Source: Legionella drozanskii LLAP-1 (lineage in GTDB: Bacteria; Pseudomonadota; Gammaproteobacteria; Legionellales; Legionellaceae). Taken from it: a stretch of DNA of 64,000 nucleotides. The first letter of the stretch is position 1. Each line of letters starts with the position of its first letter. A model generated the notes under the pieces. It saw nothing but the letters and a program-made list of their open reading frames with translations. It searched no databases and was not told where the DNA came from. The stretch spans positions 850,904 through 914,903 of the forward strand of contig NZ_LNXY01000020.1 in NCBI RefSeq assembly GCF_001467585.1, written 5' to 3'. Positions 1 through 64,000 of the stretch are shown here, piece by piece. A program made the translations under genes and the position numbers.

Positions 1-210
1 TAAGGCTAATGGATTGATCTCGCTTGAGGGTAGTTCGATGATTTTAAACTCACCGTTCTCCGCAAGTACGGGATAAGTTTGAGATAATTTTGCTGCTAAA
101 CATTGAGGTAATTGTATCTGCTCTATAGGTGGTGTTTGGGCAGAGACTAGAGGGCTTAATGCCATGAGCAAACCACTAGCAAGGTATCTTAGCCTAAGAA
201 AACAAAACAT
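1..210 (-). CDS. N-terminal part of an exported protein of unknown function (cut by window edge)
   Basis: The reading frame is open from an ATG at 210 to the window edge, giving 70 residues. The first 25 or so look like a signal peptide: a basic start (FLRLRY), a hydrophobic core (LASGLLMALSPLV) and a likely cleavage after VSA. The mature part begins QTPPIEQIQLPQCLAAKL. A good ribosome site (GGAG, about 6 bases from the ATG) supports this start. The rest of the gene lies outside the window, so I cannot name the family. Confidence 0.6.
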   Translation of the reverse strand, partial: MFCFLRLRYLASGLLMALSPLVSAQTPPIEQIQLPQCLAAKLSQTYPVLAENGEFKIIELPSSEINPLAL

Positions 211-395
211 CTTTTCTCCAGAAAAGGGATAAAAATTTGCACTGATAGTACACGAGAATGAAAAGGATGCAATATTAAATGCTTGGTTGCACCCTCGCTC
301 AGCATTACATGGCGGTCGGGTAAAAAAAAGATTGGGGGGAGCCTAGGCCCAACTCTATTTTTTGACCGGGGGCTAATAGTGTTATTTCAGGATTA

Positions 396-1880
396 CTAAA
401 TCTTTTTCACTATTTGATAATAGAGTTTATCCGGACTCGTCTTATTTAATTCATCATGGGGATTCATTTCTAAAACAGAAGTGAGGAAAATGGTTTTTTG
501 CCAGATTTGCAGATTATTAAATCGGTATCGTTCTTTGGATACTAAAATTAAAATTCTTCCTTCGGTTTCTTTAACATTTCCCCAATATTTATACATCAAA
601 CTATTAGTACCAAAAATATGCGCACCTATAATGGGGTAAATCGAATCGGATTGTCCATGTTGAAAAAATTTTTCCTGATAAAAAGCAAATTCACTACCAA
701 TATTGTAGGTATCCAAAGGCACTATAATAGGAGAACTCTTAGTATTAAATTCTATATCTTTAGCCAGATTTTGTATTTGAGAAGTTAAATTCTCCCAGGG
801 TAATTGTTTAGCAAAAGTGTATTGATGAATTGCTTGCGGTTTGCCGAAATAAACACAATAAATAATGCTGGCATAAAAAAACAGCAATCCACTTAGTGTA
901 AAGACCCAATTTTTACTCATTGAAAAGCGATTTTTATAGTCTTCATTCATTAATATTTGCAACCAGGGAATAATTGCCAAAAGACTAGGTCCTATCCAAT
1001 TGAGTTTAAGCTCGTGGAACAAACTAAATACGGAAAAAACGAGAAGAGGAATCAGACTAAATAGTTTTAAAAACCGTTTATTATTATCACTTATTTTTAT
1101 CGCGGGTGAAAATTTGTTACTAACTAATTGCCACCCTTCCCAGACACCGATTGGGGCTAGAAAAACAATTACTAATCCGACTAGTGCATGGAAAGAAAAA
1201 ACATAGTGATTTTCTAATCTTCGTTTACTTTGAAATAAGAATGAAGCCCATTCATGAGTCCAATTCCAATAAATAACGGGCATAAATAATATAATAGCGA
1301 ACAACGCGCACAAATAAGGTTCTTTACGGCTAAACCATTTCCGTGAAAAAAGTATCATATAAATAAGGGTTGAAAACCCTAGCAGAGCAATTGTATATTT
1401 CGATAAAAGCCCCAGACCAATCCATAATCCAGCCCAATACCAACTATTCGGCTTCTCTAAAACAAGTGCTTGATAAAGAAAATATAAGGTTGCAGACCAG
1501 CATAAAATGAGGGGTACATCTGGTGTAATAATTAAAGAGTGAATGAAGAAAAATGGGAGAATTGATAACAAAAGTATTGAATACTTTCCTGTGCCTTTTT
1601 GAATTAATTCCGTTAATCGATAACTAAAAAAAACTGTTAATAGCCAACAAGGAATCGTCGCGACTCGAACACCTAATTCATTGGTTCCGCAAATTAAAGT
1701 GCCCAATTTTATGAGTAAAGCAACCATTGGAGGATGATCGAGATAGCTAAAATCCAAATGGTTAGAATAGTTCCAATAATACGCTTCTTGGACCAATAAA
1801 TCGGCCTTTAAAATAAAAAATAGTCTCAACAAAACAGAGATAGTTATTAAGAGAATTGGAACTTTAAAATTGCTTTTCAT
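396..1880 (-). CDS. GT39/ArnT-like membrane glycosyltransferase
   Basis: Polytopic membrane protein of 494 residues related to dolichyl-phosphate-mannose mannosyltransferases and ArnT-type transferases, which move a sugar from a polyprenyl phosphate to an envelope acceptor on the periplasmic side. The N-terminal helix is followed by the family signature near residues 30-52 (EAYYWNYSNHLDFSYLDHPP), then about ten further hydrophobic segments and a soluble C-terminal domain. The residue before the signature Glu is Gln, where many relatives have Asp. The start lies 11 bases after the upstream sugar-phosphate synthase gene, so the two are probably co-transcribed: one makes the lipid-linked donor, the other uses it. 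The acceptor (lipid A, LPS core or protein) cannot be told from sequence. Confidence 0.8.
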   Translation of the reverse strand: MKSNFKVPILLITISVLLRLFFILKADLLVQEAYYWNYSNHLDFSYLDHPPMVALLIKLGTLICGTNELGVRVATIPCWLLTVFFSYRLTELIQKGTGKYSILLLSILPFFFIHSLIITPDVPLILCWSATLYFLYQALVLEKPNSWYWAGLWIGLGLLSKYTIALLGFSTLIYMILFSRKWFSRKEPYLCALFAIILFMPVIYWNWTHEWASFLFQSKRRLENHYVFSFHALVGLVIVFLAPIGVWEGWQLVSNKFSPAIKISDNNKRFLKLFSLIPLLVFSVFSLFHELKLNWIGPSLLAIIPWLQILMNEDYKNRFSMSKNWVFTLSGLLFFYASIIYCVYFGKPQAIHQYTFAKQLPWENLTSQIQNLAKDIEFNTKSSPIIVPLDTYNIGSEFAFYQEKFFQHGQSDSIYPIIGAHIFGTNSLMYKYWGNVKETEGRILILVSKERYRFNNLQIWQKTIFLTSVLEMNPHDELNKTSPDKLYYQIVKKI

Positions 1881-1891
1881 AACTTCAATAC

Positions 1892-2659
1892 TTAGGACAA
1901 GCTAATATAGCGTTTTAATTCGTTGAATCGTAGATTGCATAATACCCGAATTGAATCAAATATGCTGTAAGCAGGTAACTTACTTTTGCCTTTTTGTCTG
2001 TCGATAAAATGAATTGGATATTCTAAAATAGAGAGTTTATTTTTATGCAATAACCATAAAAGTTCTATTTTATAGGCATAATTTTGCGATATAAACGCTG
2101 AAGGCAATGCTTGGATGAGCGCATTTTTGCGCGTTACTCTAAAGCCACTAGTAAAGTCTTTATACTCTCTCGTCAACATTAAACGAGCAACCTGGTTGCC
2201 TAAAATGGATAATAGTTTTCGGCTCCAAGCCCAGTTTTTTGCAATGCTCCCGCCCATGATATAACGACTACCAATGACCACATCATAGTGTTGTAGCGCT
2301 GCAAACATTGGCGGAAGATAGATGGGTTGATGTGATAAATCGGCGTCGAATTCAACAATAACATCCGCCTGTAACTCATTTAAAGCATAAGTCATCGCCT
2401 GAAAATAAGCAGAACCTAGACCTGATTTTGATTCTTCTGTTTTGACATGTAATTGAGAAAAGGTTTTTTGCAGTTTGTATAAAATATCCTGCGTTCCATC
2501 ATTAGAATTGCTATCAAAAACTAATACTTGGACCTCTAAATTAGAAACATGAGCTACTTCGAGAAACACTTTTTCTATAGTTTCCTCAATAATAGCGGCT
2601 TCATTGTAGGTAGGAATTATAATTACAGCTTTTTCTTTGTTCATTTGGAGGATACTCAA
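1892..2659 (-). CDS. Polyprenol-phosphate mannose/glucose synthase-like GT2 glycosyltransferase
   Basis: Family 2 glycosyltransferase of 255 residues, similar in size and motifs to soluble DPM1-type synthases that charge polyprenyl phosphate with a hexose from a nucleotide sugar. Visible motifs are PTYNEAAIIEETI near residue 16, DSNSNDGTQ near 49, and the metal-binding DAD in VEFDADLSHQP near 103. It lacks the C-terminal membrane helices of some relatives. The start is taken as TTG at 2659 because AAGGA sits six bases before it; an in-frame ATG at 2643 has no clear ribosome site. It is followed closely by the GT39-like transferase, its likely user. Confidence 0.85.
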   Translation of the reverse strand: MSILQMNKEKAVIIIPTYNEAAIIEETIEKVFLEVAHVSNLEVQVLVFDSNSNDGTQDILYKLQKTFSQLHVKTEESKSGLGSAYFQAMTYALNELQADVIVEFDADLSHQPIYLPPMFAALQHYDVVIGSRYIMGGSIAKNWAWSRKLLSILGNQVARLMLTREYKDFTSGFRVTRKNALIQALPSAFISQNYAYKIELLWLLHKNKLSILEYPIHFIDRQKGKSKLPAYSIFDSIRVLCNLRFNELKRYISLS

Positions 2660-2661
2660 AC

Positions 2662-2892
2662 GTGATCCTTAGCTTTAAAGGCCATTATTTCTTTCTTAAA
2701 ATTTATTGTCAATTTATACAAGCTATAAATTCTAAGAAACCTATTGTTTGTTTAAATAAATCGAACGGGATGGTCCCATTAAAATCCACCTTAGGCCACA
2801 ATGCTTTTTTTTTAATCTCATTCTTATTGATAATCATTTTCATTTGTTATAAAGTTTCACTTCCTCTTAAAACTGCTTTGCGGGGTGAATAA
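2662..2892 (+). CDS. Possible small membrane protein, coupled to the next gene
   Basis: Frame of 76 residues from a GTG at 2662, with GGAGGA nine bases upstream. Its stop overlaps the next start (TAATG at 2889-2893), which suggests translational coupling. The C-terminal half has one strong membrane segment (FFLISFLLIIIFICY). The N-terminal half looks less convincing, and an internal ATG at 2770 (MVPLKS) could be the true start. I do not recognise a family. It might also be only the untranslated leader of the following gene. Confidence 0.4.
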   Translation: MILSFKGHYFFLKIYCQFIQAINSKKPIVCLNKSNGMVPLKSTLGHNAFFLISFLLIIIFICYKVSLPLKTALRGE

Positions 2893-5120
2893 TGACTCTA
2901 AGAAAACTACTCTACTATATAAACCTAAGAAAACTACTTTACTATACCCTTATTTTACTTTTTACCGCCGGCGCCAGCTTAATTATCGCTTTTTTAAGCT
3001 TCACGGGTCTATTGGCGATCGTGTCTGCTCTTCCTTTAGCGATTAGCTGTTTCTTTTTATCCGGTGCCTATGAGGGAGAAATTTATCTACAAGGCATTAA
3101 AGGCGCTCTTAATAAGTTATATTTTAAGCCAAATTATCTAATGTATTATCTTGCTAACGAATATCTCCTGAAGTTATTTGCTAAAGGGCTTATTGATACG
3201 TCAGCAGAGAATTGTCCGCAATATTTTAAAGATTATGAAACCCTAGTGCGCTTATTGCATAAGTTCGATCATAAACACTTAGATGAAGCTTCAAAACTGC
3301 GCAAAAAGCAAATTGAAAAAACATTGCGTGACATGGAAAAATGGTTTGCTGTTCAATTGTTTTCATTGGATGAAGATACCGAATTAACCCGGTATGCATC
3401 TGAGCTGCGTGCTTGTCTCAGAGAGAACGGGCAGGCAGAGGTTCAAGCACTACTACAATCTCGACAAAAAATATTTAATGGTGTCAAAATATTCAGTGTG
3501 CTAGCCGGGATCTTCATGAGCTTGGGCACGACCTATCTTTTAGTCGATGCCTTTGCTGTTCTTCCTATCCTTGCAGCAATATCAATTACAACTTTGCCTG
3601 CAATAATTATCCCTCTGGCTATTTTAGCTGGCGCGGCTTATACCTTCCTCATTTATAATGCAGTAACCGATATGATTAATAACGATTCACTGCGTAAAGG
3701 GTATAGCAAAGTACGTAAGGATCTCGATAAAGGAATAACAGTCCGTAGCGTCACCATAGCAGTTTCTGCTGTGGTTTTACTTTCTTTAACCGTTGCTCTT
3801 ACTGTCTGTACGGCAGGTACTTGGTGGACCGTCGCTAAACATACTCGCCCACTCTATGCTTGGATGGGTAAAATTCCCAATATTATTGCCAGTGGTATTG
3901 CTCTTATTACTGGAATTGCCCAGCTTTTCTTTAACCTGGAAAATGTCATTACCTCATTGAAACTTATCCGTGATGCTTTTAAAGCAGAAGACGGTTTTTG
4001 GAAAAGGATGGGGCATATCTTTTCTAAAGAATTTAAGGCTTTGCGCAACAATGAAAATCTGCTGCAATTACTCAATTTACCGCGTTTAATTTTACTCCTG
4101 ACGTTTGTCCCATTGCGTCTAATTTTATTTTTAGGTCATTTAATCAGCATTGCAGTCTCTTCAGACAGAGTTCCTGGTATCCCTGAAACTGTTTCGACAG
4201 GGCTTGGATTTACTAGCGAATTTTTTGAAGATTTGCATTTTTTCCTCGGCGATCTTTTCCATAGTCATAAACATGGCCATGACACTAAAAGTCTTATTAA
4301 AGAGCGACTTAAAGAAGGCCATGGGCATGATCACAGTACAGATATCCCAACTCAGTTGCTTAAACTGCTCTTTTTTCCACTTTTTTACGCTGCAGCAGGT
4401 TGGGATTGGGCGGCGACACGCTTAATGACAAAACCTCAGCAAGAATGTGATCTTTTGCAAATGGATACCAAACCGCACAAATTTAAGGAGTTAGCACTAC
4501 AAGGCAAAAGCGCAGTGATTTTACATAATGATCAACTCTATTATGCCGACGTAAACAAGGAAAAAGTCACCAAGATTAAGTCAAATGAAACTAATCAAGA
4601 TGCAATTGCCGAGCTCAAATCAGCAATAACTGAACCCCATGAATCAGCAAATGCTCAACAGCTTGATCTTATCTTTTCTCTAACAGGCATCCACAATAGT
4701 GACACAACCCTTTCATGGGATGAAGCTTTGCGAAGGCAAACAGGGAAAGCCAAAGAAGAATCAATCACTTTCAAAAAGGAGGCTAAACAATCCTCTGCTG
4801 AATGGAAAGTGGAGCATTCTGCTCAGCAAATTTCCAAATATATCGACAAGCATTTAAGCGCGGTGAGTTTAGATCCTCAGGGGCTTGCGTCAGGGAAAAT
4901 TGAAAAATTGAAACAGCTTCGTAGTAACCTTCTTCATCTGGATAACCCATCTGAAGAAAGCATTAAAGACTGTATATCTGCCGACGCCGAAACGAATAAA
5001 GATGAATTCTATAACAAGCAGCGACACGATTACTCTTTCTTCCGAGCCGAGGGCAATACACGTACACAAACCTTCCTTGAAAAAGACTTACCTCAACGAA
5101 TTGGCGCACCTGCAGCTTAA
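2892..5120 (+). CDS. Large multi-pass membrane protein of unknown function with a His-rich loop
   Basis: Protein of 742 residues that I do not recognise. Hydrophobic clusters lie near residues 15-60, 195-260, 280-310, 325-350 and 395-425. They are followed by a histidine-rich stretch (residues about 450-485: FHSHKHGHD, EGHGHDHS) and a hydrophilic, Lys/Glu-rich C-terminal 230 residues that probably lie in the cytoplasm. The architecture of several hairpin pairs plus a charged tail resembles large Legionella membrane proteins and some secreted effectors, but nothing here proves secretion. The first 20 residues contain a tandem 9-codon duplication (LRKLLYYIN then LRKLLYYT). It ends just before a palindrome shared with the convergent rep gene. 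Confidence 0.8.
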   Translation: MTLRKLLYYINLRKLLYYTLILLFTAGASLIIAFLSFTGLLAIVSALPLAISCFFLSGAYEGEIYLQGIKGALNKLYFKPNYLMYYLANEYLLKLFAKGLIDTSAENCPQYFKDYETLVRLLHKFDHKHLDEASKLRKKQIEKTLRDMEKWFAVQLFSLDEDTELTRYASELRACLRENGQAEVQALLQSRQKIFNGVKIFSVLAGIFMSLGTTYLLVDAFAVLPILAAISITTLPAIIIPLAILAGAAYTFLIYNAVTDMINNDSLRKGYSKVRKDLDKGITVRSVTIAVSAVVLLSLTVALTVCTAGTWWTVAKHTRPLYAWMGKIPNIIASGIALITGIAQLFFNLENVITSLKLIRDAFKAEDGFWKRMGHIFSKEFKALRNNENLLQLLNLPRLILLLTFVPLRLILFLGHLISIAVSSDRVPGIPETVSTGLGFTSEFFEDLHFFLGDLFHSHKHGHDTKSLIKERLKEGHGHDHSTDIPTQLLKLLFFPLFYAAAGWDWAATRLMTKPQQECDLLQMDTKPHKFKELALQGKSAVILHNDQLYYADVNKEKVTKIKSNETNQDAIAELKSAITEPHESANAQQLDLIFSLTGIHNSDTTLSWDEALRRQTGKAKEESITFKKEAKQSSAEWKVEHSAQQISKYIDKHLSAVSLDPQGLASGKIEKLKQLRSNLLHLDNPSEESIKDCISADAETNKDEFYNKQRHDYSFFRAEGNTRTQTFLEKDLPQRIGAPAA
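2898..2951 (+). repeat. 27-bp tandem duplication at the start of the membrane protein gene
   Basis: Codons 3-11 and 12-20 are near copies at DNA level (CTAAGAAAACTACT in both), encoding LRKLLYYIN and LRKLLYYT. The second copy differs by few bases, so the duplication is fairly recent. It lengthens the basic N-terminus ahead of the first membrane helix. Confidence 0.8.
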
Positions 5121-5167
5121 TCTTGAGGGAGATCCTCTAACTCCGCGAAAGCGAGTGTCTAAAAAAA

Positions 5168-5192
5168 GTAGGTTGGCCAAGGTCCAACCTAC
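5168..5192. repeat. Palindromic repeat, family A (GTAGGTTGG...CCAACCTAC)
   Basis: Perfect 9-bp inverted arms GTAGGTTGG and CCAACCTAC around a 7-base centre. It lies between the convergent membrane protein and rep genes and includes the rep stop codon. Related copies occur at 15086, 29254, 30142, 47329 and 47403. In RNA it forms a hairpin from either strand and may serve as a 3' end for both genes, though there is no clear U-run. Confidence 0.75.
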
Positions 5193-7189
5193 GACTGCTC
5201 TAATAAATTCTTTAATCCCGCCAAATGCGATTGGGCCAGTGCTTTTGATTTGGCTTCATTACGCTCGCCTTTTCCGAACCATTCCAACTGATCCTGGGGT
5301 AATTCCTCTAAAAAACGGCTTGGCAGGCAATCTTGTAACTCGCCTAAACGCCGACGTTGTTTTGCCAAAGTAAAACATAAACCTTTTTGCGCGCGGGTAA
5401 TACCTACATAGGCAAGGCGGCGCTCTTCTTCAATTTGTTCAGCATCGATGCTCACACGATGGGGTAATAGTTCCTCTTCCATGCCAACCAGATAAACAAA
5501 GGGAAATTCCAAGCCTTTTGACGCATGCAAAGTCATCAATTGTAGGCTTTCGGCATCCTGTTCATCAGATTGTTCTAAAATATCAATCAATATAAGTTTG
5601 TTGACTACATCGGCCAAATTATTGCTAGGATCCTTAGCGAGCAATCGCCCTACCCATTCCACTAATTCCCAAACATTATCCATGCGCTTTTGGGCCTTTG
5701 CAGGCGTGTCACATTGCTCATAAATATAGGCTTCATAGCCACTGTCCTCAACCATTTGGCGTAAAACCTCGACAACCGATTCAGTCTGAGTGCGTGTCTT
5801 AATATGCTCGAACCACCTTTTAAATCCTTGTAAAGCCGCTCGCGGCTTATCGGCGAGATGCTCGCCTAGGGCCAGATGTTCGGCACAGCTATATAAGCTT
5901 TGCCCTCTTGATTGCGCATAATGCCCCAAAGCATCCAAACTCGTATCACCAATGCCCCGTTTTGGCGTATTGATAACTCTTAAAAAAGCAGCATCGTCTG
6001 CTTCATTACAAAGTAACTTAAGATAAGCAAACACATCTTTTACTTCAGCACGAGCAAACCAGGATTGTCCGCCACTAATGCGATAAGAAATACCATGATG
6101 GCGCAGCACTTTTTCGAACACGCGTGATTGGTGATTACCGCGATATAAAATGGAGTAATCTCCATATTGAGTACGCTGACGTAATTTATGACTAATCAAA
6201 TCGGCGACCACTTGCTCTGCTTCATCATTTTCATCTTTACAACAGAGAACGCGTAATAATTCCCCATGACCTAATTCAGACCATAACTTTTTTTCGAACA
6301 GATGGGGGTTGTTAGCGATTAAATGATTCGCTACATGCAAGATTCTACTGGTGGAACGGTAGTTTTGTTCCAATTTAATCAACTTTAAACGGGGATAGTC
6401 TTGCTTTAGCTGAGCTAGATTCTCGGGCTTTGCCCCGCGCCAAGCATAGATGGATTGGTCATCATCACCCACAACCGTAAATTGTGCTCGCGCGCCGACC
6501 AGTAATTTCACTAGTCGATATTGGCTGGTGTTCGAATCTTGATACTCATCAATCAATAAATGACGAATTTTATTTTGCCAATATTCGAGGGCTTCTGGAT
6601 GATCGGCTAAAAGCTTAACTGGTAAACGAATAAGATCATCAAAATCGACTGCATTATACGCTTTTAAAGCTTGCTGATAACGTGGATAAATGAGTAAAAC
6701 CTCATCCCAAATTGGGGTAGTTGCTGGATAATGAGCGACCTCTTCAGGGTCTAACAAATCATTTTTCCATTGAGAAATTTGATGCTGAACCTGCATCAGG
6801 TAGTCACGATCACTTGCTTTACCCACTGGCAAAAAACTTCGCAAAAGCTGCTGACAATCTTCGCTATCAAAAATAGAAAAACCCTTTTTTAAAGCGCACA
6901 AAGCTACATTTCGTTTTAGAATACTTAAACCTAGAGTATGAAAGGTGGCCACTTTCAAGCCGCGTCGACTAGATGCTGGTAGTATTGAAGCCACACGCGC
7001 ACGCATTTCATTGGCTGCTTTATTGGTAAAAGTCACTGCGCAAATGGTGTGTGCAGCGTAACCGCATTGCTCAATGAGATAGGCAATTTTTTGAGTAATC
7101 ACCCGTGTTTTGCCACTGCCTGCTCCGGCCAATACCAACAATGGACCATCGATGTATTTAACCGCCGCCATTTGTTGTGAATTAAGCAT
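5189..7189 (-). CDS. rep: ATP-dependent DNA helicase Rep
   Basis: Superfamily 1A 3'-5' DNA helicase that helps replication forks pass protein blocks. From the ATG at 7189 the protein is 666 residues, close to the 673 of E. coli Rep. The sequence runs MLNSQQMAAVKYIDGPLLVLAGAGSGKT (Walker A), then the DEYQDSN motif II, QSIYAWRGAKPEN, LEQNYRS, and VYLVGMEEELLPH near the C-terminus. An upstream in-frame start would add 18 residues with no relation to the family, so I prefer the internal ATG although its ribosome site is weak. It is convergent with the preceding membrane protein and divergent from hslO. Confidence 0.93.
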   Translation of the reverse strand: MLNSQQMAAVKYIDGPLLVLAGAGSGKTRVITQKIAYLIEQCGYAAHTICAVTFTNKAANEMRARVASILPASSRRGLKVATFHTLGLSILKRNVALCALKKGFSIFDSEDCQQLLRSFLPVGKASDRDYLMQVQHQISQWKNDLLDPEEVAHYPATTPIWDEVLLIYPRYQQALKAYNAVDFDDLIRLPVKLLADHPEALEYWQNKIRHLLIDEYQDSNTSQYRLVKLLVGARAQFTVVGDDDQSIYAWRGAKPENLAQLKQDYPRLKLIKLEQNYRSTSRILHVANHLIANNPHLFEKKLWSELGHGELLRVLCCKDENDEAEQVVADLISHKLRQRTQYGDYSILYRGNHQSRVFEKVLRHHGISYRISGGQSWFARAEVKDVFAYLKLLCNEADDAAFLRVINTPKRGIGDTSLDALGHYAQSRGQSLYSCAEHLALGEHLADKPRAALQGFKRWFEHIKTRTQTESVVEVLRQMVEDSGYEAYIYEQCDTPAKAQKRMDNVWELVEWVGRLLAKDPSNNLADVVNKLILIDILEQSDEQDAESLQLMTLHASKGLEFPFVYLVGMEEELLPHRVSIDAEQIEEERRLAYVGITRAQKGLCFTLAKQRRRLGELQDCLPSRFLEELPQDQLEWFGKGERNEAKSKALAQSHLAGLKNLLEQS

Positions 7190-7306
7190 GTCTTCGCCCG
7201 AACAAAAAGGGAGCATTATCGCGCGCCCAGCGCAGGCAGGCAATCTTCTTTATGCTAGAATAGTAGATTAATTGATTTTAAAGTATCTTGAATTTAGAAG
7301 GCTACT

Positions 7307-8155
7307 ATGAAAGACACAGATTCTCTGCAACGTTTTATGTTTGAGCATGCCAGTATTCGCGGTGAAATTGCTCATCTGAAAGAAACTTATCAAACGATTT
7401 TAAATCAACGACCCTATCCACCGATGGTGAAGAATTTATTAGGAGAAGCCATGATTTCCTGTCTTCTTTTAACAGGAAGTATTAAATTTGAAGGGGATAT
7501 AAGTCTGCAGTTTCAAGGAGATAAGCGGCTACCTTTACTGCTTGTTCAGTGTAATCATCAATTACATTTAAGAGCCTTTGCACTTTATCAAGAAAATCTT
7601 GAAATCGCTGATTACGCAGAAGCCTTTTTAAAAGGCAAAATGGTTTTAACCATTAACCAACATAACAGCACTAAAGCCTATCAGAGCATGGTTCCGCTCC
7701 AATCGACCTCGATGAGTGAGAATTTAATGTATTATTTTGCGCAATCAGAACAGGTCGCTACTCGTTTGTGGTTAGCAGTCAACGACGATATGGCGGCAGG
7801 TATGTTGCTGCAATTAATGCCCGATCAAGATACAGTTCAACGTGAACAATTTTGGGAGTATGCAGTCCAGCTCGGTCAAACGGTCAGTGAAGATGAATTA
7901 TTGAATTTAAATAACGAAACGCTTTTACATCGCTTGTACCATGAAACAGAATTACGCATTTTCGATAGCCGCAAAGTCAGTTTCAAATGTCGCTGTAGTG
8001 AAGAGAAAATGAAAGATGTATTGAAAATTCTTGGTGAAGAAGAGGCGCAAAAATTATTACAGGAAAAAGGGAAAGTAGAGATAAGCTGCGATTTTTGTAA
8101 TAAACAGTATAGCTATGATCCTATTGATATTACGATGTTATTTCGTAAGCCTTGA
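7307..8155 (+). CDS. hslO: Redox-regulated chaperone Hsp33
   Basis: Cytosolic holdase chaperone of 282 residues, activated by oxidation when its C-terminal zinc centre forms disulfides. The zinc site is present as CRC near residue 230 and CDFC near 261, matching the CxC...CxxC pattern. The N-terminal domain begins DSLQRFMFEHASIRGEIAHLKETY, typical of the family. It is transcribed away from rep, with a short shared upstream region of about 110 bases. A ribosome site (AGAAGG) precedes the ATG. Confidence 0.95.
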   Translation: MKDTDSLQRFMFEHASIRGEIAHLKETYQTILNQRPYPPMVKNLLGEAMISCLLLTGSIKFEGDISLQFQGDKRLPLLLVQCNHQLHLRAFALYQENLEIADYAEAFLKGKMVLTINQHNSTKAYQSMVPLQSTSMSENLMYYFAQSEQVATRLWLAVNDDMAAGMLLQLMPDQDTVQREQFWEYAVQLGQTVSEDELLNLNNETLLHRLYHETELRIFDSRKVSFKCRCSEEKMKDVLKILGEEEAQKLLQEKGKVEISCDFCNKQYSYDPIDITMLFRKP

Positions 8156-8345
8156 GAGGATTAGTCTAGGAATCTGGTTCCCCGCGCTCGACGCCGCAGG
8201 TTTACGCTGTTATAAACTATTTTCCTTACTTAAAGTCATTGTCACTGCATGGGGGGTCGTAAATATCAAACCAGAAGCACCCCGCTTGTGGAGGGTTAAA
8301 ATCAGTGATTGGCGAGGAGCATCTCGGTTTGGAATGGTAGAAAGT

Positions 8346-8840
8346 CTATTGTACTGGAAGATCTGGTGGAGAAATAATGACGCTGTCCACAGCAGAAAAT
8401 TGAAAGAACTCATTACGCATCGCTCGTAATATTTGTTGCATCGTCAAAAATTGTTCGCTTAATTGAAAATATAATCCTGCTTGGCTTTCGTACAATTCCC
8501 CAACGGTTAAATAAGCTGCTTGGCCCATATCAGCGAAATAATTCAAGCTGACATTGCGCTTCTTGGCCATACCTGGAAAAAGACCGCAAAAAAGTAAGCT
8601 TTTATCACCCACCTCGCGTAACAATTCAGCCTGCCGACGTCTTGTGGTTCGTAGTGATTCAAGAAAATCGAGCGCCATAACGGATTCAATTAATTGACTA
8701 CCTTGAGAAAAACGCATAAGCAGAAAAACCAAATAACTTTCCGTGTTTTCGTTAAGCACTAAATCAGTTGTGGCCTGCGCTTCATTCACCAATGCATGCC
8801 ATTGACTCATCTCGGTGGGATGCAAAATTAACTTTCCCAT
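8346..8840 (-). CDS. Conserved hypothetical cytosolic protein
   Basis: Protein of 164 residues, mostly helical and without signal peptide or membrane segment. It starts MGKLILHPTEMSQWHALVNEAQ and contains LESLRTTRRRQAELLREVGDKSLLFCGLFPG. I have the impression of a conserved helical family of unknown role in Legionella and Coxiella relatives, but I cannot name it. A strong GGGGG ribosome site stands before the ATG. It is convergent with hslO, with about 190 bases between them in which I see no gene. Confidence 0.75.
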   Translation of the reverse strand: MGKLILHPTEMSQWHALVNEAQATTDLVLNENTESYLVFLLMRFSQGSQLIESVMALDFLESLRTTRRRQAELLREVGDKSLLFCGLFPGMAKKRNVSLNYFADMGQAAYLTVGELYESQAGLYFQLSEQFLTMQQILRAMRNEFFQFSAVDSVIISPPDLPVQ

Positions 8841-8967
8841 TATATCCCCCTGCCTATACTTCCTAACTTTAGTGTAGCAAACTGTATACCAGAAATAGTT
8901 AATCCTTTTTTAAGCCTTCACACCATAGCGCCGCAGATCTCAGCAAGAGAAAACTTTGCATGTTCCA

Positions 8968-9255
8968 TCACCTACTATTATCAGTTCCATTTAAGATCCC
9001 AGGCGTCGTATACACGGTTCCATTACTATTCACATTGTTCGGTACAGTATTAGGTCCAACTGAACCGGGATTATAGTAACGTACCCCGCTATCATTCACA
9101 TTAAAGTGAACTGCATTTTTCTGTTGAGGTACACCACTAGGAGCAGCGCTACCCGGTAACGACACTTGGGTTGGATCCGCATTGGCAGCCGGTGCAAAGA
9201 AAACGATAACCACTGTTATTAGTGCAACTAATGCACCATTAAATAACCTGTTCAT
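8968..9255 (-). CDS. Small exported protein of unknown function
   Basis: Protein of 95 residues with a clear signal peptide (MNRLFNGALVALITVVIVFFAPAANA, cleavage after ANA near residue 26). The mature 69 residues are rich in Asn, Pro, Gly and Val (VPNNVNSNGTVYTTPG) and probably unstructured or surface-exposed. AGGAAGG precedes the ATG at a good distance. No family recognised. It sits next to another small exported protein in an accessory-looking stretch. Confidence 0.75.
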   Translation of the reverse strand: MNRLFNGALVALITVVIVFFAPAANADPTQVSLPGSAAPSGVPQQKNAVHFNVNDSGVRYYNPGSVGPNTVPNNVNSNGTVYTTPGILNGTDNSR

Positions 9256-9363
9256 ACCAACCTTCCTGCAAAACTTGTTTCCCTACTTTAAGTTTAGTTT
9301 CTTTTTTACTAAATGGAGGGCCTTGTTTTCGCTTTGTAGATAGAGATACCTCCAAAACTAATC

Positions 9364-9717
9364 TCAATCATAAGTCCATTCCCCGACCTCATCCACTAAG
9401 ACCTTAGAGCCATCCGTCACTTTAAGATGGCCATCTTCAGAGATAAAATAAATGGTATTGCCATTGGTGAATTCATAGCCAAGAGAATGACAGGGAGTTA
9501 CTTTATCGGCACACATTTGCATAAGTTGCCTGCCGACTAAATGAATGGTCGCCTTTTTTTCTTTATTGGTTCCATCATAACTTGCCCGTTCACAACCCGC
9601 TTCAGACTTAGAATCCAGGCAGTTAATTAATATTCTAAAATGAGCCGTATCCAAAGTTCGAGCCACTGCTGATCCCCACACAAGTGAACTCAGTAATCCC
9701 ATGATTATTATTTTCAT
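9364..9717 (-). CDS. Small exported protein of unknown function
   Basis: Protein of 117 residues with a signal peptide (MKIIIMGLLSSLVWGSAVA, cleavage near residue 19). The mature part carries four cysteines (INCLDSK, EAGCERAS, QMCADKVTPCHSLG), so two disulfide bonds in the periplasm or outside the cell are plausible. The ribosome site AGGA lies six bases before the ATG. I do not recognise the family. Confidence 0.75.
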   Translation of the reverse strand: MKIIIMGLLSSLVWGSAVARTLDTAHFRILINCLDSKSEAGCERASYDGTNKEKKATIHLVGRQLMQMCADKVTPCHSLGYEFTNGNTIYFISEDGHLKVTDGSKVLVDEVGEWTYD

Positions 9718-9784
9718 TTCATATCCTTATAATTTAAATCGAATGGATATACTTATAGCCTAGTCTAAAACCAAACTTTTGCGG

Positions 9785-10798
9785 TTAAATTCCGATAAGT
9801 TCAAATAGACCATAGTGAATTTGATTGGAAGATTTTTCTAAGGCAATCGGCTCTACAAAGCTATCCATAAAATGCTGCCAAAAATCATAATAGAGATGGC
9901 TTTGCAAAGGATGATCATCAGAGATGGGAAAACAGGGACCATGGTTTGCTTCTAAAAGCCATAAATGTCCTTGATCATCGACGATAAAATCAAAGCCATA
10001 AATTGCTAAATGACGACGTTTATCGCAGACAAAAGCTTGGGGATGTAGTTGCTTTAATCCCTTAATAACAGAGGAGATAAGGGTTTTAATTTGCGGATAC
10101 AAGCTTGCAAATAACTCAAAACGCTGCGAAGGGATTTGGATCACATTGGACTCCTCTTCCTCTAGGTGCTCATTGGTTAAATGGGGTCGCAAATCAGAAA
10201 AATCCTCCGGCGCGAAGCGGTGCATGGCCACATTAAAATAGCCATGAGGATACAAATAGGTGCCGGCATAATTGGTGATAACAACAAACATGCGAATACT
10301 GTATTTGCGATCATCTCTTAATAAATGGGGATGGGTAATATACTGCTGTAAAACATGCTCGCCACCTAAGCGTTTAGAACTCAAATAATGCAGCTCAAGC
10401 TCGCTTAATTTCTTAAAAATTTTAATCTCTTTTCCATTATTAAGAAGAGCCGGTTTCAGAATCCACGCCAAATCATCAATTAGATCAGCAAATTGATCGT
10501 GGAATAAATAATATTTATTGGCAATTTTATTTAAAACTAGCGGCCAATTTTCATCATTAATACAATAGGTTATTGGCATCACTTCAGGGCAATACTGTGT
10601 AACGAGCTTCGCCAATAAGTGTTTAAATTCAAGCGACTCTGCCGCTTGGGCATTAAACTGCAGATTATCATCGCTAAAATTAGCTTGCTCTTGAGAAGAA
10701 CAGGTCTGCCAACCTCGCTCTTGCAAATAACGATGTAAATTATAATGCGTAGGGGACTGTGTTTGTTCTAAGCAAAATAGAAGTTCGCTATTCATCAT
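9785..10798 (-). CDS. Tubulin-tyrosine-ligase (TTL) family ATP-grasp protein
   Basis: Protein of 337 residues with the ATP-grasp fold signs of the TTL family, enzymes that join an amino acid to a protein chain. Seen in order: WILKPALLNNGKEIKIF near residue 112 (nucleotide-binding Lys), VLQQYITHPHLL near 150, DRKYSIRMFVVIT near 164, TYLYPHGYFNVA near 180, and GFDFIVDDQGHLWLLEANHGPCF near 279, with the metal-binding E and N. TTL proteins are mainly eukaryotic; a TTL-domain protein has been noted in L. longbeachae. The start is the ATG with AGAGGA seven bases upstream. It stands alone between an exported protein and a transporter. A secreted effector acting on host protein is an inference; a role in modifying a bacterial peptide is the alternative. 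Confidence 0.8.
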   Translation of the reverse strand: MMNSELLFCLEQTQSPTHYNLHRYLQERGWQTCSSQEQANFSDDNLQFNAQAAESLEFKHLLAKLVTQYCPEVMPITYCINDENWPLVLNKIANKYYLFHDQFADLIDDLAWILKPALLNNGKEIKIFKKLSELELHYLSSKRLGGEHVLQQYITHPHLLRDDRKYSIRMFVVITNYAGTYLYPHGYFNVAMHRFAPEDFSDLRPHLTNEHLEEEESNVIQIPSQRFELFASLYPQIKTLISSVIKGLKQLHPQAFVCDKRRHLAIYGFDFIVDDQGHLWLLEANHGPCFPISDDHPLQSHLYYDFWQHFMDSFVEPIALEKSSNQIHYGLFELIGI

Positions 10799-10832
10799 CA
10801 AAAATTCCTCTCATACTAGCCAGAATAACAAC

Positions 10833-12017
10833 TCAGATCTTTGCTAAATCTCGCTTAGCAGAAAGTATAGTTGAATTGATAATATAGCCTAAACTACCTG
10901 CCACTAGCCCCCAAAATGCAGCGCCAATACCCAATAAAGAGATACCCGAAGCAGAGATAAGAAAAGTAATGAGCGCTGGCTCGCGGTGAGTTTCATCATC
11001 AACTGCCAATTTTAAACTTCCACCTATTGCATTTAATAAAGCCAAGCCCGCTATCGCTAACACTAATTCTTTGGGAAAAGCAGCGAATAGAGCCACAACA
11101 GTAGCACCGAAGATACCTGTTATTACATAAAATACACCAGCCCAGACCGCAGCACGATAACGTAGCTTGGGATCCGGGTCAGCATCTTTACCCATGCAAA
11201 TTGCCGCGGTAATGGCTGCTAAGTTAAGCGCATAGCCTCCAAATGGGGCAAGGATTAAAGTAGTAAGCCCTGTCCAGCTGATTAAAGCTGAGATCGGCGG
11301 ATTATAACCCGAGGCATGCAGTGCCGCTACACCGGGAATATTTTGCGACGTCATGGTCACTATGAATAACGGAATACCAATACTCATCAGCACGGGCCAA
11401 GAAAATTCAGGCATAACAAATTGTGGTGTTGATAGAGCGACATGAAAATTCGCTAAATTAAATAAACCCGCGTAACTGGCAATGAAAATACCTAATAACA
11501 AAGAAAAAATAATGACATAACGAGGAAATAAGTGCTTGCCCACTAAATAACTGACGAACATTGCAATCACTAAGACGAATTGATGTTCCATTGCTACAAA
11601 TAAATTCATCCCAAACTGTAATAAAATGCCGGCAAGCATTGCCGAGGTCAGTGAACGCGGAATCCGGGCCATAAGCTTTTCAAACCATCCGGTAAATCCT
11701 GATAGGATGATAAGTAATGCTGAAAAAATAAACGCTCCTATCGCTTCAGGCATCGATACGCCTGTTAAGCTTGTAGCCAGTAGCGCAGCGCCCGGTGTTG
11801 ACCAGGCAGTTAATATTGGAACGCGATATAAAAGTGAGAGTCCGATGCTTGTTATACCCATGCCGAGTCCGAGCGCAAGCAACCACGAACTCACCTCAGC
11901 AGAATTAGCACCCGCTGCCGCTGCCGCTTGAAAAATAATCACTACGGAGCTGGTAAAACCAACCATGACCGTCACAAATCCTGCAGTAAGATTGGCAAAA
12001 ATGAACTTATTGAACAT
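10833..12017 (-). CDS. BenE/YdcO-family membrane transporter
   Basis: Polytopic transporter of 394 residues with about twelve hydrophobic segments and the family-like stretch SSVVIIFQAAAAAGANSAEVSSWLLALGLG near the N-terminus, followed by TAWSTPGAALLATSL. Relatives include the benzoate transporter BenE and E. coli YdcO. The start at 12017 is chosen because AGGAAG lies six bases before it; an upstream in-frame start would add 14 residues that read through an operator. It is divergent from an XRE-cupin regulator, the same pairing as E. coli ydcO with ydcN (sutR). The substrate is unknown. Confidence 0.85.
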   Translation of the reverse strand: MFNKFIFANLTAGFVTVMVGFTSSVVIIFQAAAAAGANSAEVSSWLLALGLGMGITSIGLSLLYRVPILTAWSTPGAALLATSLTGVSMPEAIGAFIFSALLIILSGFTGWFEKLMARIPRSLTSAMLAGILLQFGMNLFVAMEHQFVLVIAMFVSYLVGKHLFPRYVIIFSLLLGIFIASYAGLFNLANFHVALSTPQFVMPEFSWPVLMSIGIPLFIVTMTSQNIPGVAALHASGYNPPISALISWTGLTTLILAPFGGYALNLAAITAAICMGKDADPDPKLRYRAAVWAGVFYVITGIFGATVVALFAAFPKELVLAIAGLALLNAIGGSLKLAVDDETHREPALITFLISASGISLLGIGAAFWGLVAGSLGYIINSTILSAKRDLAKI

Positions 12018-12040
12018 AATGGTCTTCCTAGTGGAAAAAT

Positions 12041-12058
12041 TGTGCGCTATAACGCACA
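12041..12058. promoter_or_regulatory. Operator candidate 1 (dyad TGTGCG-N6-CGCACA)
   Basis: The sequence TGTGCGCTATAACGCACA is a dyad with perfect 6-bp arms. An identical copy lies 37 bases away, between the divergent transporter and regulator genes. It is 24 bases upstream of the transporter start, where a repressor would block transcription. The likely binder is the adjacent XRE-cupin protein. Confidence 0.75.
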
Positions 12059-12077
12059 TTCTATCTTAACCCAAGCT

Positions 12078-12095
12078 TGTGCGCTATAACGCACA
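12078..12095. promoter_or_regulatory. Operator candidate 2 (identical copy)
   Basis: Second exact copy of TGTGCGCTATAACGCACA, 18 bases before the TTG start of the XRE-cupin regulator. Two identical palindromes in a short divergent intergenic region strongly suggest autoregulation and control of the transporter. The 37-base spacing is about 3.5 helical turns. Confidence 0.75.
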
Positions 12096-12113
12096 TACTT
12101 TTTTGGAGTTATT

Positions 12114-12674
12114 TTGAAAAATATTTCCCATCATATCGCTGAAACCTTAAAAAAATTACGTCATCAACAGGGCTGGAGTTTGGACAAAACGGCGCAGGAA
12201 ACGGGGGTTAGCAAAGCAATGCTAGGTCAAATTGAACGCGGGGAATCCAGTCCCACTGTGGCCACACTCTGGAAGATCGCCAGTGGTTTTCAAACCTCAT
12301 TTTCTTCTTTTATCGAGGAATTCCCTATTGAATCCGCAGGCATGATTTATCGTTCGGTTCAAACTCAAAGCCTCAGTCACGTTAATGAAAAAATTCACAT
12401 TACAACGCTTTTCCCTTTTGATCAACAATTGCGCTTCGAGCTTTTTTCGATTGAATTACCACCCGGCTGTGAGCACTTATCAACGGCTCACGAGCCAGGG
12501 GTGATTGAACATGTTATTGTAGTGAGTGGAGAGATGGAGGTATTGCTGAATAATATTTGGCAAACTTTACAGCAAGGAGATGCCTTACGTTTTACTGCCA
12601 ACCAAGCACACGGCTATCGCAATAAGGGCTCTGTCAGCGCGGTTTTCCACAACATTATTCATTATCCAACTTAG
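12114..12674 (+). CDS. XRE-family HTH regulator with C-terminal cupin domain (SutR/YdcN-like)
   Basis: Transcription factor of 186 residues. An N-terminal helix-turn-helix spans residues about 8-65 (LRHQQGWSLDKTAQETGVSKAMLGQIERGESSPTVATLWKIA). A C-terminal cupin barrel (residues about 105-180, PPGCEHLSTAHEPGVIEHVIVVSGEMEVLL) probably senses a small ligand. The start is TTG with GGAG five bases upstream. It is divergent from the BenE-like transporter and is the likely binder of the two operators between them. Its stop codon overlaps the stop of the convergent downstream gene. Confidence 0.88.
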   Translation: MKNISHHIAETLKKLRHQQGWSLDKTAQETGVSKAMLGQIERGESSPTVATLWKIASGFQTSFSSFIEEFPIESAGMIYRSVQTQSLSHVNEKIHITTLFPFDQQLRFELFSIELPPGCEHLSTAHEPGVIEHVIVVSGEMEVLLNNIWQTLQQGDALRFTANQAHGYRNKGSVSAVFHNIIHYPT

Positions 12675-13177
12675 ACAGAATAACCCATCGCCACGTTTTG
12701 CTCATAGTTTATCAGCGTACAATCTGGGCGAATCTCTTTTTTATAGTCTTCATATGCACTTCGGAACGCATCTTCCTCCAAGCGGGTTTGAAAATATTCG
12801 ATAGCATGGGTATCTCGATAACTAACTGCTAGATCAAGCCAATCAAATCCCACTGTCCAATCTCTTTGAATGTCAACGCTATCAAAATCAACGTAAACAT
12901 TTTTATCCATAACGGTTTTTAGCATTTTAATATCAGCAAACTGGATGAGAGCTACTTCAAATTGAGCTCCACTATAACGCTGTCTGCGACTAGAAATGTT
13001 TCTAATGCGTGAAGCGTCTCTGATAGCTTCAGCAAAATAGTCATTAAACGTTATTTCTATAATCTCTGGTTTACTGGATTGTTTAGATTTAGAAATTTTA
13101 GAAGTTAATTGGTCTTTCTGTTTAGATCGGGGATTTTTCTCGCCAAAAAAACTGATTTGTTTCCTCTCTTTAGGCAT
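12671..13177 (-). CDS. Hypothetical protein, orphan
   Basis: Protein of 168 residues with a very basic, Ser/Lys-rich N-terminal 45 residues (KQKDQLTSKISKSKQSSK), then a compact helical domain. The stretch FADIKMLKTVMDKNVYVDFDSVD followed by WLDLAVSYRDTHAIEYFQTRL has the spacing of ankyrin-like helix pairs but lacks the full consensus. The family is not recognised. The end overlaps the stop codon of the convergent regulator gene. Confidence 0.65.
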   Translation of the reverse strand: MPKERKQISFFGEKNPRSKQKDQLTSKISKSKQSSKPEIIEITFNDYFAEAIRDASRIRNISSRRQRYSGAQFEVALIQFADIKMLKTVMDKNVYVDFDSVDIQRDWTVGFDWLDLAVSYRDTHAIEYFQTRLEEDAFRSAYEDYKKEIRPDCTLINYEQNVAMGYSV

Positions 13178-13484
13178 GATGATTACTCGCTCAAAATTAT
13201 CACAATCGCACGCTTATGCTTGCATAAACGGCAATTTTAATTCATTTTTTGCAGATAACAACCATTTTTTGTAGGCAGCAGTTACTATTAACTGCCCCCA
13301 TGACGGGTTCTACCACAATGATAAAACCAAGCAAATACCAGGCGGTGTAACAGTCCCATGCCCATTCCTCACCATAAATAGCCGAAGCCCTGACGAACTC
13401 AGGGTATACATCCATACATTCAACTCATGGTAGAGTTTTTTAATCAACAAGGCGCCCAATTCCCTCACAACAGCCTAATTAAAC
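13178..13484. other. Intergenic region upstream of the brnQ promoter
   Basis: No gene seen. It holds a perfect short hairpin CCCTGA-CGAAC-TCAGGG near 13390-13406, and a weak AACTC/GAGTT stem followed by six T near 13421-13441 that could stop transcription entering brnQ from upstream. Confidence 0.4.
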
Positions 13485-13513
13485 TTGCAAATTGCACGCA
13501 AATTGTGTATAAA
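13485..13513 (+). promoter_or_regulatory. Sigma-70 promoter for the brnQ leader transcript
   Basis: The -35 box TTGCAA (13485-13490) and -10 box TATAAA (13508-13513) are separated by exactly 17 bases. The transcript would start near 13520, about 37 bases before the leader peptide ATG. Confidence 0.6.
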
Positions 13514-13556
13514 GGAAATTGCCTGCAATTTATTTGTACATTAAGACAACAAAAGA

Positions 13557-13655
13557 ATGAACGATTTATTAGTGATACAGTCTACTTTTTCAGTTCTTCC
13601 AATCGAGGTAAGTACTCTCGCTGTCGTCGTTGTTGTGGCCCCCGCGGCCATCTAA
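13557..13655 (+). CDS. Valine-rich leader peptide upstream of brnQ (candidate attenuator)
   Basis: Short frame of 32 codons: MNDLLVIQSTFSVLPIEVST followed by LAVVVVVAPAAI and a stop. Five consecutive valine codons (GTC GTC GTT GTT GTG, 13623-13637) lie near the end, as in the E. coli ivbL leader, with further Leu, Ile and Val codons before them. It follows a good promoter and ends 59 bases before the start of a branched-chain amino acid importer. The ribosome site is weak. The valine run GTTGTTG can pair with CAACAAC at codons 2-4 of brnQ. A stalled ribosome could therefore free the brnQ start, and a non-stalled one could leave it masked. The mechanism is inferred. Confidence 0.6.
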   Translation: MNDLLVIQSTFSVLPIEVSTLAVVVVVAPAAI

Positions 13656-13714
13656 CTAACCCCCCCCACAATTCGCTTTTAACACCTAACCAAACCAAAA
13701 TTGGGAAACAGGAC

Positions 13715-14860
13715 ATGCAACAACAATACAAATCCATTTTAATCTACGGCTTCGCAATCTTCGCGATGTTTTTTGGCTCCGGCAATCTAGTTTTTCCACT
13801 GCAAATTGGCTTTGCAGCCGGCGATGGCTGGGTTATGGGCTTTGTTGGTCTTCTTTTAACAGGGATTTTACTCCCCCTTATGGGACTTTTTGTTATCAAA
13901 CTATATCAAGGAAATTACCATGCTTTCTTTGGCAGTGCTGGAAAGTTAGCAGGAATCCTTTTACCTCTTATCATGCTTTCACTTCTTGGCTCATTTGGAG
14001 TCGTACCCCGTTGTATCACTGTGGCCTATGGCAGTTTGAGTTATCTTATGCCGCAAATAAAGTTAATGCCTTTTAGCCTTTTGTTCTGTTTTATCACCTT
14101 TGTTTTTTGTCTCAATGATAAAATGATGATCAAAATTTTGGGAAAATGGATGAGTCCCATCTTACTCATTACCTTAATTCTCATGATTGTTATTGCTGCA
14201 ATTAAAGCGCCTAGTCCCGAAACCACGGTCTTAGCCAAGACTGCATTTATGAATGGCTTTACTACTGGTTATCAAACAATGGATTTATTTGCCGCCTTTT
14301 TCTTTTCAGCACTAATTTTTACGCAAATCCAGCAACAGCTACCCAGTGCAACCAATCGAGAAATTCTTTTGTTTGCGATTAAGCCGAGTATTTTGGGCGC
14401 GTCGCTGCTTGCTTTAATCTATTTTGGTTTTGTCTTTTTAGGCTCACATTACACCTCGCTCCTAAAAAATACCTCTCCTGAATTGATGTTACCCAGTATT
14501 GCCTCTCAGGCAATGGGTACCTATGCCACTCTATTCATCGGCATTGCTATGTTTTTTTCTTGCCTGACAACAGCAGTTGCTTTAAACAACTTATATGCTC
14601 GATATCTTTGCTCCCTTTTAAAAATAAAAGAGGATAAATTTTATATTCTTCTGCTTATAACGACGGGAGTCTCTTTTGTGATTTCTCTCCTCGATTTTAA
14701 AGGAATTGCAGCCTTCCTATCTCCCATTCTCGAGCTAACTTATCCCGGTGTTATCGCGCTGACTGTCATGGCGATTTTGCTCAAAGAAAGGCATTTTTTG
14801 AAAAAAACGGTATTTTATATGATGACCTTTTTTATGTGTGTTCCGATGGCTATTCATTGA
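13715..14860 (+). CDS. brnQ: Branched-chain amino acid:cation symporter BrnQ
   Basis: Inner-membrane carrier for Leu, Ile and Val, 381 residues, with about eleven hydrophobic segments. It starts MQQQYKSILIYGFAIFAMFFGSGNLVFPLQIG, the family N-terminus with its FGSGN motif. The frame stays open 96 codons further upstream, but that stretch holds the promoter and leader peptide and is not transporter-like. The protein is shorter than the about 430-440 residues of E. coli BrnQ and ends soon after the last hydrophobic segment. Expression is probably tied to the valine-rich leader peptide. Confidence 0.88.
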   Translation: MQQQYKSILIYGFAIFAMFFGSGNLVFPLQIGFAAGDGWVMGFVGLLLTGILLPLMGLFVIKLYQGNYHAFFGSAGKLAGILLPLIMLSLLGSFGVVPRCITVAYGSLSYLMPQIKLMPFSLLFCFITFVFCLNDKMMIKILGKWMSPILLITLILMIVIAAIKAPSPETTVLAKTAFMNGFTTGYQTMDLFAAFFFSALIFTQIQQQLPSATNREILLFAIKPSILGASLLALIYFGFVFLGSHYTSLLKNTSPELMLPSIASQAMGTYATLFIGIAMFFSCLTTAVALNNLYARYLCSLLKIKEDKFYILLLITTGVSFVISLLDFKGIAAFLSPILELTYPGVIALTVMAILLKERHFLKKTVFYMMTFFMCVPMAIH

Positions 14861-14948
14861 AGGTTTGTATAATCCGTTCTGGCTGAGGAGGCCGGTAGTC
14901 TGTCTCGACGTCTTATTCTGATTAAAATAGTTAGTTGGACCTTGCTGG

Positions 14949-14981
14949 CGAATCCCGTGGCTTGACCACGGGGGCGATTCG
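14949..14981. repeat. Palindromic repeat, family B (CCCGTGG...CCACGGG)
   Basis: Inner arms CCCGTGG and CCACGGG surround CTTGA, with outer arms CGAATC and GATTCG. It is the best-preserved copy in the window. Relatives occur at 15020, 23881, 23943 and 48859. Confidence 0.7.
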
Positions 14982-15019
14982 AATAGAGCTAGAAAAGCAT
15001 TTGTGAACAAGATCGATGG

Positions 15020-15041
15020 CCCCGTGGTCAAAGCTACAGGG
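15020..15041. repeat. Degenerate palindromic repeat, family B
   Basis: CCCCGTGGTCAAAG followed by CTACAGGG: the same core as the copy at 14949 but inverted, with mismatched arms. Confidence 0.5.
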
Positions 15042-15085
15042 ATCCGCTTGTAATAACTCCATTTTCCTCTTAGCTCAATGAATTT

Positions 15086-15107
15086 GTTGAGCCAAAGCCC
15101 AACCTAC
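15086..15107. repeat. Palindromic repeat, family A
   Basis: GTTGAGCCAAAGCCCAAC followed by CTAC: the right arm matches the 5168 copy exactly and the left arm is shortened. It lies about 110 bases before typA. Confidence 0.6.
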
Positions 15108-15220
15108 GTAGGATTTACAGAGCAATCCGTGTATAATGTCAAATCCATGAACAATACTCTGCTTTTGCTTCACTGCTCAAAAGATAGATAGCCCGCTTTA
15201 TCGCTCAAAATAGGTCAATT

Positions 15221-17044
15221 ATGATTGAACAAATTCGAAATATAGCCATTATCGCGCACGTCGATCATGGTAAAACTACATTAGTAGACAAATTATTGCA
15301 ACAAACCGGCACCTTGAACGAACGCGCCCCCAAGGTCGAACGTTTGATGGATTCTAACGCTTTAGAAAAAGAACGTGGAATCACCATCTTAGCTAAAAAC
15401 ACCTGCGTACACTGGCACGGTCACCAGATTAATATCGTTGATACTCCTGGACATGCCGATTTCGGTGGAGAGGTCGAGCGTATTTTATCGATGGTTGATA
15501 GTGTTTTACTCTTGGTTGATGCAGTCGATGGCCCTATGCCACAAACACGTTTTGTTACTCAAAAAGCTTTTGCGCGCGGCTTAAAACCAATTGTCGTTAT
15601 TAATAAAATCGACCGCCCAGGCGCTAGACCTCATTGGGTTATGGACCAGGTATTTGATTTATTTGATAACCTTGGCGCTACCGATGAGCAATTAGATTTC
15701 CCTGTCGTTTATACTTCTGCTTTAAATGGCTATGCCAAATTGGACTTGGAAGATGATTCCACCGATATGGCACCCCTATTACAAACGATCATTGATCGCG
15801 TTGCACCTCCAGATGTGGATGAAGAAGGTCCATTCCAGATGCAAATCAGTTCCTTGGATTATTCATCTTATGTGGGCACAATTGGTATTGGCCGGGTTCG
15901 TCGAGGCCACATTAAAGCCAAGGCCCCGGTGAAAATTATTGATAAGGAAGGAAACATACGCAATGGCCGTTTGTTACAACTTCTTGGTTTTAAAGGACTT
16001 GAACGAGTCGAGATCGAAGAAGCTAATGCCGGCGACATCATTGCGATTACAGGCATAGAACAACTTAATATTTCTGACACCGTCTGTGATCCAAATGTTG
16101 TTGAAGCTTTACCCGCCCTAACCGTGGATGAGCCGACAATTAGCATGACCTTTCTCGTTAATGATTCACCTTTTGCGGGACAAGAAGGAAAATTTGTTAC
16201 TAGCCGAAAAATTCGTGAACGCTTACAAACTGAATTACTTCATAACGTTGCATTGCGCGTAGAAGATACTGAGGATCCCGATAAATTTAGAGTATCGGGG
16301 CGTGGTGAGTTACATTTATCAATTCTCATTGAAACCATGCGCCGTGAAGGGTTTGAATTAGCCATTTCCAAGCCCGAAGTAATCATGCGTGAAGAGAATG
16401 AAGAGATTTTGGAGCCTTACGAACGTTTAACGGTTGATGTCGAAGAAGCGCATCAAGGCAGCATTATGGAAAAACTGGGTGAGCGACGTGGTGAACTCCA
16501 AAATATGTTACCTGATGGTAAAGGCCGTGTACGCTTGGATTATATTATTCCAACTCGCGGTTTAATTGGCTTTCATACTGAATTTTTATCAAGTACCTCC
16601 GGTACTGGATTAAATTACCACGTTTATGATCACTACGGACCTGCGGTACGTGGTCGCATTGGCAAGCGAAACAATGGAGTACTCATCGCGAATTGCCAAG
16701 GTACTGCTCGTGCATTTGCCTTGTTCAACTTACAAGATCGTGGCCGCCTATTTATCGAACCTCAAGTGTCATGCTATGAAGGGATGATTGTTGGTATTCA
16801 TGCTCGTGATAATGACTTAGTGGTTAATGTCACCAAAGAAAAGCAATTAACTAATATCCGTGCCTCAGGAAGCGATGAAAACATCATTCTTACCCCGGCA
16901 ATTAAGCTTTCCTTGGAGCAAGCACTCGAGTTCATTGATGATGATGAATTGGTGGAAGTTACTCCCCAATCAATTCGTTTGCGCAAAAAATCGTTGAAAG
17001 AAACTGAGAGGAAGCGGGCATCCCGAGCGGCAAGCGAAGATTAA
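15221..17044 (+). CDS. typA: Ribosome-associated GTPase TypA/BipA
   Basis: Translational GTPase of 607 residues that binds the 70S ribosome and supports growth under stress and low temperature. The G domain starts [22 protein letters not shown] (P loop), with [11 protein letters not shown] (switch I), [15 protein letters not shown] (G3) and [11 protein letters not shown] (G4). It is followed by the beta-barrel domain and the EF-G-like domains ending in the BipA-specific C-terminal domain. Length matches the family. It is followed by a small membrane protein gene. Confidence 0.97.
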
Positions 17045-17111
17045 TGCATGCTAGACTAATTATTAGTGGCAGAATGAGTTAGCTTTAAAACATTATTTGA
17101 AAGGATGCAAA

Positions 17112-17453
17112 ATGTTGATGACAGCCATTTTTTTATTCATTATTGCTCTATGTTTTGGCATAGGCCTATTGGTGACCGTTTTATCCGATCGCCCCACCTC
17201 TAGGCCTGTGGTTTTAATTCATGGAGGCGCTGCACTACTTGGTTTACTCCTAATCATTGCCTATATACTCAAGGGGAACTTCCAGCCGCTGCTCGTCATT
17301 AGTGTTGTATTATTCATTGTCGCAGCACTGGGAGGTTTAACTTTGTTTATCTTTGATATGCGTGCTAAACCCATTCCCAAAGCCTTGGCGATTCTTCATC
17401 CTTTATTAGCTTTAACTGCTTTTTTAACCTTAATTATCTATATCTTGCCGTAA
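17112..17453 (+). CDS. Small four-helix inner-membrane protein
   Basis: Protein of 113 residues made almost wholly of four hydrophobic segments (AIFLFIIALCFGIGLLVTVL, VLIHGGAALLGLLLIIAYIL, LLVISVVLFIVAALGGLTLFIF, ILHPLLALTAFLTLIIYIL). Histidines in helices two and four (LIHGG, ILHPLLAL) resemble haem-ligating positions but this is only suggestive. The ATG at 17112 is chosen because AAGGA lies six bases before it. No family recognised with confidence. Confidence 0.75.
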   Translation: MLMTAIFLFIIALCFGIGLLVTVLSDRPTSRPVVLIHGGAALLGLLLIIAYILKGNFQPLLVISVVLFIVAALGGLTLFIFDMRAKPIPKALAILHPLLALTAFLTLIIYILP

Positions 17454-17455
17454 AC

Positions 17456-18220
17456 TTAAAGGACAAATAATGAGCAGCTTGTGTTGTTTTTCGGATAAAT
17501 CGAGTCAAAAAAATCATGCTCAAATTTGACCGCATTAAAAAAGGCTAATGAAATTCTTGCCTGTGATTTAGAACATTGAATTGGTCCAATTAATTCGCTA
17601 AATATATTTAACATTTGTTGGGTTGATATTCTAAAATTCACACTTGAATAAGAGCGAATCCATTCTAAATAACGGTTATCCGATAGGCCATGAACTACAT
17701 TAATATTCTCCCCTAATTTCATATAGACATAGAAACAAGCGAGATGACTCGCGACCGCTTCTGCAACAGGCTCCTTTTCAGCCTGCCTCAATAGGTAACT
17801 GGTATACTCACCCACTACAGGAAGCTCTTCTACCCCGTTTGATTTACACTGATTAAAAAGAGAATAAGGCAGTATCTTTTTTAAGTATTTATCATGTAAT
17901 TCTTGTTCCGTTTCGATTATTTCTTCTGAAAATTTCCTAAACCTTTGCCGATGATTTGGCTCATGCAAGCGTTCGGATAAAATGTGCAACGACTTGGCGC
18001 ATTTTTGTAAATAGCGTTTGTCTTGCTCAAGGTATTTTTTGAAAACCAAGGTCGGCAAATTACCCTTTTTAACTCCGAGATTAAAGGGATGGCGAGCTAT
18101 TTCAGAAATAAGCGGAGCACTAGGCTTAAGGATGTCAGCCATCGTGAAATGGACTGGCGATTGATGACTCTTAAGGGAAAAATTGGATATTGAAAAAAAA
18201 CGAACATCTCGAGTTCTCAC
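17456..18220 (-). CDS. tenA: TenA/THI-4 family thiaminase II-like protein
   Basis: Cytosolic helical protein of 254 residues of the TenA family, which hydrolyses thiamine breakdown products to salvage the pyrimidine moiety. The family cysteine is present in HLACFYVYMKLGENI near residue 165. WIRSYSSVNF near 190 matches the WIxxYxSxxF motif, and the C-terminal Glu is in KFEHDFFDSIY near 235. The GTG start at 18220 has AAGGAG seven bases upstream; an internal ATG (residue 27) would give the more usual length of about 228. It is preceded by a TPP riboswitch, so it is turned down when thiamine pyrophosphate is plentiful. Confidence 0.88.
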   Translation of the reverse strand: MRTRDVRFFSISNFSLKSHQSPVHFTMADILKPSAPLISEIARHPFNLGVKKGNLPTLVFKKYLEQDKRYLQKCAKSLHILSERLHEPNHRQRFRKFSEEIIETEQELHDKYLKKILPYSLFNQCKSNGVEELPVVGEYTSYLLRQAEKEPVAEAVASHLACFYVYMKLGENINVVHGLSDNRYLEWIRSYSSVNFRISTQQMLNIFSELIGPIQCSKSQARISLAFFNAVKFEHDFFDSIYPKNNTSCSLFVL

Positions 18221-18284
18221 TACTTAACTCCTTAAAAACTTAAAGAAATAGGGAGGCAAGCAGCAAATGACAGCTAGTCATCTC

Positions 18285-18366
18285 ACTCTCCCTCCGCAGG
18301 CATTACCCAGAGCAGGTTCTAAGGGTTTTTCTCAGCTTTGACTAATCAAAGCACCCCTGGTGAATC
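18285..18366 (-). ncRNA. TPP riboswitch (THI element)
   Basis: On the minus strand the conserved thiamine pyrophosphate aptamer is readable in order: GGGGTGC, CTGAGA, ACCCTT, GAACCTG, CTGGGTAATGCC and GCGGAGGGA. It lies about 65 bases before the tenA start. An ATGAC/GTCAT hairpin and the tenA ribosome site follow. I see no U-run terminator, so control of translation start is more likely than termination. Confidence 0.95.
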
Positions 18367-18374
18367 TCAGTGAC

Positions 18375-18404
18375 AGTCTAGCTAGACGATCGTCACACTG
18401 TCAA
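18375..18404 (-). promoter_or_regulatory. Promoter for the TPP riboswitch and tenA
   Basis: Minus-strand -35 TTGACA (18399-18404) and -10 TAGACT (18375-18380) with an 18-base spacer that would start RNA just before the aptamer. The same DNA contains nested palindromes, with TGACAGT/ACTGTCA as outer arms (18371-18403). Confidence 0.55.
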
Positions 18405-18482
18405 AGATTTTTTGAGCAAAAAAAATATTAATGTAGAATAGGATTAATTTGACTTCCAACTACGTTACTCAAACCGGCAATC

Positions 18483-19370
18483 ATGAAACAAAAATTCAAA
18501 CGAGTCATCCTCTATGCACGCCAATACCGCGCTAATGAAGGAGTTACTGAAAGCTTGCATCGTTTAGTTGATTTTTTACAAGCTCATAAGATAGATACAT
18601 TTTTAGATATCGATACCGCAGCCAGTTTTGATATTAAATTACCCATCCTGGAGAGAGGCCAGATGGGGCAAAAGCACGATTTGATTGTGGTTGTAGGAGG
18701 CGACGGAAGTCTACTTTCTGCTGCGCGAATGGCAATTAAGGTTAAGGTCCCCGTTATCGGAATTAACCGCGGTCGACTGGGCTTTTTGACCGATATTACA
18801 CCCAACAATATAGAAAGCCACTTAGCCTCCGTGCTCGCTGGAGAATATGAGGAAGAAGAACGTTTTTTACTCTACACTCGCATTCACGATGGTGAAACGA
18901 TCTATTTTGAGGGCGATGCGCTGAATGATGTGGTTTTAGGGCGTGGTAACGAAACGCATTTAATTGAGTTTGATATCATTATCAATCAACAATTTGTCTG
19001 TCGCTATCGTTCCGATGGCCTAATTCTGTCCACACCGACTGGTTCTACCGCCTATGCTTTATCTGCCGGAGGACCCATTATGCATCCGCAATTGAATGCC
19101 ATTGTCTTAGTACCTATGTTTTCACATAGCTTAAGTTCTCGTCCTTTAGTGGTTGATGGGGAAGTTAAAATTGATTTGAAAATCAGTACACGCAATGAAA
19201 GTGATTTACGTGTAAGTTGCGATGGTCACGAATCACGCATGGTCAAGCCCGGACAATTAGTTTCGATTGAAAAAAATGCACAGAAGCTTCGCTTATTGCA
19301 TCCACGCGATTATCATTATTATGATACATTACGAATCAAATTAGGATGGGAATCCAAACACCAGGGATAA
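18483..19370 (+). CDS. nadK: NAD kinase
   Basis: Phosphorylates NAD to NADP in the cytosol; 295 residues, close to E. coli NadK (292). The nucleotide motif is [14 protein letters not shown] near residue 74, followed by [18 protein letters not shown] near 152 and [16 protein letters not shown] near 182. Four bases separate it from recN, an arrangement common in gammaproteobacteria. It is divergent from the tenA riboswitch region. Confidence 0.97.
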
Positions 19371-19374
19371 CACG

Positions 19375-21042
19375 ATGCTTACCACCTTACGCATTGAAAA
19401 TTTTGCGATTGTAAAACAATTAGACATTGATTTTAACAGTGGTATGACTGCATTCACTGGTGAAACAGGCGCAGGTAAATCCATTATGATTGATGCGCTT
19501 ATGCTAGCCCTAGGTGGGAGAGCCGATGCCTCAGTCATTCGCGTGGGTGAAGAAAAATGTGATATTAGCGCCTGTTTTTATTTTGATGCGCAATCCGAAC
19601 CTGCTCAATGGTTAGTCGAGCATGATATTCAATGCGAAGAAGGCGAAATTCTCCTACGTCGTGTGCTTTATGCGGAAGGTCGCTCTAAATCCTACATCAA
19701 TGGCCAACCTTTTCCCTTACAAAAAGTCAAAGAATTGAGTGAAATACTGGTCCATATTCATGGCCAACATCAACATCAAACCTTGATGCAGCACCAAACG
19801 CATAGACAACAACTTGATAGCTATGCAGGTCATGTTGAACTGCTCGATGAAGTTGGTCAGCTTTATAAAGAATGTCAAAAAACAAAGCAGCAATTAGACC
19901 TTTTACAAAATCTCGACAATCAAAATGACAAGCTGGATCTATTACATTTTCAAATTGAGGAATTACTCACGCTTGATTTAAAAGATGGAGAAATGCAGGC
20001 CTTGCATGAGGAGCATCAACTTCTACATCATGCACGGGATTATTTGCAACATGCTCAGCATATTCATCATTTATTAAATGCAGACGATGAACCGAATATC
20101 TGTCAGGGATTAAATCAAGTTTTACAAGCGTTACATGCCTTGCCGCAAGAACAACCACAAATAAAAAATGCCTGTGAACTGATTAATTCAGCATTAATTC
20201 AATGCGAAGAAGCGCTTAACGAAATGCAGCAATTTTCAGAGCAGGTTCAATTGGATCCAGAGCGCTTACATGAGGTTGAGTCACGCATTAGTGTTTTACA
20301 TCAAGCGGCACGTAAATATCATGTTGATGCAACTCAGTTAGCGGCTCATGCTGCAAGCCTCCAGCAGGAATTGGAAAAATTAAAAAACTCAGAAAGACAG
20401 CTCGACAAATTGCAGCAGCTCTACCGTCAGCAAACGCAAGGTTTCGAAGAAGTTGCGCTAAAATTGAGAAAATCTCGGCAAATTCATGCTAAAAAGCTGG
20501 GCGATGAAATTACAAACAGTATACGCCAATTAGGCATGCCGAAAGGCCAAGTGCAAATTGAGATTAGTACTTTAGAAAAAATGCAGCCACAAGGTTTGGA
20601 TAAAATCGAATATAAAGTTTGTACTAATCCTGGAACAATACCCGATTCTTTAGCAAAAATTGCTTCCGGCGGTGAGCTTTCGCGGATTAGTCTTGCGATT
20701 CAAATGATTACCGCACAACGGGGTTCCACACCCACCTTACTTTTTGATGAAGTTGATGTCGGAATAGGCGGTGCAACTGCTGCACTCGTGGGGCAGTTAT
20801 TGCGTAAATTAGGTGAACGATTGCAAGTTTTTTGTGTCACCCACCAACCGCAAGTAGCTTCCTGTGCTCATCATCATTTCATTGTTGAAAAACATTCGGA
20901 TAATAAACAAACTTTTTCACGAATTGTGAAATTATCTCAGGCTGAAAAAGTGGATGAAATTGCTCGTATGTTAGGCGGATTAACGATTACTGAACAAACG
21001 CGATCTCACGCTAAAGAATTGCTTTTGGAACATTCGGATTAA
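19375..21042 (+). CDS. recN: DNA repair protein RecN
   Basis: SMC-like ATPase of 555 residues that tethers DNA ends during double-strand break repair. The Walker A motif GETGAGKSIMIDALMLALGGR starts near residue 30. The middle 350 residues are helical, Gln/Leu/His-rich coiled coil. The C-terminal half carries the signature KIASGGELSRISLAIQ and Walker B TLLFDEVDVGIGG. Length matches E. coli (553). It is probably co-transcribed with nadK and convergent with the flippase gene. Confidence 0.96.
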   Translation: MLTTLRIENFAIVKQLDIDFNSGMTAFTGETGAGKSIMIDALMLALGGRADASVIRVGEEKCDISACFYFDAQSEPAQWLVEHDIQCEEGEILLRRVLYAEGRSKSYINGQPFPLQKVKELSEILVHIHGQHQHQTLMQHQTHRQQLDSYAGHVELLDEVGQLYKECQKTKQQLDLLQNLDNQNDKLDLLHFQIEELLTLDLKDGEMQALHEEHQLLHHARDYLQHAQHIHHLLNADDEPNICQGLNQVLQALHALPQEQPQIKNACELINSALIQCEEALNEMQQFSEQVQLDPERLHEVESRISVLHQAARKYHVDATQLAAHAASLQQELEKLKNSERQLDKLQQLYRQQTQGFEEVALKLRKSRQIHAKKLGDEITNSIRQLGMPKGQVQIEISTLEKMQPQGLDKIEYKVCTNPGTIPDSLAKIASGGELSRISLAIQMITAQRGSTPTLLFDEVDVGIGGATAALVGQLLRKLGERLQVFCVTHQPQVASCAHHHFIVEKHSDNKQTFSRIVKLSQAEKVDEIARMLGGLTITEQTRSHAKELLLEHSD

Positions 21043-21046
21043 ACGG

Positions 21047-22357
21047 CTAAATCACTTCTTGGCCGAAAGGATCACTGTGATAAATTTTAATTGCCAGATA
21101 AATCATTGTTATATTGTATACAATATTGATCCCTACAAAACAAATAACTGCTCCCATCAAATCGTATAAAGGAATTAAAATAAGGCAGGCCAAAAATTGC
21201 AACGATAACATAGCAATAGTTAATTTTGCCCCTATTTTATTTCCCCGTTTTGAATACTGAATCACCCTGGATAAAGGCATAGAAATAGAGAAAGTAATAA
21301 TATTAATTAAGCAAAAATAAGTATAGGGTAGCGCTCTAATAAAACCTGATTTATACAGCAGAAGAATCTCCTTAGCACTAAAGGCAACAATCAATACAAC
21401 AACCAGGGACACTAAAAAGCTGAGTAATATATACTTAGTCACTGTTTTCTTTAAAACCTCGCGGGTTTGTGCAAAGGCAGCAGAAATCTCCGGCCCAATC
21501 AAAATACCAATGGGATTCAGGGCGATAAATGCCAAAGAAACAATAGACACTATCGCTGAAAATAATCCAACGGATTCTTTTCCAGAACCGAATAATTCAA
21601 TCATCAATAAAGGAATGGTAGAAAAGACATACCTATTCAAATTCTGCAAAGTATAGCCATACATTTTTTCTTTCCAGTTCAAACTACCCATCACACCTTT
21701 TTTGTAATAAAGCTCCTTTAATTCTGTTTTTTTCTCAATCGCGAAAGACACCCATACAATAAGTACATAACTTAGAATAAAACCAATCAGCATCACGTGC
21801 GGAAAATAATGTCGATTATCATGAAATAGAACTGGATATAGAAAAAAATAAGTAAATAAAGTGAGTAGAAAATAAAATATTGTTTGCGTTAAACTTAAAA
21901 GAATCGCCGTGCGCATATAATCAACGGCACGAAAAAATTGAATAAATATTGAGTATAAAGAGATACCGACAGCCCCCCAAAGAAATAGGAAAAAGGGATG
22001 CGAAATCTCGAAAAGACTAACATCCCCAATTGCACGGCTCAATGCAATAATCGCAAGACTTAAGAGGACTCCGCCGAGGAAAAGCGTCCTATAGATCGGT
22101 TGCAAAAATGTTCTCAACGAGGTGGTTAAATCAGCGATATCATCGAATCTTTTTCGCACAAAATATTTCGGCACATAATAGGCAATGATTGAGTCGATAC
22201 CGAAGGTGACAATGGTTGCTAATAACAACAACGACCTGGTCGCTACAGAAAAATCACCAAATAACTCTTCACCTGCATGACGAGCTACCAACATGTTGAT
22301 AATGAACAACATGCATTGATCAGCGATGATAATAAATAAATTTAACGAAAAATCCAT
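21047..22357 (-). CDS. Polysaccharide flippase-like membrane protein (Wzx/MATE superfamily)
   Basis: Polytopic membrane protein of 436 residues with about twelve to fourteen hydrophobic segments. The N-terminal MLVARHAGEELFGDFSVATRSLLLLATIVTFGIDSIIAYYVPKYF is typical of O-antigen flippases (Wzx/RfbX). It probably moves a lipid-linked saccharide across the inner membrane. The start at 22357 has GGA five bases upstream; an earlier GTG would add four residues. No glycosyltransferases surround it, so its substrate cannot be inferred. Convergent with recN, with only four bases between stops. Confidence 0.78.
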   Translation of the reverse strand: MDFSLNLFIIIADQCMLFIINMLVARHAGEELFGDFSVATRSLLLLATIVTFGIDSIIAYYVPKYFVRKRFDDIADLTTSLRTFLQPIYRTLFLGGVLLSLAIIALSRAIGDVSLFEISHPFFLFLWGAVGISLYSIFIQFFRAVDYMRTAILLSLTQTIFYFLLTLFTYFFLYPVLFHDNRHYFPHVMLIGFILSYVLIVWVSFAIEKKTELKELYYKKGVMGSLNWKEKMYGYTLQNLNRYVFSTIPLLMIELFGSGKESVGLFSAIVSIVSLAFIALNPIGILIGPEISAAFAQTREVLKKTVTKYILLSFLVSLVVVLIVAFSAKEILLLYKSGFIRALPYTYFCLINIITFSISMPLSRVIQYSKRGNKIGAKLTIAMLSLQFLACLILIPLYDLMGAVICFVGINIVYNITMIYLAIKIYHSDPFGQEVI

Positions 22358-22573
22358 ATATATCCACACAGCCTATTTGAGTTTGATTTTATAGTACCTG
22401 TCGCAGCATTTTAAATTCTAAGCAATTAAGTCTTGGTCAATATAAAATGCCTATCCTTAACTGTAGCAAAGATTTGTTCATACGATAAATGAATAAAATA
22501 TTCGAGCTATTGGCCTTCCCTTAGTTGAATTCTGTCTATACTAGAAAGAGTTGAGTTTTTAAAAGGGGATTAT

Positions 22574-22963
22574 ATGACCATTAAAACCCTCGAAAACCAA
22601 GCCCATCTAGACGGGACCGTGATGTTTCTGAATGCAGCAATCAAAACCTATCTCAATCGCCCGACTAACCAAAAAAGAACTGATGGGCCCTTCGTAGACC
22701 TCAAAACAATGATGGCGCAAAACTTATACATTAGTGAACTAAGATGTGCTGATAAAGAAGGTGAAGAATATAATCAAGTTGATTTGATTGGTTTCAAAAG
22801 TGGGGAAGCTATTTGTTTTACTCTGTATACCAATTCAAGGCTTACCGTTGTTGATTTTAAAGAGGCTAATTGGAGTCAAATGTCGGATTCGACGCAAAAA
22901 CTGGCAATCAGTTTAAAAGAGGAATCTGAAGAATCTGTTAAAACCCCCGATGCAAACCTGTAA
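22574..22963 (+). CDS. Hypothetical protein, orphan
   Basis: Soluble protein of 129 residues without signal peptide or membrane segment. Predicted alpha/beta content: helix HLDGTVMFLNAAIKTYL, then strands around EYNQVDLIGFKSGEAICFTLYTNSRLTVVDF. The C-terminal tail is acidic and Ser-rich (SLKEESEESVKTPDANL), a composition found in some type IV effectors but not diagnostic. AAGGGG precedes the ATG. Family not recognised. Confidence 0.65.
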   Translation: MTIKTLENQAHLDGTVMFLNAAIKTYLNRPTNQKRTDGPFVDLKTMMAQNLYISELRCADKEGEEYNQVDLIGFKSGEAICFTLYTNSRLTVVDFKEANWSQMSDSTQKLAISLKEESEESVKTPDANL

Positions 22964-22972
22964 GTTATTATC

Positions 22973-23755
22973 CTAAATCTCTTTCTTTTTTATTCGGCTA
23001 ATAAATCCTGTCGCACAAAAGTTGACACAAGGAACAATGAACCCAACCAATAACCATTGTAATTGATAGATAGCTGAGTATTGATTATTGATTAGGTAAT
23101 GAAAAAACAGTTGAACTAACAATAGGGCGACCAAACACAGCAAAGTAGCTAATAATTTATGCGATCGAAAAGCGGCCACCACTTTTTTACTAGCAATTTG
23201 CTCAGCAATTGTGAGTCCCCAAAGACCATAATAGCTAACCCAAACATAGCTTAATATTTCGCCAGCACGCCAATACATATAAGCCATTAACAGGGTGGCT
23301 GCGCCTAAGATATACCAAGGCGTATTTTTAGGCCATTTCAAAAAAGCGAAATAATAACTTATGAGCAATAGCAATGCGAAAAAGGCACCGGCAAGGACTT
23401 GATAATAGGTATGGTAACCAAAATGCACCAAGCTTAAGGCTATCCCAATTAATAAAGCTGCTATGGCTAGGCTGAGCCACCAATTTTTTACCCTAAAAGC
23501 TAGCCAGGTATACAAAGTAGTCACTAGCTGCATATGCCCACTAGGAAAAGCATACCCCTTTTTATGCAAGGCAGGAGAGAGAGGAACTTGAAAGCTCAGT
23601 TTTAATGCAACATTCACCAGGATCGTTAGAAAAATTAAACAAACAGCATGGTAAAAAGTGATCCTATTTAGCCAGATAAAGCCCATAATAAGCAAAGGAA
23701 TGATAATAATGTCATTGCTGAAAAAAAGAAAAGCTTGGGCGATTTGATCAAGCAT
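22973..23755 (-). CDS. PAP2-superfamily membrane protein with altered active-site motifs
   Basis: Multi-pass membrane protein of 260 residues related to lipid phosphatases. Motif 2 is intact (AFPSGH near residue 70). Motif 3 reads SLVHFGYHTYYQVLAG: the catalytic His is kept, but the usual Arg after Ser is Leu and the last Asp is Gln. The HT..QVL pattern recalls dolichyl-diphosphatases (DOLPP1), which also have Gln there. Motif 1 (KxxxxxxRP) is not clear. It might act on undecaprenyl or other isoprenoid pyrophosphates, or have lost activity. The 110 residues after the motifs are further membrane helices. Confidence 0.75.
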   Translation of the reverse strand: MLDQIAQAFLFFSNDIIIIPLLIMGFIWLNRITFYHAVCLIFLTILVNVALKLSFQVPLSPALHKKGYAFPSGHMQLVTTLYTWLAFRVKNWWLSLAIAALLIGIALSLVHFGYHTYYQVLAGAFFALLLLISYYFAFLKWPKNTPWYILGAATLLMAYMYWRAGEILSYVWVSYYGLWGLTIAEQIASKKVVAAFRSHKLLATLLCLVALLLVQLFFHYLINNQYSAIYQLQWLLVGFIVPCVNFCATGFISRIKKKEI

Positions 23756-23880
23756 AGACTATTGTAGATGAGTTTCGATGCGAAATCATATAAAAAGCAG
23801 GCTAATAAGACAATGACTTGAGCCATTTTGTCACGCAAAATGTAGAATCTGTCTTGAGAATATCGTCTATTTAGCACAGC

Positions 23881-23909
23881 GAATCCCAGCGGCTTTGATC
23901 GCGGGGTTC
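23881..23909. repeat. Degenerate palindromic repeat, family B
   Basis: Starts GAATCCCAGCGGCTT and ends GGGGTTC. The arms GAATCCC and GGGGTTC pair with one wobble; the centre matches the 14949 copy with substitutions. Confidence 0.5.
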
Positions 23910-23942
23910 ATGCCGCTCCTAGCCCAATTGAAAATGGAAAAA

Positions 23943-23961
23943 CCGTGGTCAAGCCACGGGG
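23943..23961. repeat. Palindromic repeat, family B
   Basis: CCGTGG-TCAAG-CCACGG, a perfect 6-bp hairpin and the inverse orientation of the 14949 copy. Confidence 0.65.
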
Positions 23962-24101
23962 ATTTGTAGACTAGCGTAGCAAAAGTCTTAAAAGACAGTT
24001 ACTCCATTTTGTACGCCTCTCTCGCGGGTTCATGTTGGTATAAATCAGAGCAGGAAGCTAAGCTCAAGTTTTTTCAAGAATTCAACTAGAAACCCACAGA
24101 G

Positions 24102-24124
24102 TTATCCACAGAATTTGTGGATTA
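24102..24124. promoter_or_regulatory. DnaA-box-like inverted pair
   Basis: TTATCCACA (24102-24110) matches the DnaA box exactly. Five bases on, TGTGGATTA gives TAATCCACA on the other strand, one mismatch away. Together they form TCCACA-GAATT-TGTGGA. A third perfect box is at 24222. Confidence 0.5.
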
Positions 24125-24221
24125 AAGGATAATAAGCTTTGCCATTGAAATCCTTTTAAAATCAGAAGATTATTAATTTTTATGTGTTTTTTTTCCTCTA
24201 TCAATCCAATTTTGTGCAAAC

Positions 24222-24230
24222 TTATCCACA
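24222..24230 (+). promoter_or_regulatory. DnaA-box-like site
   Basis: Perfect TTATCCACA in an AT-rich stretch just after the 3' end of thrC, 120 bases from the first box and in the same orientation. Confidence 0.5.
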
Positions 24231-24263
24231 AGGCCTTATTTTATATCGATTTTCTCTAAAAAA

Positions 24264-25526
24264 TCATTCAATAAGTGCCCTTATTGCATTAAGGTTTGCC
24301 TCTACAGGTTGAATTTTAGTCGGTTTAGCCAACAATCGTTGTAGTTGTGGTGATAGGGGAACTTTGGCGTTAATAATAGGCTCAATCACCTTATCAAACT
24401 TACAGGGATCTGCGGTTGCAACGACTATCCAGGGTTGTTCTTTTAAGTGCTGGCGAGCATAAAATGCAGTTGCTGTATGAGGGCAGCAAATATAAGCCTC
24501 CTCATCATAAATCCGTTTTATCGTGTTTTGGATTTCCTTGTCTTTCACGCTAAACGCTTTGACCTGTTGTTTAAAATCGTTAAATGAGCCCAGTAAATAC
24601 TCTAAGCGCTCGAGATTAGAGGGATTACCCACATCCATTGCATTAGCCAGGGTGGCAATACTGGGTCGAGCTTGATATTTCTCAGTCCGCAAATAATCCA
24701 CTAAAACGCGATTAGCATTGGTCGTTAAAACAAGCTCTCTTATTGGGAAACCCATCGCTTTTGCCCAATAAGCGGCCGTCGCATTTCCTAAATTTCCACT
24801 CGGGATAATAAACCCAGGTTTCTCTTGATATTGTCTAAAAAACGCCATAGAGCTATAAGCATAATAAACAATTTGTGGCAAAAGCCTGCCGATGTTAATG
24901 CTATTCGCACTGCTCAATCCTGGCCCTTGCCAATGCGGATCTCTAAAAGCGGATTTAACTAATTGCTGGCATTGATCAAAACTACCATCGACCGCGAAAG
25001 CAAAAATATTTTCACCCCAGCAAGTCATTTGATGTTCTTGTTTAGCTGATATTTGACCATTAGGATAAAGAATGACAGCGCGATAATTTAATTTTCGATA
25101 AAACGCACTGGCGACCGCTGAACCAGTATCCCCCGAAGTGGCCACCATAATCGTCTTGCGACAATCCGCAATCGCCGATAAGCATTCGGCTAAAAAATGC
25201 GCACCAAAATCTTTAAACGACGAAGTCGGGCCGTGAAACAGCTCGAGCACGAAAGTGTTGGAATTGAGTCGCTTCATGGGCACAGGAAAATTAAAAGCCC
25301 GATTACAGAATTGGATTAATGAAGGAGCAAGCGCATCATCTTTAAAAAAATAACTGAGCAATCGATTTGCAAATTCAGGATAAAATAATCCCGCAGGAAA
25401 GGAAGAATGAGAGAAAGTAGGCATTTGTTGCGGAATAAACAAGCCATCGTCAGCAGCCAAACCTTCGGCAAGGGCTGCAGACAAGCCTCTTGGAGTAGTT
25501 TGATTACGAGTACTGATAAAATACAT
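24264..25526 (-). CDS. thrC: Threonine synthase
   Basis: PLP enzyme making threonine from O-phosphohomoserine, 420 residues, last step of the pathway. The N-terminus MYFISTRNQTTPRGLSAALAEGLAADDGLFIPQ is typical. The PLP lysine is in GPTSSFKDFGAHF near residue 108, followed by VATSGDTGSA near 130 and the PSGNLGNA loop near 231. The ATG at 25526 is chosen because GGAG lies six bases before it; an upstream TTG would include that site. Third gene of thrABC, 18 bases after thrB. Confidence 0.96.
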   Translation of the reverse strand: MYFISTRNQTTPRGLSAALAEGLAADDGLFIPQQMPTFSHSSFPAGLFYPEFANRLLSYFFKDDALAPSLIQFCNRAFNFPVPMKRLNSNTFVLELFHGPTSSFKDFGAHFLAECLSAIADCRKTIMVATSGDTGSAVASAFYRKLNYRAVILYPNGQISAKQEHQMTCWGENIFAFAVDGSFDQCQQLVKSAFRDPHWQGPGLSSANSINIGRLLPQIVYYAYSSMAFFRQYQEKPGFIIPSGNLGNATAAYWAKAMGFPIRELVLTTNANRVLVDYLRTEKYQARPSIATLANAMDVGNPSNLERLEYLLGSFNDFKQQVKAFSVKDKEIQNTIKRIYDEEAYICCPHTATAFYARQHLKEQPWIVVATADPCKFDKVIEPIINAKVPLSPQLQRLLAKPTKIQPVEANLNAIRALIE

Positions 25527-25544
25527 AATAGTCTCCAATATTGC

Positions 25545-26480
25545 TTAAATCAGACGAGCAGCTCTTTCACTAATCGGTGAAATCCACCAGTCAGAGCCAA
25601 GGTTTTCCTCTTGCAGGTGCAAACGCATTGCCTCTTTAATGAGCTCGGCCTCTTTCATCGTTCGCGCAAAAGCAAATAAAGCGGGACCTGAGCCAGAAAA
25701 TGACATACCTAACGCCCCCGCCTGCAAAGCAGCCTCTTTGATTTTATAAAAATTCGGGACAAATTGAGCACGTTGCGGCTCAATAATGACGTCATTCATT
25801 GATTGCTGTAGCCGTTGATAGTCGTTTTCGTATAAAGCAGAAATAAAAGATGCTAACTGAGCGGACTGTTGGACCTGTTTCTTTAAACTAATTTCCTTTG
25901 CGAGCGCATTTCGGGCATCACGAGTAGATACCTTTAAATGAGGGTGAATAAGCACGCAATAAAGTTTCGGAGTAGGTAACTGAATTACTTTTAAAGGATC
26001 TTGGCAATGAATTAAAGTAAGACCACCGAAAAGACAGGGAATAATATTATCTGCATGCGCTTCTCCACTCGCTAATTGCTCGCCTAAACGAGCCAACTCT
26101 GCTAATTCATAAAGTGACAATGGCGATTGCAGAAATGCATTGCAGGCAATCAAAGCAGCAACAGCGGAAGCCGCTGAACCACCCATCCCCGAACACAGGG
26201 GGATCCCTTTTTTAATATGAATTGAAAAGCCAAGATCTAAGTTTAAGCTTGAACAAAATTTTTCAATAACCAAGGACGCCGTATTTTTATCATTAGCCAA
26301 TGGCAAATTATCTGGGGAATCGATGGATTCAATCACAATTCTGTGGTCGTCACGCTTAATCAGCGTGACTTCATCCCCAACCCCTTCAAGGGCAAAACCC
26401 AAAATATCAAATCCAACACCCACATTCGCACAAGTGGCCGGGGCAAAGGCCTTGGCGCGCTGTATTTCTGAATTAATCAT
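25545..26480 (-). CDS. thrB: Homoserine kinase
   Basis: GHMP-family kinase of 311 residues phosphorylating homoserine. The start FAPATCANVGVGFDILGFALEG, the ATP loop IPLCSGMGGSAASAVAALIA near residue 92 and the C-terminal GALGMSFSGSGPALFAFA near 250 are diagnostic. Length matches E. coli ThrB (310). It begins nine bases after thrA and is followed by thrC, so the three form one transcript. Confidence 0.97.
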   Translation of the reverse strand: MINSEIQRAKAFAPATCANVGVGFDILGFALEGVGDEVTLIKRDDHRIVIESIDSPDNLPLANDKNTASLVIEKFCSSLNLDLGFSIHIKKGIPLCSGMGGSAASAVAALIACNAFLQSPLSLYELAELARLGEQLASGEAHADNIIPCLFGGLTLIHCQDPLKVIQLPTPKLYCVLIHPHLKVSTRDARNALAKEISLKKQVQQSAQLASFISALYENDYQRLQQSMNDVIIEPQRAQFVPNFYKIKEAALQAGALGMSFSGSGPALFAFARTMKEAELIKEAMRLHLQEENLGSDWWISPISERAARLI

Positions 26481-26489
26481 ATTTCCCCC

Positions 26490-28934
26490 TCACGACAAAA
26501 AAGAGACTAAACGTAATAAATCAGCAAAAATACCTGCAGCGGTGACTTCTGCACCTGCACCTGGGCCTTGAATAATCAAAGGTCTCTCCTGGTATCTTTT
26601 AGTGCGAAAAATAATCATATTATCCGTTCCTTCAAGTCTAGAAAATGGATGTTCTTTGGGTAAGGATTTGATGGCTACTTGCAATTTGCCTTCTCGATTG
26701 ATGGAACCAACGTAATGCAAATGCTGATTTTTAGTTTTTGCTTGCCTTAGCCATTCGCCCATTGCATGATCATAGTTAGTTAAATTAGCGAGAAAGGCTG
26801 CCAGATCACAATCTTTTAATTCCGCGGGAACTAAGTCATAAATCGCCACCTCATCCAAACTCAAGTCATGACCTATTTCGCGGGCTAAACAAACCAGTTT
26901 TCTTGCCACATCCATTCCAGATAAATCTTCACGAGGATCTGGTTCAGTAAATCCTCGATTTTTTGCATCAATCACCACTGAAGAAAATGAACGTCCTTTT
27001 GCCATTTCATTAAAAATATAACTTAAAGTTCCTGACAAAACGCCTTCAATTTCTTCGATCACATCCCCTGTTTTGATGAGATCTTGTAAAGTCGAAATCA
27101 CTGGTAAACCTGCACAAACAGTCGCTTCGTAGAGATAATGATTATTTAAATTTCTCAGCGCTTTTAATTGCTTGTAATACGATAAATCATCAGCGTTAGC
27201 ATGCTTATTTGGTGTAATAACATGAATGCCTTGTTGCAAAATAGACTGATATTTATGAGCGACGGCTTGACTTGCAGTGCAATCAATAATCACATTATGC
27301 GGAATCGATCCCTGAGCGAAATGCGCAATAAAACTTGCCGGATCGGCTTTGACGGCCTGGTTAGCAAAACTCTCTTGCCAATGCTCTAGATGAATCGGCC
27401 TATCACTTAACCACATTTTCTGACTATCCATAATCCCTAAGACTTGGAGATTCATCTGATAGGCAGTGCTTAATTGATTTATCGTTTCTTGCAGTTGTTG
27501 CAGTAATTTTTTTCCTACGGCTCCCGGACCAATTAAGCCAATAGCCAGCGTTTTACGCGAAAGGTAAAACCCAGCATGCACAGCTTGCATTGCCTTTTTG
27601 ATCTCTGTATTTTTGATAACCGCCGAGATATTGCGCTCTGATGAACCTTGTGAAATAGCACAGATATTGATATTCGCTTTTGCTAAAGCAGTACAAAACT
27701 GGCCAGCGACACCAATAGATCCTACCATTTCGTCTCCTACCGCGGATAAAATGGCGCAATCTAGCCGAGCATAAATTCCTGCGATGTGCTTACGTTCGAT
27801 ATCTGCATGAAGATGCTCAAACAACGCATCGAGTGCTTTATTGAGCAATAAATTGGGAACGGCAAGGCATATCGAATGTTCAGAACTCGCTTGCGAAATC
27901 AGCAAAACTCTAATCTGGGCTCGATATAAAATATCTGAAACACGTGAAGTCAGCCCAGAAACACTAATAAGACCACTACCTTCGATATTGATCAAGGCTA
28001 CCTTTTCAATGCAACTTATACCTTTAATGAGCTGCGTCGATTTTTCTGGTTGAGCTGAAATAAGCGTTCCTTTTGACTGTGGATTAAAACTATTTTTGAT
28101 AAATAAAGGAATTTGCTTTTCCACAAGCGGTGCGATGGTCATCGGATGTAAAACTTTCGCACCAAAATAAGCAAGCTCAAGCGCTTCTTTGTAAGATAAG
28201 GACTCAATCATAAATGCAGAGCGCACAAGATTCGGATCTGCGCTATAAATTCCATCCACATCAGTCCAAATTGTTAGTAGTTTTGCATCAAATAAATTTG
28301 CAAAAATAGCCGCAGAAAAATCACTGCCATTTCTTCCTAAAATAGTTCTTTTTCCATCTATTGATGAAGCAATAAATCCAGTAATAACAAGTTGATTAAA
28401 ATCAGCAGATTCCATATAAGTAGATAAGGCCGTTCTGCTTTTCTCCCAGTCGATACAAATCACCCCTTCTTTTTCATAAATAAATAAGACTTTTGAGGCA
28501 TCCAAAAATGAAACTTTATTATTCTGACCAAGATATCCATTTAAGATATTTGCCGACCATAATTCACCATAACCTAAAATGAGATTTTGCACTTCTTTTG
28601 AATAAGAGCCAGTTAAATAAACCGCATATAAAATATCCTTTATTTTAAAAAAATCATTTTGAATCGTCGTAATAAGATTCGTTTTCTCGATTGCTAATTC
28701 ATTGATTAGAGAGAAATGGTTTTCTTCTATTTTCTCTAAAATTTCGATATAGGCCAGGCTAGATTTTGCTTCGTCAAGAGCCGATTGCAGAGAGGAAGTA
28801 GTTCCCTGTGTGGCTGAAACGACGATGATTTCTTTATTACCGGCCAGCAATGTCTCGATTTCTCTAAATTTTCTTGCATTTGCAAGACTAGAACCACCAA
28901 ATTTATGAATAGAATAAAAATGATTAGATATCAT
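26490..28934 (-). CDS. thrA: Bifunctional aspartokinase / homoserine dehydrogenase I
   Basis: Cytosolic 814-residue fusion catalysing the first and third steps of threonine synthesis (E. coli ThrA is 820). The kinase domain starts HKFGGSSLANARKF and carries GRNGSDFSAAIFANLF and WTDVDGIYSADP. Two ACT regulatory segments follow near residues 310-460 (VALINIEGSGLIS, CAILSAVGDEMVG). The dehydrogenase domain begins IGLIGPGAVGKKLL, with IDCTASQAVAHKYQ, TPNKHAN and GVLSGTLSYIFNEM. ACT domains suggest feedback inhibition by threonine, and a Thr-rich leader peptide lies upstream. Confidence 0.97.
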   Translation of the reverse strand: MISNHFYSIHKFGGSSLANARKFREIETLLAGNKEIIVVSATQGTTSSLQSALDEAKSSLAYIEILEKIEENHFSLINELAIEKTNLITTIQNDFFKIKDILYAVYLTGSYSKEVQNLILGYGELWSANILNGYLGQNNKVSFLDASKVLFIYEKEGVICIDWEKSRTALSTYMESADFNQLVITGFIASSIDGKRTILGRNGSDFSAAIFANLFDAKLLTIWTDVDGIYSADPNLVRSAFMIESLSYKEALELAYFGAKVLHPMTIAPLVEKQIPLFIKNSFNPQSKGTLISAQPEKSTQLIKGISCIEKVALINIEGSGLISVSGLTSRVSDILYRAQIRVLLISQASSEHSICLAVPNLLLNKALDALFEHLHADIERKHIAGIYARLDCAILSAVGDEMVGSIGVAGQFCTALAKANINICAISQGSSERNISAVIKNTEIKKAMQAVHAGFYLSRKTLAIGLIGPGAVGKKLLQQLQETINQLSTAYQMNLQVLGIMDSQKMWLSDRPIHLEHWQESFANQAVKADPASFIAHFAQGSIPHNVIIDCTASQAVAHKYQSILQQGIHVITPNKHANADDLSYYKQLKALRNLNNHYLYEATVCAGLPVISTLQDLIKTGDVIEEIEGVLSGTLSYIFNEMAKGRSFSSVVIDAKNRGFTEPDPREDLSGMDVARKLVCLAREIGHDLSLDEVAIYDLVPAELKDCDLAAFLANLTNYDHAMGEWLRQAKTKNQHLHYVGSINREGKLQVAIKSLPKEHPFSRLEGTDNMIIFRTKRYQERPLIIQGPGAGAEVTAAGIFADLLRLVSFLS

Positions 28935-29039
28935 GATTGACCACCTAAATTTAATAAAAACTTATGCGCGCAAAATGTTTAAAAAAACATGAGCATTTTA
29001 ATTTTTTTGTTTATAAAAATATGAAATAAAATCGTTTGA
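28935..29039 (-). promoter_or_regulatory. Presumed attenuator region between thr leader peptide and thrA
   Basis: AT-rich 105-base stretch following the leader stop. On the minus strand ATGTTT-TTTT-AAACAT followed by four T could act as a weak terminator, and AAAATG/CATTTT can form an alternative pairing. The usual GC-rich terminator is not obvious, so the exact mechanism is uncertain. Confidence 0.35.
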
Positions 29040-29159
29040 TTAAGCGGTGGTGGTTGTGGTGGTAGCGGTGAAGAAAGAAGAGGATTTGCTTACTGAAATG
29101 AAAATAGATTGTTGAGAGGCTGCAAAAGAAAATCGCCAGCATTGATTCGGTACCATCAT
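29040..29159 (-). CDS. thrL: Threonine-rich leader peptide of the thrABC operon
   Basis: Frame of 39 codons on the minus strand, starting MMVPNQCWRFSFAASQQSIF, continuing ISVSKSSSFF and ending TATTTTTTA. Seven of the last nine codons are threonine (ACC, ACA), as in E. coli thrL, where threonine-charged tRNA controls attenuation; isoleucine codons are few. GGAG five bases before the first ATG is a strong ribosome site. It ends 105 bases before thrA. It is much longer than the 21-residue E. coli leader, with the threonine run at the very end. Confidence 0.75.
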   Translation of the reverse strand: MMVPNQCWRFSFAASQQSIFISVSKSSSFFTATTTTTTA

Positions 29160-29187
29160 TAATTCTCCGAAGTTAAAAGATGTTTTC

Positions 29188-29217
29188 AGGCTAGCATTTA
29201 TATTCTTATCCTGTCAA
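29188..29217 (-). promoter_or_regulatory. Candidate thr operon promoter
   Basis: Minus-strand -35 TTGACA (29212-29217) and an imperfect -10 TAGCCT (29188-29193) with an 18-base spacer, about 30 bases before the leader peptide. A TATAAA in the spacer is an alternative -10. Confidence 0.35.
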
Positions 29218-29253
29218 TATTTTGTCAGATTTATTCAAAGATTATATTAATGA

Positions 29254-29279
29254 GTAGGTTGAGCTAAGACCCAATCTAC
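29254..29279. repeat. Palindromic repeat, family A
   Basis: GTAGGTTGAGCTAAGACC followed by CAATCTAC. Arms GTAGGTTG and CAATCTAC pair with one wobble. It lies just downstream of the aldolase gene and upstream of the thr operon. Confidence 0.65.
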
Positions 29280-29300
29280 AATGCAATGACGGCAAGTGAT

Positions 29301-30122
29301 TCACTCCATAAATTCCGGACAATCAGCAAGAATATCCTGCCATAAAGGTTCAAAATTAAACTGACCTATTAAAGGAAAACCAACGGCTTGATCTCTCGTG
29401 TGCTCTGCTACTTCCCGTTTAATCAACTTTAGAGGATTTCCTGTAGACTCAGCGAGTATTTGCATTTGGCAGCACCGTTCCATGGAAATAAACCACCAAG
29501 CAGCAGCCTCAACGGTCTCTCCGACTGTTAATAGCCCATGATTTTTTAGTATCACGGCTTTCATGCCCCCCAGTGTTGTAGCGATACGTTCGCCTTCTGA
29601 TAGAGCGACAACTACCCCGGAGTAATCATCAAATAAAGCATGATCCTCATAAAACGCACAAGCAGTTTGAGTGATTGGATCAAGTAATCGCCCCAATGTC
29701 GACCAAGTTGATCCGTAAAGTGAATGGGCATGGGCTGCTGCTATGACATCGGGTCTTGCTTTATGAATATTTGAGTGAATGGCGAAGGCAGCTCGATTGA
29801 GCCGATTATGTTTTCCTTCAATGATTTCCCCTTCACTATTACTTAAAATTAAATCAGATACTTTGATTTGGTTGAATGACAGACCGAAAGGATTAACCCA
29901 AAAACAATCAGTGAATTCAGGATCGCGAACAGTAATATGTCCTGTTATTCCCTCGCATAGCCCTAATTTGCCAAAAATACGAAATGCGGCGGCCAATTTT
30001 TGCTTTCTGTGCAGGCGCTCCGCGGGAAGGGTTTCTTTTTGTGGTGCAAGATTACTAAAACGTTCAGGATTTTTTATAGGCATCATAGACAATTCATTTG
30101 ATTCTTTATCAAACTTTAGCAA
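29301..30122 (-). CDS. Class II aldolase/adducin family protein
   Basis: Cytosolic protein of 273 residues. After a 40-residue N-terminal extension it reads KLAAAFRIFGKLGLCEGITGHITVRDPEF, the class II aldolase start, then VNPFGLSFNQIKVSDL, and zinc-binding histidines in AAAHAHSLYGSTWS near residue 136 and VILKNHGLLTVGET near 192. Relatives include fuculose-phosphate aldolase and many uncharacterised decarboxylase-like proteins. Substrate unknown. No sugar genes are nearby. The start could be one of two downstream methionines. Confidence 0.85.
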   Translation of the reverse strand: MLKFDKESNELSMMPIKNPERFSNLAPQKETLPAERLHRKQKLAAAFRIFGKLGLCEGITGHITVRDPEFTDCFWVNPFGLSFNQIKVSDLILSNSEGEIIEGKHNRLNRAAFAIHSNIHKARPDVIAAAHAHSLYGSTWSTLGRLLDPITQTACAFYEDHALFDDYSGVVVALSEGERIATTLGGMKAVILKNHGLLTVGETVEAAAWWFISMERCCQMQILAESTGNPLKLIKREVAEHTRDQAVGFPLIGQFNFEPLWQDILADCPEFME

Positions 30123-30141
30123 ACTATTTAGGATAGATCAC

Positions 30142-30167
30142 GTAAGTTGGGCCAAGGCCAAACCTAC
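30142..30167. repeat. Palindromic repeat, family A (imperfect)
   Basis: GTAAGTTGGGCCAAGG followed by CCAAACCTAC, 19 bases upstream of the aldolase start. A separate GGGAGGGTTGGGGAGGG-like stretch follows near 30240. Confidence 0.55.
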
Positions 30168-30270
30168 TAATTGAGGGAGACAACTCAATTTGTCCCCCTC
30201 GCCGCCACAAGGAACCTGAATAATTAGATGATATCCTTCGCGGGAGGGTTGGGGAGGGAATTAATAGATT

Positions 30271-31359
30271 TTAGCTAGCTAGAAAACTTAACAATAAAAC
30301 CAGCGCAATAACTAGTATTACTTTGAGATAAATCGCCGTCTTTCCTTTCGCACAAAGATGGGAAAAATAGGAAAATGGATGGCGAAAAATCAAATATTTA
30401 AGCACTTTTCTCGTAACTTTCACTGGCTCGCCATGAGGAGGTACTTCATGGAGTGTAATATCAGGATTAAAATTAGCCTCAAGAATTAGCCATTTTGTGC
30501 TGGCGAAGGACTGATTAATATCTTCGCATAAAACATCCAAACCCACATAATTTAATCCCACTTTTTTAGCGATTTGACAAAGAACTTTCGCATTTTGGGG
30601 ATGTATTTTTTTACCATGTGAAAATATATCTCCACCCCGACCCGTATTAACGGTGTAACAAAGTTGAATTGTTTTTCCTTCGGGCACAACCGTATCAAGA
30701 TCTAAGCCCTGATCGCTAAGACAATTTTTATATTCTTCATCGACAATCATAGGATTATAGGCGAGAAACTTTTCATTTTCATTCATTCTGGCTCTTTCTT
30801 CATTCGCTAAATCAATTAATTCAGCAATGCTGTTCTGTCCATTACCCACTATTTTAGCCGCAAAACGCTCTACAACCCCAATAACTTTAGACCGGAAAAT
30901 CAACACTCTATATTCTTTTAAACCACCATGATACTCTTCAATTTGCAGAACTGGATGCTCATTAAACGATTGATTAAGATAGTTAGAGAGTGTGCTTAGG
31001 TTTTTGATATTCGATAAAACCCCTCTTCCTCGACCCAAATTCAGAGGTTTTACCACCAATGGAAAATTAAGACCTGCGATCAATTCTTCTAAAGGATAAG
31101 CGCTATACTCTTCTTTGCTCATTGCAATTGCATGAGGAACAGGAAAATTAGCTTGAGCCAGCGTTTTATTTAATAAGTATTTATTTTTTGATAAGAAACT
31201 ACTAGCACCATCATTAAATGGAGTGATGGTTGCCAGGAAATAATAATTTCTTTTACCCAGATAGATGTTGATCAGTTCCAGATCCGAAGAATAAGTGGCT
31301 GGCAAATGCAAGGCAAGCGCATTTTCGTAATATAAACACAGGTTTTGCTTAGCAACCAT
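30271..31359 (-). CDS. ATP-grasp ligase with C-terminal membrane anchor (cyanophycin-synthetase-like)
   Basis: Protein of 362 residues with an ATP-grasp domain: SKNKYLLNKTLAQANFPVPHA near residue 54, FPLVVKPLNLGRGRGV near 97, LQIEEYHGGLKEYRVLIF near 136, and VGLDVLCEDINQSF and LILEANFNPDITLHEVP near 290. These resemble the ATP-grasp half of cyanophycin synthetase and of GshAB-type amino acid ligases. The last 21 residues form a single hydrophobic helix (LKVILVIALVLLLSFLAS), a tail anchor facing the cytosol. There is no Mur-ligase half, so it is not a full cyanophycin synthetase. Substrate unknown. Confidence 0.8.
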   Translation of the reverse strand: MVAKQNLCLYYENALALHLPATYSSDLELINIYLGKRNYYFLATITPFNDGASSFLSKNKYLLNKTLAQANFPVPHAIAMSKEEYSAYPLEELIAGLNFPLVVKPLNLGRGRGVLSNIKNLSTLSNYLNQSFNEHPVLQIEEYHGGLKEYRVLIFRSKVIGVVERFAAKIVGNGQNSIAELIDLANEERARMNENEKFLAYNPMIVDEEYKNCLSDQGLDLDTVVPEGKTIQLCYTVNTGRGGDIFSHGKKIHPQNAKVLCQIAKKVGLNYVGLDVLCEDINQSFASTKWLILEANFNPDITLHEVPPHGEPVKVTRKVLKYLIFRHPFSYFSHLCAKGKTAIYLKVILVIALVLLLSFLAS

Positions 31360-31380
31360 GCTCTTCTCCCCTCGCCTGCT

Positions 31381-33015
31381 TTATTCTTTATTCAGATAAG
31401 TGCGGCGATCCTGCATTGTTTCGATGCTGTTTAACACCGTTTGATGACAAATTTCATGCATAATGGGTATGTCGACCAAGGGATGGCCGGTATAAATTGC
31501 ATAAGCGATAAAAAAACTATCCTGCCAGATTTTTTCATTTTTACGTATTTTTGACCGCGCCCATAATGCCGTCCATAAAAAATGGAAAAGCCATCTATCT
31601 CGATGGGGTTCCAGCTCATGTTCAAAAACCTCCGTTCTTGCATCTACCAAAGTGCAGACTTTCACACCTTCAACAAATGTACAGCAACGATTAACTAATT
31701 TATCAACATGAGCATTTTCGATATACCAGGACTCAGCAAAACGCTTATTTTTTATCCATGTTTTGGAACGTTTGAAAGACGCTTGCATCTCTTCAGACGT
31801 AAAAGGATTGATTTGTACACTTAGATCTTCAACAATATAGGGGATATTGATCGAGTTAGGTTGAAAATGAATGCCGATCAATTCCTGTATTTCCAGTAAG
31901 TGTAAATCAGGCATTAAATTTTGACTGATAGTCAAATCTAAAAAATGTCCAACTATCATCATTATGTAAGAGAGATCAACTTCACGAAGTGTCACACTGT
32001 CATCAAAGGCTTCGTCGTAATATTTATGAACCTCTTTTGCACCAATTTCAGGGGTTATCCAGGCATCTTTAATACCAAGCTCTTGTTTTAGTAATAAACC
32101 AGCAAGCCGGTTTTTTTTATTTATCTTGATATGGATAAAAATTCCCTGAGCCCCACTTCCATCCACTTCACTGGCTTTAATTCGTATCGATGGTTTCTTA
32201 GTTTCAGTATTGAAAACAACCCCTTTCTTACGTTGAATTTTAATCCATTGATTAAATTGCTCGTGATAACTTGCAGGGTACCAGGTTTTAATGTTTTTTA
32301 AGCGCGAGAGTGAAGCAGAGCTTAAGGTAATTTTGTCGATCAGATGTTCGAAAGTCGCAACAACAACCTCACGAACTTCCTTCTTTGGATGTAACAAGGT
32401 TAATAGCGCAATATCCTGTCCTTCATCAATAGAGTAGAGATCAAGAATAAGGTCGGTAAAGAAATCGGCAGGCATGGCATAGCTTTGGGCGAAAAAATTT
32501 TCCGCAATGTCGTAAACCGATAAGTCCGACAACTCCTCGATCATTTCGCGAATAGAATTTAAATGTTCTGTCTCATTTTCTGATATTAAATCTTCTTCCT
32601 GACCCGCTAAATCTAGATAAGCATGTTTCAATTCTGGGGATAGTTCCACATGAACTTCATAAAAGGCGTTTAAAATAGGTAGCCAAAAACTCAAACTGTG
32701 TTCACCTTTATTTATTGCTTGGGTAATTTTGGACATTAATTGATCTAAGGTTTTACCAGCGGGTTTAGACCCGTTTTCTTGCGCGGATTGCAATTGAGCG
32801 ACACAAATGTCTAAGGCAAACACACAAGCAGAATAATAGGCTTGCTCTTGATCTACTTCATCAGCAAGAGTTTCAATTAATTCGACGAGGCGTAAAGACA
32901 GATTAGGTTCTTGTAAAAAAGGCGTGTAATGTTGTGGATCAGGTTCGGCACTTTGTTCAATTAAAGTAGCCATCGCTTGGATCCACTCTTTCAAACTCTG
33001 CAGATCAGCGGTCAT
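31381..33015 (-). CDS. Large soluble protein of unknown function in the tex-yciA operon
   Basis: Protein of 544 residues that I do not recognise. The N-terminal 250 residues are acidic and helical (HEAT-like pattern, for example LLTLLHPKKEVREVVVATFEHLIDKI). The C-terminal part is mixed, with KKNRLAGLLLKQELGIKDAWITPE and a run with cysteines VNRCCTFVEGVKVCTLV. No signal peptide or membrane segment. Its ATG overlaps the yciA stop (ATGA), and yciA abuts tex, so all three are probably one transcript. Regular neighbours with housekeeping genes argue for a cytosolic role rather than a mobile element. Confidence 0.8.
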   Translation of the reverse strand: MTADLQSLKEWIQAMATLIEQSAEPDPQHYTPFLQEPNLSLRLVELIETLADEVDQEQAYYSACVFALDICVAQLQSAQENGSKPAGKTLDQLMSKITQAINKGEHSLSFWLPILNAFYEVHVELSPELKHAYLDLAGQEEDLISENETEHLNSIREMIEELSDLSVYDIAENFFAQSYAMPADFFTDLILDLYSIDEGQDIALLTLLHPKKEVREVVVATFEHLIDKITLSSASLSRLKNIKTWYPASYHEQFNQWIKIQRKKGVVFNTETKKPSIRIKASEVDGSGAQGIFIHIKINKKNRLAGLLLKQELGIKDAWITPEIGAKEVHKYYDEAFDDSVTLREVDLSYIMMIVGHFLDLTISQNLMPDLHLLEIQELIGIHFQPNSINIPYIVEDLSVQINPFTSEEMQASFKRSKTWIKNKRFAESWYIENAHVDKLVNRCCTFVEGVKVCTLVDARTEVFEHELEPHRDRWLFHFLWTALWARSKIRKNEKIWQDSFFIAYAIYTGHPLVDIPIMHEICHQTVLNSIETMQDRRTYLNKE

Positions 33016-33395
33016 TTTTTATCATATACCTGTCTTGGCTCGCCCTTTTCATCAATAGCAACAAAAACAAAAGATCCCTCAGTGACTTGAAGATGTTCTC
33101 CGCTATCCGAGCGCATTGTCCAAACTTCAACATCAATGGTCATCGAGGTTTTACCGCATTTGCTTAATTCCACATGACAACTTACCACGTCCCCAACATG
33201 GACGGGTCTAAGAAAACTCATAGAGTTGATAGCGACTGTCGCTGCACGGCCACGCGATATTCTTTTAGCCAGCACTCCTGCGGCCAAGTCCATTTGTGAA
33301 ACGAGCCAACCACCAAAAATATCGCCATTGGCATTGGTATCCGCTGGCATTGCCAGCGTTTGAATAGTCACTTCGCCGCGTGGAGCAGTTGCCAT
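33012..33395 (-). CDS. yciA: Acyl-CoA thioesterase, YciA-like hotdog fold
   Basis: Hotdog-fold thioesterase of 127 residues hydrolysing acyl-CoA. The signature MPADTNANGDIFGGWLVSQMDLAAG near the N-terminus carries the catalytic Asn and Asp region, followed by SMSFLRPVHVGDVVSCH. Length is close to E. coli YciA (132). The ATG at 33395 directly follows the tex stop; an upstream GTG would overlap tex by a few codons. Coupled to the following unknown gene by ATGA. Confidence 0.92.
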   Translation of the reverse strand: MATAPRGEVTIQTLAMPADTNANGDIFGGWLVSQMDLAAGVLAKRISRGRAATVAINSMSFLRPVHVGDVVSCHVELSKCGKTSMTIDVEVWTMRSDSGEHLQVTEGSFVFVAIDEKGEPRQVYDKK

Positions 33396-33396
33396 T

Positions 33397-35742
33397 TTAG
33401 GAACCACGCTTTAATTTAGCCAGCGCATCGGCCATGGCGGTGTTAAAGACAGTTTTCTTAGCAGCGGCGGGTTTCTTAGCTTCCTCAGCTTTTTTATCCA
33501 GCTCTTTTTTCTTGGATCCTTGTGATTTTTTCATCGGCTGAGACTGTTTTACTTCTTTCCTCTGTACCACTGCCCCTTTTTCTTCAGTCAATCTCATGCT
33601 CAGTCCGATTCGGCGTCGTTCCTTATCCACTTCAACTACTTTAACCGTCACAATATCTCCGGCTTTCACCACAGCATGTGGATCAGTGATAAAACGATTC
33701 GTCATTGCAGAAATATGCACTAAACCATCTTGATGAACACCAATATCCACAAACGCTCCAAAATTGGTGACATTGGATACCACGCCTTCCAAAATCATTC
33801 CTTCATGTAAATGGCTAATATCTTCCACACCTTCTTTGAAATTAGCTGTTTTAAATTCCGGTCTTGGATCGCGGCCAGGCTTTTCTAATTCACGCAACAC
33901 ATCGCGGATTGTTGGGAGCCCATAATCACCACTCACATAACGCTCTGCATTGATACTTTGTAATAAGTCACGATTACCGATGACTTGGCGAATGTCCACT
34001 TTTTGATCGGAGAGTATTTTCTCCACCAAAGGATAGGCTTCAGGGTGAACTGCGGAAGAATCCAGAGGATTATCACCCTGCATAATTCGTAAGAAACCCG
34101 CCGCTTGTTGGAAGGTTTTTTCGCCCATTCGTGAAACATTTTTCAATTGCTCGCGATTGGCAAAAACGCCGTTCTCATCACGATATTGCACTAAATTTTT
34201 GGCGAGTGTTTCATTTAAACCAGAAACTCGTGTTAAGAGCGCTGCCGAAGCGGTATTCACATCAACACCGACGGCATTCACACAATCTTCGACGATACCA
34301 TCGAGACTTCGCGCTAAACGATTCTGATTCACATCATGTTGATATTGGCCAACACCTATCGCTTTCGGCTCGATTTTTACCAACTCGGCTAATGGATCCT
34401 GGAGACGTCTAGCAATAGAAACTGCACCGCGTAAAGTAACATCCAAATCAGGAAATTCCTTCGCCGCTAATTCTGAGGCAGAATAAACAGAAGCGCCAGC
34501 TTCACTGACAATTACCTTGGACAACTTAAGATCAGGATACATTTTAATTAGATCTGACACTAAGCGCTCAGTTTCTCTTGAACCAGTACCATTACCCACA
34601 CTGAATAAATTCACATGGTGTTTAGCCGCTAACTTAGCGAGCTCAGCAATAGCCTGATGCCATTCATTCTGAGGAGGCATGGGAAATACTGTGGTGTAAT
34701 CCAACAATTTACCGGTGATATCCACAACCACGACTTTAACACCAGTACGAATTCCGGGATCGAGTCCGATAGTCACTTGCGGACCTGCTGGAGCTGCCAA
34801 CAACAAATCACGTAAATTGCGGGCAAATACATTAATTGCTTCTTCATCTGCGGATTCACGCAAACGAGCCAATAATTCCAACTCCAGCTTGGTAAATAAT
34901 TTAACTTTCCAAGTTAGACGTACTGTCTCAAGCAACCACCGATCTGCTGCCCGATTTTCATTGGCGATTTTAAAGAAGGAAGAAACTCGTTTTTCGCCAT
35001 ATTCTACATCATCAAGCGTTAAGGCTAATTGCAGCACACTCTCGCGTCGGCCACGAAACAGAGCTAAGGCACGATGTGAAGGAATCTTTTTAATCGCTTC
35101 AGCGTATGCAAAATAATCGGCAAATTTGTTACCGGCTCCTTTCTTGTCGGCACTGCCGGTTGATTTTAGTACACCGTTTTGCCAGAGGTACTCTCGCAGT
35201 TCATTGATGAGCTCGGCATCTTCAGCAAAAAGCTCCATCAAAATTTGCTGTGCTCCGTCGAGCGCCGCTTTCGTGTCTTCAACACCGGCTTCAACATTAA
35301 TAAATTGCTGCGCAGAGGCTTCTGGATCTTGAGTAGGATCTTGCCATAAAGCTAGGGCCAAAGGCTCCAAGCCCGCTTCTCTAGCGATCTGTGCCTTAGT
35401 CCGACGTTTTGGTTTATAGGGAAGATATAAATCCTCTAAGCGTGTTTTACTATCAGCAGCCAGAATAGCTTTTTCGAGCTCTGGTGTTAATTTTTCTTGC
35501 TCACGAATGGATTGGAGCACGACCTCTCTGCGCTCATCCAATTCTCGTATATAGTGCAACCGTTCAGCAAGTAATCGCAATTGAGTATCGTCAAGCCCTT
35601 CTGTCGCCTCTTTGCGATAGCGGGCAATAAAAGGAACCGTTGCACCTTCATCCAATAAGTCTATTGCCGTTGCGACTTGCGACACTTTGACTTTAAGCTC
35701 CTGCGCTATAATTGCTGCTGAGGCTTGTATCTTTTGAGCCAT
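33397..35742 (-). CDS. tex: Transcription accessory protein Tex (S1 RNA-binding)
   Basis: Nucleic-acid-binding protein of 781 residues. The N-terminal helical region contains [21 protein letters not shown] YqgF-like RNase H fold domain follows ([18 protein letters not shown] near residue 322), then helix-hairpin-helix repeats ([15 protein letters not shown]) and an S1 domain near 645-715 ([26 protein letters not shown]). The C-terminal tail is Lys-rich. E. coli Tex (YhgF) is 773 residues. First gene of an apparent three-gene transcript with yciA and an unknown. Confidence 0.96.
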
Positions 35743-35913
35743 TCACATCCCCGTAAAACATGATAAAAAAACCCAGTTATTATATACTGATTACTTTTCA
35801 TTTTGCGAATTTTAGCCAATCTGAATGCACAAATACCGCAATAATGTAGTTACTCTAAGCTTGCTTGAGTATTTTTGTTTTTGAACTTGACAGAATCAAA
35901 TAAGCAATCACCC

Positions 35914-37728
35914 TCACTCCACAGTCACCGATTTCGCCAGATTCCTTGGTTGATCAACATCCGTTCCTTTTGCGACAGCGACATGATAAGCCAATAATTG
36001 TAAGGGAATTGTATAAATAATTGGTGCTACCCATTGACCGCAGGTAGGAACATGGATGAGCTTTGCACCATTAGGTTGCCAGGCTTGTGAATCATCAACA
36101 AAAACGATTAATTGCCCCTCTCGAGCACTCACTTCATGTAAATTTGATTTTAATTTGTCGAGGAGTTCGTCATTGGGTGCTATCGCAATAACAGGCATTT
36201 TCTTATCAACCAAAGCAAGTGGTCCATGTTTCAGTTCACCAGCAGGATAGGCTTCCGCATGAATATAAGAAATTTCTTTTAATTTTAATGCACCCTCTAG
36301 CGCGACAGGATATTGTACACCTCGACCTAAAAAGAGCGCATGCTCTTTGTGCACAAAAGTAGCAGCCAAAGACTTTATTTCATCGCTCATTTTTAATACC
36401 CGTTCGCAACAGGCAGGTAATTCTTGTAGCTGGGTTAAGACTTTGGTCGCACGCTCATCTTTACACAAAGCAGCGGACAGCATCAGAAAAGCGGCGAGCT
36501 GGGTAGTAAATGCCTTTGTTGAAGCGACGCCAATTTCAACCCCTGCTCGAGTCAAAAACACGCAATCGGCTTCACGGACTAAAGTGCTGGTTGCTACATT
36601 ACAAATGGCTAAAGTAGCCAAATAATTGGTTTCTTTTGCTTTACGCAGAGCAGCCAGGGTATCGGCTGTTTCACCGGATTGCGACACGGTAATAAAAAGC
36701 GTTTTATCGCAAACAACCACATCCCGATAGCGGTATTCACTGGCGATTTCCACAGAAGTAGGCAAGCCAGCTAGGGATTCAAGCCAGTAACGAGCAACTA
36801 AACCGGCATGATAACTCGTCCCACAGGCGACAATGTGAATTTGTTTAACTTGATTAAAGACTGAGGAAGCTCGCTCACCAAAACTAGCGCGTAGCACCTC
36901 TTGACTTGAAATTCTTCCTTCCAAAGTGTCCGCCAGTACCTTGCTTTGCTCATAGATTTCTTTCAGCATGTAGTGACGATAGGGACCTTTAGTTATCGCA
37001 TGGCTATCGCCATCCAGTGGATAAACTTTACGCTCTCTTCTTTGCTTTGCTGCGTCAAATAATTGAACCTCGCCATTAATGAGACGTACGCTATCTCCTT
37101 CTTCAAGATATAACACCGCTTGCGCAAACGATCGCAAAGCAAGCGCATCAGAAGCAATAAAGAGCTCATCAATCCCCAAACCAACCACTAAAGGACTACC
37201 CTTTCGTATCGCGACAATTTCTTGAGGCCGTTGCTGATGAATTACCCCTAAAGCGAAAGCACCATGCATTTCTTGAGCAGCGTCTTGCACGGCAAGCAAT
37301 AAATCTTCGTGTTGTTGATAATAATAATGGATTAGGTGTGCAGCAACTTCGCTATCCGTTTCAGAAGTAAATTCGTAACCCGCTTGCTGTAATTTCAGGC
37401 GTAAACTGTCGTGGTTTTCAATAATGCCATTATGCACAAGAGCAATCTCATTGCGCGACATATGAGGATGCGCATTTTGCTCGCAGGGTTTTCCATGCGT
37501 TGCCCAACGGGTGTGGGCAATACCAACTGTACCTGATATAGCAGTTTCTTGTATGGCATCAGCTAAAGCTTGCACCTTGCCTTGTATTCTCACTCGCTTT
37601 AAATGGCCTGCTGCATCAATCACTGCAATACCGGCAGAGTCATAACCGCGATACTCTAGACGTTTTAATCCATCTATTAAGATTTTAGAAATATCACGCT
37701 GTGATACTGCTCCTATGATCCCACACAT
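35914..37728 (-). CDS. glmS: Glutamine--fructose-6-phosphate aminotransferase
   Basis: Makes glucosamine-6-phosphate for peptidoglycan and LPS; 604 residues (E. coli 609). The N-terminal glutaminase domain begins with the catalytic Cys in MCGIIGAV and has TRWATHGKP and NGIIENH. Two SIS domains follow (VACGTSYHAG, TVSQSGETADTLAALR, LGRGVQYPVALEGALKLKE), ending DQPRNLAKSVTVE, the usual C-terminus. Single gene with about 110 bases to smpB. No glmS ribozyme seen. Confidence 0.97.
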   Translation of the reverse strand: MCGIIGAVSQRDISKILIDGLKRLEYRGYDSAGIAVIDAAGHLKRVRIQGKVQALADAIQETAISGTVGIAHTRWATHGKPCEQNAHPHMSRNEIALVHNGIIENHDSLRLKLQQAGYEFTSETDSEVAAHLIHYYYQQHEDLLLAVQDAAQEMHGAFALGVIHQQRPQEIVAIRKGSPLVVGLGIDELFIASDALALRSFAQAVLYLEEGDSVRLINGEVQLFDAAKQRRERKVYPLDGDSHAITKGPYRHYMLKEIYEQSKVLADTLEGRISSQEVLRASFGERASSVFNQVKQIHIVACGTSYHAGLVARYWLESLAGLPTSVEIASEYRYRDVVVCDKTLFITVSQSGETADTLAALRKAKETNYLATLAICNVATSTLVREADCVFLTRAGVEIGVASTKAFTTQLAAFLMLSAALCKDERATKVLTQLQELPACCERVLKMSDEIKSLAATFVHKEHALFLGRGVQYPVALEGALKLKEISYIHAEAYPAGELKHGPLALVDKKMPVIAIAPNDELLDKLKSNLHEVSAREGQLIVFVDDSQAWQPNGAKLIHVPTCGQWVAPIIYTIPLQLLAYHVAVAKGTDVDQPRNLAKSVTVE

Positions 37729-37845
37729 AATTACTCCTTTATACCACCTAATATTCTTAGTTTAGGATTAGATGATAGGTTCGTAAAATTGGCGAATTAT
37801 GCCACAACCAAAACCAACTGACATTAAGACCTGCTATCTCACTCT

Positions 37846-38313
37846 CTAATTGTGCTTCTTCATTACGCGCGCGCGATCGCGTTGCCAATCTCTGTCCTTA
37901 ATGGTATCGCGTTTATCGTGTGTTTTTTTACCTTTTGCTAAAGCAATCTTTATTTTTACGCGGTTATTCTTCCAATAAAGAGACAAGGGAACTAAGGTAT
38001 AGCCCTGGCGTTCCACGCTCCCAATGAGTTGATTTAACTCTTTGCGATTGAGTAATAATTTGCGAGTTCGATTAGCCTCAGGAAAAAGATGAGCCGCCGC
38101 TGTCGGCAGGGGTTGGATTTGTGCGCCTAATAAAAAAGCTTCGCCATATTTTATAATGACGTGAGCATCCGATAAATTTATTTTGCCCGCACGCAAACTT
38201 TTTATTTCCCAACCTTGGAGAACTAAGCCGGCCTCATAGTCATTTTCAATGAAGTAGTCAAAATGTGCTTTTCTATTAAGCGCTATGCTTGTATTTTGTT
38301 TTTTGGTAGTCAT
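37846..38313 (-). CDS. smpB: SsrA-binding protein SmpB
   Basis: Small basic partner of tmRNA in ribosome rescue, 155 residues (E. coli 160). Shows ALNRKAHFDYFIENDYEAGLVLQGWEIKSLR, then YTLVPLSLYWKNNRVKIKIALAKGKKTHDKRDTIKDRDWQRD, the conserved C-terminal tail. I looked for ssrA in the flanks and found none within the window. Confidence 0.97.
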   Translation of the reverse strand: MTTKKQNTSIALNRKAHFDYFIENDYEAGLVLQGWEIKSLRAGKINLSDAHVIIKYGEAFLLGAQIQPLPTAAAHLFPEANRTRKLLLNRKELNQLIGSVERQGYTLVPLSLYWKNNRVKIKIALAKGKKTHDKRDTIKDRDWQRDRARVMKKHN

Positions 38314-38606
38314 AAGACACCCGAATTAATTTATTAAACCAAAAGTGAATATACCCATCCTACGATTTGATTTTTGTGCCTGAGAAATTTTTAAAAGCGA
38401 TAGCAAAAACAGTATCTTCAGGTAGGATGGTTTGATTATACATAGTCCCAAGCGAGTGCGAAATGCTAGCGTTGAACAACGCTTGGATTCGGTGAATAAT
38501 TCTTGAAAAATTATCCAGCGAACATGATTCACCGGTTTTGGCCTCACACGAAAGTTAAAAAGCGAGCAATTACATGCAGGTTATTGCATGCACCGAGCTC
38601 ATTGCT
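38314..38606. other. Intergenic region upstream of smpB
   Basis: 293 bases without a convincing gene. It contains imperfect inverted repeats, including CATCCTACGATTTG against CAGGTAGGATGG, and GAGCAAT/ATTGCTC arms near 38565-38605. A short open frame (38326-38547) looks random. Confidence 0.4.
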
Positions 38607-39293
38607 CTAGCGTAGAGTTACATTACAAGTTTCTTGTACGGCAATTAAAGATTTACTTCTTTCATACCCAAACTGCCCCCAAAAGGTGACTCGACTTATT
38701 CTAGGTATATTAAGTGCTCTATAAAGCTCAGAATCCTGATCGCTTGAAGCATCAATAATATTCTGGCAGAACTCTGTATCGCTGGAAGTTTTCTCTAAGT
38801 TTTCAATAGCAGAAATAATCGCATCCAGTTTTGCGCTACATCCTATCCAATAGGGATTCCAACTGTTTTTACCTAGAGCTAGCCTATCCATTACGGCAAT
38901 TAGCTTCTCACCAACTTCACCTTGTACAACTAATCTATCTATTATTTGATAAAACCTAGGAACTTCAGTTCCTTCTGGAGATGATTTTGCATAGATTCGG
39001 GCGATTATGTTGACTGGAATTTGATACAAAGCTCGATACTCTTCTACTTTATTAGGGTCGGCTCCCTCCACAAACCCAATAATTGCAGCATATTGAAGTT
39101 TTGAATTACCGCCATATAATTCAAATAAAGCTCGTAGCTCTTTATATTCCTTGTCTTTAGCTAAGGTGATAGCTATGAAATGGATATAATTTCCAGAACC
39201 CTTTCTTATCTCTACTTCAATCTGTTTTTTCTGCTTTGCCTCTTCATATTCAGTATAAACTTGCTTAAGATCTCTACTCTGTTTATCTAACAT
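38607..39293 (-). CDS. Hypothetical protein with ankyrin-like helical character
   Basis: Soluble protein of 228 residues. The N-terminal 30 are very charged (LKQVYTEYEEAKQKKQIEVEIRKG). The middle reads LAKDKEYKELRALFELYGGNSKLQYAAIIGFVEGADPNKVEEYRALY, reminiscent of ankyrin or alpha-helical repeats but without the full TPLH consensus. The remainder is helical with a few cysteines. No family recognised. An orphan with this look next to housekeeping genes is common in Legionella accessory islets. Effector status is unsupported. Confidence 0.65.
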   Translation of the reverse strand: MLDKQSRDLKQVYTEYEEAKQKKQIEVEIRKGSGNYIHFIAITLAKDKEYKELRALFELYGGNSKLQYAAIIGFVEGADPNKVEEYRALYQIPVNIIARIYAKSSPEGTEVPRFYQIIDRLVVQGEVGEKLIAVMDRLALGKNSWNPYWIGCSAKLDAIISAIENLEKTSSDTEFCQNIIDASSDQDSELYRALNIPRISRVTFWGQFGYERSKSLIAVQETCNVTLR

Positions 39294-39503
39294 TTAATCA
39301 ACCTTTGAAAGATTAGCTAACTCTCTGTCAATATCAAAACCATAAGTTTTATTATTAAACAAACGCGAAACTATAAAAGATCAAACTTGCTAATGCAACT
39401 AAATATATCCTGAAAACAATCGATGGTGCATCCAGTAATTATCCATTAGGCAAACCCTCTATTTTGCACTAGGATATTCCTATTGAATTTTAAGGAGAGA
39501 CTC

Positions 39504-39971
39504 ATGAAAGTTGGCGATAAATTACCCCCACAAACATTTAGCGCAACTAGCGATTTGCAATCCTGTCTAAGTGCTTATAAAGGTAAGTGGTTAATTTTAT
39601 ATTTCTATCCTAAAGACGCAACGCCAGGCTGCACTACCGAAGGTCAAGAATTTCGTGAAGCCTATGCAAAGTTCAAAATGCTTAATGCCGAAATATTCGG
39701 TGTTTCTCGTGACAGTTTAAAATCACATGAAAACTTTAAGTGTACACAACAATTTCCTTTTGAATTAATCAGTGATAAAGAGGAAATTTTGTGTCAACTT
39801 TTTGATGTCATTCAAATGAAATCCATGTACGGAAAACAAGTAAGAGGGATTGAACGAAGTACTTTCCTTATTGATCCACAAGGTGTTTTGCGATACGAGT
39901 GGCGAAAGGTAAGCGTTAAAGGTCATGTTGATGAAGTGATGAAAACTCTAGAAAATTTACAAATATCTTAA
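39504..39971 (+). CDS. bcp: Thiol peroxidase Bcp (peroxiredoxin Q)
   Basis: Cytosolic peroxiredoxin of 155 residues reducing hydroperoxides. The peroxidatic cysteine is in YFYPKDATPGCTTEGQEF near residue 43; the usual resolving Cys five residues later is not present, as in some family members. FGVSRDSLKSHENFKC and GIERSTFLIDPQG follow. The ATG at 39504 has AAGGAGA seven bases upstream; an earlier in-frame start would add seven residues. Confidence 0.94.
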   Translation: MKVGDKLPPQTFSATSDLQSCLSAYKGKWLILYFYPKDATPGCTTEGQEFREAYAKFKMLNAEIFGVSRDSLKSHENFKCTQQFPFELISDKEEILCQLFDVIQMKSMYGKQVRGIERSTFLIDPQGVLRYEWRKVSVKGHVDEVMKTLENLQIS

Positions 39972-40102
39972 AGAAAAAGAGGAGTGAACGCTTTTATTTA
40001 ACCCATTATTTTTATTCAATTTATTAGAATATTTGGCAGGATTAATGCTTGACTGAGTAGGCAAGCGTCATCACAATAAATAATTTAGCTTAAAGGTGAA
40101 GC

Positions 40103-41506
40103 ATGAATAATGAAAAAAGAGAGGCTAAACTTTTTGTACTCGATACCAATATTTTAATGCATGACCCCACGGCTATCTATCGCTTTGAAGAGCATGATAT
40201 CTACTTGCCCATGGTCGTATTAGAAGAATTGGACACTCACAAAACGGGTATCTCTGAAGTAGCACGCAACGTGAGGCAAACCAACCGTATGTTGGTTGAA
40301 CTCATGAGCAATGCCAGCCATAAAGAAATTGTGGCTGGTCTCACCATCCCTAGTTTTGCATCCTCGGACAAAGAAAGAAGTAGTGGTCGATTGTTTTTTC
40401 AAACGGATGAATTTGAACAGCTTCGACCCACTTCACTGCCGGGCCACAAAGCAGATAATACGATTCTTGCCACTGCTTTAGGATTACAAAAGCAACATCC
40501 TGAGCGACAAGTTGTTATTATTTCTAAAGACATTAATTTACGCATTAAAGCAGGAATTCTCGGTATTCCTGCAGAAGATTACTATAATGATAAAGTGTTA
40601 GATGATGTAAATCTTTTACACAGCGGTTTACATATTCTCGAAGATGATTTCTGGGATAACCATGGTAAAGACATGGAAGCTTGGAAGGAGGATGGGAAAA
40701 CGTTTTATCGTATCAGTGGCCCACTAACGAATCAGTGGAATTACAATGATTGTATCAGTACCAATGACAGCCAATTTCAAGCCATTGTAAAAGAAATTCA
40801 TGAAGGGACTGTCGTCGTCCAACTCGCTCGTGACTTTAGTCATCCTAAGCATTCAGTATGGGGTATCAATGCGCGTAACCGCGAACAAAATTTTGCCTTA
40901 AACCTTCTTCTTGACCCAGATATTGATTTCGTCACTCTTCAAGGTTCAGCAGGAACAGGAAAAACATTATTAACTATCGCCGCAGGTTTAACGCAAGTTT
41001 TAGATCAAAACCGTTATAGTGAAATTATAATGACAAGGGTCACTATTCCTGTCGGCGAAGATATTGGTTTTCTACCCGGTACTGAAGAAGAAAAAATGAC
41101 TCCGTGGATGGGCGCCTTAATGGATAATTTAGAAGTACTGCACGGTTCGCAAGAAGGAGGCAGTTTTGGACGCGGTGCAACGCAGGATCTGCTGCAAAAT
41201 AAAATCAAAATTCGCTCTCTCAATTTCATGCGCGGTCGAACTTTTCTAAACCGCTTTATTATTATTGATGAGGCCCAAAATTTAACTTCAAAACAAATCA
41301 AAACGCTGGTGACTCGTGCCGGACCTGGATCTAAAATTATTTGCCTTGGCGATATCAAACAAATCGATACGCCTTATTTAACAGAAACCACTTCTGGTCT
41401 GACTTTTGCCGTAGATCGGTTCAAACATTGGCAGCATAGCGCCCACATGACTTTAACACGAGGCGAACGCTCAAGGCTTGCATTCTATGCAGCAGAGCAT
41501 TTATAG
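40103..41506 (+). CDS. PhoH-like PIN-domain ATPase (YlaK/PhoH2 type)
   Basis: Two-domain protein of 467 residues. A PIN RNase domain occupies residues 1-180 (LFVLDTNILMHDP, with further acidic residues in GHKADNTILATALGL and ISKDINLRIKA). A PhoH helicase-like ATPase spans 230-460 (LQGSAGTGKTLLTIAAGL Walker A, FIIIDEAQNLT Walker B). PhoH2 proteins of this design unwind and cut RNA. Common in gammaproteobacteria. It directly precedes guaC but has its own upstream region. Confidence 0.92.
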   Translation: MNNEKREAKLFVLDTNILMHDPTAIYRFEEHDIYLPMVVLEELDTHKTGISEVARNVRQTNRMLVELMSNASHKEIVAGLTIPSFASSDKERSSGRLFFQTDEFEQLRPTSLPGHKADNTILATALGLQKQHPERQVVIISKDINLRIKAGILGIPAEDYYNDKVLDDVNLLHSGLHILEDDFWDNHGKDMEAWKEDGKTFYRISGPLTNQWNYNDCISTNDSQFQAIVKEIHEGTVVVQLARDFSHPKHSVWGINARNREQNFALNLLLDPDIDFVTLQGSAGTGKTLLTIAAGLTQVLDQNRYSEIIMTRVTIPVGEDIGFLPGTEEEKMTPWMGALMDNLEVLHGSQEGGSFGRGATQDLLQNKIKIRSLNFMRGRTFLNRFIIIDEAQNLTSKQIKTLVTRAGPGSKIICLGDIKQIDTPYLTETTSGLTFAVDRFKHWQHSAHMTLTRGERSRLAFYAAEHL

Positions 41507-41513
41507 GGGGAGA

Positions 41514-41541
41514 TTGAGTTAAAATTACTTGGGTATATAAT
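41514..41541 (+). promoter_or_regulatory. Promoter for guaC
   Basis: -35 TTGAGT (41514-41519) and perfect -10 TATAAT (41536-41541) with a 16-base spacer, ahead of a GAGAGGA ribosome site at 41566-41572. Confidence 0.55.
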
Positions 41542-41578
41542 ACCTGCCCAATAACTGTGCTTTTAGAGAGGATACCTC

Positions 41579-42592
41579 ATGAACAATCAAGCCATCACTT
41601 TCGATGATGTTTTGTTAGTTCCTGCTTATAATCATCATGAGTCTAGACGAGTCGTTGATATCGGTATGTCCGACAGACTAGGCAAGCTTAACGTTCAATT
41701 ACCAGTGATTAGTTCTAATATGGATACCATCACTGAAAGTAAAATGGCCAATTTCATGCACAGTAAAGGTGGTATTGGCGCTTTACACCGTTTTTTAAGC
41801 ATTGAAGATAATATTGTGGAGTTTAAGCGTTGTGTAGGACCAGTCTTTGTTTCAGTTGGCTGTACTGATTTGGAATTACAACGTGCAGAAGCTTTGCGTG
41901 ATGCCGGAGCAGATTATTTTTGCGTGGACGTTGCTCATGCGCATGCGAAATACGTCGGAAAGACCTTAAAAAATCTAAGAAAACTGCTTGGAAGTCGCTG
42001 TATTATGGCAGGAAACGTTGCAACCTACGCGGGTGCTGATTATCTTGCTTCCTGCGGCGCTGATATTATTAAAGCAGGTATAGGCGGTGGTTCAGTGTGC
42101 AGCACTCGTATCAAAACCGGTTTTGGCATTCCTATGCTTACTTGTATTCAAGACTGCGCTCGCACCGATCGCTCAATTGTAGCTGATGGCGGTATTCGCA
42201 CCTCCGGTGATATTGTTAAAGCACTGGCATTTGGTGCGGATTTTGTCATGATTGGTGGAATGCTGGCAGGCACGGAACCGACGCCGGGAGAAGTCATTAC
42301 TAAAGAAAATGGCAAACAAGTCAAGCGCTATCGTGGTATGGCATCCCGTGAAGCACAAGAAGACTTTTTAGGCCAAATGCAGGAATGGAAAACCGCTGAA
42401 GGAGTCGCGACGGAAGTTCCATATCGTGATACTCATGATGCAATTATTGCAGATATCATTGGCGGTTTGCGTTCAGGTTTAACCTATGCTGGTTCAGATA
42501 CCATAAGTGAGCTTCAACGCAAACTCAATTATGTTCTGGTTACCCAAGCCGGTAGGTTAGAAAGCTTGCCACATAAGCTGCTAGAAGGTTAA
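41579..42592 (+). CDS. guaC: GMP reductase
   Basis: Converts GMP to IMP with NADPH in purine salvage; 337 residues. Distinguished from IMP dehydrogenase by the lack of CBS domains. Motifs: [12 protein letters not shown] at the N-terminus, [10 protein letters not shown], catalytic loop [20 protein letters not shown] near residue 165, and [30 protein letters not shown] near 200. A terminator follows 17 bases after the stop. Confidence 0.95.
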
Positions 42593-42609
42593 AACCACTT
42601 AAACAAAAA

Positions 42610-42635
42610 AGAAGGGCTACAAGGCCCTTCTTTTT
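42610..42635. terminator. Bidirectional rho-independent terminator
   Basis: Perfect stem GAAGGGC/GCCCTTC with loop TACAAG, followed by six T; six A precede the stem, so it works for guaC and for the convergent gene. Confidence 0.92.
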
Positions 42636-42652
42636 TAAGAATATTGGAGATA

Positions 42653-43504
42653 TTAGACCCCACCACCCAAAGACTGCCCAATTTCAGAAACTGCGGCGTC
42701 CTGACTCTCGTCACTTGCTCCCGTACCATTAACACTCTGAGCTGCAGCACTATAGTCATCAGTATTTGAAGCGGCCAGTTCCTCAGCCTCAAACGGCTCC
42801 ATTTCTACCTCTTGATCTTCCTCATCGCCTGGCTCTTCTAGTTCAGCTAATTCTTCATCTTCCCAGTCTGCTCCGTTAGGTTCGGGCGCTTCCTCTGCTA
42901 GGTCCACCACATCGTCTTCATTATCCTCTTGTTCTTCATCTTCCTCTTCTAGCTCTTCGTGCTGTCCTTGCTCTTCTTCTAATACTTGATCGTCGTCGAA
43001 TCCATCTGCTGCCGCAGCATCTGGCGTAGGATTATTTTGTACCGCTTGCGCAGCAACTCCCGGAGTAGCAGCTGCTTGAGCTGGCTGCGCTGGTTGAGCG
43101 GGCTGGGCCGGTTGAGCTGACTGCTGTTGCTTCTGAGCAGCATCATCAGGCTCATCGGTTTTAGGCTTGTTGCCCATTATCTTATCTTTAAGAGAACCAA
43201 GAGAATCCTTTATAAAACTACCAATACTACTCCTTAAATTAGACATGGCATCTTGCATGGCTTCAGAGGTTCTTAGCAGCATTCTCATATGGACTTTATA
43301 TAAGTCCTGATCATCATCCTCATCTTTTTTGGGTGAGGGTTTTGGTAGTGGTGTATTTTGTTGCGGTTTCTGATTGGGCTTAGGCTGCTGCCCCTTTTTA
43401 GCGGTAGTTGGCGGCGCCCCTTTCTTAGTGCTGTCTTGTTGTCCCCCGGTACCACCGCCTGTACCACCCCCAGTACCACCGGTACCGCCTGCTGTATCAA
43501 CCAT
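42653..43504 (-). CDS. Acidic, low-complexity, mostly disordered protein
   Basis: Protein of 283 residues with no recognised fold. Layout: a Gly/Thr repeat (GGTGGTGGGTGGGTGG) at residues 6-21, a Lys/Pro/Gln-rich basic region to about 60, one probable helical segment near 68-112 (YKVHMRMLLRTSEAMQDAMSNLRSSIGSFIKDSLGSLKD), an (AQP)n run near 128-141, then about 130 residues dominated by Glu and Asp (EEEQGQHEELEEEDEEQ). No signal peptide. The ribosome site AAGGTGA is good. Glu-rich blocks occur near the C-terminus of many Legionella Dot/Icm effectors, so secretion is possible but unproven. Confidence 0.75.
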   Translation of the reverse strand: MVDTAGGTGGTGGGTGGGTGGQQDSTKKGAPPTTAKKGQQPKPNQKPQQNTPLPKPSPKKDEDDDQDLYKVHMRMLLRTSEAMQDAMSNLRSSIGSFIKDSLGSLKDKIMGNKPKTDEPDDAAQKQQQSAQPAQPAQPAQPAQAAATPGVAAQAVQNNPTPDAAAADGFDDDQVLEEEQGQHEELEEEDEEQEDNEDDVVDLAEEAPEPNGADWEDEELAELEEPGDEEDQEVEMEPFEAEELAASNTDDYSAAAQSVNGTGASDESQDAAVSEIGQSLGGGV

Positions 43505-43777
43505 ATAATCACCTTTACTTCAAAATTCATTTAATCTATTAATTTAAACATAGCACATAAGACAGCGCGCTATTTTTTAGCTAAAATTAGTCTACTTATT
43601 ATTATAATCCATAGCGATTTCTAAATCCTAAGCCGAGTATTATTTTTTATTAATAGATGACCTCTTTTGCCAGCTTAGATCAAGGTATTTTTTAATCATA
43701 GCAAATTGAGAATACTGAAAATTATCGTTATGCTTTATTTACTGTTTTTTTGCAAAATTTTTAATCAAAGGGAATTT

Positions 43778-44587
43778 ATGAATATCGATGCCTTCCGCTG
43801 CATGCGTCAAGGGAAACAACTGTTTACCTTAAATCAACAAGACTCTTTTCTTTTAGCGCCAATCGAACAGAGGAATAGTAAAACTCATCGTGCTTTATTG
43901 TTACTGCATGGTTTTTCATCTTCACCGGCGGTTTTTCGCCTTTTACTTCCTTCGCTTACTCTTTACTATGATGCTGTCGTCTGCCCTGCGTTAATAGGCC
44001 ATGCAGAAAATCTTGATTCATTTGCGAATACCAAAGCCGAGGATTGGATTTCACAAACTGAACAAACCTGTGAATTTTTAACCAAGCAATTCACTCAAGT
44101 TGACGTGATGGGGCTTTCATTGGGCGGTATATTAGCCTGTCATTTGAGTACACGATTCAATTTACATCATCTTTATTTATTAGCGCCCGCACTCGATTTA
44201 CGCTTAGGATTGAACCATTGGCTTAAAATAGCCAAAGCATTAAATTGGCTAGGTTTCAGAAAAATACGCTCAGCCGCAGGCAATTTATACAGTTCTGAAA
44301 ACTGCGAAATTGCTTATCGGCAATTACCAATTACAACCATCATTGAAATATTGACCTTAATCCAGCAATTTCAATTCGAAATACCCACCTGTCCCACCGA
44401 TTTATTCTTGGGATGTCATGATGAGGTCATTTCTTCCTGGCGAGTTGCCGATCGCTTTGCAGATAAAGAGAATATTAATATTCACTGGCTTCCAAACTCA
44501 GCCCATGTACTACCTCTAGACGGAGATCAAAGTTCTATTCTTGCTTGCATCAAACAGAATTTAGCAAGCAAGAAAGCTGAAGCATGA
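43778..44587 (+). CDS. Alpha/beta hydrolase (carboxylesterase/lipase-like)
   Basis: Protein of 269 residues with the hydrolase fold: LLLLHGFSSSPAVFR oxyanion loop near residue 41, nucleophile elbow GLSLGG near 112, a probable acid Asp in FLGCHDEVIS near 212, and the catalytic His in LPNSAHVLPLD near 243. It resembles monoacylglycerol lipases and Est30-type carboxylesterases. I start it at the ATG at 43778 because the upstream 24 in-frame residues look like leader DNA; if those are real they would form a hydrophobic signal anchor (IIVMLYLLFFCKIF). AGGGA precedes the ATG. Confidence 0.85.
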   Translation: MNIDAFRCMRQGKQLFTLNQQDSFLLAPIEQRNSKTHRALLLLHGFSSSPAVFRLLLPSLTLYYDAVVCPALIGHAENLDSFANTKAEDWISQTEQTCEFLTKQFTQVDVMGLSLGGILACHLSTRFNLHHLYLLAPALDLRLGLNHWLKIAKALNWLGFRKIRSAAGNLYSSENCEIAYRQLPITTIIEILTLIQQFQFEIPTCPTDLFLGCHDEVISSWRVADRFADKENINIHWLPNSAHVLPLDGDQSSILACIKQNLASKKAEA

Positions 44588-44638
44588 GGGGGGTTCTCGA
44601 TAGGCTTTAAGCGAATGAATTCCCGTAACCACGATGCA

Positions 44639-45613
44639 TTACTTCGAAAGACCGGCAATTAAAGGTACCTCTCCTGGCGCGGAGCTTGGGCTATTGTAAC
44701 GCGTATAATCATGCAGCTCGGGGCGATTCCAGTCCCGCATATCAAGTACAGAGCCGGCATAAGCCATAAAATCAGCTGAGGTCTTGGGTACTTTATAAAA
44801 ATAGATATCGCTAGAATCTGTCGCTAAAGTATGTTGATGCTTTATTGCCATTATATCGGCTACAGAGCGATCATGTGTTTTCACAAATGCATTTTTTGCA
44901 CGAAGATAGCGACCATTAAAATGAGCCGAATCCCATAACTCAACATCGAGCTTATCCACGGTACCAGCTAATTGAACCAGAGACTTGCCTCTTTGACAAA
45001 TAGATAATAAAGGTGATTTCACCCAATACATGCATAATAAGGAATTATCAGCTAGATTAATTCGAGATAAACTAATGACACCGGATAACTGCACTTTAGT
45101 TTTGTTTATAATATCTAGCTGTAAATATTGAGTATTCACTCCACTAATCTGAATATTACCACCGCCACTTGCCTTCAGTTTACGCAAGACAATATAGCCT
45201 CCCAGCGTAGTGTCTCCCGAATTATCAATTGATAATTCAAGGAATCCTGAATGAATATTATTTCCTACAATGGTGCCCTCTCCCTCATAGGAAAAACCCT
45301 TTAAAACATTGGCATGAATTTCTGCCGTGACTTCACCAAAGTTAGGATGGCCTTTGGGCAATTTAATCAACAAATTATTCCCTTTAGGTTCAATAAGAAC
45401 ATTTCCTAAGTCTCGAGGATCGCCACGAAGAATGATTTCTTGATGTTTGTAACCGCTATGCAAACTGACATTAATTATTCCTTCAACCCGTACTTGGGTA
45501 AAGGGAGGGACGAAATGTTCCTGCGCTCTTCCTTTTAATGTTGGTGGGAGTACTTGTGGCTGATGAATGCAACTTGAAAGTAATAGGCTAAATATCAAGA
45601 AAAAATACCGCAT
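44639..45613 (-). CDS. Lipoprotein with GIN/DUF2807-type beta-helix domain
   Basis: Exported lipoprotein of 324 residues: signal MRYFFLIFSLLLSSC with lipobox LSSC, so lipid attachment at Cys15. The mature part starts FTQVRVEGIINVSLHSGYKHQEIILRGDP, the usual opening of DUF2807 putative auto-transporter adhesin head (GIN) domains. Many short beta strands follow with repeated GGNIQISG and VQLSG patterns consistent with a solenoid. Location is the outer or inner membrane, facing periplasm or surface. The role is unknown. It is not clearly in an operon. Confidence 0.82.
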   Translation of the reverse strand: MRYFFLIFSLLLSSCIHQPQVLPPTLKGRAQEHFVPPFTQVRVEGIINVSLHSGYKHQEIILRGDPRDLGNVLIEPKGNNLLIKLPKGHPNFGEVTAEIHANVLKGFSYEGEGTIVGNNIHSGFLELSIDNSGDTTLGGYIVLRKLKASGGGNIQISGVNTQYLQLDIINKTKVQLSGVISLSRINLADNSLLCMYWVKSPLLSICQRGKSLVQLAGTVDKLDVELWDSAHFNGRYLRAKNAFVKTHDRSVADIMAIKHQHTLATDSSDIYFYKVPKTSADFMAYAGSVLDMRDWNRPELHDYTRYNSPSSAPGEVPLIAGLSK

Positions 45614-45692
45614 CAACAGGATCCACGTTCTAGTTATCGAATTACCCTACATTAGATGAAGTTATCAAGATGCGCAAGATACAATTCCCATA

Positions 45693-46679
45693 TTAAAACC
45701 AAGAATCGTTATTAAAATCGGAAATCATAATCTTTCCGGGACAAGTTTCATAATGCTCAAAATCTGGGGCTTTTTGCACCAATGATTGCAAGGATTCATT
45801 AGCCGGAATTAAGGCCGGTAACTGGATGTAAATATCGATTAACATACCCTTTTTGCAGCCCAAATAAACCTTTCGCGTTGCATTTCGCCCGAAGGAGCGG
45901 CGAATCATTTCTCTTAACTGTCCTCGTTGTACTGTATATCCTATATGTTCATGCAAAAACTGGCCTAATGCAGTTTGATTCGCCTCTCTATTTAAGCGGA
46001 TTGCGAGAGAGAAATAATCATCAGCAGATAAGGTTTGACAGCTACCATGTTTGTTCCATTCATAGCGCTCAAGACAGCTACCATGGGCATAACTTGGCAT
46101 CATTTGTTTTAGATTACCAGCGACAGTTGCACTTAAAGAAAGCGGGGAGTAATCGCAATTACGACTACGCATTAAACCATGACAATAATTATATTGTTGA
46201 CCACAGTTTCGCTGGCTGGGCCATAAGCCATGTAATACGAGATGACTGGCTTGAAATGAATTAGAGCGCAGATGCAAACATTCCGGTTTACCCGTTTCAT
46301 GCCCGTGAGCTTGGCAAAAGGCAGGCTGCCAACTAAGTGCTAACACATAAGAATCCGCCAAACCAGGACGTTGAATACAGGAACTATTAGTGCTTAACTG
46401 ATAATTATACCCTCCACAATCGGTATTAACCCATCGCAAAGAATTAGCAGCAGGATTATTCCACTTAATTCTTAGCCACTTTGGATTAAACAGTCGATTA
46501 ATCTCTTTGATTTCGTATTGTTGGCCCGGTTGGATGAATAGCTGCTCCGGATTAGTTTTTTTATTTTTAGACAGATAAGCCGGGCATGATTTACTAACAA
46601 TCAAATGACCATTGACCTGGATTGACGAGTAAGAAAAAAGGGGGATTACCGCAAAAAATAGCACAATTAATCTTATCAT
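45693..46679 (-). CDS. srnA: Secreted ribonuclease T2 family protein (SrnA-like)
   Basis: Exported RNase of 328 residues. Signal peptide MIRLIVLFFAVIPLFSYSS, then an N-terminal region of about 85 residues before the T2 domain. Both catalytic blocks are present: CAS I in LVLHGLWPSQ near residue 155 and CAS II in YEWNKHGSC near 210, each with the active His; Cys pairs support disulfides. L. pneumophila SrnA, a type II secretion substrate, is a T2 RNase; this is probably its counterpart, although I could not align them. Cleaves single-stranded RNA. Confidence 0.85.
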   Translation of the reverse strand: MIRLIVLFFAVIPLFSYSSIQVNGHLIVSKSCPAYLSKNKKTNPEQLFIQPGQQYEIKEINRLFNPKWLRIKWNNPAANSLRWVNTDCGGYNYQLSTNSSCIQRPGLADSYVLALSWQPAFCQAHGHETGKPECLHLRSNSFQASHLVLHGLWPSQRNCGQQYNYCHGLMRSRNCDYSPLSLSATVAGNLKQMMPSYAHGSCLERYEWNKHGSCQTLSADDYFSLAIRLNREANQTALGQFLHEHIGYTVQRGQLREMIRRSFGRNATRKVYLGCKKGMLIDIYIQLPALIPANESLQSLVQKAPDFEHYETCPGKIMISDFNNDSWF

Positions 46680-46815
46680 TCGGTATCCAATTAAAGTCCG
46701 TATAAGCGGCAGATTATTCCTTTAATTTAACTCAAATTGGATAATTGAATCTAGATAAGACCAACGCTAGTCTCGTTTCAAATAATAAGAAAATAGAGCA
46801 GATGATGGGATCATC

Positions 46816-46854
46816 CCCCCTTTGTTGACGCACAAAGTCCGTCAACAAAGGGGG
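46816..46854. repeat. Perfect 15-bp inverted repeat after the cold-shock gene
   Basis: Arms CCCCCTTTGTTGACG and CGTCAACAAAGGGGG are perfect complements around a 9-base loop. It lies 22 bases beyond the stop of the cold-shock gene on its strand. No U-run follows, so it is not a classical terminator. It could protect the 3' end of the mRNA or stop the polymerase with help of other factors. Confidence 0.85.
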
Positions 46855-46876
46855 AAAGATGGAGGAAACAGCAAGA

Positions 46877-47095
46877 TTATAAGGCGGTAACGTCTTCCGC
46901 TTGTAGACCTTTAGGTCCTTTAGTCACTAAAAACTCTACTCGTTGACCCTCGAGCAATGACTTACGATTAGCGGAGCTGTTGATCGAACGAAAATGAACG
47001 AACACATCGTCTTGACCATTATCACGACTAATAAAGCCATAACCTTTCTCATCATTAAACCACTTAACGTGGCCGGTTTCTTTTGTACCAGACAT
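46877..47095 (-). CDS. Cold-shock domain protein
   Basis: Single cold-shock domain of 72 residues: [31 protein letters not shown] has the RNP1 (KGYGFI) and RNP2 (VFVHF) motifs. Nucleic-acid chaperone for RNA. The ATG at 47095 is set by the family start and by GGAAAG six bases upstream; the frame runs further upstream but the extra residues are unlike the family. A TATAAT on the minus strand at 47251-47256 would give a leader of roughly 150 bases, as in E. coli cspA. Confidence 0.93.
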
Positions 47096-47420
47096 TTCAA
47101 CTTTCCAAATTAAATTAAAAACAACTTGCACTAGTAGAACCCAAGGTAGAAGCATTTTATTGCGACGCGATTCGCTACTTTGAACTACAAAAGAGGGATT
47201 TCACGAAGAAAATGTTTCAACGAGGAATACAAAAAAGCACAAGTGGCAATATTATATCCTAGTGCTTATTAAATAGCGAGGCATTGATAAATATTTAACT
47301 AGCGTTTATCACTTAATACGTGGAAAAAGTAGGCTAAGCCTTAGCCAAACATTGTACCCAATCCGACTTCGATTTAATGAAGCGAGTTTTTAAAATGAAT
47401 TTGTTGGGCTAAGTCTCAAT
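47096..47420. other. Intergenic: cold-shock gene 5' region and two family A repeats
   Basis: No gene. Holds the candidate TATAAT for the cold-shock gene (47251-47256, minus strand, no good -35), and family A palindromes at 47329 and 47403 that mark the 3' side of the amidase gene. Confidence 0.5.
47329..47350. repeat. Palindromic repeat, family A (variant)
   Basis: GTAGGCTAAGCCTTAGCC followed by AAAC. GGCTAAGCCTTAGCC forms an internal hairpin. Confidence 0.5.
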
Positions 47421-47424
47421 CTAC
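47403..47424. repeat. Palindromic repeat, family A (variant)
   Basis: GTTGGGCTAAGTCTCAATC followed by TAC, overlapping the 3' end of the amidase gene. Confidence 0.5.
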
Positions 47425-48827
47425 ACTAATTCCGGCTGCCTAAACTCGACAAATTCTTTTTGTAATTGACTCGCTAAATCGAGAAGCAATTTATCTTGCC
47501 CTTTTGCTGCAGCAAATTGCACTGCAAGAGGCAGTCTTTCATGATACATAACCGGTATGGTCATAGCTGGCAAGCCGGCTTGATTAAATAACGAAGTAAA
47601 GGGCGAAAACTCCGTATTTTTTTGTAAATAATCTGCGAAATTATCATCGGTTGCCAGACTGCCAATCAACAGTGGTAATTGCGCTAAAGCCGGAGTCAAA
47701 ATCACATCGATTTCCATGAATAATTCATGAACGGGCCGCATGTGTTGATAGACTTTATTTTTTGCCATAATTAATTGGGAAGCGCTTATCGTTTTACCTT
47801 GTGTCATAAACTCCCAGGTAACCGGTTCAAGCTCATTTTTCTTAACTTTTCGATTAAAAATCAACTCTCCATATTCGATTTCTGCGCAAGTATTCGCTGC
47901 AATCATGGTGATGACTGATTCGCCTATTTCAGCCAAATTCAAATCCAATTTCCGTTTAACAACATGATGCCCAAGCGATGTTAATAGGCGAATCGCTTGT
48001 TCTAACACATCAATACAAGGTTTAGCGACAGGTACGGGGGCAAATGCACCTTCTAGTAGGGCAATTGTTAGAGGACGTGAGGATTGGCGCTGCTTAGAAA
48101 GACGATGGACTGATTGCCCAGGATTTTTAAGATTCGCTACAGTCAATAAATCAAATAAGAGGGCAGAATCACGTACGCTGCGAGTTAAAACATGACTCGT
48201 AGCCAACCCAGACCAAGCTTCTCCTACTAAAGGGCCGGTGGATATTAAACCAGGTGTCGGTTTAAAGCCAAATAAGCCGCAGCAGGACGCGGGAATACGA
48301 ATAGAACCACCGCCATCATTCCCCGTGGCGACCGGGGCTATTCCCGCTGCAACTGCTGCTGCCGAGCCGCCCGAAGATCCTCCTGGAGTACGTTTTAAGT
48401 CATAGGGATTTTTGCAGGGTCCATGTAAAATAGATTCCGTCACATAGGATAAACCCAGTTCAGGGACATTGGTCGTAGCAAAAGGCAACATTCCTAAAGC
48501 AAGTAAACGCTTAATAAAATCACTAGTTATTGGGGAAATGGCGGAGGCACAAAAGCGCGAGCCCGCAGTATAAGGTACACCTTCTATCATAAACCCCAAA
48601 TCTTTTACTAGAACAGGAACCCCATATAATGGCTCATCGCCTCGCATCAATTTCAGTTGTTGATAAGCCCAATCGCTACAATCTGCAACGATAGCATTCA
48701 GCACAGGATTAACTTCGTGCATGCGTTTGATTGCGCAATCTAAGGCTTCTTCAGCACTTATTTGTTTAGTCCTTATGAGCTTAGCTAAACCATGTGCGTC
48801 TTGTTTATAATATTCACTAAACTGCAT
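47421..48827 (-). CDS. Amidase signature family protein
   Basis: Cytosolic amidase of 468 residues. The Ser-cisSer-Lys triad is visible: Lys in YGVPVLVKDLGFM near residue 79, and the serines in TPGGSSGGSAAAVAAG near 150. Then ATGNDGGGSIRIPASCCGLFGFKPT. Substrate unknown; homologues act on many amides, and this one is not in a gatCAB operon, so not GatA. The start at 48827 has AGGAAG six bases upstream; an earlier start would add 13 unrelated residues. Confidence 0.93.
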   Translation of the reverse strand: MQFSEYYKQDAHGLAKLIRTKQISAEEALDCAIKRMHEVNPVLNAIVADCSDWAYQQLKLMRGDEPLYGVPVLVKDLGFMIEGVPYTAGSRFCASAISPITSDFIKRLLALGMLPFATTNVPELGLSYVTESILHGPCKNPYDLKRTPGGSSGGSAAAVAAGIAPVATGNDGGGSIRIPASCCGLFGFKPTPGLISTGPLVGEAWSGLATSHVLTRSVRDSALLFDLLTVANLKNPGQSVHRLSKQRQSSRPLTIALLEGAFAPVPVAKPCIDVLEQAIRLLTSLGHHVVKRKLDLNLAEIGESVITMIAANTCAEIEYGELIFNRKVKKNELEPVTWEFMTQGKTISASQLIMAKNKVYQHMRPVHELFMEIDVILTPALAQLPLLIGSLATDDNFADYLQKNTEFSPFTSLFNQAGLPAMTIPVMYHERLPLAVQFAAAKGQDKLLLDLASQLQKEFVEFRQPELV

Positions 48828-49167
48828 AGGATTCTTCCTAAAATTTATTTCAGTTAATCCCCGCAACGTTGACTCGGGGCTTTATGGATTTGTAAAAACT
48901 GTTTAACTCTATATAAGAGCACCGTGTTCAGACCACGGGAGTCGCTAGATAATCGCGTTGAGTCAAGACTCTATATTTCTCGGGAGTTGTTCCCTCTCCC
49001 GCGAAAGAAATCATCCTACTAGTTAGCCTCTTGTGCGGGCGAGGGAGTGAATAGACGTATCGACCTCTCCCTTTTCTCGCGCAAGAAATCTGAATAATGG
49101 ACCAGGCTCTTCGCGGGAGAGAGCTTCGCCTACCCTAGGTTTCTAAGCCATTCTCGCGAATGGAGAC
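48828..49167. other. Intergenic repeat-rich region between batD and the amidase
   Basis: No gene in 340 bases. It holds a family B palindrome at 48859, a half copy (ACCACGGGAGTC near 48933), and several degenerate copies of a CCTCTCCCGCGAAAGAAAT-like motif (around 48995, 49070 and, inverted, 49110). Confidence 0.5.
48859..48879. repeat. Palindromic repeat, family B (variant)
   Basis: CCCCGCAACGTTGACTCGGGG: 5-bp perfect arms and a centre like that of the 14949 copy. Confidence 0.5.
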
Positions 49168-50856
49168 TTATAATCGATGGATTGGAGGAAGCGGGTTATT
49201 ATCCTTCTTCTCAGACGATGAAGAACGTTGGAAATTAGACACCGCCTGCCAGAGTGGTTCCCCTCGCCATGCTTTTTGCGCGCCATTATCATGGTATAAA
49301 ACTTGGGAAAGCAGGTGAATTTGTTGTTTTAAAACCGGATCATCCACTAAATTTTCTAAATCGATTAAATTTAACAAATTGGCCACAGGCCATTGCATCC
49401 GTCCCCATCTCAGCATGGCATCCCTTGCTTGTCTTGGATTATTGCTTAAACAGGCTTGTTGCACTTGCCTTAAAGCTTGGCCTTTACTGGGTTTATCAGG
49501 ATTGGTCGATCGTTGCCGACGCCAAGCGATTATTGTCATTAGCCAAGCGATGGCAAATCCACCCGCAGCCCACCAAGCAAAACTCGTATGAGATTTCGCT
49601 GTTGGTTTTTCTAAGGGTTTATTGTCTTGGGGTTGAGGGCTTAATTGTTGTGCAGGTTTAGTGGTTACAACCGCTGGAGAAGTTGGGATCGGCTTATGTT
49701 GTCCTGCAGCAGCAACCACATTAATAGTAAACCCAGGCAATGAACTAATTTCTTCTTTGGCGGTCACTGTGTTGAACCAAGGTAGGTTTAATGGCGGAAT
49801 CGTGACTTTACCCACTTTATTAAGCAAATAAGTTACTTTCACCGTTGAAGAACCGATGAGATCTTGCTGTTTAAAACTATTGTTCACTATCGGTTTATCG
49901 GGATAAATACTAAATTGATCAGAGCTACCAAAATTTAAAGTAGGCAGCAATTGCGCGGGTACTGCGACCGCTTGCAAAGTCACCTTTCGTTCAAGAGTAT
50001 TCCCCTCAGTTAAAGAACTTGTGTTTTTATCATAACTTTCACTCAAGGTAATCTGTTTAGCAGGTAGCCAATTTCTTCCTTTATTTTGCGCGGGAATGGG
50101 CTGTACTTTAAGCACGACAGGCTGCGCTGCCACATTAACACGCCTAGGTCCATTCAAATCATAAACTAAGGCACTAAATGTAGGCGGATTAATTTTCAAA
50201 TCACCACTTTTTTGCGGAAATAAGGCAAATTGCTGTTCTTCTACGGCATAAAGTCGCCCATTATTGGTGACTTGATAGCGTCGTCCGTCACCAAAAGGTA
50301 CAAACAGTGCATCATCAACCTTTGGGGGTAAATAATTGGCATCGAGTAATCGGCTACTGTTAAACAATTTAACGGTATAAATAACTTGTTGATTGACAAA
50401 AGGCTGGCTCACATCGGCATCAGCCAACAACACCACATCTTGCTGTTGGGGTTGTTGCATAGCCCCTGGTTTGCTTGTACTGGGTTGATTGCCAGAAGGT
50501 GGATATTGGGTAATTTCAATACTGATTGGGTTGGTTTTTTCTTGGCCTATTCGCAAAGCAGGGATAGGTAGAACGCCGCTGCGCTTAGGCGTTAATGTGA
50601 TGGTCCACTCACTCACGGCGCGAACTTTACCGTTCATGATGTTGTAATTTATATTACTTTCTGTCCCCACAATCGTAAAATCTTTTTGCAAGGGCGTTAA
50701 ATCAGGCACCGAATTAATTTGATTCCCCTCAATTCTTAAATTTAAGGTGAAATTTTCCCCCATTTGCACTTGGGGTGCCTCGACTTGCAAAGTAACAAGC
50801 GCAAAGGCGATACTATTACAGCCAATCAAAAATAAACTTAATAATAATCGTTTCAT
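49168..50856 (-). CDS. batD: BatD-like protein (oxygen tolerance family)
   Basis: Membrane-anchored periplasmic protein of 562 residues. The signal peptide (MKRLLLSLFLIGCNSIAFA) is followed by two tandem beta-rich domains (LQVEAPQVQMGENFTLNLRIEGNQ at the start), a Gln/Pro-rich linker near 400-425, one membrane helix (WWAAGGFAIAWLMTIIAW) and a cytoplasmic helical tail. Last gene of the Bat operon. The ATG overlaps the stop of the batC-like gene (ATGA). Bat proteins are linked to stress tolerance and envelope function; the molecular role is unknown. Confidence 0.9.
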   Translation of the reverse strand: MKRLLLSLFLIGCNSIAFALVTLQVEAPQVQMGENFTLNLRIEGNQINSVPDLTPLQKDFTIVGTESNINYNIMNGKVRAVSEWTITLTPKRSGVLPIPALRIGQEKTNPISIEITQYPPSGNQPSTSKPGAMQQPQQQDVVLLADADVSQPFVNQQVIYTVKLFNSSRLLDANYLPPKVDDALFVPFGDGRRYQVTNNGRLYAVEEQQFALFPQKSGDLKINPPTFSALVYDLNGPRRVNVAAQPVVLKVQPIPAQNKGRNWLPAKQITLSESYDKNTSSLTEGNTLERKVTLQAVAVPAQLLPTLNFGSSDQFSIYPDKPIVNNSFKQQDLIGSSTVKVTYLLNKVGKVTIPPLNLPWFNTVTAKEEISSLPGFTINVVAAAGQHKPIPTSPAVVTTKPAQQLSPQPQDNKPLEKPTAKSHTSFAWWAAGGFAIAWLMTIIAWRRQRSTNPDKPSKGQALRQVQQACLSNNPRQARDAMLRWGRMQWPVANLLNLIDLENLVDDPVLKQQIHLLSQVLYHDNGAQKAWRGEPLWQAVSNFQRSSSSEKKDNNPLPPIHRL

Positions 50857-51848
50857 TGATACCACCCACCTTCTCTACGTAGATGATCACGCAAAAATTT
50901 TTCTCGCATCAATCCACCGGGATCATCTGGAATTAATTTTAACCACTGGTCTTTTGCTTGTTGTTTTTCAAGTTCTTCAGCCGATTGCGTATTATCCTTG
51001 CCTGTAGCGGCATTTTTATTTTGTTTTGCTTTTGTCTGCTGATTTTTATCTTGCTGATCCTGACCCTTCTGGTTTTTATCCTGCTGATCCTGACCTTGCT
51101 GATTTTTATCTTGCTGATCCTGACCCTTTTGGTTTTTATCCTGCTGATCCTGACCTTGCTGGTTTTTATCCTGCTGATCCTGACCTTGTTGGTTTTTATC
51201 CTGCTGATTTTGGCCTTGCTGGTTTTTATCTTGCTGATTCTGACCTTGCTGGTTTTTATCCTGCTGATTTTGGCCTTGCTGGTTTTTATCTTGCTGATTC
51301 TGACCTTGCTGGTTTTTATCCTGCTGATTTTGGCCTTGTTGATTTTTATCCTGCTGATTTTGGTCTTGCTGGTTTTTATCCTGCTGATTTTCGCCTTGTT
51401 GATTTTTATCCTGCTGCTTTTGGTCTTGCTGGTTTTTATCCTGCTGATTTTGGTCTTGCTGGTTTTTATTTTTCTTTAAAAAATCTTCCAATAATTTACG
51501 ATTGAATAAGGCATCTTTATTATTGGGATTTAGCGCAATTGCCTGATTATAAGCTTTAATTGCTTTCTCATATTGACCCAGATGAGCTAGTGCATTTCCC
51601 TGATTATAATAACTCTGCTCATTTTGCAGCGATTGATATTGTTTTGCTGCCTGATCATAATCTCCGGCGCGATAGGCCGCGGCTGCACGCCAATCTTGGT
51701 GCTGAAAGGTAGTCTCAGCCTGTTTATATTGACCTTGCTTCATCAGATTTTGCGCTTGTTGATCTTTAGTTGACCACAAATCAGCCCAGCTCCAGGCATA
51801 ACTGTTACAAGCAAAAACAGATAATAATAACAGCCACCAAACTCTCAT
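50853..51848 (-). CDS. batC: BatC-like TPR protein with a long Gln/Asn/Asp/Lys tandem repeat
   Basis: Exported protein of 331 residues. Signal peptide MRVWWLLLLSVFACNSYAW, then TPR helices around residues 25-115 (AQNLMKQGQYKQAETTF, YYNQGNALAHLGQYEKAIKAYNQAIALNPNNKDA). About 14 copies of a 10-residue unit, QQDKNQQGQN or close variants, follow from about residue 125 to 275, and then a charged C-terminal tail. TPR protein between BatB and BatD is the usual place for BatC. The repeat tract is unusual. ATGA overlaps with both neighbours suggest translational coupling. Confidence 0.88.
   Translation of the reverse strand: MRVWWLLLLSVFACNSYAWSWADLWSTKDQQAQNLMKQGQYKQAETTFQHQDWRAAAAYRAGDYDQAAKQYQSLQNEQSYYNQGNALAHLGQYEKAIKAYNQAIALNPNNKDALFNRKLLEDFLKKNKNQQDQNQQDKNQQDQKQQDKNQQGENQQDKNQQDQNQQDKNQQGQNQQDKNQQGQNQQDKNQQGQNQQDKNQQGQNQQDKNQQGQNQQDKNQQGQDQQDKNQQGQDQQDKNQKGQDQQDKNQQGQDQQDKNQKGQDQQDKNQQTKAKQNKNAATGKDNTQSAEELEKQQAKDQWLKLIPDDPGGLMREKFLRDHLRREGGWYQ
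51041..51470 (-). repeat. 30-bp tandem repeat array within the batC-like gene
   Basis: About 14 direct units of 30 bases, in frame, each encoding QQDKNQQGQN with minor changes (GQD, KGQD and DQK variants clustered toward the ends). Sixty-base periodicity of paired units is visible. It lacks stop codons in other frames too, so long antisense frames here are artefacts. Confidence 0.95.
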
Positions 51849-52774
51849 GAGGTTATCCTCTGTAACCATCCTCGTCTAAAAACTGGCAACAAAAAGAGTA
51901 GAGCCGGCAATAAAAACCAGCGCCCTTCATCTCGCCACAAAGGTATATCGTTAGATTCACTGAGCATAAATTTTTCTTGATTGACCGAATTTGTTAACCA
52001 TTGATCGAGATCATCAGAGGTATCGGAGAATGGAATTAATTGTCCCTGACCCGCAGTCGCTAAATCTTGATATAAAGGACTCAAGGTTTTATTAGCAATA
52101 ATTGGCATGACCGAAGTATAGATTTGCTTCGCAGCAAGATCTTTCGCGACTGCCGCGGCAGCAGAACTGGGTGTTTCCCCAGTCAGCACCAGTATTTGAC
52201 CTTGTTTAAAGCCTGCATTCTTGATCAATCGACCAGCCTCTTCTAAGGCCGTATCCAGCTGCTGTCCTTCCACAGGCATAATGTCGGGGTTAAGTGAGGA
52301 CAATAGCGCGTCTATTGTTTGTGCATCATCAGTAAGAGGAGAAACAACAAAAGGTTCGCTGGTATAAACTATTAAACCAAATTGGCCAACATCACGACGT
52401 TTAAATAAATCATGTAATTTAAACTTAGCTCGAGTTAGGCGATCAGGGGTTAAATCACTGACTAACATCGAATTAGACATATCCAACACGATTACTCTCG
52501 GCTGAATTTGTCTAAATGAAGGTACTGGCAAACGCGACCAAGTTGGACCGGCTAAACTAATGCATAGGCATAATCCACTGATAAGCAGCGAGAACAGCGC
52601 TAAATTGCGTCGTCCTTGCCCTTTTGATTGCACTAAATGTTCAAGTAAATGCTTATCACAGACTGCTGACCAAGCATCAGATTGCGGACCTTTTCGCCAT
52701 ATCAGCCAAAATAATCCAAGCAACGCTAAAATTGCCAAAAGCCACCAGGGACGAAGAAAATGAAACTCAGTCAT
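51845..52774 (-). CDS. batB: BatB-like von Willebrand A membrane protein
   Basis: Inner-membrane protein of 309 residues: two N-terminal helices (LLAILALLGLFWLIW, LALFSLLISGLCLCISLAG), then a vWA domain with the MIDAS motif LDMSNSM (DxSxS) near residue 99, and a C-terminal membrane helix (FLLPALLFLLPVF). The ATG at 52774 has GGAGG about nine bases upstream and overlaps the batA stop region; an earlier start would add 18 residues within batA. Next gene overlaps by ATGA. Confidence 0.92.
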   Translation of the reverse strand: MTEFHFLRPWWLLAILALLGLFWLIWRKGPQSDAWSAVCDKHLLEHLVQSKGQGRRNLALFSLLISGLCLCISLAGPTWSRLPVPSFRQIQPRVIVLDMSNSMLVSDLTPDRLTRAKFKLHDLFKRRDVGQFGLIVYTSEPFVVSPLTDDAQTIDALLSSLNPDIMPVEGQQLDTALEEAGRLIKNAGFKQGQILVLTGETPSSAAAAVAKDLAAKQIYTSVMPIIANKTLSPLYQDLATAGQGQLIPFSDTSDDLDQWLTNSVNQEKFMLSESNDIPLWRDEGRWFLLPALLFLLPVFRRGWLQRITS

Positions 52775-53786
52775 AGTTGGGTACCTCCCGGCGAGAAAAA
52801 GCAGACTGTAATCCTGCTTTTTTGCCAAGCCAATAGAGTAGCAGTATGAGTGCCAAACTGAGTGGCCAAGAATAATAATCTTGTTGGGGCCGGATGGTTG
52901 CCTGATCCTGACTCACTGTTTCTAATTGGTTTATGCTTTCATAAATCTCTTGCAGAGATTGGATGTCTGTCGCACGGAAATAACGACCTCCGGTAATTTC
53001 TGCTACTTTTTGTAAAGTTTCTTCATCTAAATCTGAAGAAGGATTCGGGTTAAAAAAGAGCCCGCCCGTTGCACGCGGATCAGATTCCGACCCCAAACCA
53101 ATCGTGTAAATTTTGATATCATCGAGTTTTGCCAATTCAGCCGCTTTTAACGGCAGTAACATTCCTGAATTATTCGCGCCATCGGTTAATAAGATAATCA
53201 TTCGCCCTTGCGCTGGAACATCTTGTAAACGCTTGACTGCCAAACCAATGGCATCACCAATAGAGGTCGTTTGGCCGGCCAAACCGACTGTGGCATCTTC
53301 TAAACGCAGTAGCACATTTTGACGATCATAAGTAAGCGGTGTTTGTAAATAAGCGCGAGTTCCAAACAAAATCAAACCAATGCGATCACCCACGCGCGCT
53401 TGTACAAATTCTTCTGCAGCACGTTTGACCACCGCTAAGCGACTAACAGGGCGGCCATTTAGCAGCATATCTGACAGTTCCATACTACCTGATAAATCCA
53501 GGGCTAACATGATATTACGACCTTCGCGGGTCAGAGGCTGAGGTTCACCGACCCAACGCGGTCCTGCTGCGGCTATAGCTAATAAGCACCAAATAACAAA
53601 AAACAAATTGATCTGAGTTTGTCCTGCAAAAGCCGTTTTTTTGTTATCGACAATCGGCAGCAGAGCATTGTAGAAAGGCACCTTCAGCGCAGTAGGCAAT
53701 TGCAGCACGGCTCGAGGAACTAAAAACCAAATCAAAAAAGGCAGCGGTATGCACAATAAAACCCATGGGTCAGCTAGCTCAAACAT
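52767..53786 (-). CDS. batA: BatA-like von Willebrand A membrane protein
   Basis: Inner-membrane protein of 339 residues beginning MFELADPWVLLCIPLPFLIWF, with a second helix (LFFVIWCLLAIAAAGPRWVG), then a vWA domain carrying the MIDAS motif ALDLSGSMELSD near residue 94, and a C-terminal helix (WPLSLALILLLYWLG). Metal-ion-dependent binding of a partner, possibly other Bat proteins, is expected. Overlaps both neighbours. Confidence 0.93.
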   Translation of the reverse strand: MFELADPWVLLCIPLPFLIWFLVPRAVLQLPTALKVPFYNALLPIVDNKKTAFAGQTQINLFFVIWCLLAIAAAGPRWVGEPQPLTREGRNIMLALDLSGSMELSDMLLNGRPVSRLAVVKRAAEEFVQARVGDRIGLILFGTRAYLQTPLTYDRQNVLLRLEDATVGLAGQTTSIGDAIGLAVKRLQDVPAQGRMIILLTDGANNSGMLLPLKAAELAKLDDIKIYTIGLGSESDPRATGGLFFNPNPSSDLDEETLQKVAEITGGRYFRATDIQSLQEIYESINQLETVSQDQATIRPQQDYYSWPLSLALILLLYWLGKKAGLQSAFSRREVPNYD

Positions 53787-54262
53787 GGTGCACCTCGTTG
53801 CTTAATCCAAGCGTTTGCGCAGCGAAATAGGGGCTGCAAATCCGCATCACTTGTCGGTTGATAAGGCGTTTCCAATAGATGAGCTCGCAGCTTGTTAAAA
53901 TCAATTTTCTTTGAAGTCTTATCCAAAAAATGAAGCCATGCCTCACCTTGGAGACTAGCCACTTCTTCTCTGGGAAAATACACCAAGGCCACGCGACGCA
54001 ATAATTCAGATACTTTCATACTACAGACTTGGCTATTACGTTCCTGTTGATATTCCTGTTCATAGGTCTTCAGTAATCGCAAAGCTTGACGTTTTGGTCT
54101 TCCGTTTAAATAAGCACGCCGGGCTAGATAGCTTAAAACCGCGATAAGAATTAAAATTAATACGAGTAAAAGATACCATCCAGGTGCCAAAGGCCACCAA
54201 CTAATTGGGGTGGGTAATTTAATGTCATGTAGTTTTGCCAGTATTGCTTGCGACTCAGCCAC
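53774..54262 (-). CDS. DUF4381-type membrane protein of the Bat operon
   Basis: Protein of 162 residues with one membrane helix (WYLLLVLILILIAVLSYLA near residue 35) followed by a cytoplasmic helical domain (RQALRLLKTYEQEYQ, SELLRRVALVYFPREEVASLQGEAWLHFLD), matching the DUF4381 pattern seen between DUF58 and BatA genes. I take the GTG at 54262 as start because AGGAG lies five bases before it; it overlaps the DUF58 stop by eight bases. A start at 54292 is possible but lacks a site. Confidence 0.85.
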   Translation of the reverse strand: MAESQAILAKLHDIKLPTPISWWPLAPGWYLLLVLILILIAVLSYLARRAYLNGRPKRQALRLLKTYEQEYQQERNSQVCSMKVSELLRRVALVYFPREEVASLQGEAWLHFLDKTSKKIDFNKLRAHLLETPYQPTSDADLQPLFRCANAWIKQRGAPCLS

Positions 54263-55166
54263 GCGATCTCCTAGGAAAAGTCTGACGTACAACCTGCGGT
54301 AAATTGGCTTCAGCCGTCAATTGCACGTATTGGATTTGCAAGCGCTTAAATTGCGCTTGTAAACGAGCAATTCGCTCTTCACAGTAATTTTTATAACCTT
54401 GAGTCACCTCATGAATTGTTGTATCCAGCAATAGTTCTTGCTGCCCATCCGTGATCGCATAATGTTGTGGTTTGGGGGGGGAAAGCTCCAAGGGATCGCA
54501 GATGTGATAAACCAAGACATCATTATGGTAACGTAAGCGACTTAAATGTTGTTCGCTATCTGCATCCATATTATAAAAATCGCTAATCAACACTAAAATA
54601 CTACCTGGTCGCAAAACGCGACGAACCCGGGTTAAGGCATCACTTAAAGGTTTTGATTGGGAGCCATTATTTACTACTCCCATTTGCGTGTACTGACTTA
54701 ATGACGCTAATAAAGGTAGAACTGCTGTTTCTCGGCTCCGAGGGGTAAACTCATTGTGTTCTTTTGCTGAAAAAAATAAACCGCCTACCCGATCGCCCTG
54801 TTTTATTGCAGTCCAGGCGAGCATTGCGGCAAGACGAGCAGCGATGACCGATTTAAACGCTAACCGGGTGCCAAAAAACATCGAGGGATTAAAATCGCTG
54901 AGAATAACAACAGGGCGTTCTCTTTCTTCCTGATAAAGCTTGACATGGGGGCGACCAGTGCGCGCTGTGACTCGCCATTCCATATGGCGAATTTCGTCAC
55001 CGGCTTGATAGTTTCGGGCTTCGGCAAAATCCATACCTCGTCCACGTAATTTAGACAAATGATTACCTGCCCGTATAGCACTCCCCACGGGATTATAATG
55101 CACACGCTGTGCATAGCGCCTCAGAGCGATTAACTCATCCAGTTGAACTGTAACCCCTTCAGTCAT
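54255..55166 (-). CDS. DUF58 protein of the Bat operon
   Basis: Cytosolic protein of 303 residues of the DUF58 family (vWA-like fold). It contains the hallmark SKLRGRGMDFAEARNYQAGDEIRHMEWRVTARTGRPHVKLYQEERERP near residues 38-85, followed by ILSDFNPSMFFG. Always found next to MoxR ATPases. It starts eight bases after moxR. Role unknown; probably part of a MoxR-driven assembly for envelope or metal-protein maturation. Confidence 0.93.
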   Translation of the reverse strand: MTEGVTVQLDELIALRRYAQRVHYNPVGSAIRAGNHLSKLRGRGMDFAEARNYQAGDEIRHMEWRVTARTGRPHVKLYQEERERPVVILSDFNPSMFFGTRLAFKSVIAARLAAMLAWTAIKQGDRVGGLFFSAKEHNEFTPRSRETAVLPLLASLSQYTQMGVVNNGSQSKPLSDALTRVRRVLRPGSILVLISDFYNMDADSEQHLSRLRYHNDVLVYHICDPLELSPPKPQHYAITDGQQELLLDTTIHEVTQGYKNYCEERIARLQAQFKRLQIQYVQLTAEANLPQVVRQTFPRRSRG

Positions 55167-55174
55167 AGCAAATC

Positions 55175-56170
55175 CTAAGGCACGGCAACCAATCGCAGTA
55201 AGGAATCGATGAAATCATCGCTGGTCACTCCTTCCGCTTCTGCTTCGAAACTTAATAGAATACGATGACGAAGAACATCATGAGCAATCACATGAATATC
55301 TTCCGGTGTGACATAATTGCGACCCGCCAACCAGGCGTGCGCTTTTGAGCAGCGATCCAGCGCAATCGTTGCGCGTGGGCTTGCACCGAAACGTACCCAG
55401 CGAGCCAACTCATCGCTATAAACTGCTGGATTTCGCGTAGCAACGACTAGTTGTACCAAATAATTTTCTAAAGCTTCACTGGTGTGAACTTGCAACACCT
55501 CCTGCCTTGCATCAAATAAAGTCACTTGACTCAAGGGCTGAATTGCTGCCGCTTGACTTCCTTCACCACCCGCAGCTTCTCGTCGGGCTAAGTTTAAAAT
55601 GTCATATTCGACCTGCGCATCTGGATAGCCAATGCGGACATACATCAAAAAACGGTCCAACTGGGCTTCTGGTAAGGGATAGGTTCCCTCTTGTTCGATA
55701 GGATTCTGTGTTGCCATGACCAAAAATAATTCTGGTAATGGGTAAGTTTTGCCCCCAATCGTCACCTGTCGTTCGGCCATTGCCTCTAGCAAGGCAGATT
55801 GCACTTTAGCGGGTGCTCGATTGATTTCATCCGCGAGAATGAGATGATGAAAAATAGGACCGGGTTGAAAAACGAAAGAGCCATTTTCAGGATGATAAAT
55901 ATCCGTGCCAGTCAAATCCCCAGGCAGTAAATCGGGAGTAAATTGAATGCGATGGAAATCACCTTCGACCACAGAAGACAATTCTTTCACAGCACGCGTT
56001 TTAGCAAGCCCTGGCGCTCCTTCTACCAACAAATGACCATCTGCAAGTAAAGCGATTAACAAACGTGACACCAATCCTTTTTGTCCAAGAATGCGTCCAT
56101 TAAGATGCTCACTCAATTGTAAGAGTTGTTGTTGCACTGCTTGCGTTGAACTAAGATCTAACTGCTCCAT
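55175..56170 (-). CDS. MoxR-family AAA+ ATPase
   Basis: Chaperone-like ATPase of 331 residues. Walker A in VEGAPGLAKTRAVKELS near residue 55, Walker B in HLILADEINRAPAKVQSALLEAM near 108, sensor 1 in LVMATQNPIEQEGTYPLPEAQLDRF, and the C-terminal lid. First gene of a tightly packed seven-gene operon (moxR, DUF58, DUF4381, batA, batB, batC, batD). It is divergent from phrB. Confidence 0.95.
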   Translation of the reverse strand: MEQLDLSSTQAVQQQLLQLSEHLNGRILGQKGLVSRLLIALLADGHLLVEGAPGLAKTRAVKELSSVVEGDFHRIQFTPDLLPGDLTGTDIYHPENGSFVFQPGPIFHHLILADEINRAPAKVQSALLEAMAERQVTIGGKTYPLPELFLVMATQNPIEQEGTYPLPEAQLDRFLMYVRIGYPDAQVEYDILNLARREAAGGEGSQAAAIQPLSQVTLFDARQEVLQVHTSEALENYLVQLVVATRNPAVYSDELARWVRFGASPRATIALDRCSKAHAWLAGRNYVTPEDIHVIAHDVLRHRILLSFEAEAEGVTSDDFIDSLLRLVAVP

Positions 56171-56364
56171 AAGCTTACCTTGTGCAAAAGAATATTATCC
56201 TAACGTGAAACTAAACCAATGCCAAGACGGTTCTGAGTCTGATCCTGCGATTAAATACAAAAATTTGCAAACTAAGTACTCTGAGGTACCCTATCTCTAC
56301 AATTCATATTTCCAGCGAACTGGTAACAAACTACCCCCAGTTAACATTTTTTGGAGCACTATAC

Positions 56365-57777
56365 ATGTCAACTGCAATCGTATGGTTTCGGCAAGATTTA
56401 CGTTGTCAGGATAATCCTGCCTTAGCGACAGCCTGCGAGCAACATCAATGGGTTATTCCGATCTATATCGCCGGAAAAAATCCTTTGGAATCAGTTGGTG
56501 CTGCACAAGGTTGGTGGTTGCATCATAGCTTGTTGGCTTTACAAAAAGAGTTAAAAAAACAGGGCTTGGATTTAGCTCTAAAACATGGACTTCCACTGGT
56601 GGTCTTGAAAGAGCTAATCAAAGAATTTCAGGTGGATGCAATTTATTGGAATCGTGGCTATGAACCAACGCGTATTGAGCAGGATAAAATCATTAAATCA
56701 GAACTAAAAACACTCGGTTTAACAGTTAAAAGTTTTAATGGTTATTTATTAAATGAGCCTTGGACAGTGAAAAATAAAGCGGGGGAAAATTTTAAAATAT
56801 TTACCCCTTTCTGGAAGCAATGTTTGCGGCAAATAGAAATTCCCTCGCTAAAAACAATAAAGCATGGGCCCAGATATCCTGCCTTAAAATCTGACCAACT
56901 TAGCGATTGGAATTTATTGCCCAGCAGGCCAAATTGGGCTAAAGAATTTGCAGATTACTGGAAGCCAGGCGAAACATCTGCAACTCAAAAACTCAATTTT
57001 TTCATCGAAAATCATCTGCAAAATTATAAAAATTATCGTGACGAACCGTTTAGAGTAGCTACGTCTTATTTATCGCCGCATTTACATTTTGGTGAAATTA
57101 GCCCCTGGCAAATCTGGCGAGCGATGGAAGAGGCAAAACTGACAAAAAACTATCATTTGGGCTCGATTGAATGTTTTCAGTCCGAATTAGGATGGCGAGA
57201 GTTTTCCTATCATCTTCTCTATCATTATCCGAATTTACCACAGCAAAATTTCAGACAAGAATTTGATAATTTTTCTTGGCACAATGATCATCAAAACTTG
57301 TTGCGCTGGCAACGCGGTTTAACAGGTTATCCGATCGTGGATGCCGGGATGCGTGAATTATGGCGTACAGGTTATATGCATAATCGCGTTCGCATGATCG
57401 TCGCCTCGTTTCTAGTCAAAGATTTGTTGATTGATTGGCGCAAAGGTGCTGAATGGTTTTTGTATACTTTACTCGATGCAGACTTAGCAAGTAACTCTAC
57501 TAATTGGCAGTGGGTTGCAGGTTCTGGCGTTGATTCTGCACCTTATTTTCGTATTTTTAATCCCGTTCTTCAGGGTGAAAAATTTGACCGTCAAGGAGAA
57601 TATGTAAGAAAGTGGGTTCCTGAGTTAACATCCCTACCGCTTAAATGGCTGCATAAACCCTGGGAAGCACCCGCGCATGAACTTCCGATCCGTTTAGGCA
57701 GCGATTATCCCTACCCCCTTGTTGAGCATAATAGTGCCCGACAACTAGCGCTGGAAAAGTATAAGTCAATTAAATAA
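56365..57777 (+). CDS. phrB: Deoxyribodipyrimidine photolyase
   Basis: Light-dependent repair of cyclobutane pyrimidine dimers; 470 residues (E. coli 472). N-terminal antenna domain begins TAIVWFRQDLRCQDNPAL. The FAD domain has SELGWREFSYHLLYHYPNLPQQNF, GLTGYPIVDAGMRELWRTGYMHNRVRMIVASFLVKDLLIDWR and DADLASNSTNWQWVAGSGVDSAPYFRIFNP, all conserved flavin- and DNA-contact segments. GGAGC lies before the ATG. Convergent with the DUF523 gene. Confidence 0.96.
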   Translation: MSTAIVWFRQDLRCQDNPALATACEQHQWVIPIYIAGKNPLESVGAAQGWWLHHSLLALQKELKKQGLDLALKHGLPLVVLKELIKEFQVDAIYWNRGYEPTRIEQDKIIKSELKTLGLTVKSFNGYLLNEPWTVKNKAGENFKIFTPFWKQCLRQIEIPSLKTIKHGPRYPALKSDQLSDWNLLPSRPNWAKEFADYWKPGETSATQKLNFFIENHLQNYKNYRDEPFRVATSYLSPHLHFGEISPWQIWRAMEEAKLTKNYHLGSIECFQSELGWREFSYHLLYHYPNLPQQNFRQEFDNFSWHNDHQNLLRWQRGLTGYPIVDAGMRELWRTGYMHNRVRMIVASFLVKDLLIDWRKGAEWFLYTLLDADLASNSTNWQWVAGSGVDSAPYFRIFNPVLQGEKFDRQGEYVRKWVPELTSLPLKWLHKPWEAPAHELPIRLGSDYPYPLVEHNSARQLALEKYKSIK

Positions 57778-57785
57778 TCAGCGGA

Positions 57786-58733
57786 TTAAATGTGATTTCT
57801 TAGCATTAACTCGTCAGGGTAAGGTGATAAATAACTTTGACCCTCTAAATAGGGTTGTGGATGATTTATTAAATGATGATTAACTAAGGTAAGGGGTACA
57901 ATTAAAGGTAGTAATCCCTGCCGATAATTATTAATAATTGTCACTAATTCTTGTTTATCATTTTTACTGAGAACTGTTTTAAAATAGCCTAGGCAATGTT
58001 GTAAAACATTCGCATGCGTATTCGGTGTCGCAACCAAACTCATAATCTTCATGAAATTATAAATATATTCAGAGGCCAAAACCGACAAATTTTTTTGATT
58101 TATTTGACTCACAAACTTACCCAAGTCTCGACTTTTACTAGGTTGATGAGCCATCAAGGTTAACTTATAACGGGTGTGAAACTTAATGAGTGCATTCACT
58201 GTAAAATCGGATTCTCTAGTGGTTTGCCAATCATGATAAATAAATAGTCTTTCGATAAAATTTTCACGTAGTTTGGGATCGTTTAATCGGCCTTCTTCTT
58301 CAATAGGTAAACAGGGGAATCTTTCTGCAAGCACCTTGGCAAACAGACCTTGTCCTAATTTAGGTGCGACTCCTTTGTCTTGATATACTTTAACTTGCTT
58401 CAGACCGCAGGTCGGTGATTGGCTTTTCAGTATATAACCACTAATATTAGTTAGTTGTTTTATTGTCGAATTAGCAAATTCCTGCATTATCTGAGTGTAA
58501 TCTTGTTGCGGGTTATTCACCTCTACGAGACGGGGTGATTTAGGATTGCCCACCAAACGGATAGCTGCCCTCGGTATGCCTAAACCAATTGCAACCTCAG
58601 GACAAATAGGCAGAAAATCAACATAATTGGCAAGAAGCTCACATAAATAACTATTCCGTTTATGTCCTCCATCGAAGCGAACTTTTTCGCCAATAAGACA
58701 GGAAGATATTCCAAGTAAAATGCGTCTTTCCAT
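57786..58733 (-). CDS. DUF523 and DUF1722 (YbgA-like) two-domain protein
   Basis: Protein of 315 residues. N-terminal DUF523 domain (LLGISSCLIGEKVRFDGGHKRN, FLPICPEVAIGLGIPRAAIRLV, SPTCGLKQVKVY) with conserved cysteines that may bind metal. C-terminal DUF1722 domain (FTVNALIKFHTRYKLTLMAHQPSKSRDLGKFV). This fusion is often found next to photolyases and DNA repair genes, as here beside phrB, but its biochemical activity is unknown to me. Confidence 0.9.
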   Translation of the reverse strand: MERRILLGISSCLIGEKVRFDGGHKRNSYLCELLANYVDFLPICPEVAIGLGIPRAAIRLVGNPKSPRLVEVNNPQQDYTQIMQEFANSTIKQLTNISGYILKSQSPTCGLKQVKVYQDKGVAPKLGQGLFAKVLAERFPCLPIEEEGRLNDPKLRENFIERLFIYHDWQTTRESDFTVNALIKFHTRYKLTLMAHQPSKSRDLGKFVSQINQKNLSVLASEYIYNFMKIMSLVATPNTHANVLQHCLGYFKTVLSKNDKQELVTIINNYRQGLLPLIVPLTLVNHHLINHPQPYLEGQSYLSPYPDELMLRNHI

Positions 58734-58770
58734 CGTCGTTCCTTTTACTCTAGAAAAAAATACTTCTGCT

Positions 58771-59220
58771 TTAACGTTTTTCTAGATAATCTTTTTGCAA
58801 CTCAAGCGGCATTAACTCCTGCAAGCGCTCATAAAGTTCAATAATTTCAACACAAAAAACCAATAATTGCTGCCGATCATCCCATAATTCATAATCAATT
58901 CCTTTGCGAAATGCATATTGTCGAGAGAGCATTTTTAGTAAACGGATATCCTGATTGGACAATCCGAGCTCAGAACTTAAGACAAGCAACTCAACGAGAT
59001 TTTTGTGTTGATTGTTTGTTTTATAGTCATGAAGTAGATAGGCTTTTAAGGTTAACTCAAACGCCGAATACATGAGGGATACAACAGGATCTAAAGTATC
59101 AATGACTCCTCGCCCGGAAATAATTATTTCCGCATTATCTTGCAATAAATGCTCGGCACAATAAGCATGTTGAGTCGCAATTTTAATCAATTCTAAAGGC
59201 GAATAATATTTTTTATCCAT
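58771..59220 (-). CDS. Hypothetical helical protein, HEPN-like
   Basis: Soluble protein of 149 residues with mostly helices. LDPVVSLMYSAFELTLKAYLLHDY followed by HKNLVELLVLSSELGLSNQDIRLLKMLSRQYAFRKGIDYEL has the look of HEPN-type helical domains, in which an Arg near the C-terminal helix with a nearby His may act on RNA. The characteristic RxxxxH motif is not present, so nuclease activity is doubtful. No partner nucleotidyltransferase is nearby. Family assignment tentative. Confidence 0.65.
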   Translation of the reverse strand: MDKKYYSPLELIKIATQHAYCAEHLLQDNAEIIISGRGVIDTLDPVVSLMYSAFELTLKAYLLHDYKTNNQHKNLVELLVLSSELGLSNQDIRLLKMLSRQYAFRKGIDYELWDDRQQLLVFCVEIIELYERLQELMPLELQKDYLEKR

Positions 59221-59297
59221 TCACTTACCCAAAAACAAAGACTAGCGGTATAATACTCGTAATCGCTGTTCATTTCATCCGTTCTTAGCGCAGTCAA

Positions 59298-60272
59298 ATG
59301 CAATCTTTCTTCAATAGTCCACTATCGATAGGAACATTAAATTTAGCACATCGCCTTATTCAAGGGCCTTTGGCAGGGTTTAGTTGCGCCCCTTTTCGAA
59401 CCCTATTTGCGCAATTCAGACCCCCGGCTTACTGTGTTTCGGAAATGATTTCGGCCCATGATGTCATTCATAAGCATTCCCTGCATTCACGTTATTTGCA
59501 TCGTGCTGTCAATGAAAAGCAGCTCTGCTATCAAATTGCGGGAACGAATCCGGTGATTATGGCGCAGGCAGCCACTCGTCTTGAAGCCATTGGGGCTAAT
59601 TTGATCGACATCAATTGCGGTTGCCCTAAAACCAAAATTCGCAAAAAAGGTGCGGGAAGTGCTTTGCTGGAAAAACCTGAGGAACTCCTGGCGATTGTTA
59701 GCGCGGTACGCCAAGCCATTAAGATTCCGCTAACCGTTAAACTCCGTATTCTGGGAAATGAATCTGATTTTAAACTCGCTAAAAGTCTTGAAGAAGCCGG
59801 AGCAGACGCATTAATCATCCACGGTAGACGCTGGACCGAGGATTATGATCAAGCCAATAACTGGGAGCAAATAGCGCAAATAAAACAGCAGATAACCATT
59901 CCTGTTATTGCCAATGGCGATATTTCTGAGTACCAAAGTTTGCAAGAAGCCTTAAATCAGACCCGCTGTGATGCCTTCATGATTTCTCGTGCAGGAACGG
60001 GTAAACCCTGGTTGTATCAAAATTTACTTAACCAAGAAACCATCCAAATTAGTGCAAATGAATCGATTGGTCTTTTTTGCCAACATTTGCAAGGCTTGGC
60101 ACAGTTAGAAAATGAATATAAGGCCTTATTACAAAGCAAATCGCTTGTCCGTTATTATTTCAGGAACCAGTTAGACGCGAATCAATTACAAGCTTTTTAT
60201 CGCTTGGACAAACTTGCCCAAGTAGAATCTTGGCTTAGATCATTCTTGACTAAGCTCGATGACAGTGCATAA
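59298..60272 (+). CDS. tRNA-dihydrouridine synthase family protein
   Basis: Flavin enzyme of 324 residues reducing uridines in tRNA. TIM barrel with LIQGPLAGFSCAPFRTLF, YQIAGTNPVIMAQAA, the catalytic Cys in IDINCGCPKTKIRKKGAGSALL near residue 107, and IPVIANGDI and RAGTGKPWL (phosphate binding). Which of the Dus types (A, B or C) it is cannot be said from motifs alone. The ribosome site before the ATG is weak. Confidence 0.88.
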   Translation: MQSFFNSPLSIGTLNLAHRLIQGPLAGFSCAPFRTLFAQFRPPAYCVSEMISAHDVIHKHSLHSRYLHRAVNEKQLCYQIAGTNPVIMAQAATRLEAIGANLIDINCGCPKTKIRKKGAGSALLEKPEELLAIVSAVRQAIKIPLTVKLRILGNESDFKLAKSLEEAGADALIIHGRRWTEDYDQANNWEQIAQIKQQITIPVIANGDISEYQSLQEALNQTRCDAFMISRAGTGKPWLYQNLLNQETIQISANESIGLFCQHLQGLAQLENEYKALLQSKSLVRYYFRNQLDANQLQAFYRLDKLAQVESWLRSFLTKLDDSA

Positions 60273-60315
60273 TGCCAACATTGTGTGGATTTATGAAACA
60301 TAATAGGAAAAATAA

Positions 60316-60840
60316 ATGCCTAAACTCAAAACGATTATCGGCCATGCCTTTTTTATGGGTCGGTGGTTACAATTACCTCTTTATATCGGTCTTTTAGTTA
60401 TTTTAGCAGCCTATGTTTATCGCTATCTGATTGAATTAGCGCATCTTGTTATCAATATTAATGGTTTTGATGATACCCATATTATGTTGGGAGTCTTAGA
60501 TCTCATTGATGTGGTCATGATTGCTAATTTGCTCATCATGGTGGTACTTGGCGGTTATGAAACCTTTATCTCGCGCCTTGATTTACATACTCATCCTGAT
60601 CAACCTGAGTGGTTGGATCATTTAGATGCAGGAGCGATGAAAATTAAACTTGCGCTTGCCTTGATCGGTATTTCTTCCATCCACTTATTAAGGACGTTTA
60701 TTGATCCGACTAAACAAACTAATTATACGGTCATGTGGCAAGTAGTCATTCATTTGACCTTGCTTGTATCCGTCCTTTCTATTGCTTTTGCGAATCGGTT
60801 ACTGACAAAAACTCAGGAAGAAAATGAGAGGGTGGCTTGA
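60316..60840 (+). CDS. YqhA family inner-membrane protein
   Basis: Membrane protein of 174 residues with four helices (LPLYIGLLVILAAYVYRYL, DLIDVVMIANLLIMVVLGGYETFIS, MKIKLALALIGISSIHLLRTFI, VIHLTLLVSVLSIAFANRLL). The first cytosolic loop and SRLDLHTHPDQPEWLDHLDAGAMKIKLA are typical of the YqhA family. Function unknown. Single gene 43 bases after the dihydrouridine synthase; possibly co-transcribed. Confidence 0.85.
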   Translation: MPKLKTIIGHAFFMGRWLQLPLYIGLLVILAAYVYRYLIELAHLVININGFDDTHIMLGVLDLIDVVMIANLLIMVVLGGYETFISRLDLHTHPDQPEWLDHLDAGAMKIKLALALIGISSIHLLRTFIDPTKQTNYTVMWQVVIHLTLLVSVLSIAFANRLLTKTQEENERVA

Positions 60841-61231
60841 CGGCATTGTTGCGTAGGTGAATTCCGAAGACTATTAACCCGTTCGGGCTGAGGTATCTTC
60901 ACTTTTTTTTTGAATAATAGTCGAGCCAAATCCAGTGTTTTACTGAACCATTCAGCCTGAGGATGAGCGCCAGCGACGTCTCGAAGGCCTGCCTGAGGTA
61001 CTCGAAGGGGGGCTTTGCACCAAGGCTTCGAGACAGCGCTACGCGCACCCGAGCATCCTGAGGCTCTCGAAGGACTCAGCCCGAACGGATGGAGCAACAC
61101 CTATTTTTGCTCAAAAAAAAGTGAAGATCCCCCAGGCCTGCGGCTTCCTCAACCCGAACGGATTACGAACCTTTCTGGCATGTTTTTATCTAGATTTACG
61201 AAGAATTCAACCATGCGCAATGACGAAGAAA
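60841..61231. mobile_element. Foldback (MITE-like) repeat element
   Basis: This 391-base gap has no gene. An inverted pair flanks a core: left arm 60879-60913 (starts CCGTTCGGGCTGAGG, ends CTTCACTTTTTTTTTGA) and right arm 61111-61161 (starts TCAAAAAAAAGTGAAG, ends CCCGAACGG). The right arm carries an 18-base insert relative to the left. The core repeats CTTCGAGACAGCG-like and CCTGAGG-like words in both orientations and has a third CAGCCCGAACGG copy at 61077-61088. There is no transposase; it may be a nonautonomous element or a large structured repeat. Short frames in this stretch are not genes. Confidence 0.75.
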
Positions 61232-61981
61232 CTAAATACTCCGCCCGCCGTCCACATTGAGAATCTGCCCGGTAATAAAAGGATTTTCCACAAGCGCCAA
61301 TACCGCTTGCGCAATAAAAGCCGGATCGCCGTGTCGTTTTAGCGGTGTTTTAGCAATAATTTCATTCTGCAATTCCAACGACAGTGCATTCGCTTGCTCG
61401 GGCCAAGCAATCGCTCCAGGCGCAATCGCATTAACACGTACCTGTGGAGCAAACTCACGTGCTAAGGCTTTTGTTTGCATGACTAGCGCTGCTTTCGTTT
61501 GGCAATAGACAGTGTAATCTTTGAGTGGCCTTTCCGCATGAATATCCGTGAGATTAATAATGGCTCCCTGCTGCTTGGCAAGATAAGGTTGAGCGGCAAG
61601 ACTTAATAAAAATGGAGCTTTCACGTTAGTCGTGAATAACGCGTCCCAATCGTTCTCTTCAAAATGAGTTAAGGGAGTACGGGTAAAAATAGAAGCATTA
61701 TTGACCAAAAGATCCAACTGCCCCGCCCAGGCAATAGTCTCAACAATCAAACGCTGAGCTGCCTCGTGAGCACAGAGATCCTGTTGTAAAACAACTGCAG
61801 AATCCGGGCGTTGTTGATTGAGCAGCTCTGCTAAATTCTTCGCCTCAGGCGAGGAATGATGACAATGAATAAGCACTTTAAAACCTGCTTGATGCAGTTG
61901 TTTGGCGATGGCAGCGCCTATTCGTCGGCTAGCTCCAGTCACTAATGCGACTCTGATCGCTTGTTTATTGGCTTGATTCAA
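61232..61981 (-). CDS. folM: Pteridine reductase-like short-chain dehydrogenase (FolM/PTR1 type)
   Basis: Cytosolic SDR of 249 residues. The cofactor motif is TGASRRIGAAIA, with Arg where classical SDRs have a Gly, as in PTR1 and FolM pteridine reductases. Then LVNNASIFTRTPL near residue 89, and the catalytic Tyr and Lys in DYTVYCQTKAAL near 155. It reduces dihydropterins, giving tetrahydro-monapterin or -folate. It is divergent from a MidA-family gene and 1 kb from a PTPS-like gene, so a shared pterin function is reasonable. Confidence 0.82.
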   Translation of the reverse strand: MNQANKQAIRVALVTGASRRIGAAIAKQLHQAGFKVLIHCHHSSPEAKNLAELLNQQRPDSAVVLQQDLCAHEAAQRLIVETIAWAGQLDLLVNNASIFTRTPLTHFEENDWDALFTTNVKAPFLLSLAAQPYLAKQQGAIINLTDIHAERPLKDYTVYCQTKAALVMQTKALAREFAPQVRVNAIAPGAIAWPEQANALSLELQNEIIAKTPLKRHGDPAFIAQAVLALVENPFITGQILNVDGGRSI

Positions 61982-62016
61982 GGTAATGTTCCTCGTTTTA
62001 TAAATTTTAATCAGTT

Positions 62017-63126
62017 ATGAGTTTATTAAAATCGATTCACACTCAATTAGAGCAAGGCGACCTGCCTTTTGTTGAGTTTATGCAACTGGCGCTCTATGCA
62101 CCGTATGTTGGCTATTATAGTGCAGGATTACAAAAATTTGGTATTCATGGCGATTTCATCACCGCACCCGAATTAACGCCTCTGTTTGGACAAACACTTG
62201 CTCACCAATGCAAAGAATTATTAGAAACGCTGTCATCACCGGTTTTGTTTGAATTCGGCGCTGGTTCAGGGCGTTTATGTGTTGATCTCTTAACCTCGCT
62301 AGAGCGCATGTCTTGCTTGCCCCAAACTTATTACATTCTTGAAGTAAGTGCCAATTTACGTCAACGACAGACTGAGTTAATTCAACAAGAAATTCCGCAT
62401 TTGTTTGATCGCGTCACTTGGCTAGAGCGCTGGCCTGAACAAGCATTCAACGGTGTGATCATTGCCAATGAAGTACTTGATGCCATGCCGGTGCATCGTT
62501 TTTTGCAAACGCCAGATAGTATCCAGGAAAGTTTTATTCGTCTGGATGACCAGGGCGAATTAATCGAAGTTTTTAAACCTTGCACTAACCCACGTTTACT
62601 CGATTATATCAAAAACAATTTTCCGCAGGAGCAAGTCCCTTATCTTTCTGAAGTTAATTTATTTATCGATGATTGGATCTTGCAGTGTTCTAACATGCTC
62701 AATCAAGGGGCGATGTTTATTATTGATTATGGCTTCCCAAGGCATGAGTATTATCACCCGGATCGCAATACCGGTACTTTGATGTGTCACTACCAGCATC
62801 ATGCGCACGCGAATCCACTCATTCATGTAGGCGAACAAGATATTACCGCTCATGTTGATTTTACTCATGTCGCTGAAGCTGCTTATACCGCTGGCTTTCA
62901 TATTGCAGGCTATTGCAATCAGGCCTCTTTTTTGCTGGCTAACGGTTTGCTAAGCTTATTGGAAAATGAGGATAATGAGCCTGAGCGTATGAAAACACAG
63001 CAAGCGGTAAAACAACTCATTCAACCCAGCGAAATGGGCGAATTGTTTAAGGTGATTGCCCTCACCAAACAGATAGAATCAACCTTAAGTGGTTTTCAAT
63101 TGCAAGATAAACGAGCGAGTTTATGA
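62017..63126 (+). CDS. MidA family SAM-dependent methyltransferase (NDUFAF7-like)
   Basis: Protein of 369 residues of the COG1565 family: AGLQKFGIHGDFITAPELTPLFGQTLA near the N-terminus, the SAM-binding motif FEFGAGSGRLCVDLL near residue 80, VIIANEVLDAMPVHRF near 150 and GAMFIIDYGFPRHEYYHPDRNTGTLMCHYQHHAH near 225. The eukaryotic homologue methylates a complex I subunit Arg; the bacterial target is not established. It overlaps the PTPS-like gene by ATGA, so the two are coupled. Confidence 0.9.
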   Translation: MSLLKSIHTQLEQGDLPFVEFMQLALYAPYVGYYSAGLQKFGIHGDFITAPELTPLFGQTLAHQCKELLETLSSPVLFEFGAGSGRLCVDLLTSLERMSCLPQTYYILEVSANLRQRQTELIQQEIPHLFDRVTWLERWPEQAFNGVIIANEVLDAMPVHRFLQTPDSIQESFIRLDDQGELIEVFKPCTNPRLLDYIKNNFPQEQVPYLSEVNLFIDDWILQCSNMLNQGAMFIIDYGFPRHEYYHPDRNTGTLMCHYQHHAHANPLIHVGEQDITAHVDFTHVAEAAYTAGFHIAGYCNQASFLLANGLLSLLENEDNEPERMKTQQAVKQLIQPSEMGELFKVIALTKQIESTLSGFQLQDKRASL

Positions 63127-63620
63127 TAAAAAAATACTTAACTACTGTGGAATTACAAAAAGAGTCGATGAAATTTTCAGCCGGCCACACCACTATATTC
63201 TCGGCGACAGAACGCGAGCCTTTGCATGGTCATATGTATGCGGTTTATCTAGCCCTCACAACTTGGGTAGAAGAAAACGGGATGACCTTTGATTATCGCT
63301 ATTACAAAGAACGAATTCATAAATTATGTCGCTATTTAAATCAAACCTTTTTGATGCCGCAATTTTCACCTTTCTTAGAATACGCTGAAGATGAAAATTA
63401 TTATTATTTCACTTTTAATCATAAGAAAATACCGTTTCTTAAAGAAGATGTAACCCTCATGCCAGTAACGAATATCACCGTCGAAGAATTGTCGCGTTGG
63501 TTTGTTGAGGAGTTAATTAAAGATAAGGCGGAATTAGATCGCCACCGCATTGAAAAAGTCGTGATCAAGGTCTTTTCAGCGCCAGGGCAATCAGCAAGCC
63601 ACGAATGGCAACGCAGTTGA
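63123..63620 (+). CDS. 6-pyruvoyl-tetrahydropterin synthase-like protein without the catalytic Cys
   Basis: PTPS/QueD fold protein of 165 residues. Zinc-site histidines are seen in FSAGHTTIF near residue 19 and in the pattern EPLHGHMY near 36. The residue four before HGH, Cys in true PTPS and QueD, is Arg; a Glu stands at minus three, as I recall for PTPS-III proteins that replace FolB in folate synthesis. The C-terminal end carries TVEELSRWFVEEL and EKVVIKVFSAPGQSASHEW, with the final catalytic Glu/His region. Coupled to the MidA-family gene; a pteridine reductase lies upstream. Confidence 0.85.
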   Translation: MIKKYLTTVELQKESMKFSAGHTTIFSATEREPLHGHMYAVYLALTTWVEENGMTFDYRYYKERIHKLCRYLNQTFLMPQFSPFLEYAEDENYYYFTFNHKKIPFLKEDVTLMPVTNITVEELSRWFVEELIKDKAELDRHRIEKVVIKVFSAPGQSASHEWQRS

Positions 63621-64000
63621 AAACACGATATAAAATCTGTATTCCCCATACCAATCGCGATTATTTTGACTATCAGGCTGAACATTTAAATCCAAGCATT
63701 GGCGCTCGCGTTTGGGTGCCTTTTCGCAATAAAACTCGTTTAGGGATAGTGATTGGTCAACATTCTTCGGAGGATGAAAGGACTGAACTAAAGTCAATCT
63801 CTACCGTGATCGACGACCAACCGCTAATCAGCGAAACGCTACTTCATTTGTGCCAATGGGTGAGTAGTTATTATCAATCCCCTTTATCGGAAGTAATCCC
63901 TTTAGCCTTACCTAAAAAATATCGTTTAGGAGCCAAGAGAGAATTACCTACCTGTGATTATTATGAATTACTTGCCCCACAAGAGACAGCGCAGAAAAGT
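63605..64000 (+). CDS. priA: Primosomal protein N' PriA, N-terminal part (cut by window edge)
   Basis: Partial reading frame of 132 codons running off the window. It starts MATQLKTRYKICIPHTNRDYFDYQAEHLNPSIGARVWVPFRNKTRLGIVIGQHSS, the 3'-DNA-binding domain of PriA, which restarts stalled forks by loading the primosome. The next part, LLHLCQWVSSYYQSPLSEVIPLALPKKY, is also typical. The helicase and zinc region lie outside. The start overlaps the PTPS-like gene by 16 bases; a TTG five codons on is possible. Confidence 0.9.
   Translation, partial: MATQLKTRYKICIPHTNRDYFDYQAEHLNPSIGARVWVPFRNKTRLGIVIGQHSSEDERTELKSISTVIDDQPLISETLLHLCQWVSSYYQSPLSEVIPLALPKKYRLGAKRELPTCDYYELLAPQETAQKS

What the first reader, a model, noticed from the sequence alone, without database searches (positions are those of the whole stretch)
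13485..13730. Valine-run leader peptide in front of brnQ suggests attenuation of an amino acid importer
Seen: a 17-spaced TTGCAA/TATAAA promoter, then a 32-codon frame with five consecutive valine codons near its end, 59 bases before the BrnQ start. E. coli ivbL has the same design for ilvB, but here the regulated gene would be a transporter. A GTTGTTG in the valine run can pair with CAACAAC in brnQ codons 2-4, offering a translation-level switch; no strong U-run terminator is seen.
Basis: partly seen in the sequence, partly recalled or inferred. Interest (0 to 1): 0.78.

Follow-up and report, generated by a model that had tools for sequence, protein, structure and literature searches.

The report
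Valine-sensing leader peptide before BrnQ transporter
A short valine-rich decoy gene, ending at a small RNA hairpin, sits in front of an amino acid importer in Legionella and in very distant intracellular bacteria, which suggests a shared switch that reads whether the cell has enough branched-chain amino acids.

Summary
In detail: promoter, 32-codon leader ORF, five Val codons, 59-nt gap to brnQ. It is more than chance. A leader ORF, mostly Val-rich, followed by a short hairpin (here TGGCC-N5-GGCCA) with the leader stop codon in its loop or just behind it, and a G-poor tract, stands before brnQ in 17 of 18 same-genus genomes with brnQ, 13 of 14 other Legionellaceae and 22 of 63 other BrnQ loci. 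A mechanical scan (window plus 78 loci) hits only before brnQ. Hairpin letters differ between lineages while pairing persists; a second brnQ paralog has an isoleucine-run leader. None of 22 same-genus genomes has ilvC over its cut-off, so they probably cannot make valine. Its GTTGTTG:CAACAAC start-codon switch is not supported in Legionella. The window shows no intrinsic terminator. Best reading: ribosome-position sensing of Val/BCAA-tRNA, with shut-off most likely by Rho on the G-poor, C-rich tract (inferred, not shown). New variant of a known kind.

The parts
13485..13513 (+). sigma-70-like promoter TTGCAA-17-TATAAA
   Evidence: TTGnnn-17-TATAnn found in 23 of 30 Legionellaceae loci with the element
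13557..13655 (+). leader ORF, 32 codons, MNDLLVIQSTFSVLPIEVSTLAVVVVVAPAAI, stop TAA at 13653-13655
   Evidence: frame kept in relatives:
13623..13637 (+). run of five Val codons GTC GTC GTT GTT GTG (control codons)
   Evidence: Val 106 of 246 codons before the hairpin v 1 of 246 in each other frame in 41 loci
13636..13650 (+). hairpin TGGCC-CCCGC-GGCCA, 5 bp and 5-nt loop, starting in the last Val codon and ending 2 nt before the stop codon
   Evidence: pairing across loci: hand-placed; automatic alignment
13651..13698 (+). G-poor, C-rich tract (20 C, 1 G in 48 nt), candidate Rho loading site
13699..13714 (+). brnQ ribosome binding region
   Evidence: by eye
13715..14860 (+). brnQ-like branched-chain amino acid carrier gene, 381 aa
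   Evidence: Pfam PF05525 205.8 bits over cut-off 22.3; TIGR00796 211.1 bits, under its cut-off of 243.4

Best explanation
A cis-acting, ribosome-mediated sensor of branched-chain amino acid supply (valine above all; isoleucine in a paralog) that controls a BrnQ importer, in Legionella without an intrinsic terminator. When Val-tRNA is scarce the leading ribosome stalls in the Val run, 0 to 6 codons before the hairpin, where its leading edge lies on or near the 5' arm and the hairpin cannot form. When Val-tRNA is plentiful the ribosome runs to the stop codon in or just behind the hairpin and leaves, the hairpin closes and the whole leader end is bare. In the bare state expression is shut off, most likely because Rho loads on the G-poor, C-rich tract (helped by bare RNA on both sides of the hairpin) and stops transcription before or early in brnQ; a ribosome parked on the Val run keeps that loading surface incomplete. 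Shown here by sequence: ORF, frame, BCAA codons, hairpin, stop position, G-poor tract, restriction to brnQ in what was searched, no ilvC over cut-off. Inferred: translation of the leader, direction of control (starvation = on) and the Rho step. Own estimate: BCAA-sensing leader about 0.8; Rho as the shut-off step about 0.35.
For: Element in 17 of 18 same-genus brnQ genes, 13 of 14 in other Legionellaceae (the weak 27%-identity hit G118 was dropped) and 22 of 63 other loci. In the 41 of these 52 loci with a TGGCC or TGGTC hairpin: Val 106 of 246 codons in frame v 1 of 246 in each other frame, base-shuffle mean 16, maximum 31 over 2000 shuffles; first stop within 5-23 nt of the hairpin start in 41 of 41 v 2 of 41 in each other frame. 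Pairing is kept while letters change (CCCC/GGGG, GTCGG/CCGAC, TGGTC/GACCG, GGCGG/CCGCC), whereas the peptide behind the Val codon varies. Mechanical rule (4 or more Val in the 7-8 codons before an exact hairpin that holds or abuts the stop): 1 hit in the window and 19 in 78 loci (517 kb, both strands), all before brnQ, within about 200 nt. Any amino acid allowed: 31 Val hits and 9 others in 699 kb, v 12 hits and no Val in reversed or complemented sequence (some genomes are in that set twice). A second, divergent brnQ paralog in L055 has an Ile-run leader NLIVIASIIIG with the stop in the hairpin loop, and L083 has IRPIIIG. GTC enriched among leader Val codons, 61 of 134 v 154 of 809 in brnQ, 41 loci. 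The 35 nt after the hairpin hold 4.4% G over 52 loci; C minus G is in the top 5% of locus windows in 14 of 17 same-genus loci. No ilvC over cut-off in 22 of 22 same-genus genomes, one of which has a weak sub-cut-off match; 14 of 14 control genomes ring.
Against: No expression data of any kind. C-richness is clear only in the window's genus: 6 of 13 other Legionellaceae and 2 of 22 distant loci reach the top 5%; distant tracts are T-rich and G-poor. The tract is about 40-50 nt in most loci, short for a full Rho site (recalled). On a simple view a ribosome stalled upstream exposes rather than hides a downstream Rho site, so the Rho step needs the two-sided site assumed here. 17 of 52 hairpins have 5 or more T in an 8-nt window right behind them, though no run of five T nearer than 5 nt (L055), so a terminator role is not excluded outside the window species. 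Masking the Val run opens the brnQ start more than masking an upstream stretch does (48 loci, p 6e-6), which favours the translational rival, but not clearly more than with shuffled runs (p 0.08). L071 and L072 keep Val-rich leaders with no clear hairpin. Val is sparse in several loci (L012, L015, L022, L024, L032). L054 and L074 show no in-frame ATG. The model R1 missed the known element in 6 of 19 distant genomes and has no hit in G129. The loci that defined the element supply most of the statistics, and many are relatives. On the automatic alignment only 1 of 5 pairs changes on both sides (75 of 500 shuffles do as well) and further pair types are no more than shuffled.
Confidence: 0.52

Rival explanations
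1. Translational attenuation: the Val-run RNA pairs with the brnQ Shine-Dalgarno/start region, and a ribosome stalled on the Val run frees it.
For: Own pairs of Val run and start region are stronger than pairs mixed between species (52 loci, 0 of 5000 permutations; within groups, 48 loci, p 0.002), driven by the 18 distant loci (0 of 5000). Strong cases: L064 -30.5 kcal/mol, z -5.3; L055 -24.9, z -2.7; L083 z -3.6; masking gain 14.9 in L064, 8.7 in L074, 8.0 in L055.
Against: Not in Legionella: within-group p 0.10 for the window's genus and 0.95 for the other Legionellaceae; masking gain equal to shuffled runs in the genus; window species negative. The distant group holds near-copies (L069/L074/L075/L080, L063/L064), so its p value is too good.
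Confidence: 0.15
2. Stall amplifier: the hairpin stands at the mRNA entry of a ribosome decoding the Val run and lengthens the pause there; the output is protection or exposure of the mRNA (stability or Rho) and not hairpin formation as such.
For: Val codons peak 2-3 codons before the hairpin (33 and 34 of 52 at -3 and -2) with 21 of 52 at -5 and at -6 (wrong frame for three loci), about the right distance for a hairpin at the entry tunnel (footprint recalled).
Against: Does not explain why the stop codon lies in or just behind the hairpin, or the G-poor tract.
Confidence: 0.15
3. Classical attenuator with intrinsic terminator, as in E. coli ivbL-ilvB.
For: Val-rich leader peptide of similar size; 17 of 52 hairpins are followed by 5 or more T in an 8-nt window, and 9 of 52 have a run of five or more T within 25 nt. 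Odds raised from 0.03 to 0.06 after that check.
Against: No terminator-like site in 13180-14000; the window hairpin is followed by TCTAACTAACCC; no T run of five starts nearer than 5 nt to any of the 52 hairpins; leader not folded beyond shuffles.
Confidence: 0.06
4. The inverted repeat is a DNA operator for a repressor or activator and the ORF is incidental.
For: TGGCC-N5-GGCCA is a perfect dyad in many loci.
Against: Arms change between lineages while position against the Val frame and stop codon is kept; G-U type pairs occur (L051, L057); Val frame bias is strong; only 3 exact copies in the own genome, the other two inside open frames of 223 and 486 codons.
Confidence: 0.05
5. Termination-reinitiation or positive control: ribosomes that finish the leader slide over the G-poor tract and start brnQ, so brnQ follows BCAA supply.
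For: G-poor tract of 40-60 nt between stop and start in most loci.
Against: Unexpected sign for an importer in probable valine auxotrophs; spacing of 157-176 nt from hairpin to start in L063, L064, L067.
Confidence: 0.07

Closest known systems
E. coli ivbL-ilvB and other ilv attenuators (recalled); M. tuberculosis ilvB1 attenuator (PMC13236596, passages read)
   Same: BCAA-rich short leader ORF before a BCAA gene; stalling codons in it
   Different: those act through an intrinsic terminator on biosynthetic genes; here no terminator in the window, a hairpin at the stop codon, and an importer
Candidate leaders without terminators before mycobacterial cys operons (PMC1262725, passages read); experimental follow-up by Canestrari 2020 seen only as a reference, not held
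   Same: run of control codons near the leader stop, no terminator, pyrimidine-rich stretch suggested as Rho site
   Different: that paper reports no conserved terminator hairpin and says its polyY motifs are not conserved; here a hairpin and a G-poor tract recur across distant groups
LEU element of actinobacterial leuA (PMC1262725, passages read)
   Same: codon run that can pair with the Shine-Dalgarno of the next gene, as seems possible in L064, L055, L074
   Different: pseudoknot there; pairing not supported in Legionella here
tnaC-tnaAB of E. coli (recalled; search listing only)
   Same: leader ORF whose end abuts a Rho loading region
   Different: tnaC stalls by an arrest peptide on excess Trp; here the peptide end is not conserved
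S. aureus ilv leucine-responsive attenuator (PMC5794164, passages read)
   Same: BCAA-codon leader ORF, proposed stalling on low supply
   Different: proposed terminator/antiterminator on a biosynthetic operon; there brnQ1 is described under CodY

Membership tests
Ribosome-mediated amino acid attenuator (general) | leader ORF with control codons for the regulated amino acid near its end | tested here: met
   translation itself inferred from frame
Ribosome-mediated amino acid attenuator (general) | expression responds to charging of the cognate tRNA | not testable with these tools
   no expression data
ivbL-type intrinsic attenuator | GC-rich terminator hairpin with U run and competing antiterminator | tested here: not met
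   window: 0 sites in 13180-14000; predicts only a 3-pair local hairpin on A2. Other loci: T-rich 8-nt tail in 17 of 52, not otherwise tested
Rho-dependent leader (tnaC type) | C-rich, G-poor unstructured tract after the leader stop | tested here: inconclusive
   top 5% in 14 of 17 same-genus, 6 of 13 other Legionellaceae, 2 of 22 distant
Rho-dependent leader (tnaC type) | conserved arrest peptide end | tested here: not met
   residues after the Val codon vary
Translational attenuator with sequestered start | codon run pairs with Shine-Dalgarno/start beyond chance | tested here: not met
   for Legionella; supported in a few distant loci only
Known Rfam leader or riboswitch family | match at gathering score | tested here: not met
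   window 13180-14000, E up to 1: two hits under gathering score, minus strand; 16 loci: only two tRNAs
BrnQ/LIVCS carriers | Pfam PF05525 over cut-off | tested here: met
   205.8 v 22.3 bits
BrnQ/LIVCS carriers | NCBIfam equivalog TIGR00796 over cut-off | tested here: not met
   211.1 v 243.4 bits; substrate therefore inferred

The most novel reading that the evidence does not exclude
A terminator-less class of ribosome-position switch, defined by BCAA control codons, a hairpin of free sequence that encloses or touches the leader stop codon and a G-poor tract, which has stayed with one BrnQ clade across Legionellaceae, endosymbiotic Alphaproteobacteria, a Babeliales and a Chlamydiales lineage, and whose amino acid setting (Val or Ile) has been swapped between paralogs.
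Probability: 0.5. Interest if true: 0.82.

Novelty: new variant of a known kind. Interest (0 to 1): 0.7.

Why it matters
Bacteria that live inside amoebae and other hosts and probably cannot make valine would share one small RNA device that reads host amino acid supply at the importer itself and not at biosynthetic genes. It is unusually simple (control codons, one 4-6 bp hairpin at the stop codon, a G-poor tract) and recurs across phyla with a single gene family, so it gives a direct test of how ribosome position alone can be read out.

Tried and rejected
Pairing of the C-rich tract with the brnQ Shine-Dalgarno: rejected, own pairs are weaker than mixed pairs (48 loci, p 0.99). Copies of the element before other genes: in 134 Legionellaceae genomes model R1 gives 30 hits, one per genome, 29 at brnQ by position and one chance hit in G137. 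In 19 distant genomes 13 hits lie at brnQ; four further weak hits (L160-L163) lie inside open frames of 484-933 codons, and 6 known elements were missed. In the order of G146, 10 of 42 genomes have a hit at a brnQ homolog; the eleventh hit, L170, lies in an open frame of 433 codons. A WWWW hit in L067 is a wrong-frame reading of a Gly run; the L077 hit showed no importer leader; the other non-Val, non-Ile hits were not followed, and the positions of its 31 Val hits were not printed. Rfam: nothing of use. Literature: listings (some cut short) showed no paper on a brnQ leader of this kind; only open-licence papers were searched. The tree is the quick one, the careful search did not finish, long branches (L090 among them) are unsure, and L021, L110 and the later loci L164-L169 are not in it. 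Rows dropped before a count: G118 throughout; L065, L067, L068, L090 (start codon unsure); 11 non-TGGCC loci (frame and codon tests). One search took a wrong frame for L004, L022, L024; fixes the frame.

Full report
WHAT IS THERE. The leader ORF 13557-13655 ends in VVVVVAPAAI; brnQ starts 59 bases later. Two things were missed. First, TGGCC-CCCGC-GGCCA at 13636-13650 can form a 5-bp, 5-nt-loop hairpin that begins in the last Val codon and ends 2 nt before the stop. Second, the 48 nt behind it (13651-13698) hold 20 C and 1 G.

CONSERVATION IN THE GENUS. BrnQ was found in 18 of 22 same-genus genomes. The Val run varies, but Val/BCAA richness, hairpin, stop position and G-poor tract stay.

BEYOND THE GENUS. 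In one search, 33 of 143 family genomes match, 15 of them outside the genus; G118 (27% over 63 residues) was dropped, and 13 of the other 14 have the element. In 7 of the 11 loci of genus g29 the stop codon lies inside the hairpin loop (as in GTG GCC GCT TAG GCC) while the hairpin is kept. A scan of genome contigs gave 78 loci: 15 Legionella or Tatlockia records and 63 others. Of the 63, 22 have the element, 2 (L071, L072) a Val-rich leader without clear hairpin and 39 show none. By title the carriers are mostly alphaproteobacterial MAGs and endosymbionts, with a Babeliales (L065) and a Chlamydiales MAG (L083). Together 52 loci (17 + 13 + 22) enter the counts below.

IS IT MORE THAN CHANCE? 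In the 41 of 52 loci with TGGCC or TGGTC hairpins, Val makes 106 of 246 codons in the six codons before the hairpin codon, v 1 of 246 in each other frame and a base-shuffle mean of 16; the first in-frame stop is 5-23 nt from the hairpin start in 41 of 41, v 2 of 41 in each other frame; the frame is open for 19 or more codons upstream in 39 of 41. A mechanical scan of the window and the 78 loci (517 kb), both strands, finds 1 and 19 cases, all before brnQ. Allowing any amino acid (699 kb, some genomes twice) gives 31 Val cases and 9 others; reversed or complemented sequence gives 12 cases, none Val. Model R1 finds the element in 30 of 134 Legionellaceae genomes, one hit each, 29 at brnQ and one chance hit; it has no hit in G129 and missed 6 of 19 distant genomes known to carry the element.

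RNA OR PEPTIDE? Residues behind the Val codon differ (APAAI, AVTVI, VG, A) and even the stop moves, while pairing is kept through different letters: GC 43, CG 7, GU 2 at the middle pair of 52 hand-placed rows; the outermost pair is open in 14 of 52. On the automatic alignment of 37 rows (A2) the helix is 90.8% paired against 15-48% for slid versions and 88.8% for shuffles, but only one pair shows changes on both sides (75 of 500 shuffles as many) and the covariation score is reached by 26 of 500 shuffles. The covariation claim therefore rests largely on the hand-placed rows.

AMINO ACID SETTING. In L055 a second, divergent brnQ paralog has its own leader ending IVIASIIIG with the stop in the loop of a CGGC-TAAG-GCCG hairpin, next to the Val-type leader LIVVLVSVVG of the first. 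L083 reads IRPIIIG, and the paralogs in L164, L165, L168, L169 read IIV before the hairpin (by eye, L165 on the other strand). Change from Val to Ile argues for BCAA sensing. Leader Val codons favour GTC (61 of 134 v 154 of 809 in brnQ of the same 41 loci, chi-square p 2e-11, relatedness not corrected), as expected if one isoacceptor is the sensor; selective charging is set out in PMC1183508 (passages read). None of 22 same-genus genomes has ilvC over its cut-off (G016 has a weak match at 19.7 bits), while 14 of 14 control genomes do, so these bacteria probably depend on imported valine and isoleucine; only this one enzyme was tested.

WHICH SHUT-OFF? Start-codon sequestration by the Val run was tested. 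Over 48 loci, masking the Val run opens the brnQ start by 1.76 kcal/mol on average, more than masking an upstream stretch (p 6e-6) but not clearly more than with shuffled runs (0.85, p 0.08). It fails in Legionella (within-group p 0.10 and 0.95; gain 1.42 v 1.41 in the genus) and looks strong in a few distant loci (L064, L055, L074, L075, L083). The G-poor tract does not pair with the Shine-Dalgarno beyond chance. No intrinsic terminator was found in the window; in the whole set 17 of 52 hairpins have T-rich tails by a loose rule and none has a run of five T nearer than 5 nt. What remains in Legionella is a G-poor tract (G 2.8%, C 33% in the genus; G 19%, C 22% in the genes), with C, behind the hairpin, highest at 10-20 nt in all three groups. 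This fits Rho loading, as proposed weakly for mycobacterial cys leaders (PMC1262725), but C excess is clear only in the window's genus, and the sign problem (a stalled ribosome does not cover the tract) makes the Rho step an inference.

HISTORY. On the quick BrnQ tree (93 rows, midpoint root) carriers fill 49 of 65 rows of one clade (support 98), plus the two Val-only leaders, with L083 and L090 outside it and unsurely placed; the Clostridia and all chlamydial rows but L083 lack it. One origin with losses, the element staying with its gene, is the simplest reading; the host phyla are far apart, so gene transfer between intracellular bacteria is likely but was not tested.

CHANGE OF ODDS ON CHECKING. 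The intrinsic-terminator rival went from 0.03 to 0.06 and the best explanation from 0.55 to 0.52 because.

Noticed in passing
L055:5403-5415 (-): Second, divergently transcribed brnQ paralog with its own Ile-run leader (NLIVIASIIIG) whose stop codon lies in a hairpin loop.
   Followed up: partly
L017, upstream of brnQ: One same-genus genome has lost the leader; the promoter stands directly before brnQ.
   Followed up: partly
L063 and L064, between hairpin and brnQ: An extra stretch of about 100 bases with inverted repeats lies in the spacer of two close MAGs; it may be a small inserted repeat (by eye).
   Followed up: no
L019-L021 (G021): brnQ is broken in this draft genome although its leader and hairpin look intact.
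   Followed up: no
window 10833-12674: A BenE-type transporter gene and, divergent from it, an HTH-cupin regulator gene lie upstream of the brnQ region.
   Followed up: no
L004, L005, L008, L009, L013 leader 5' end: A recurring AGACGA stretch stands just before or near the leader start codon (by eye).
   Followed up: no
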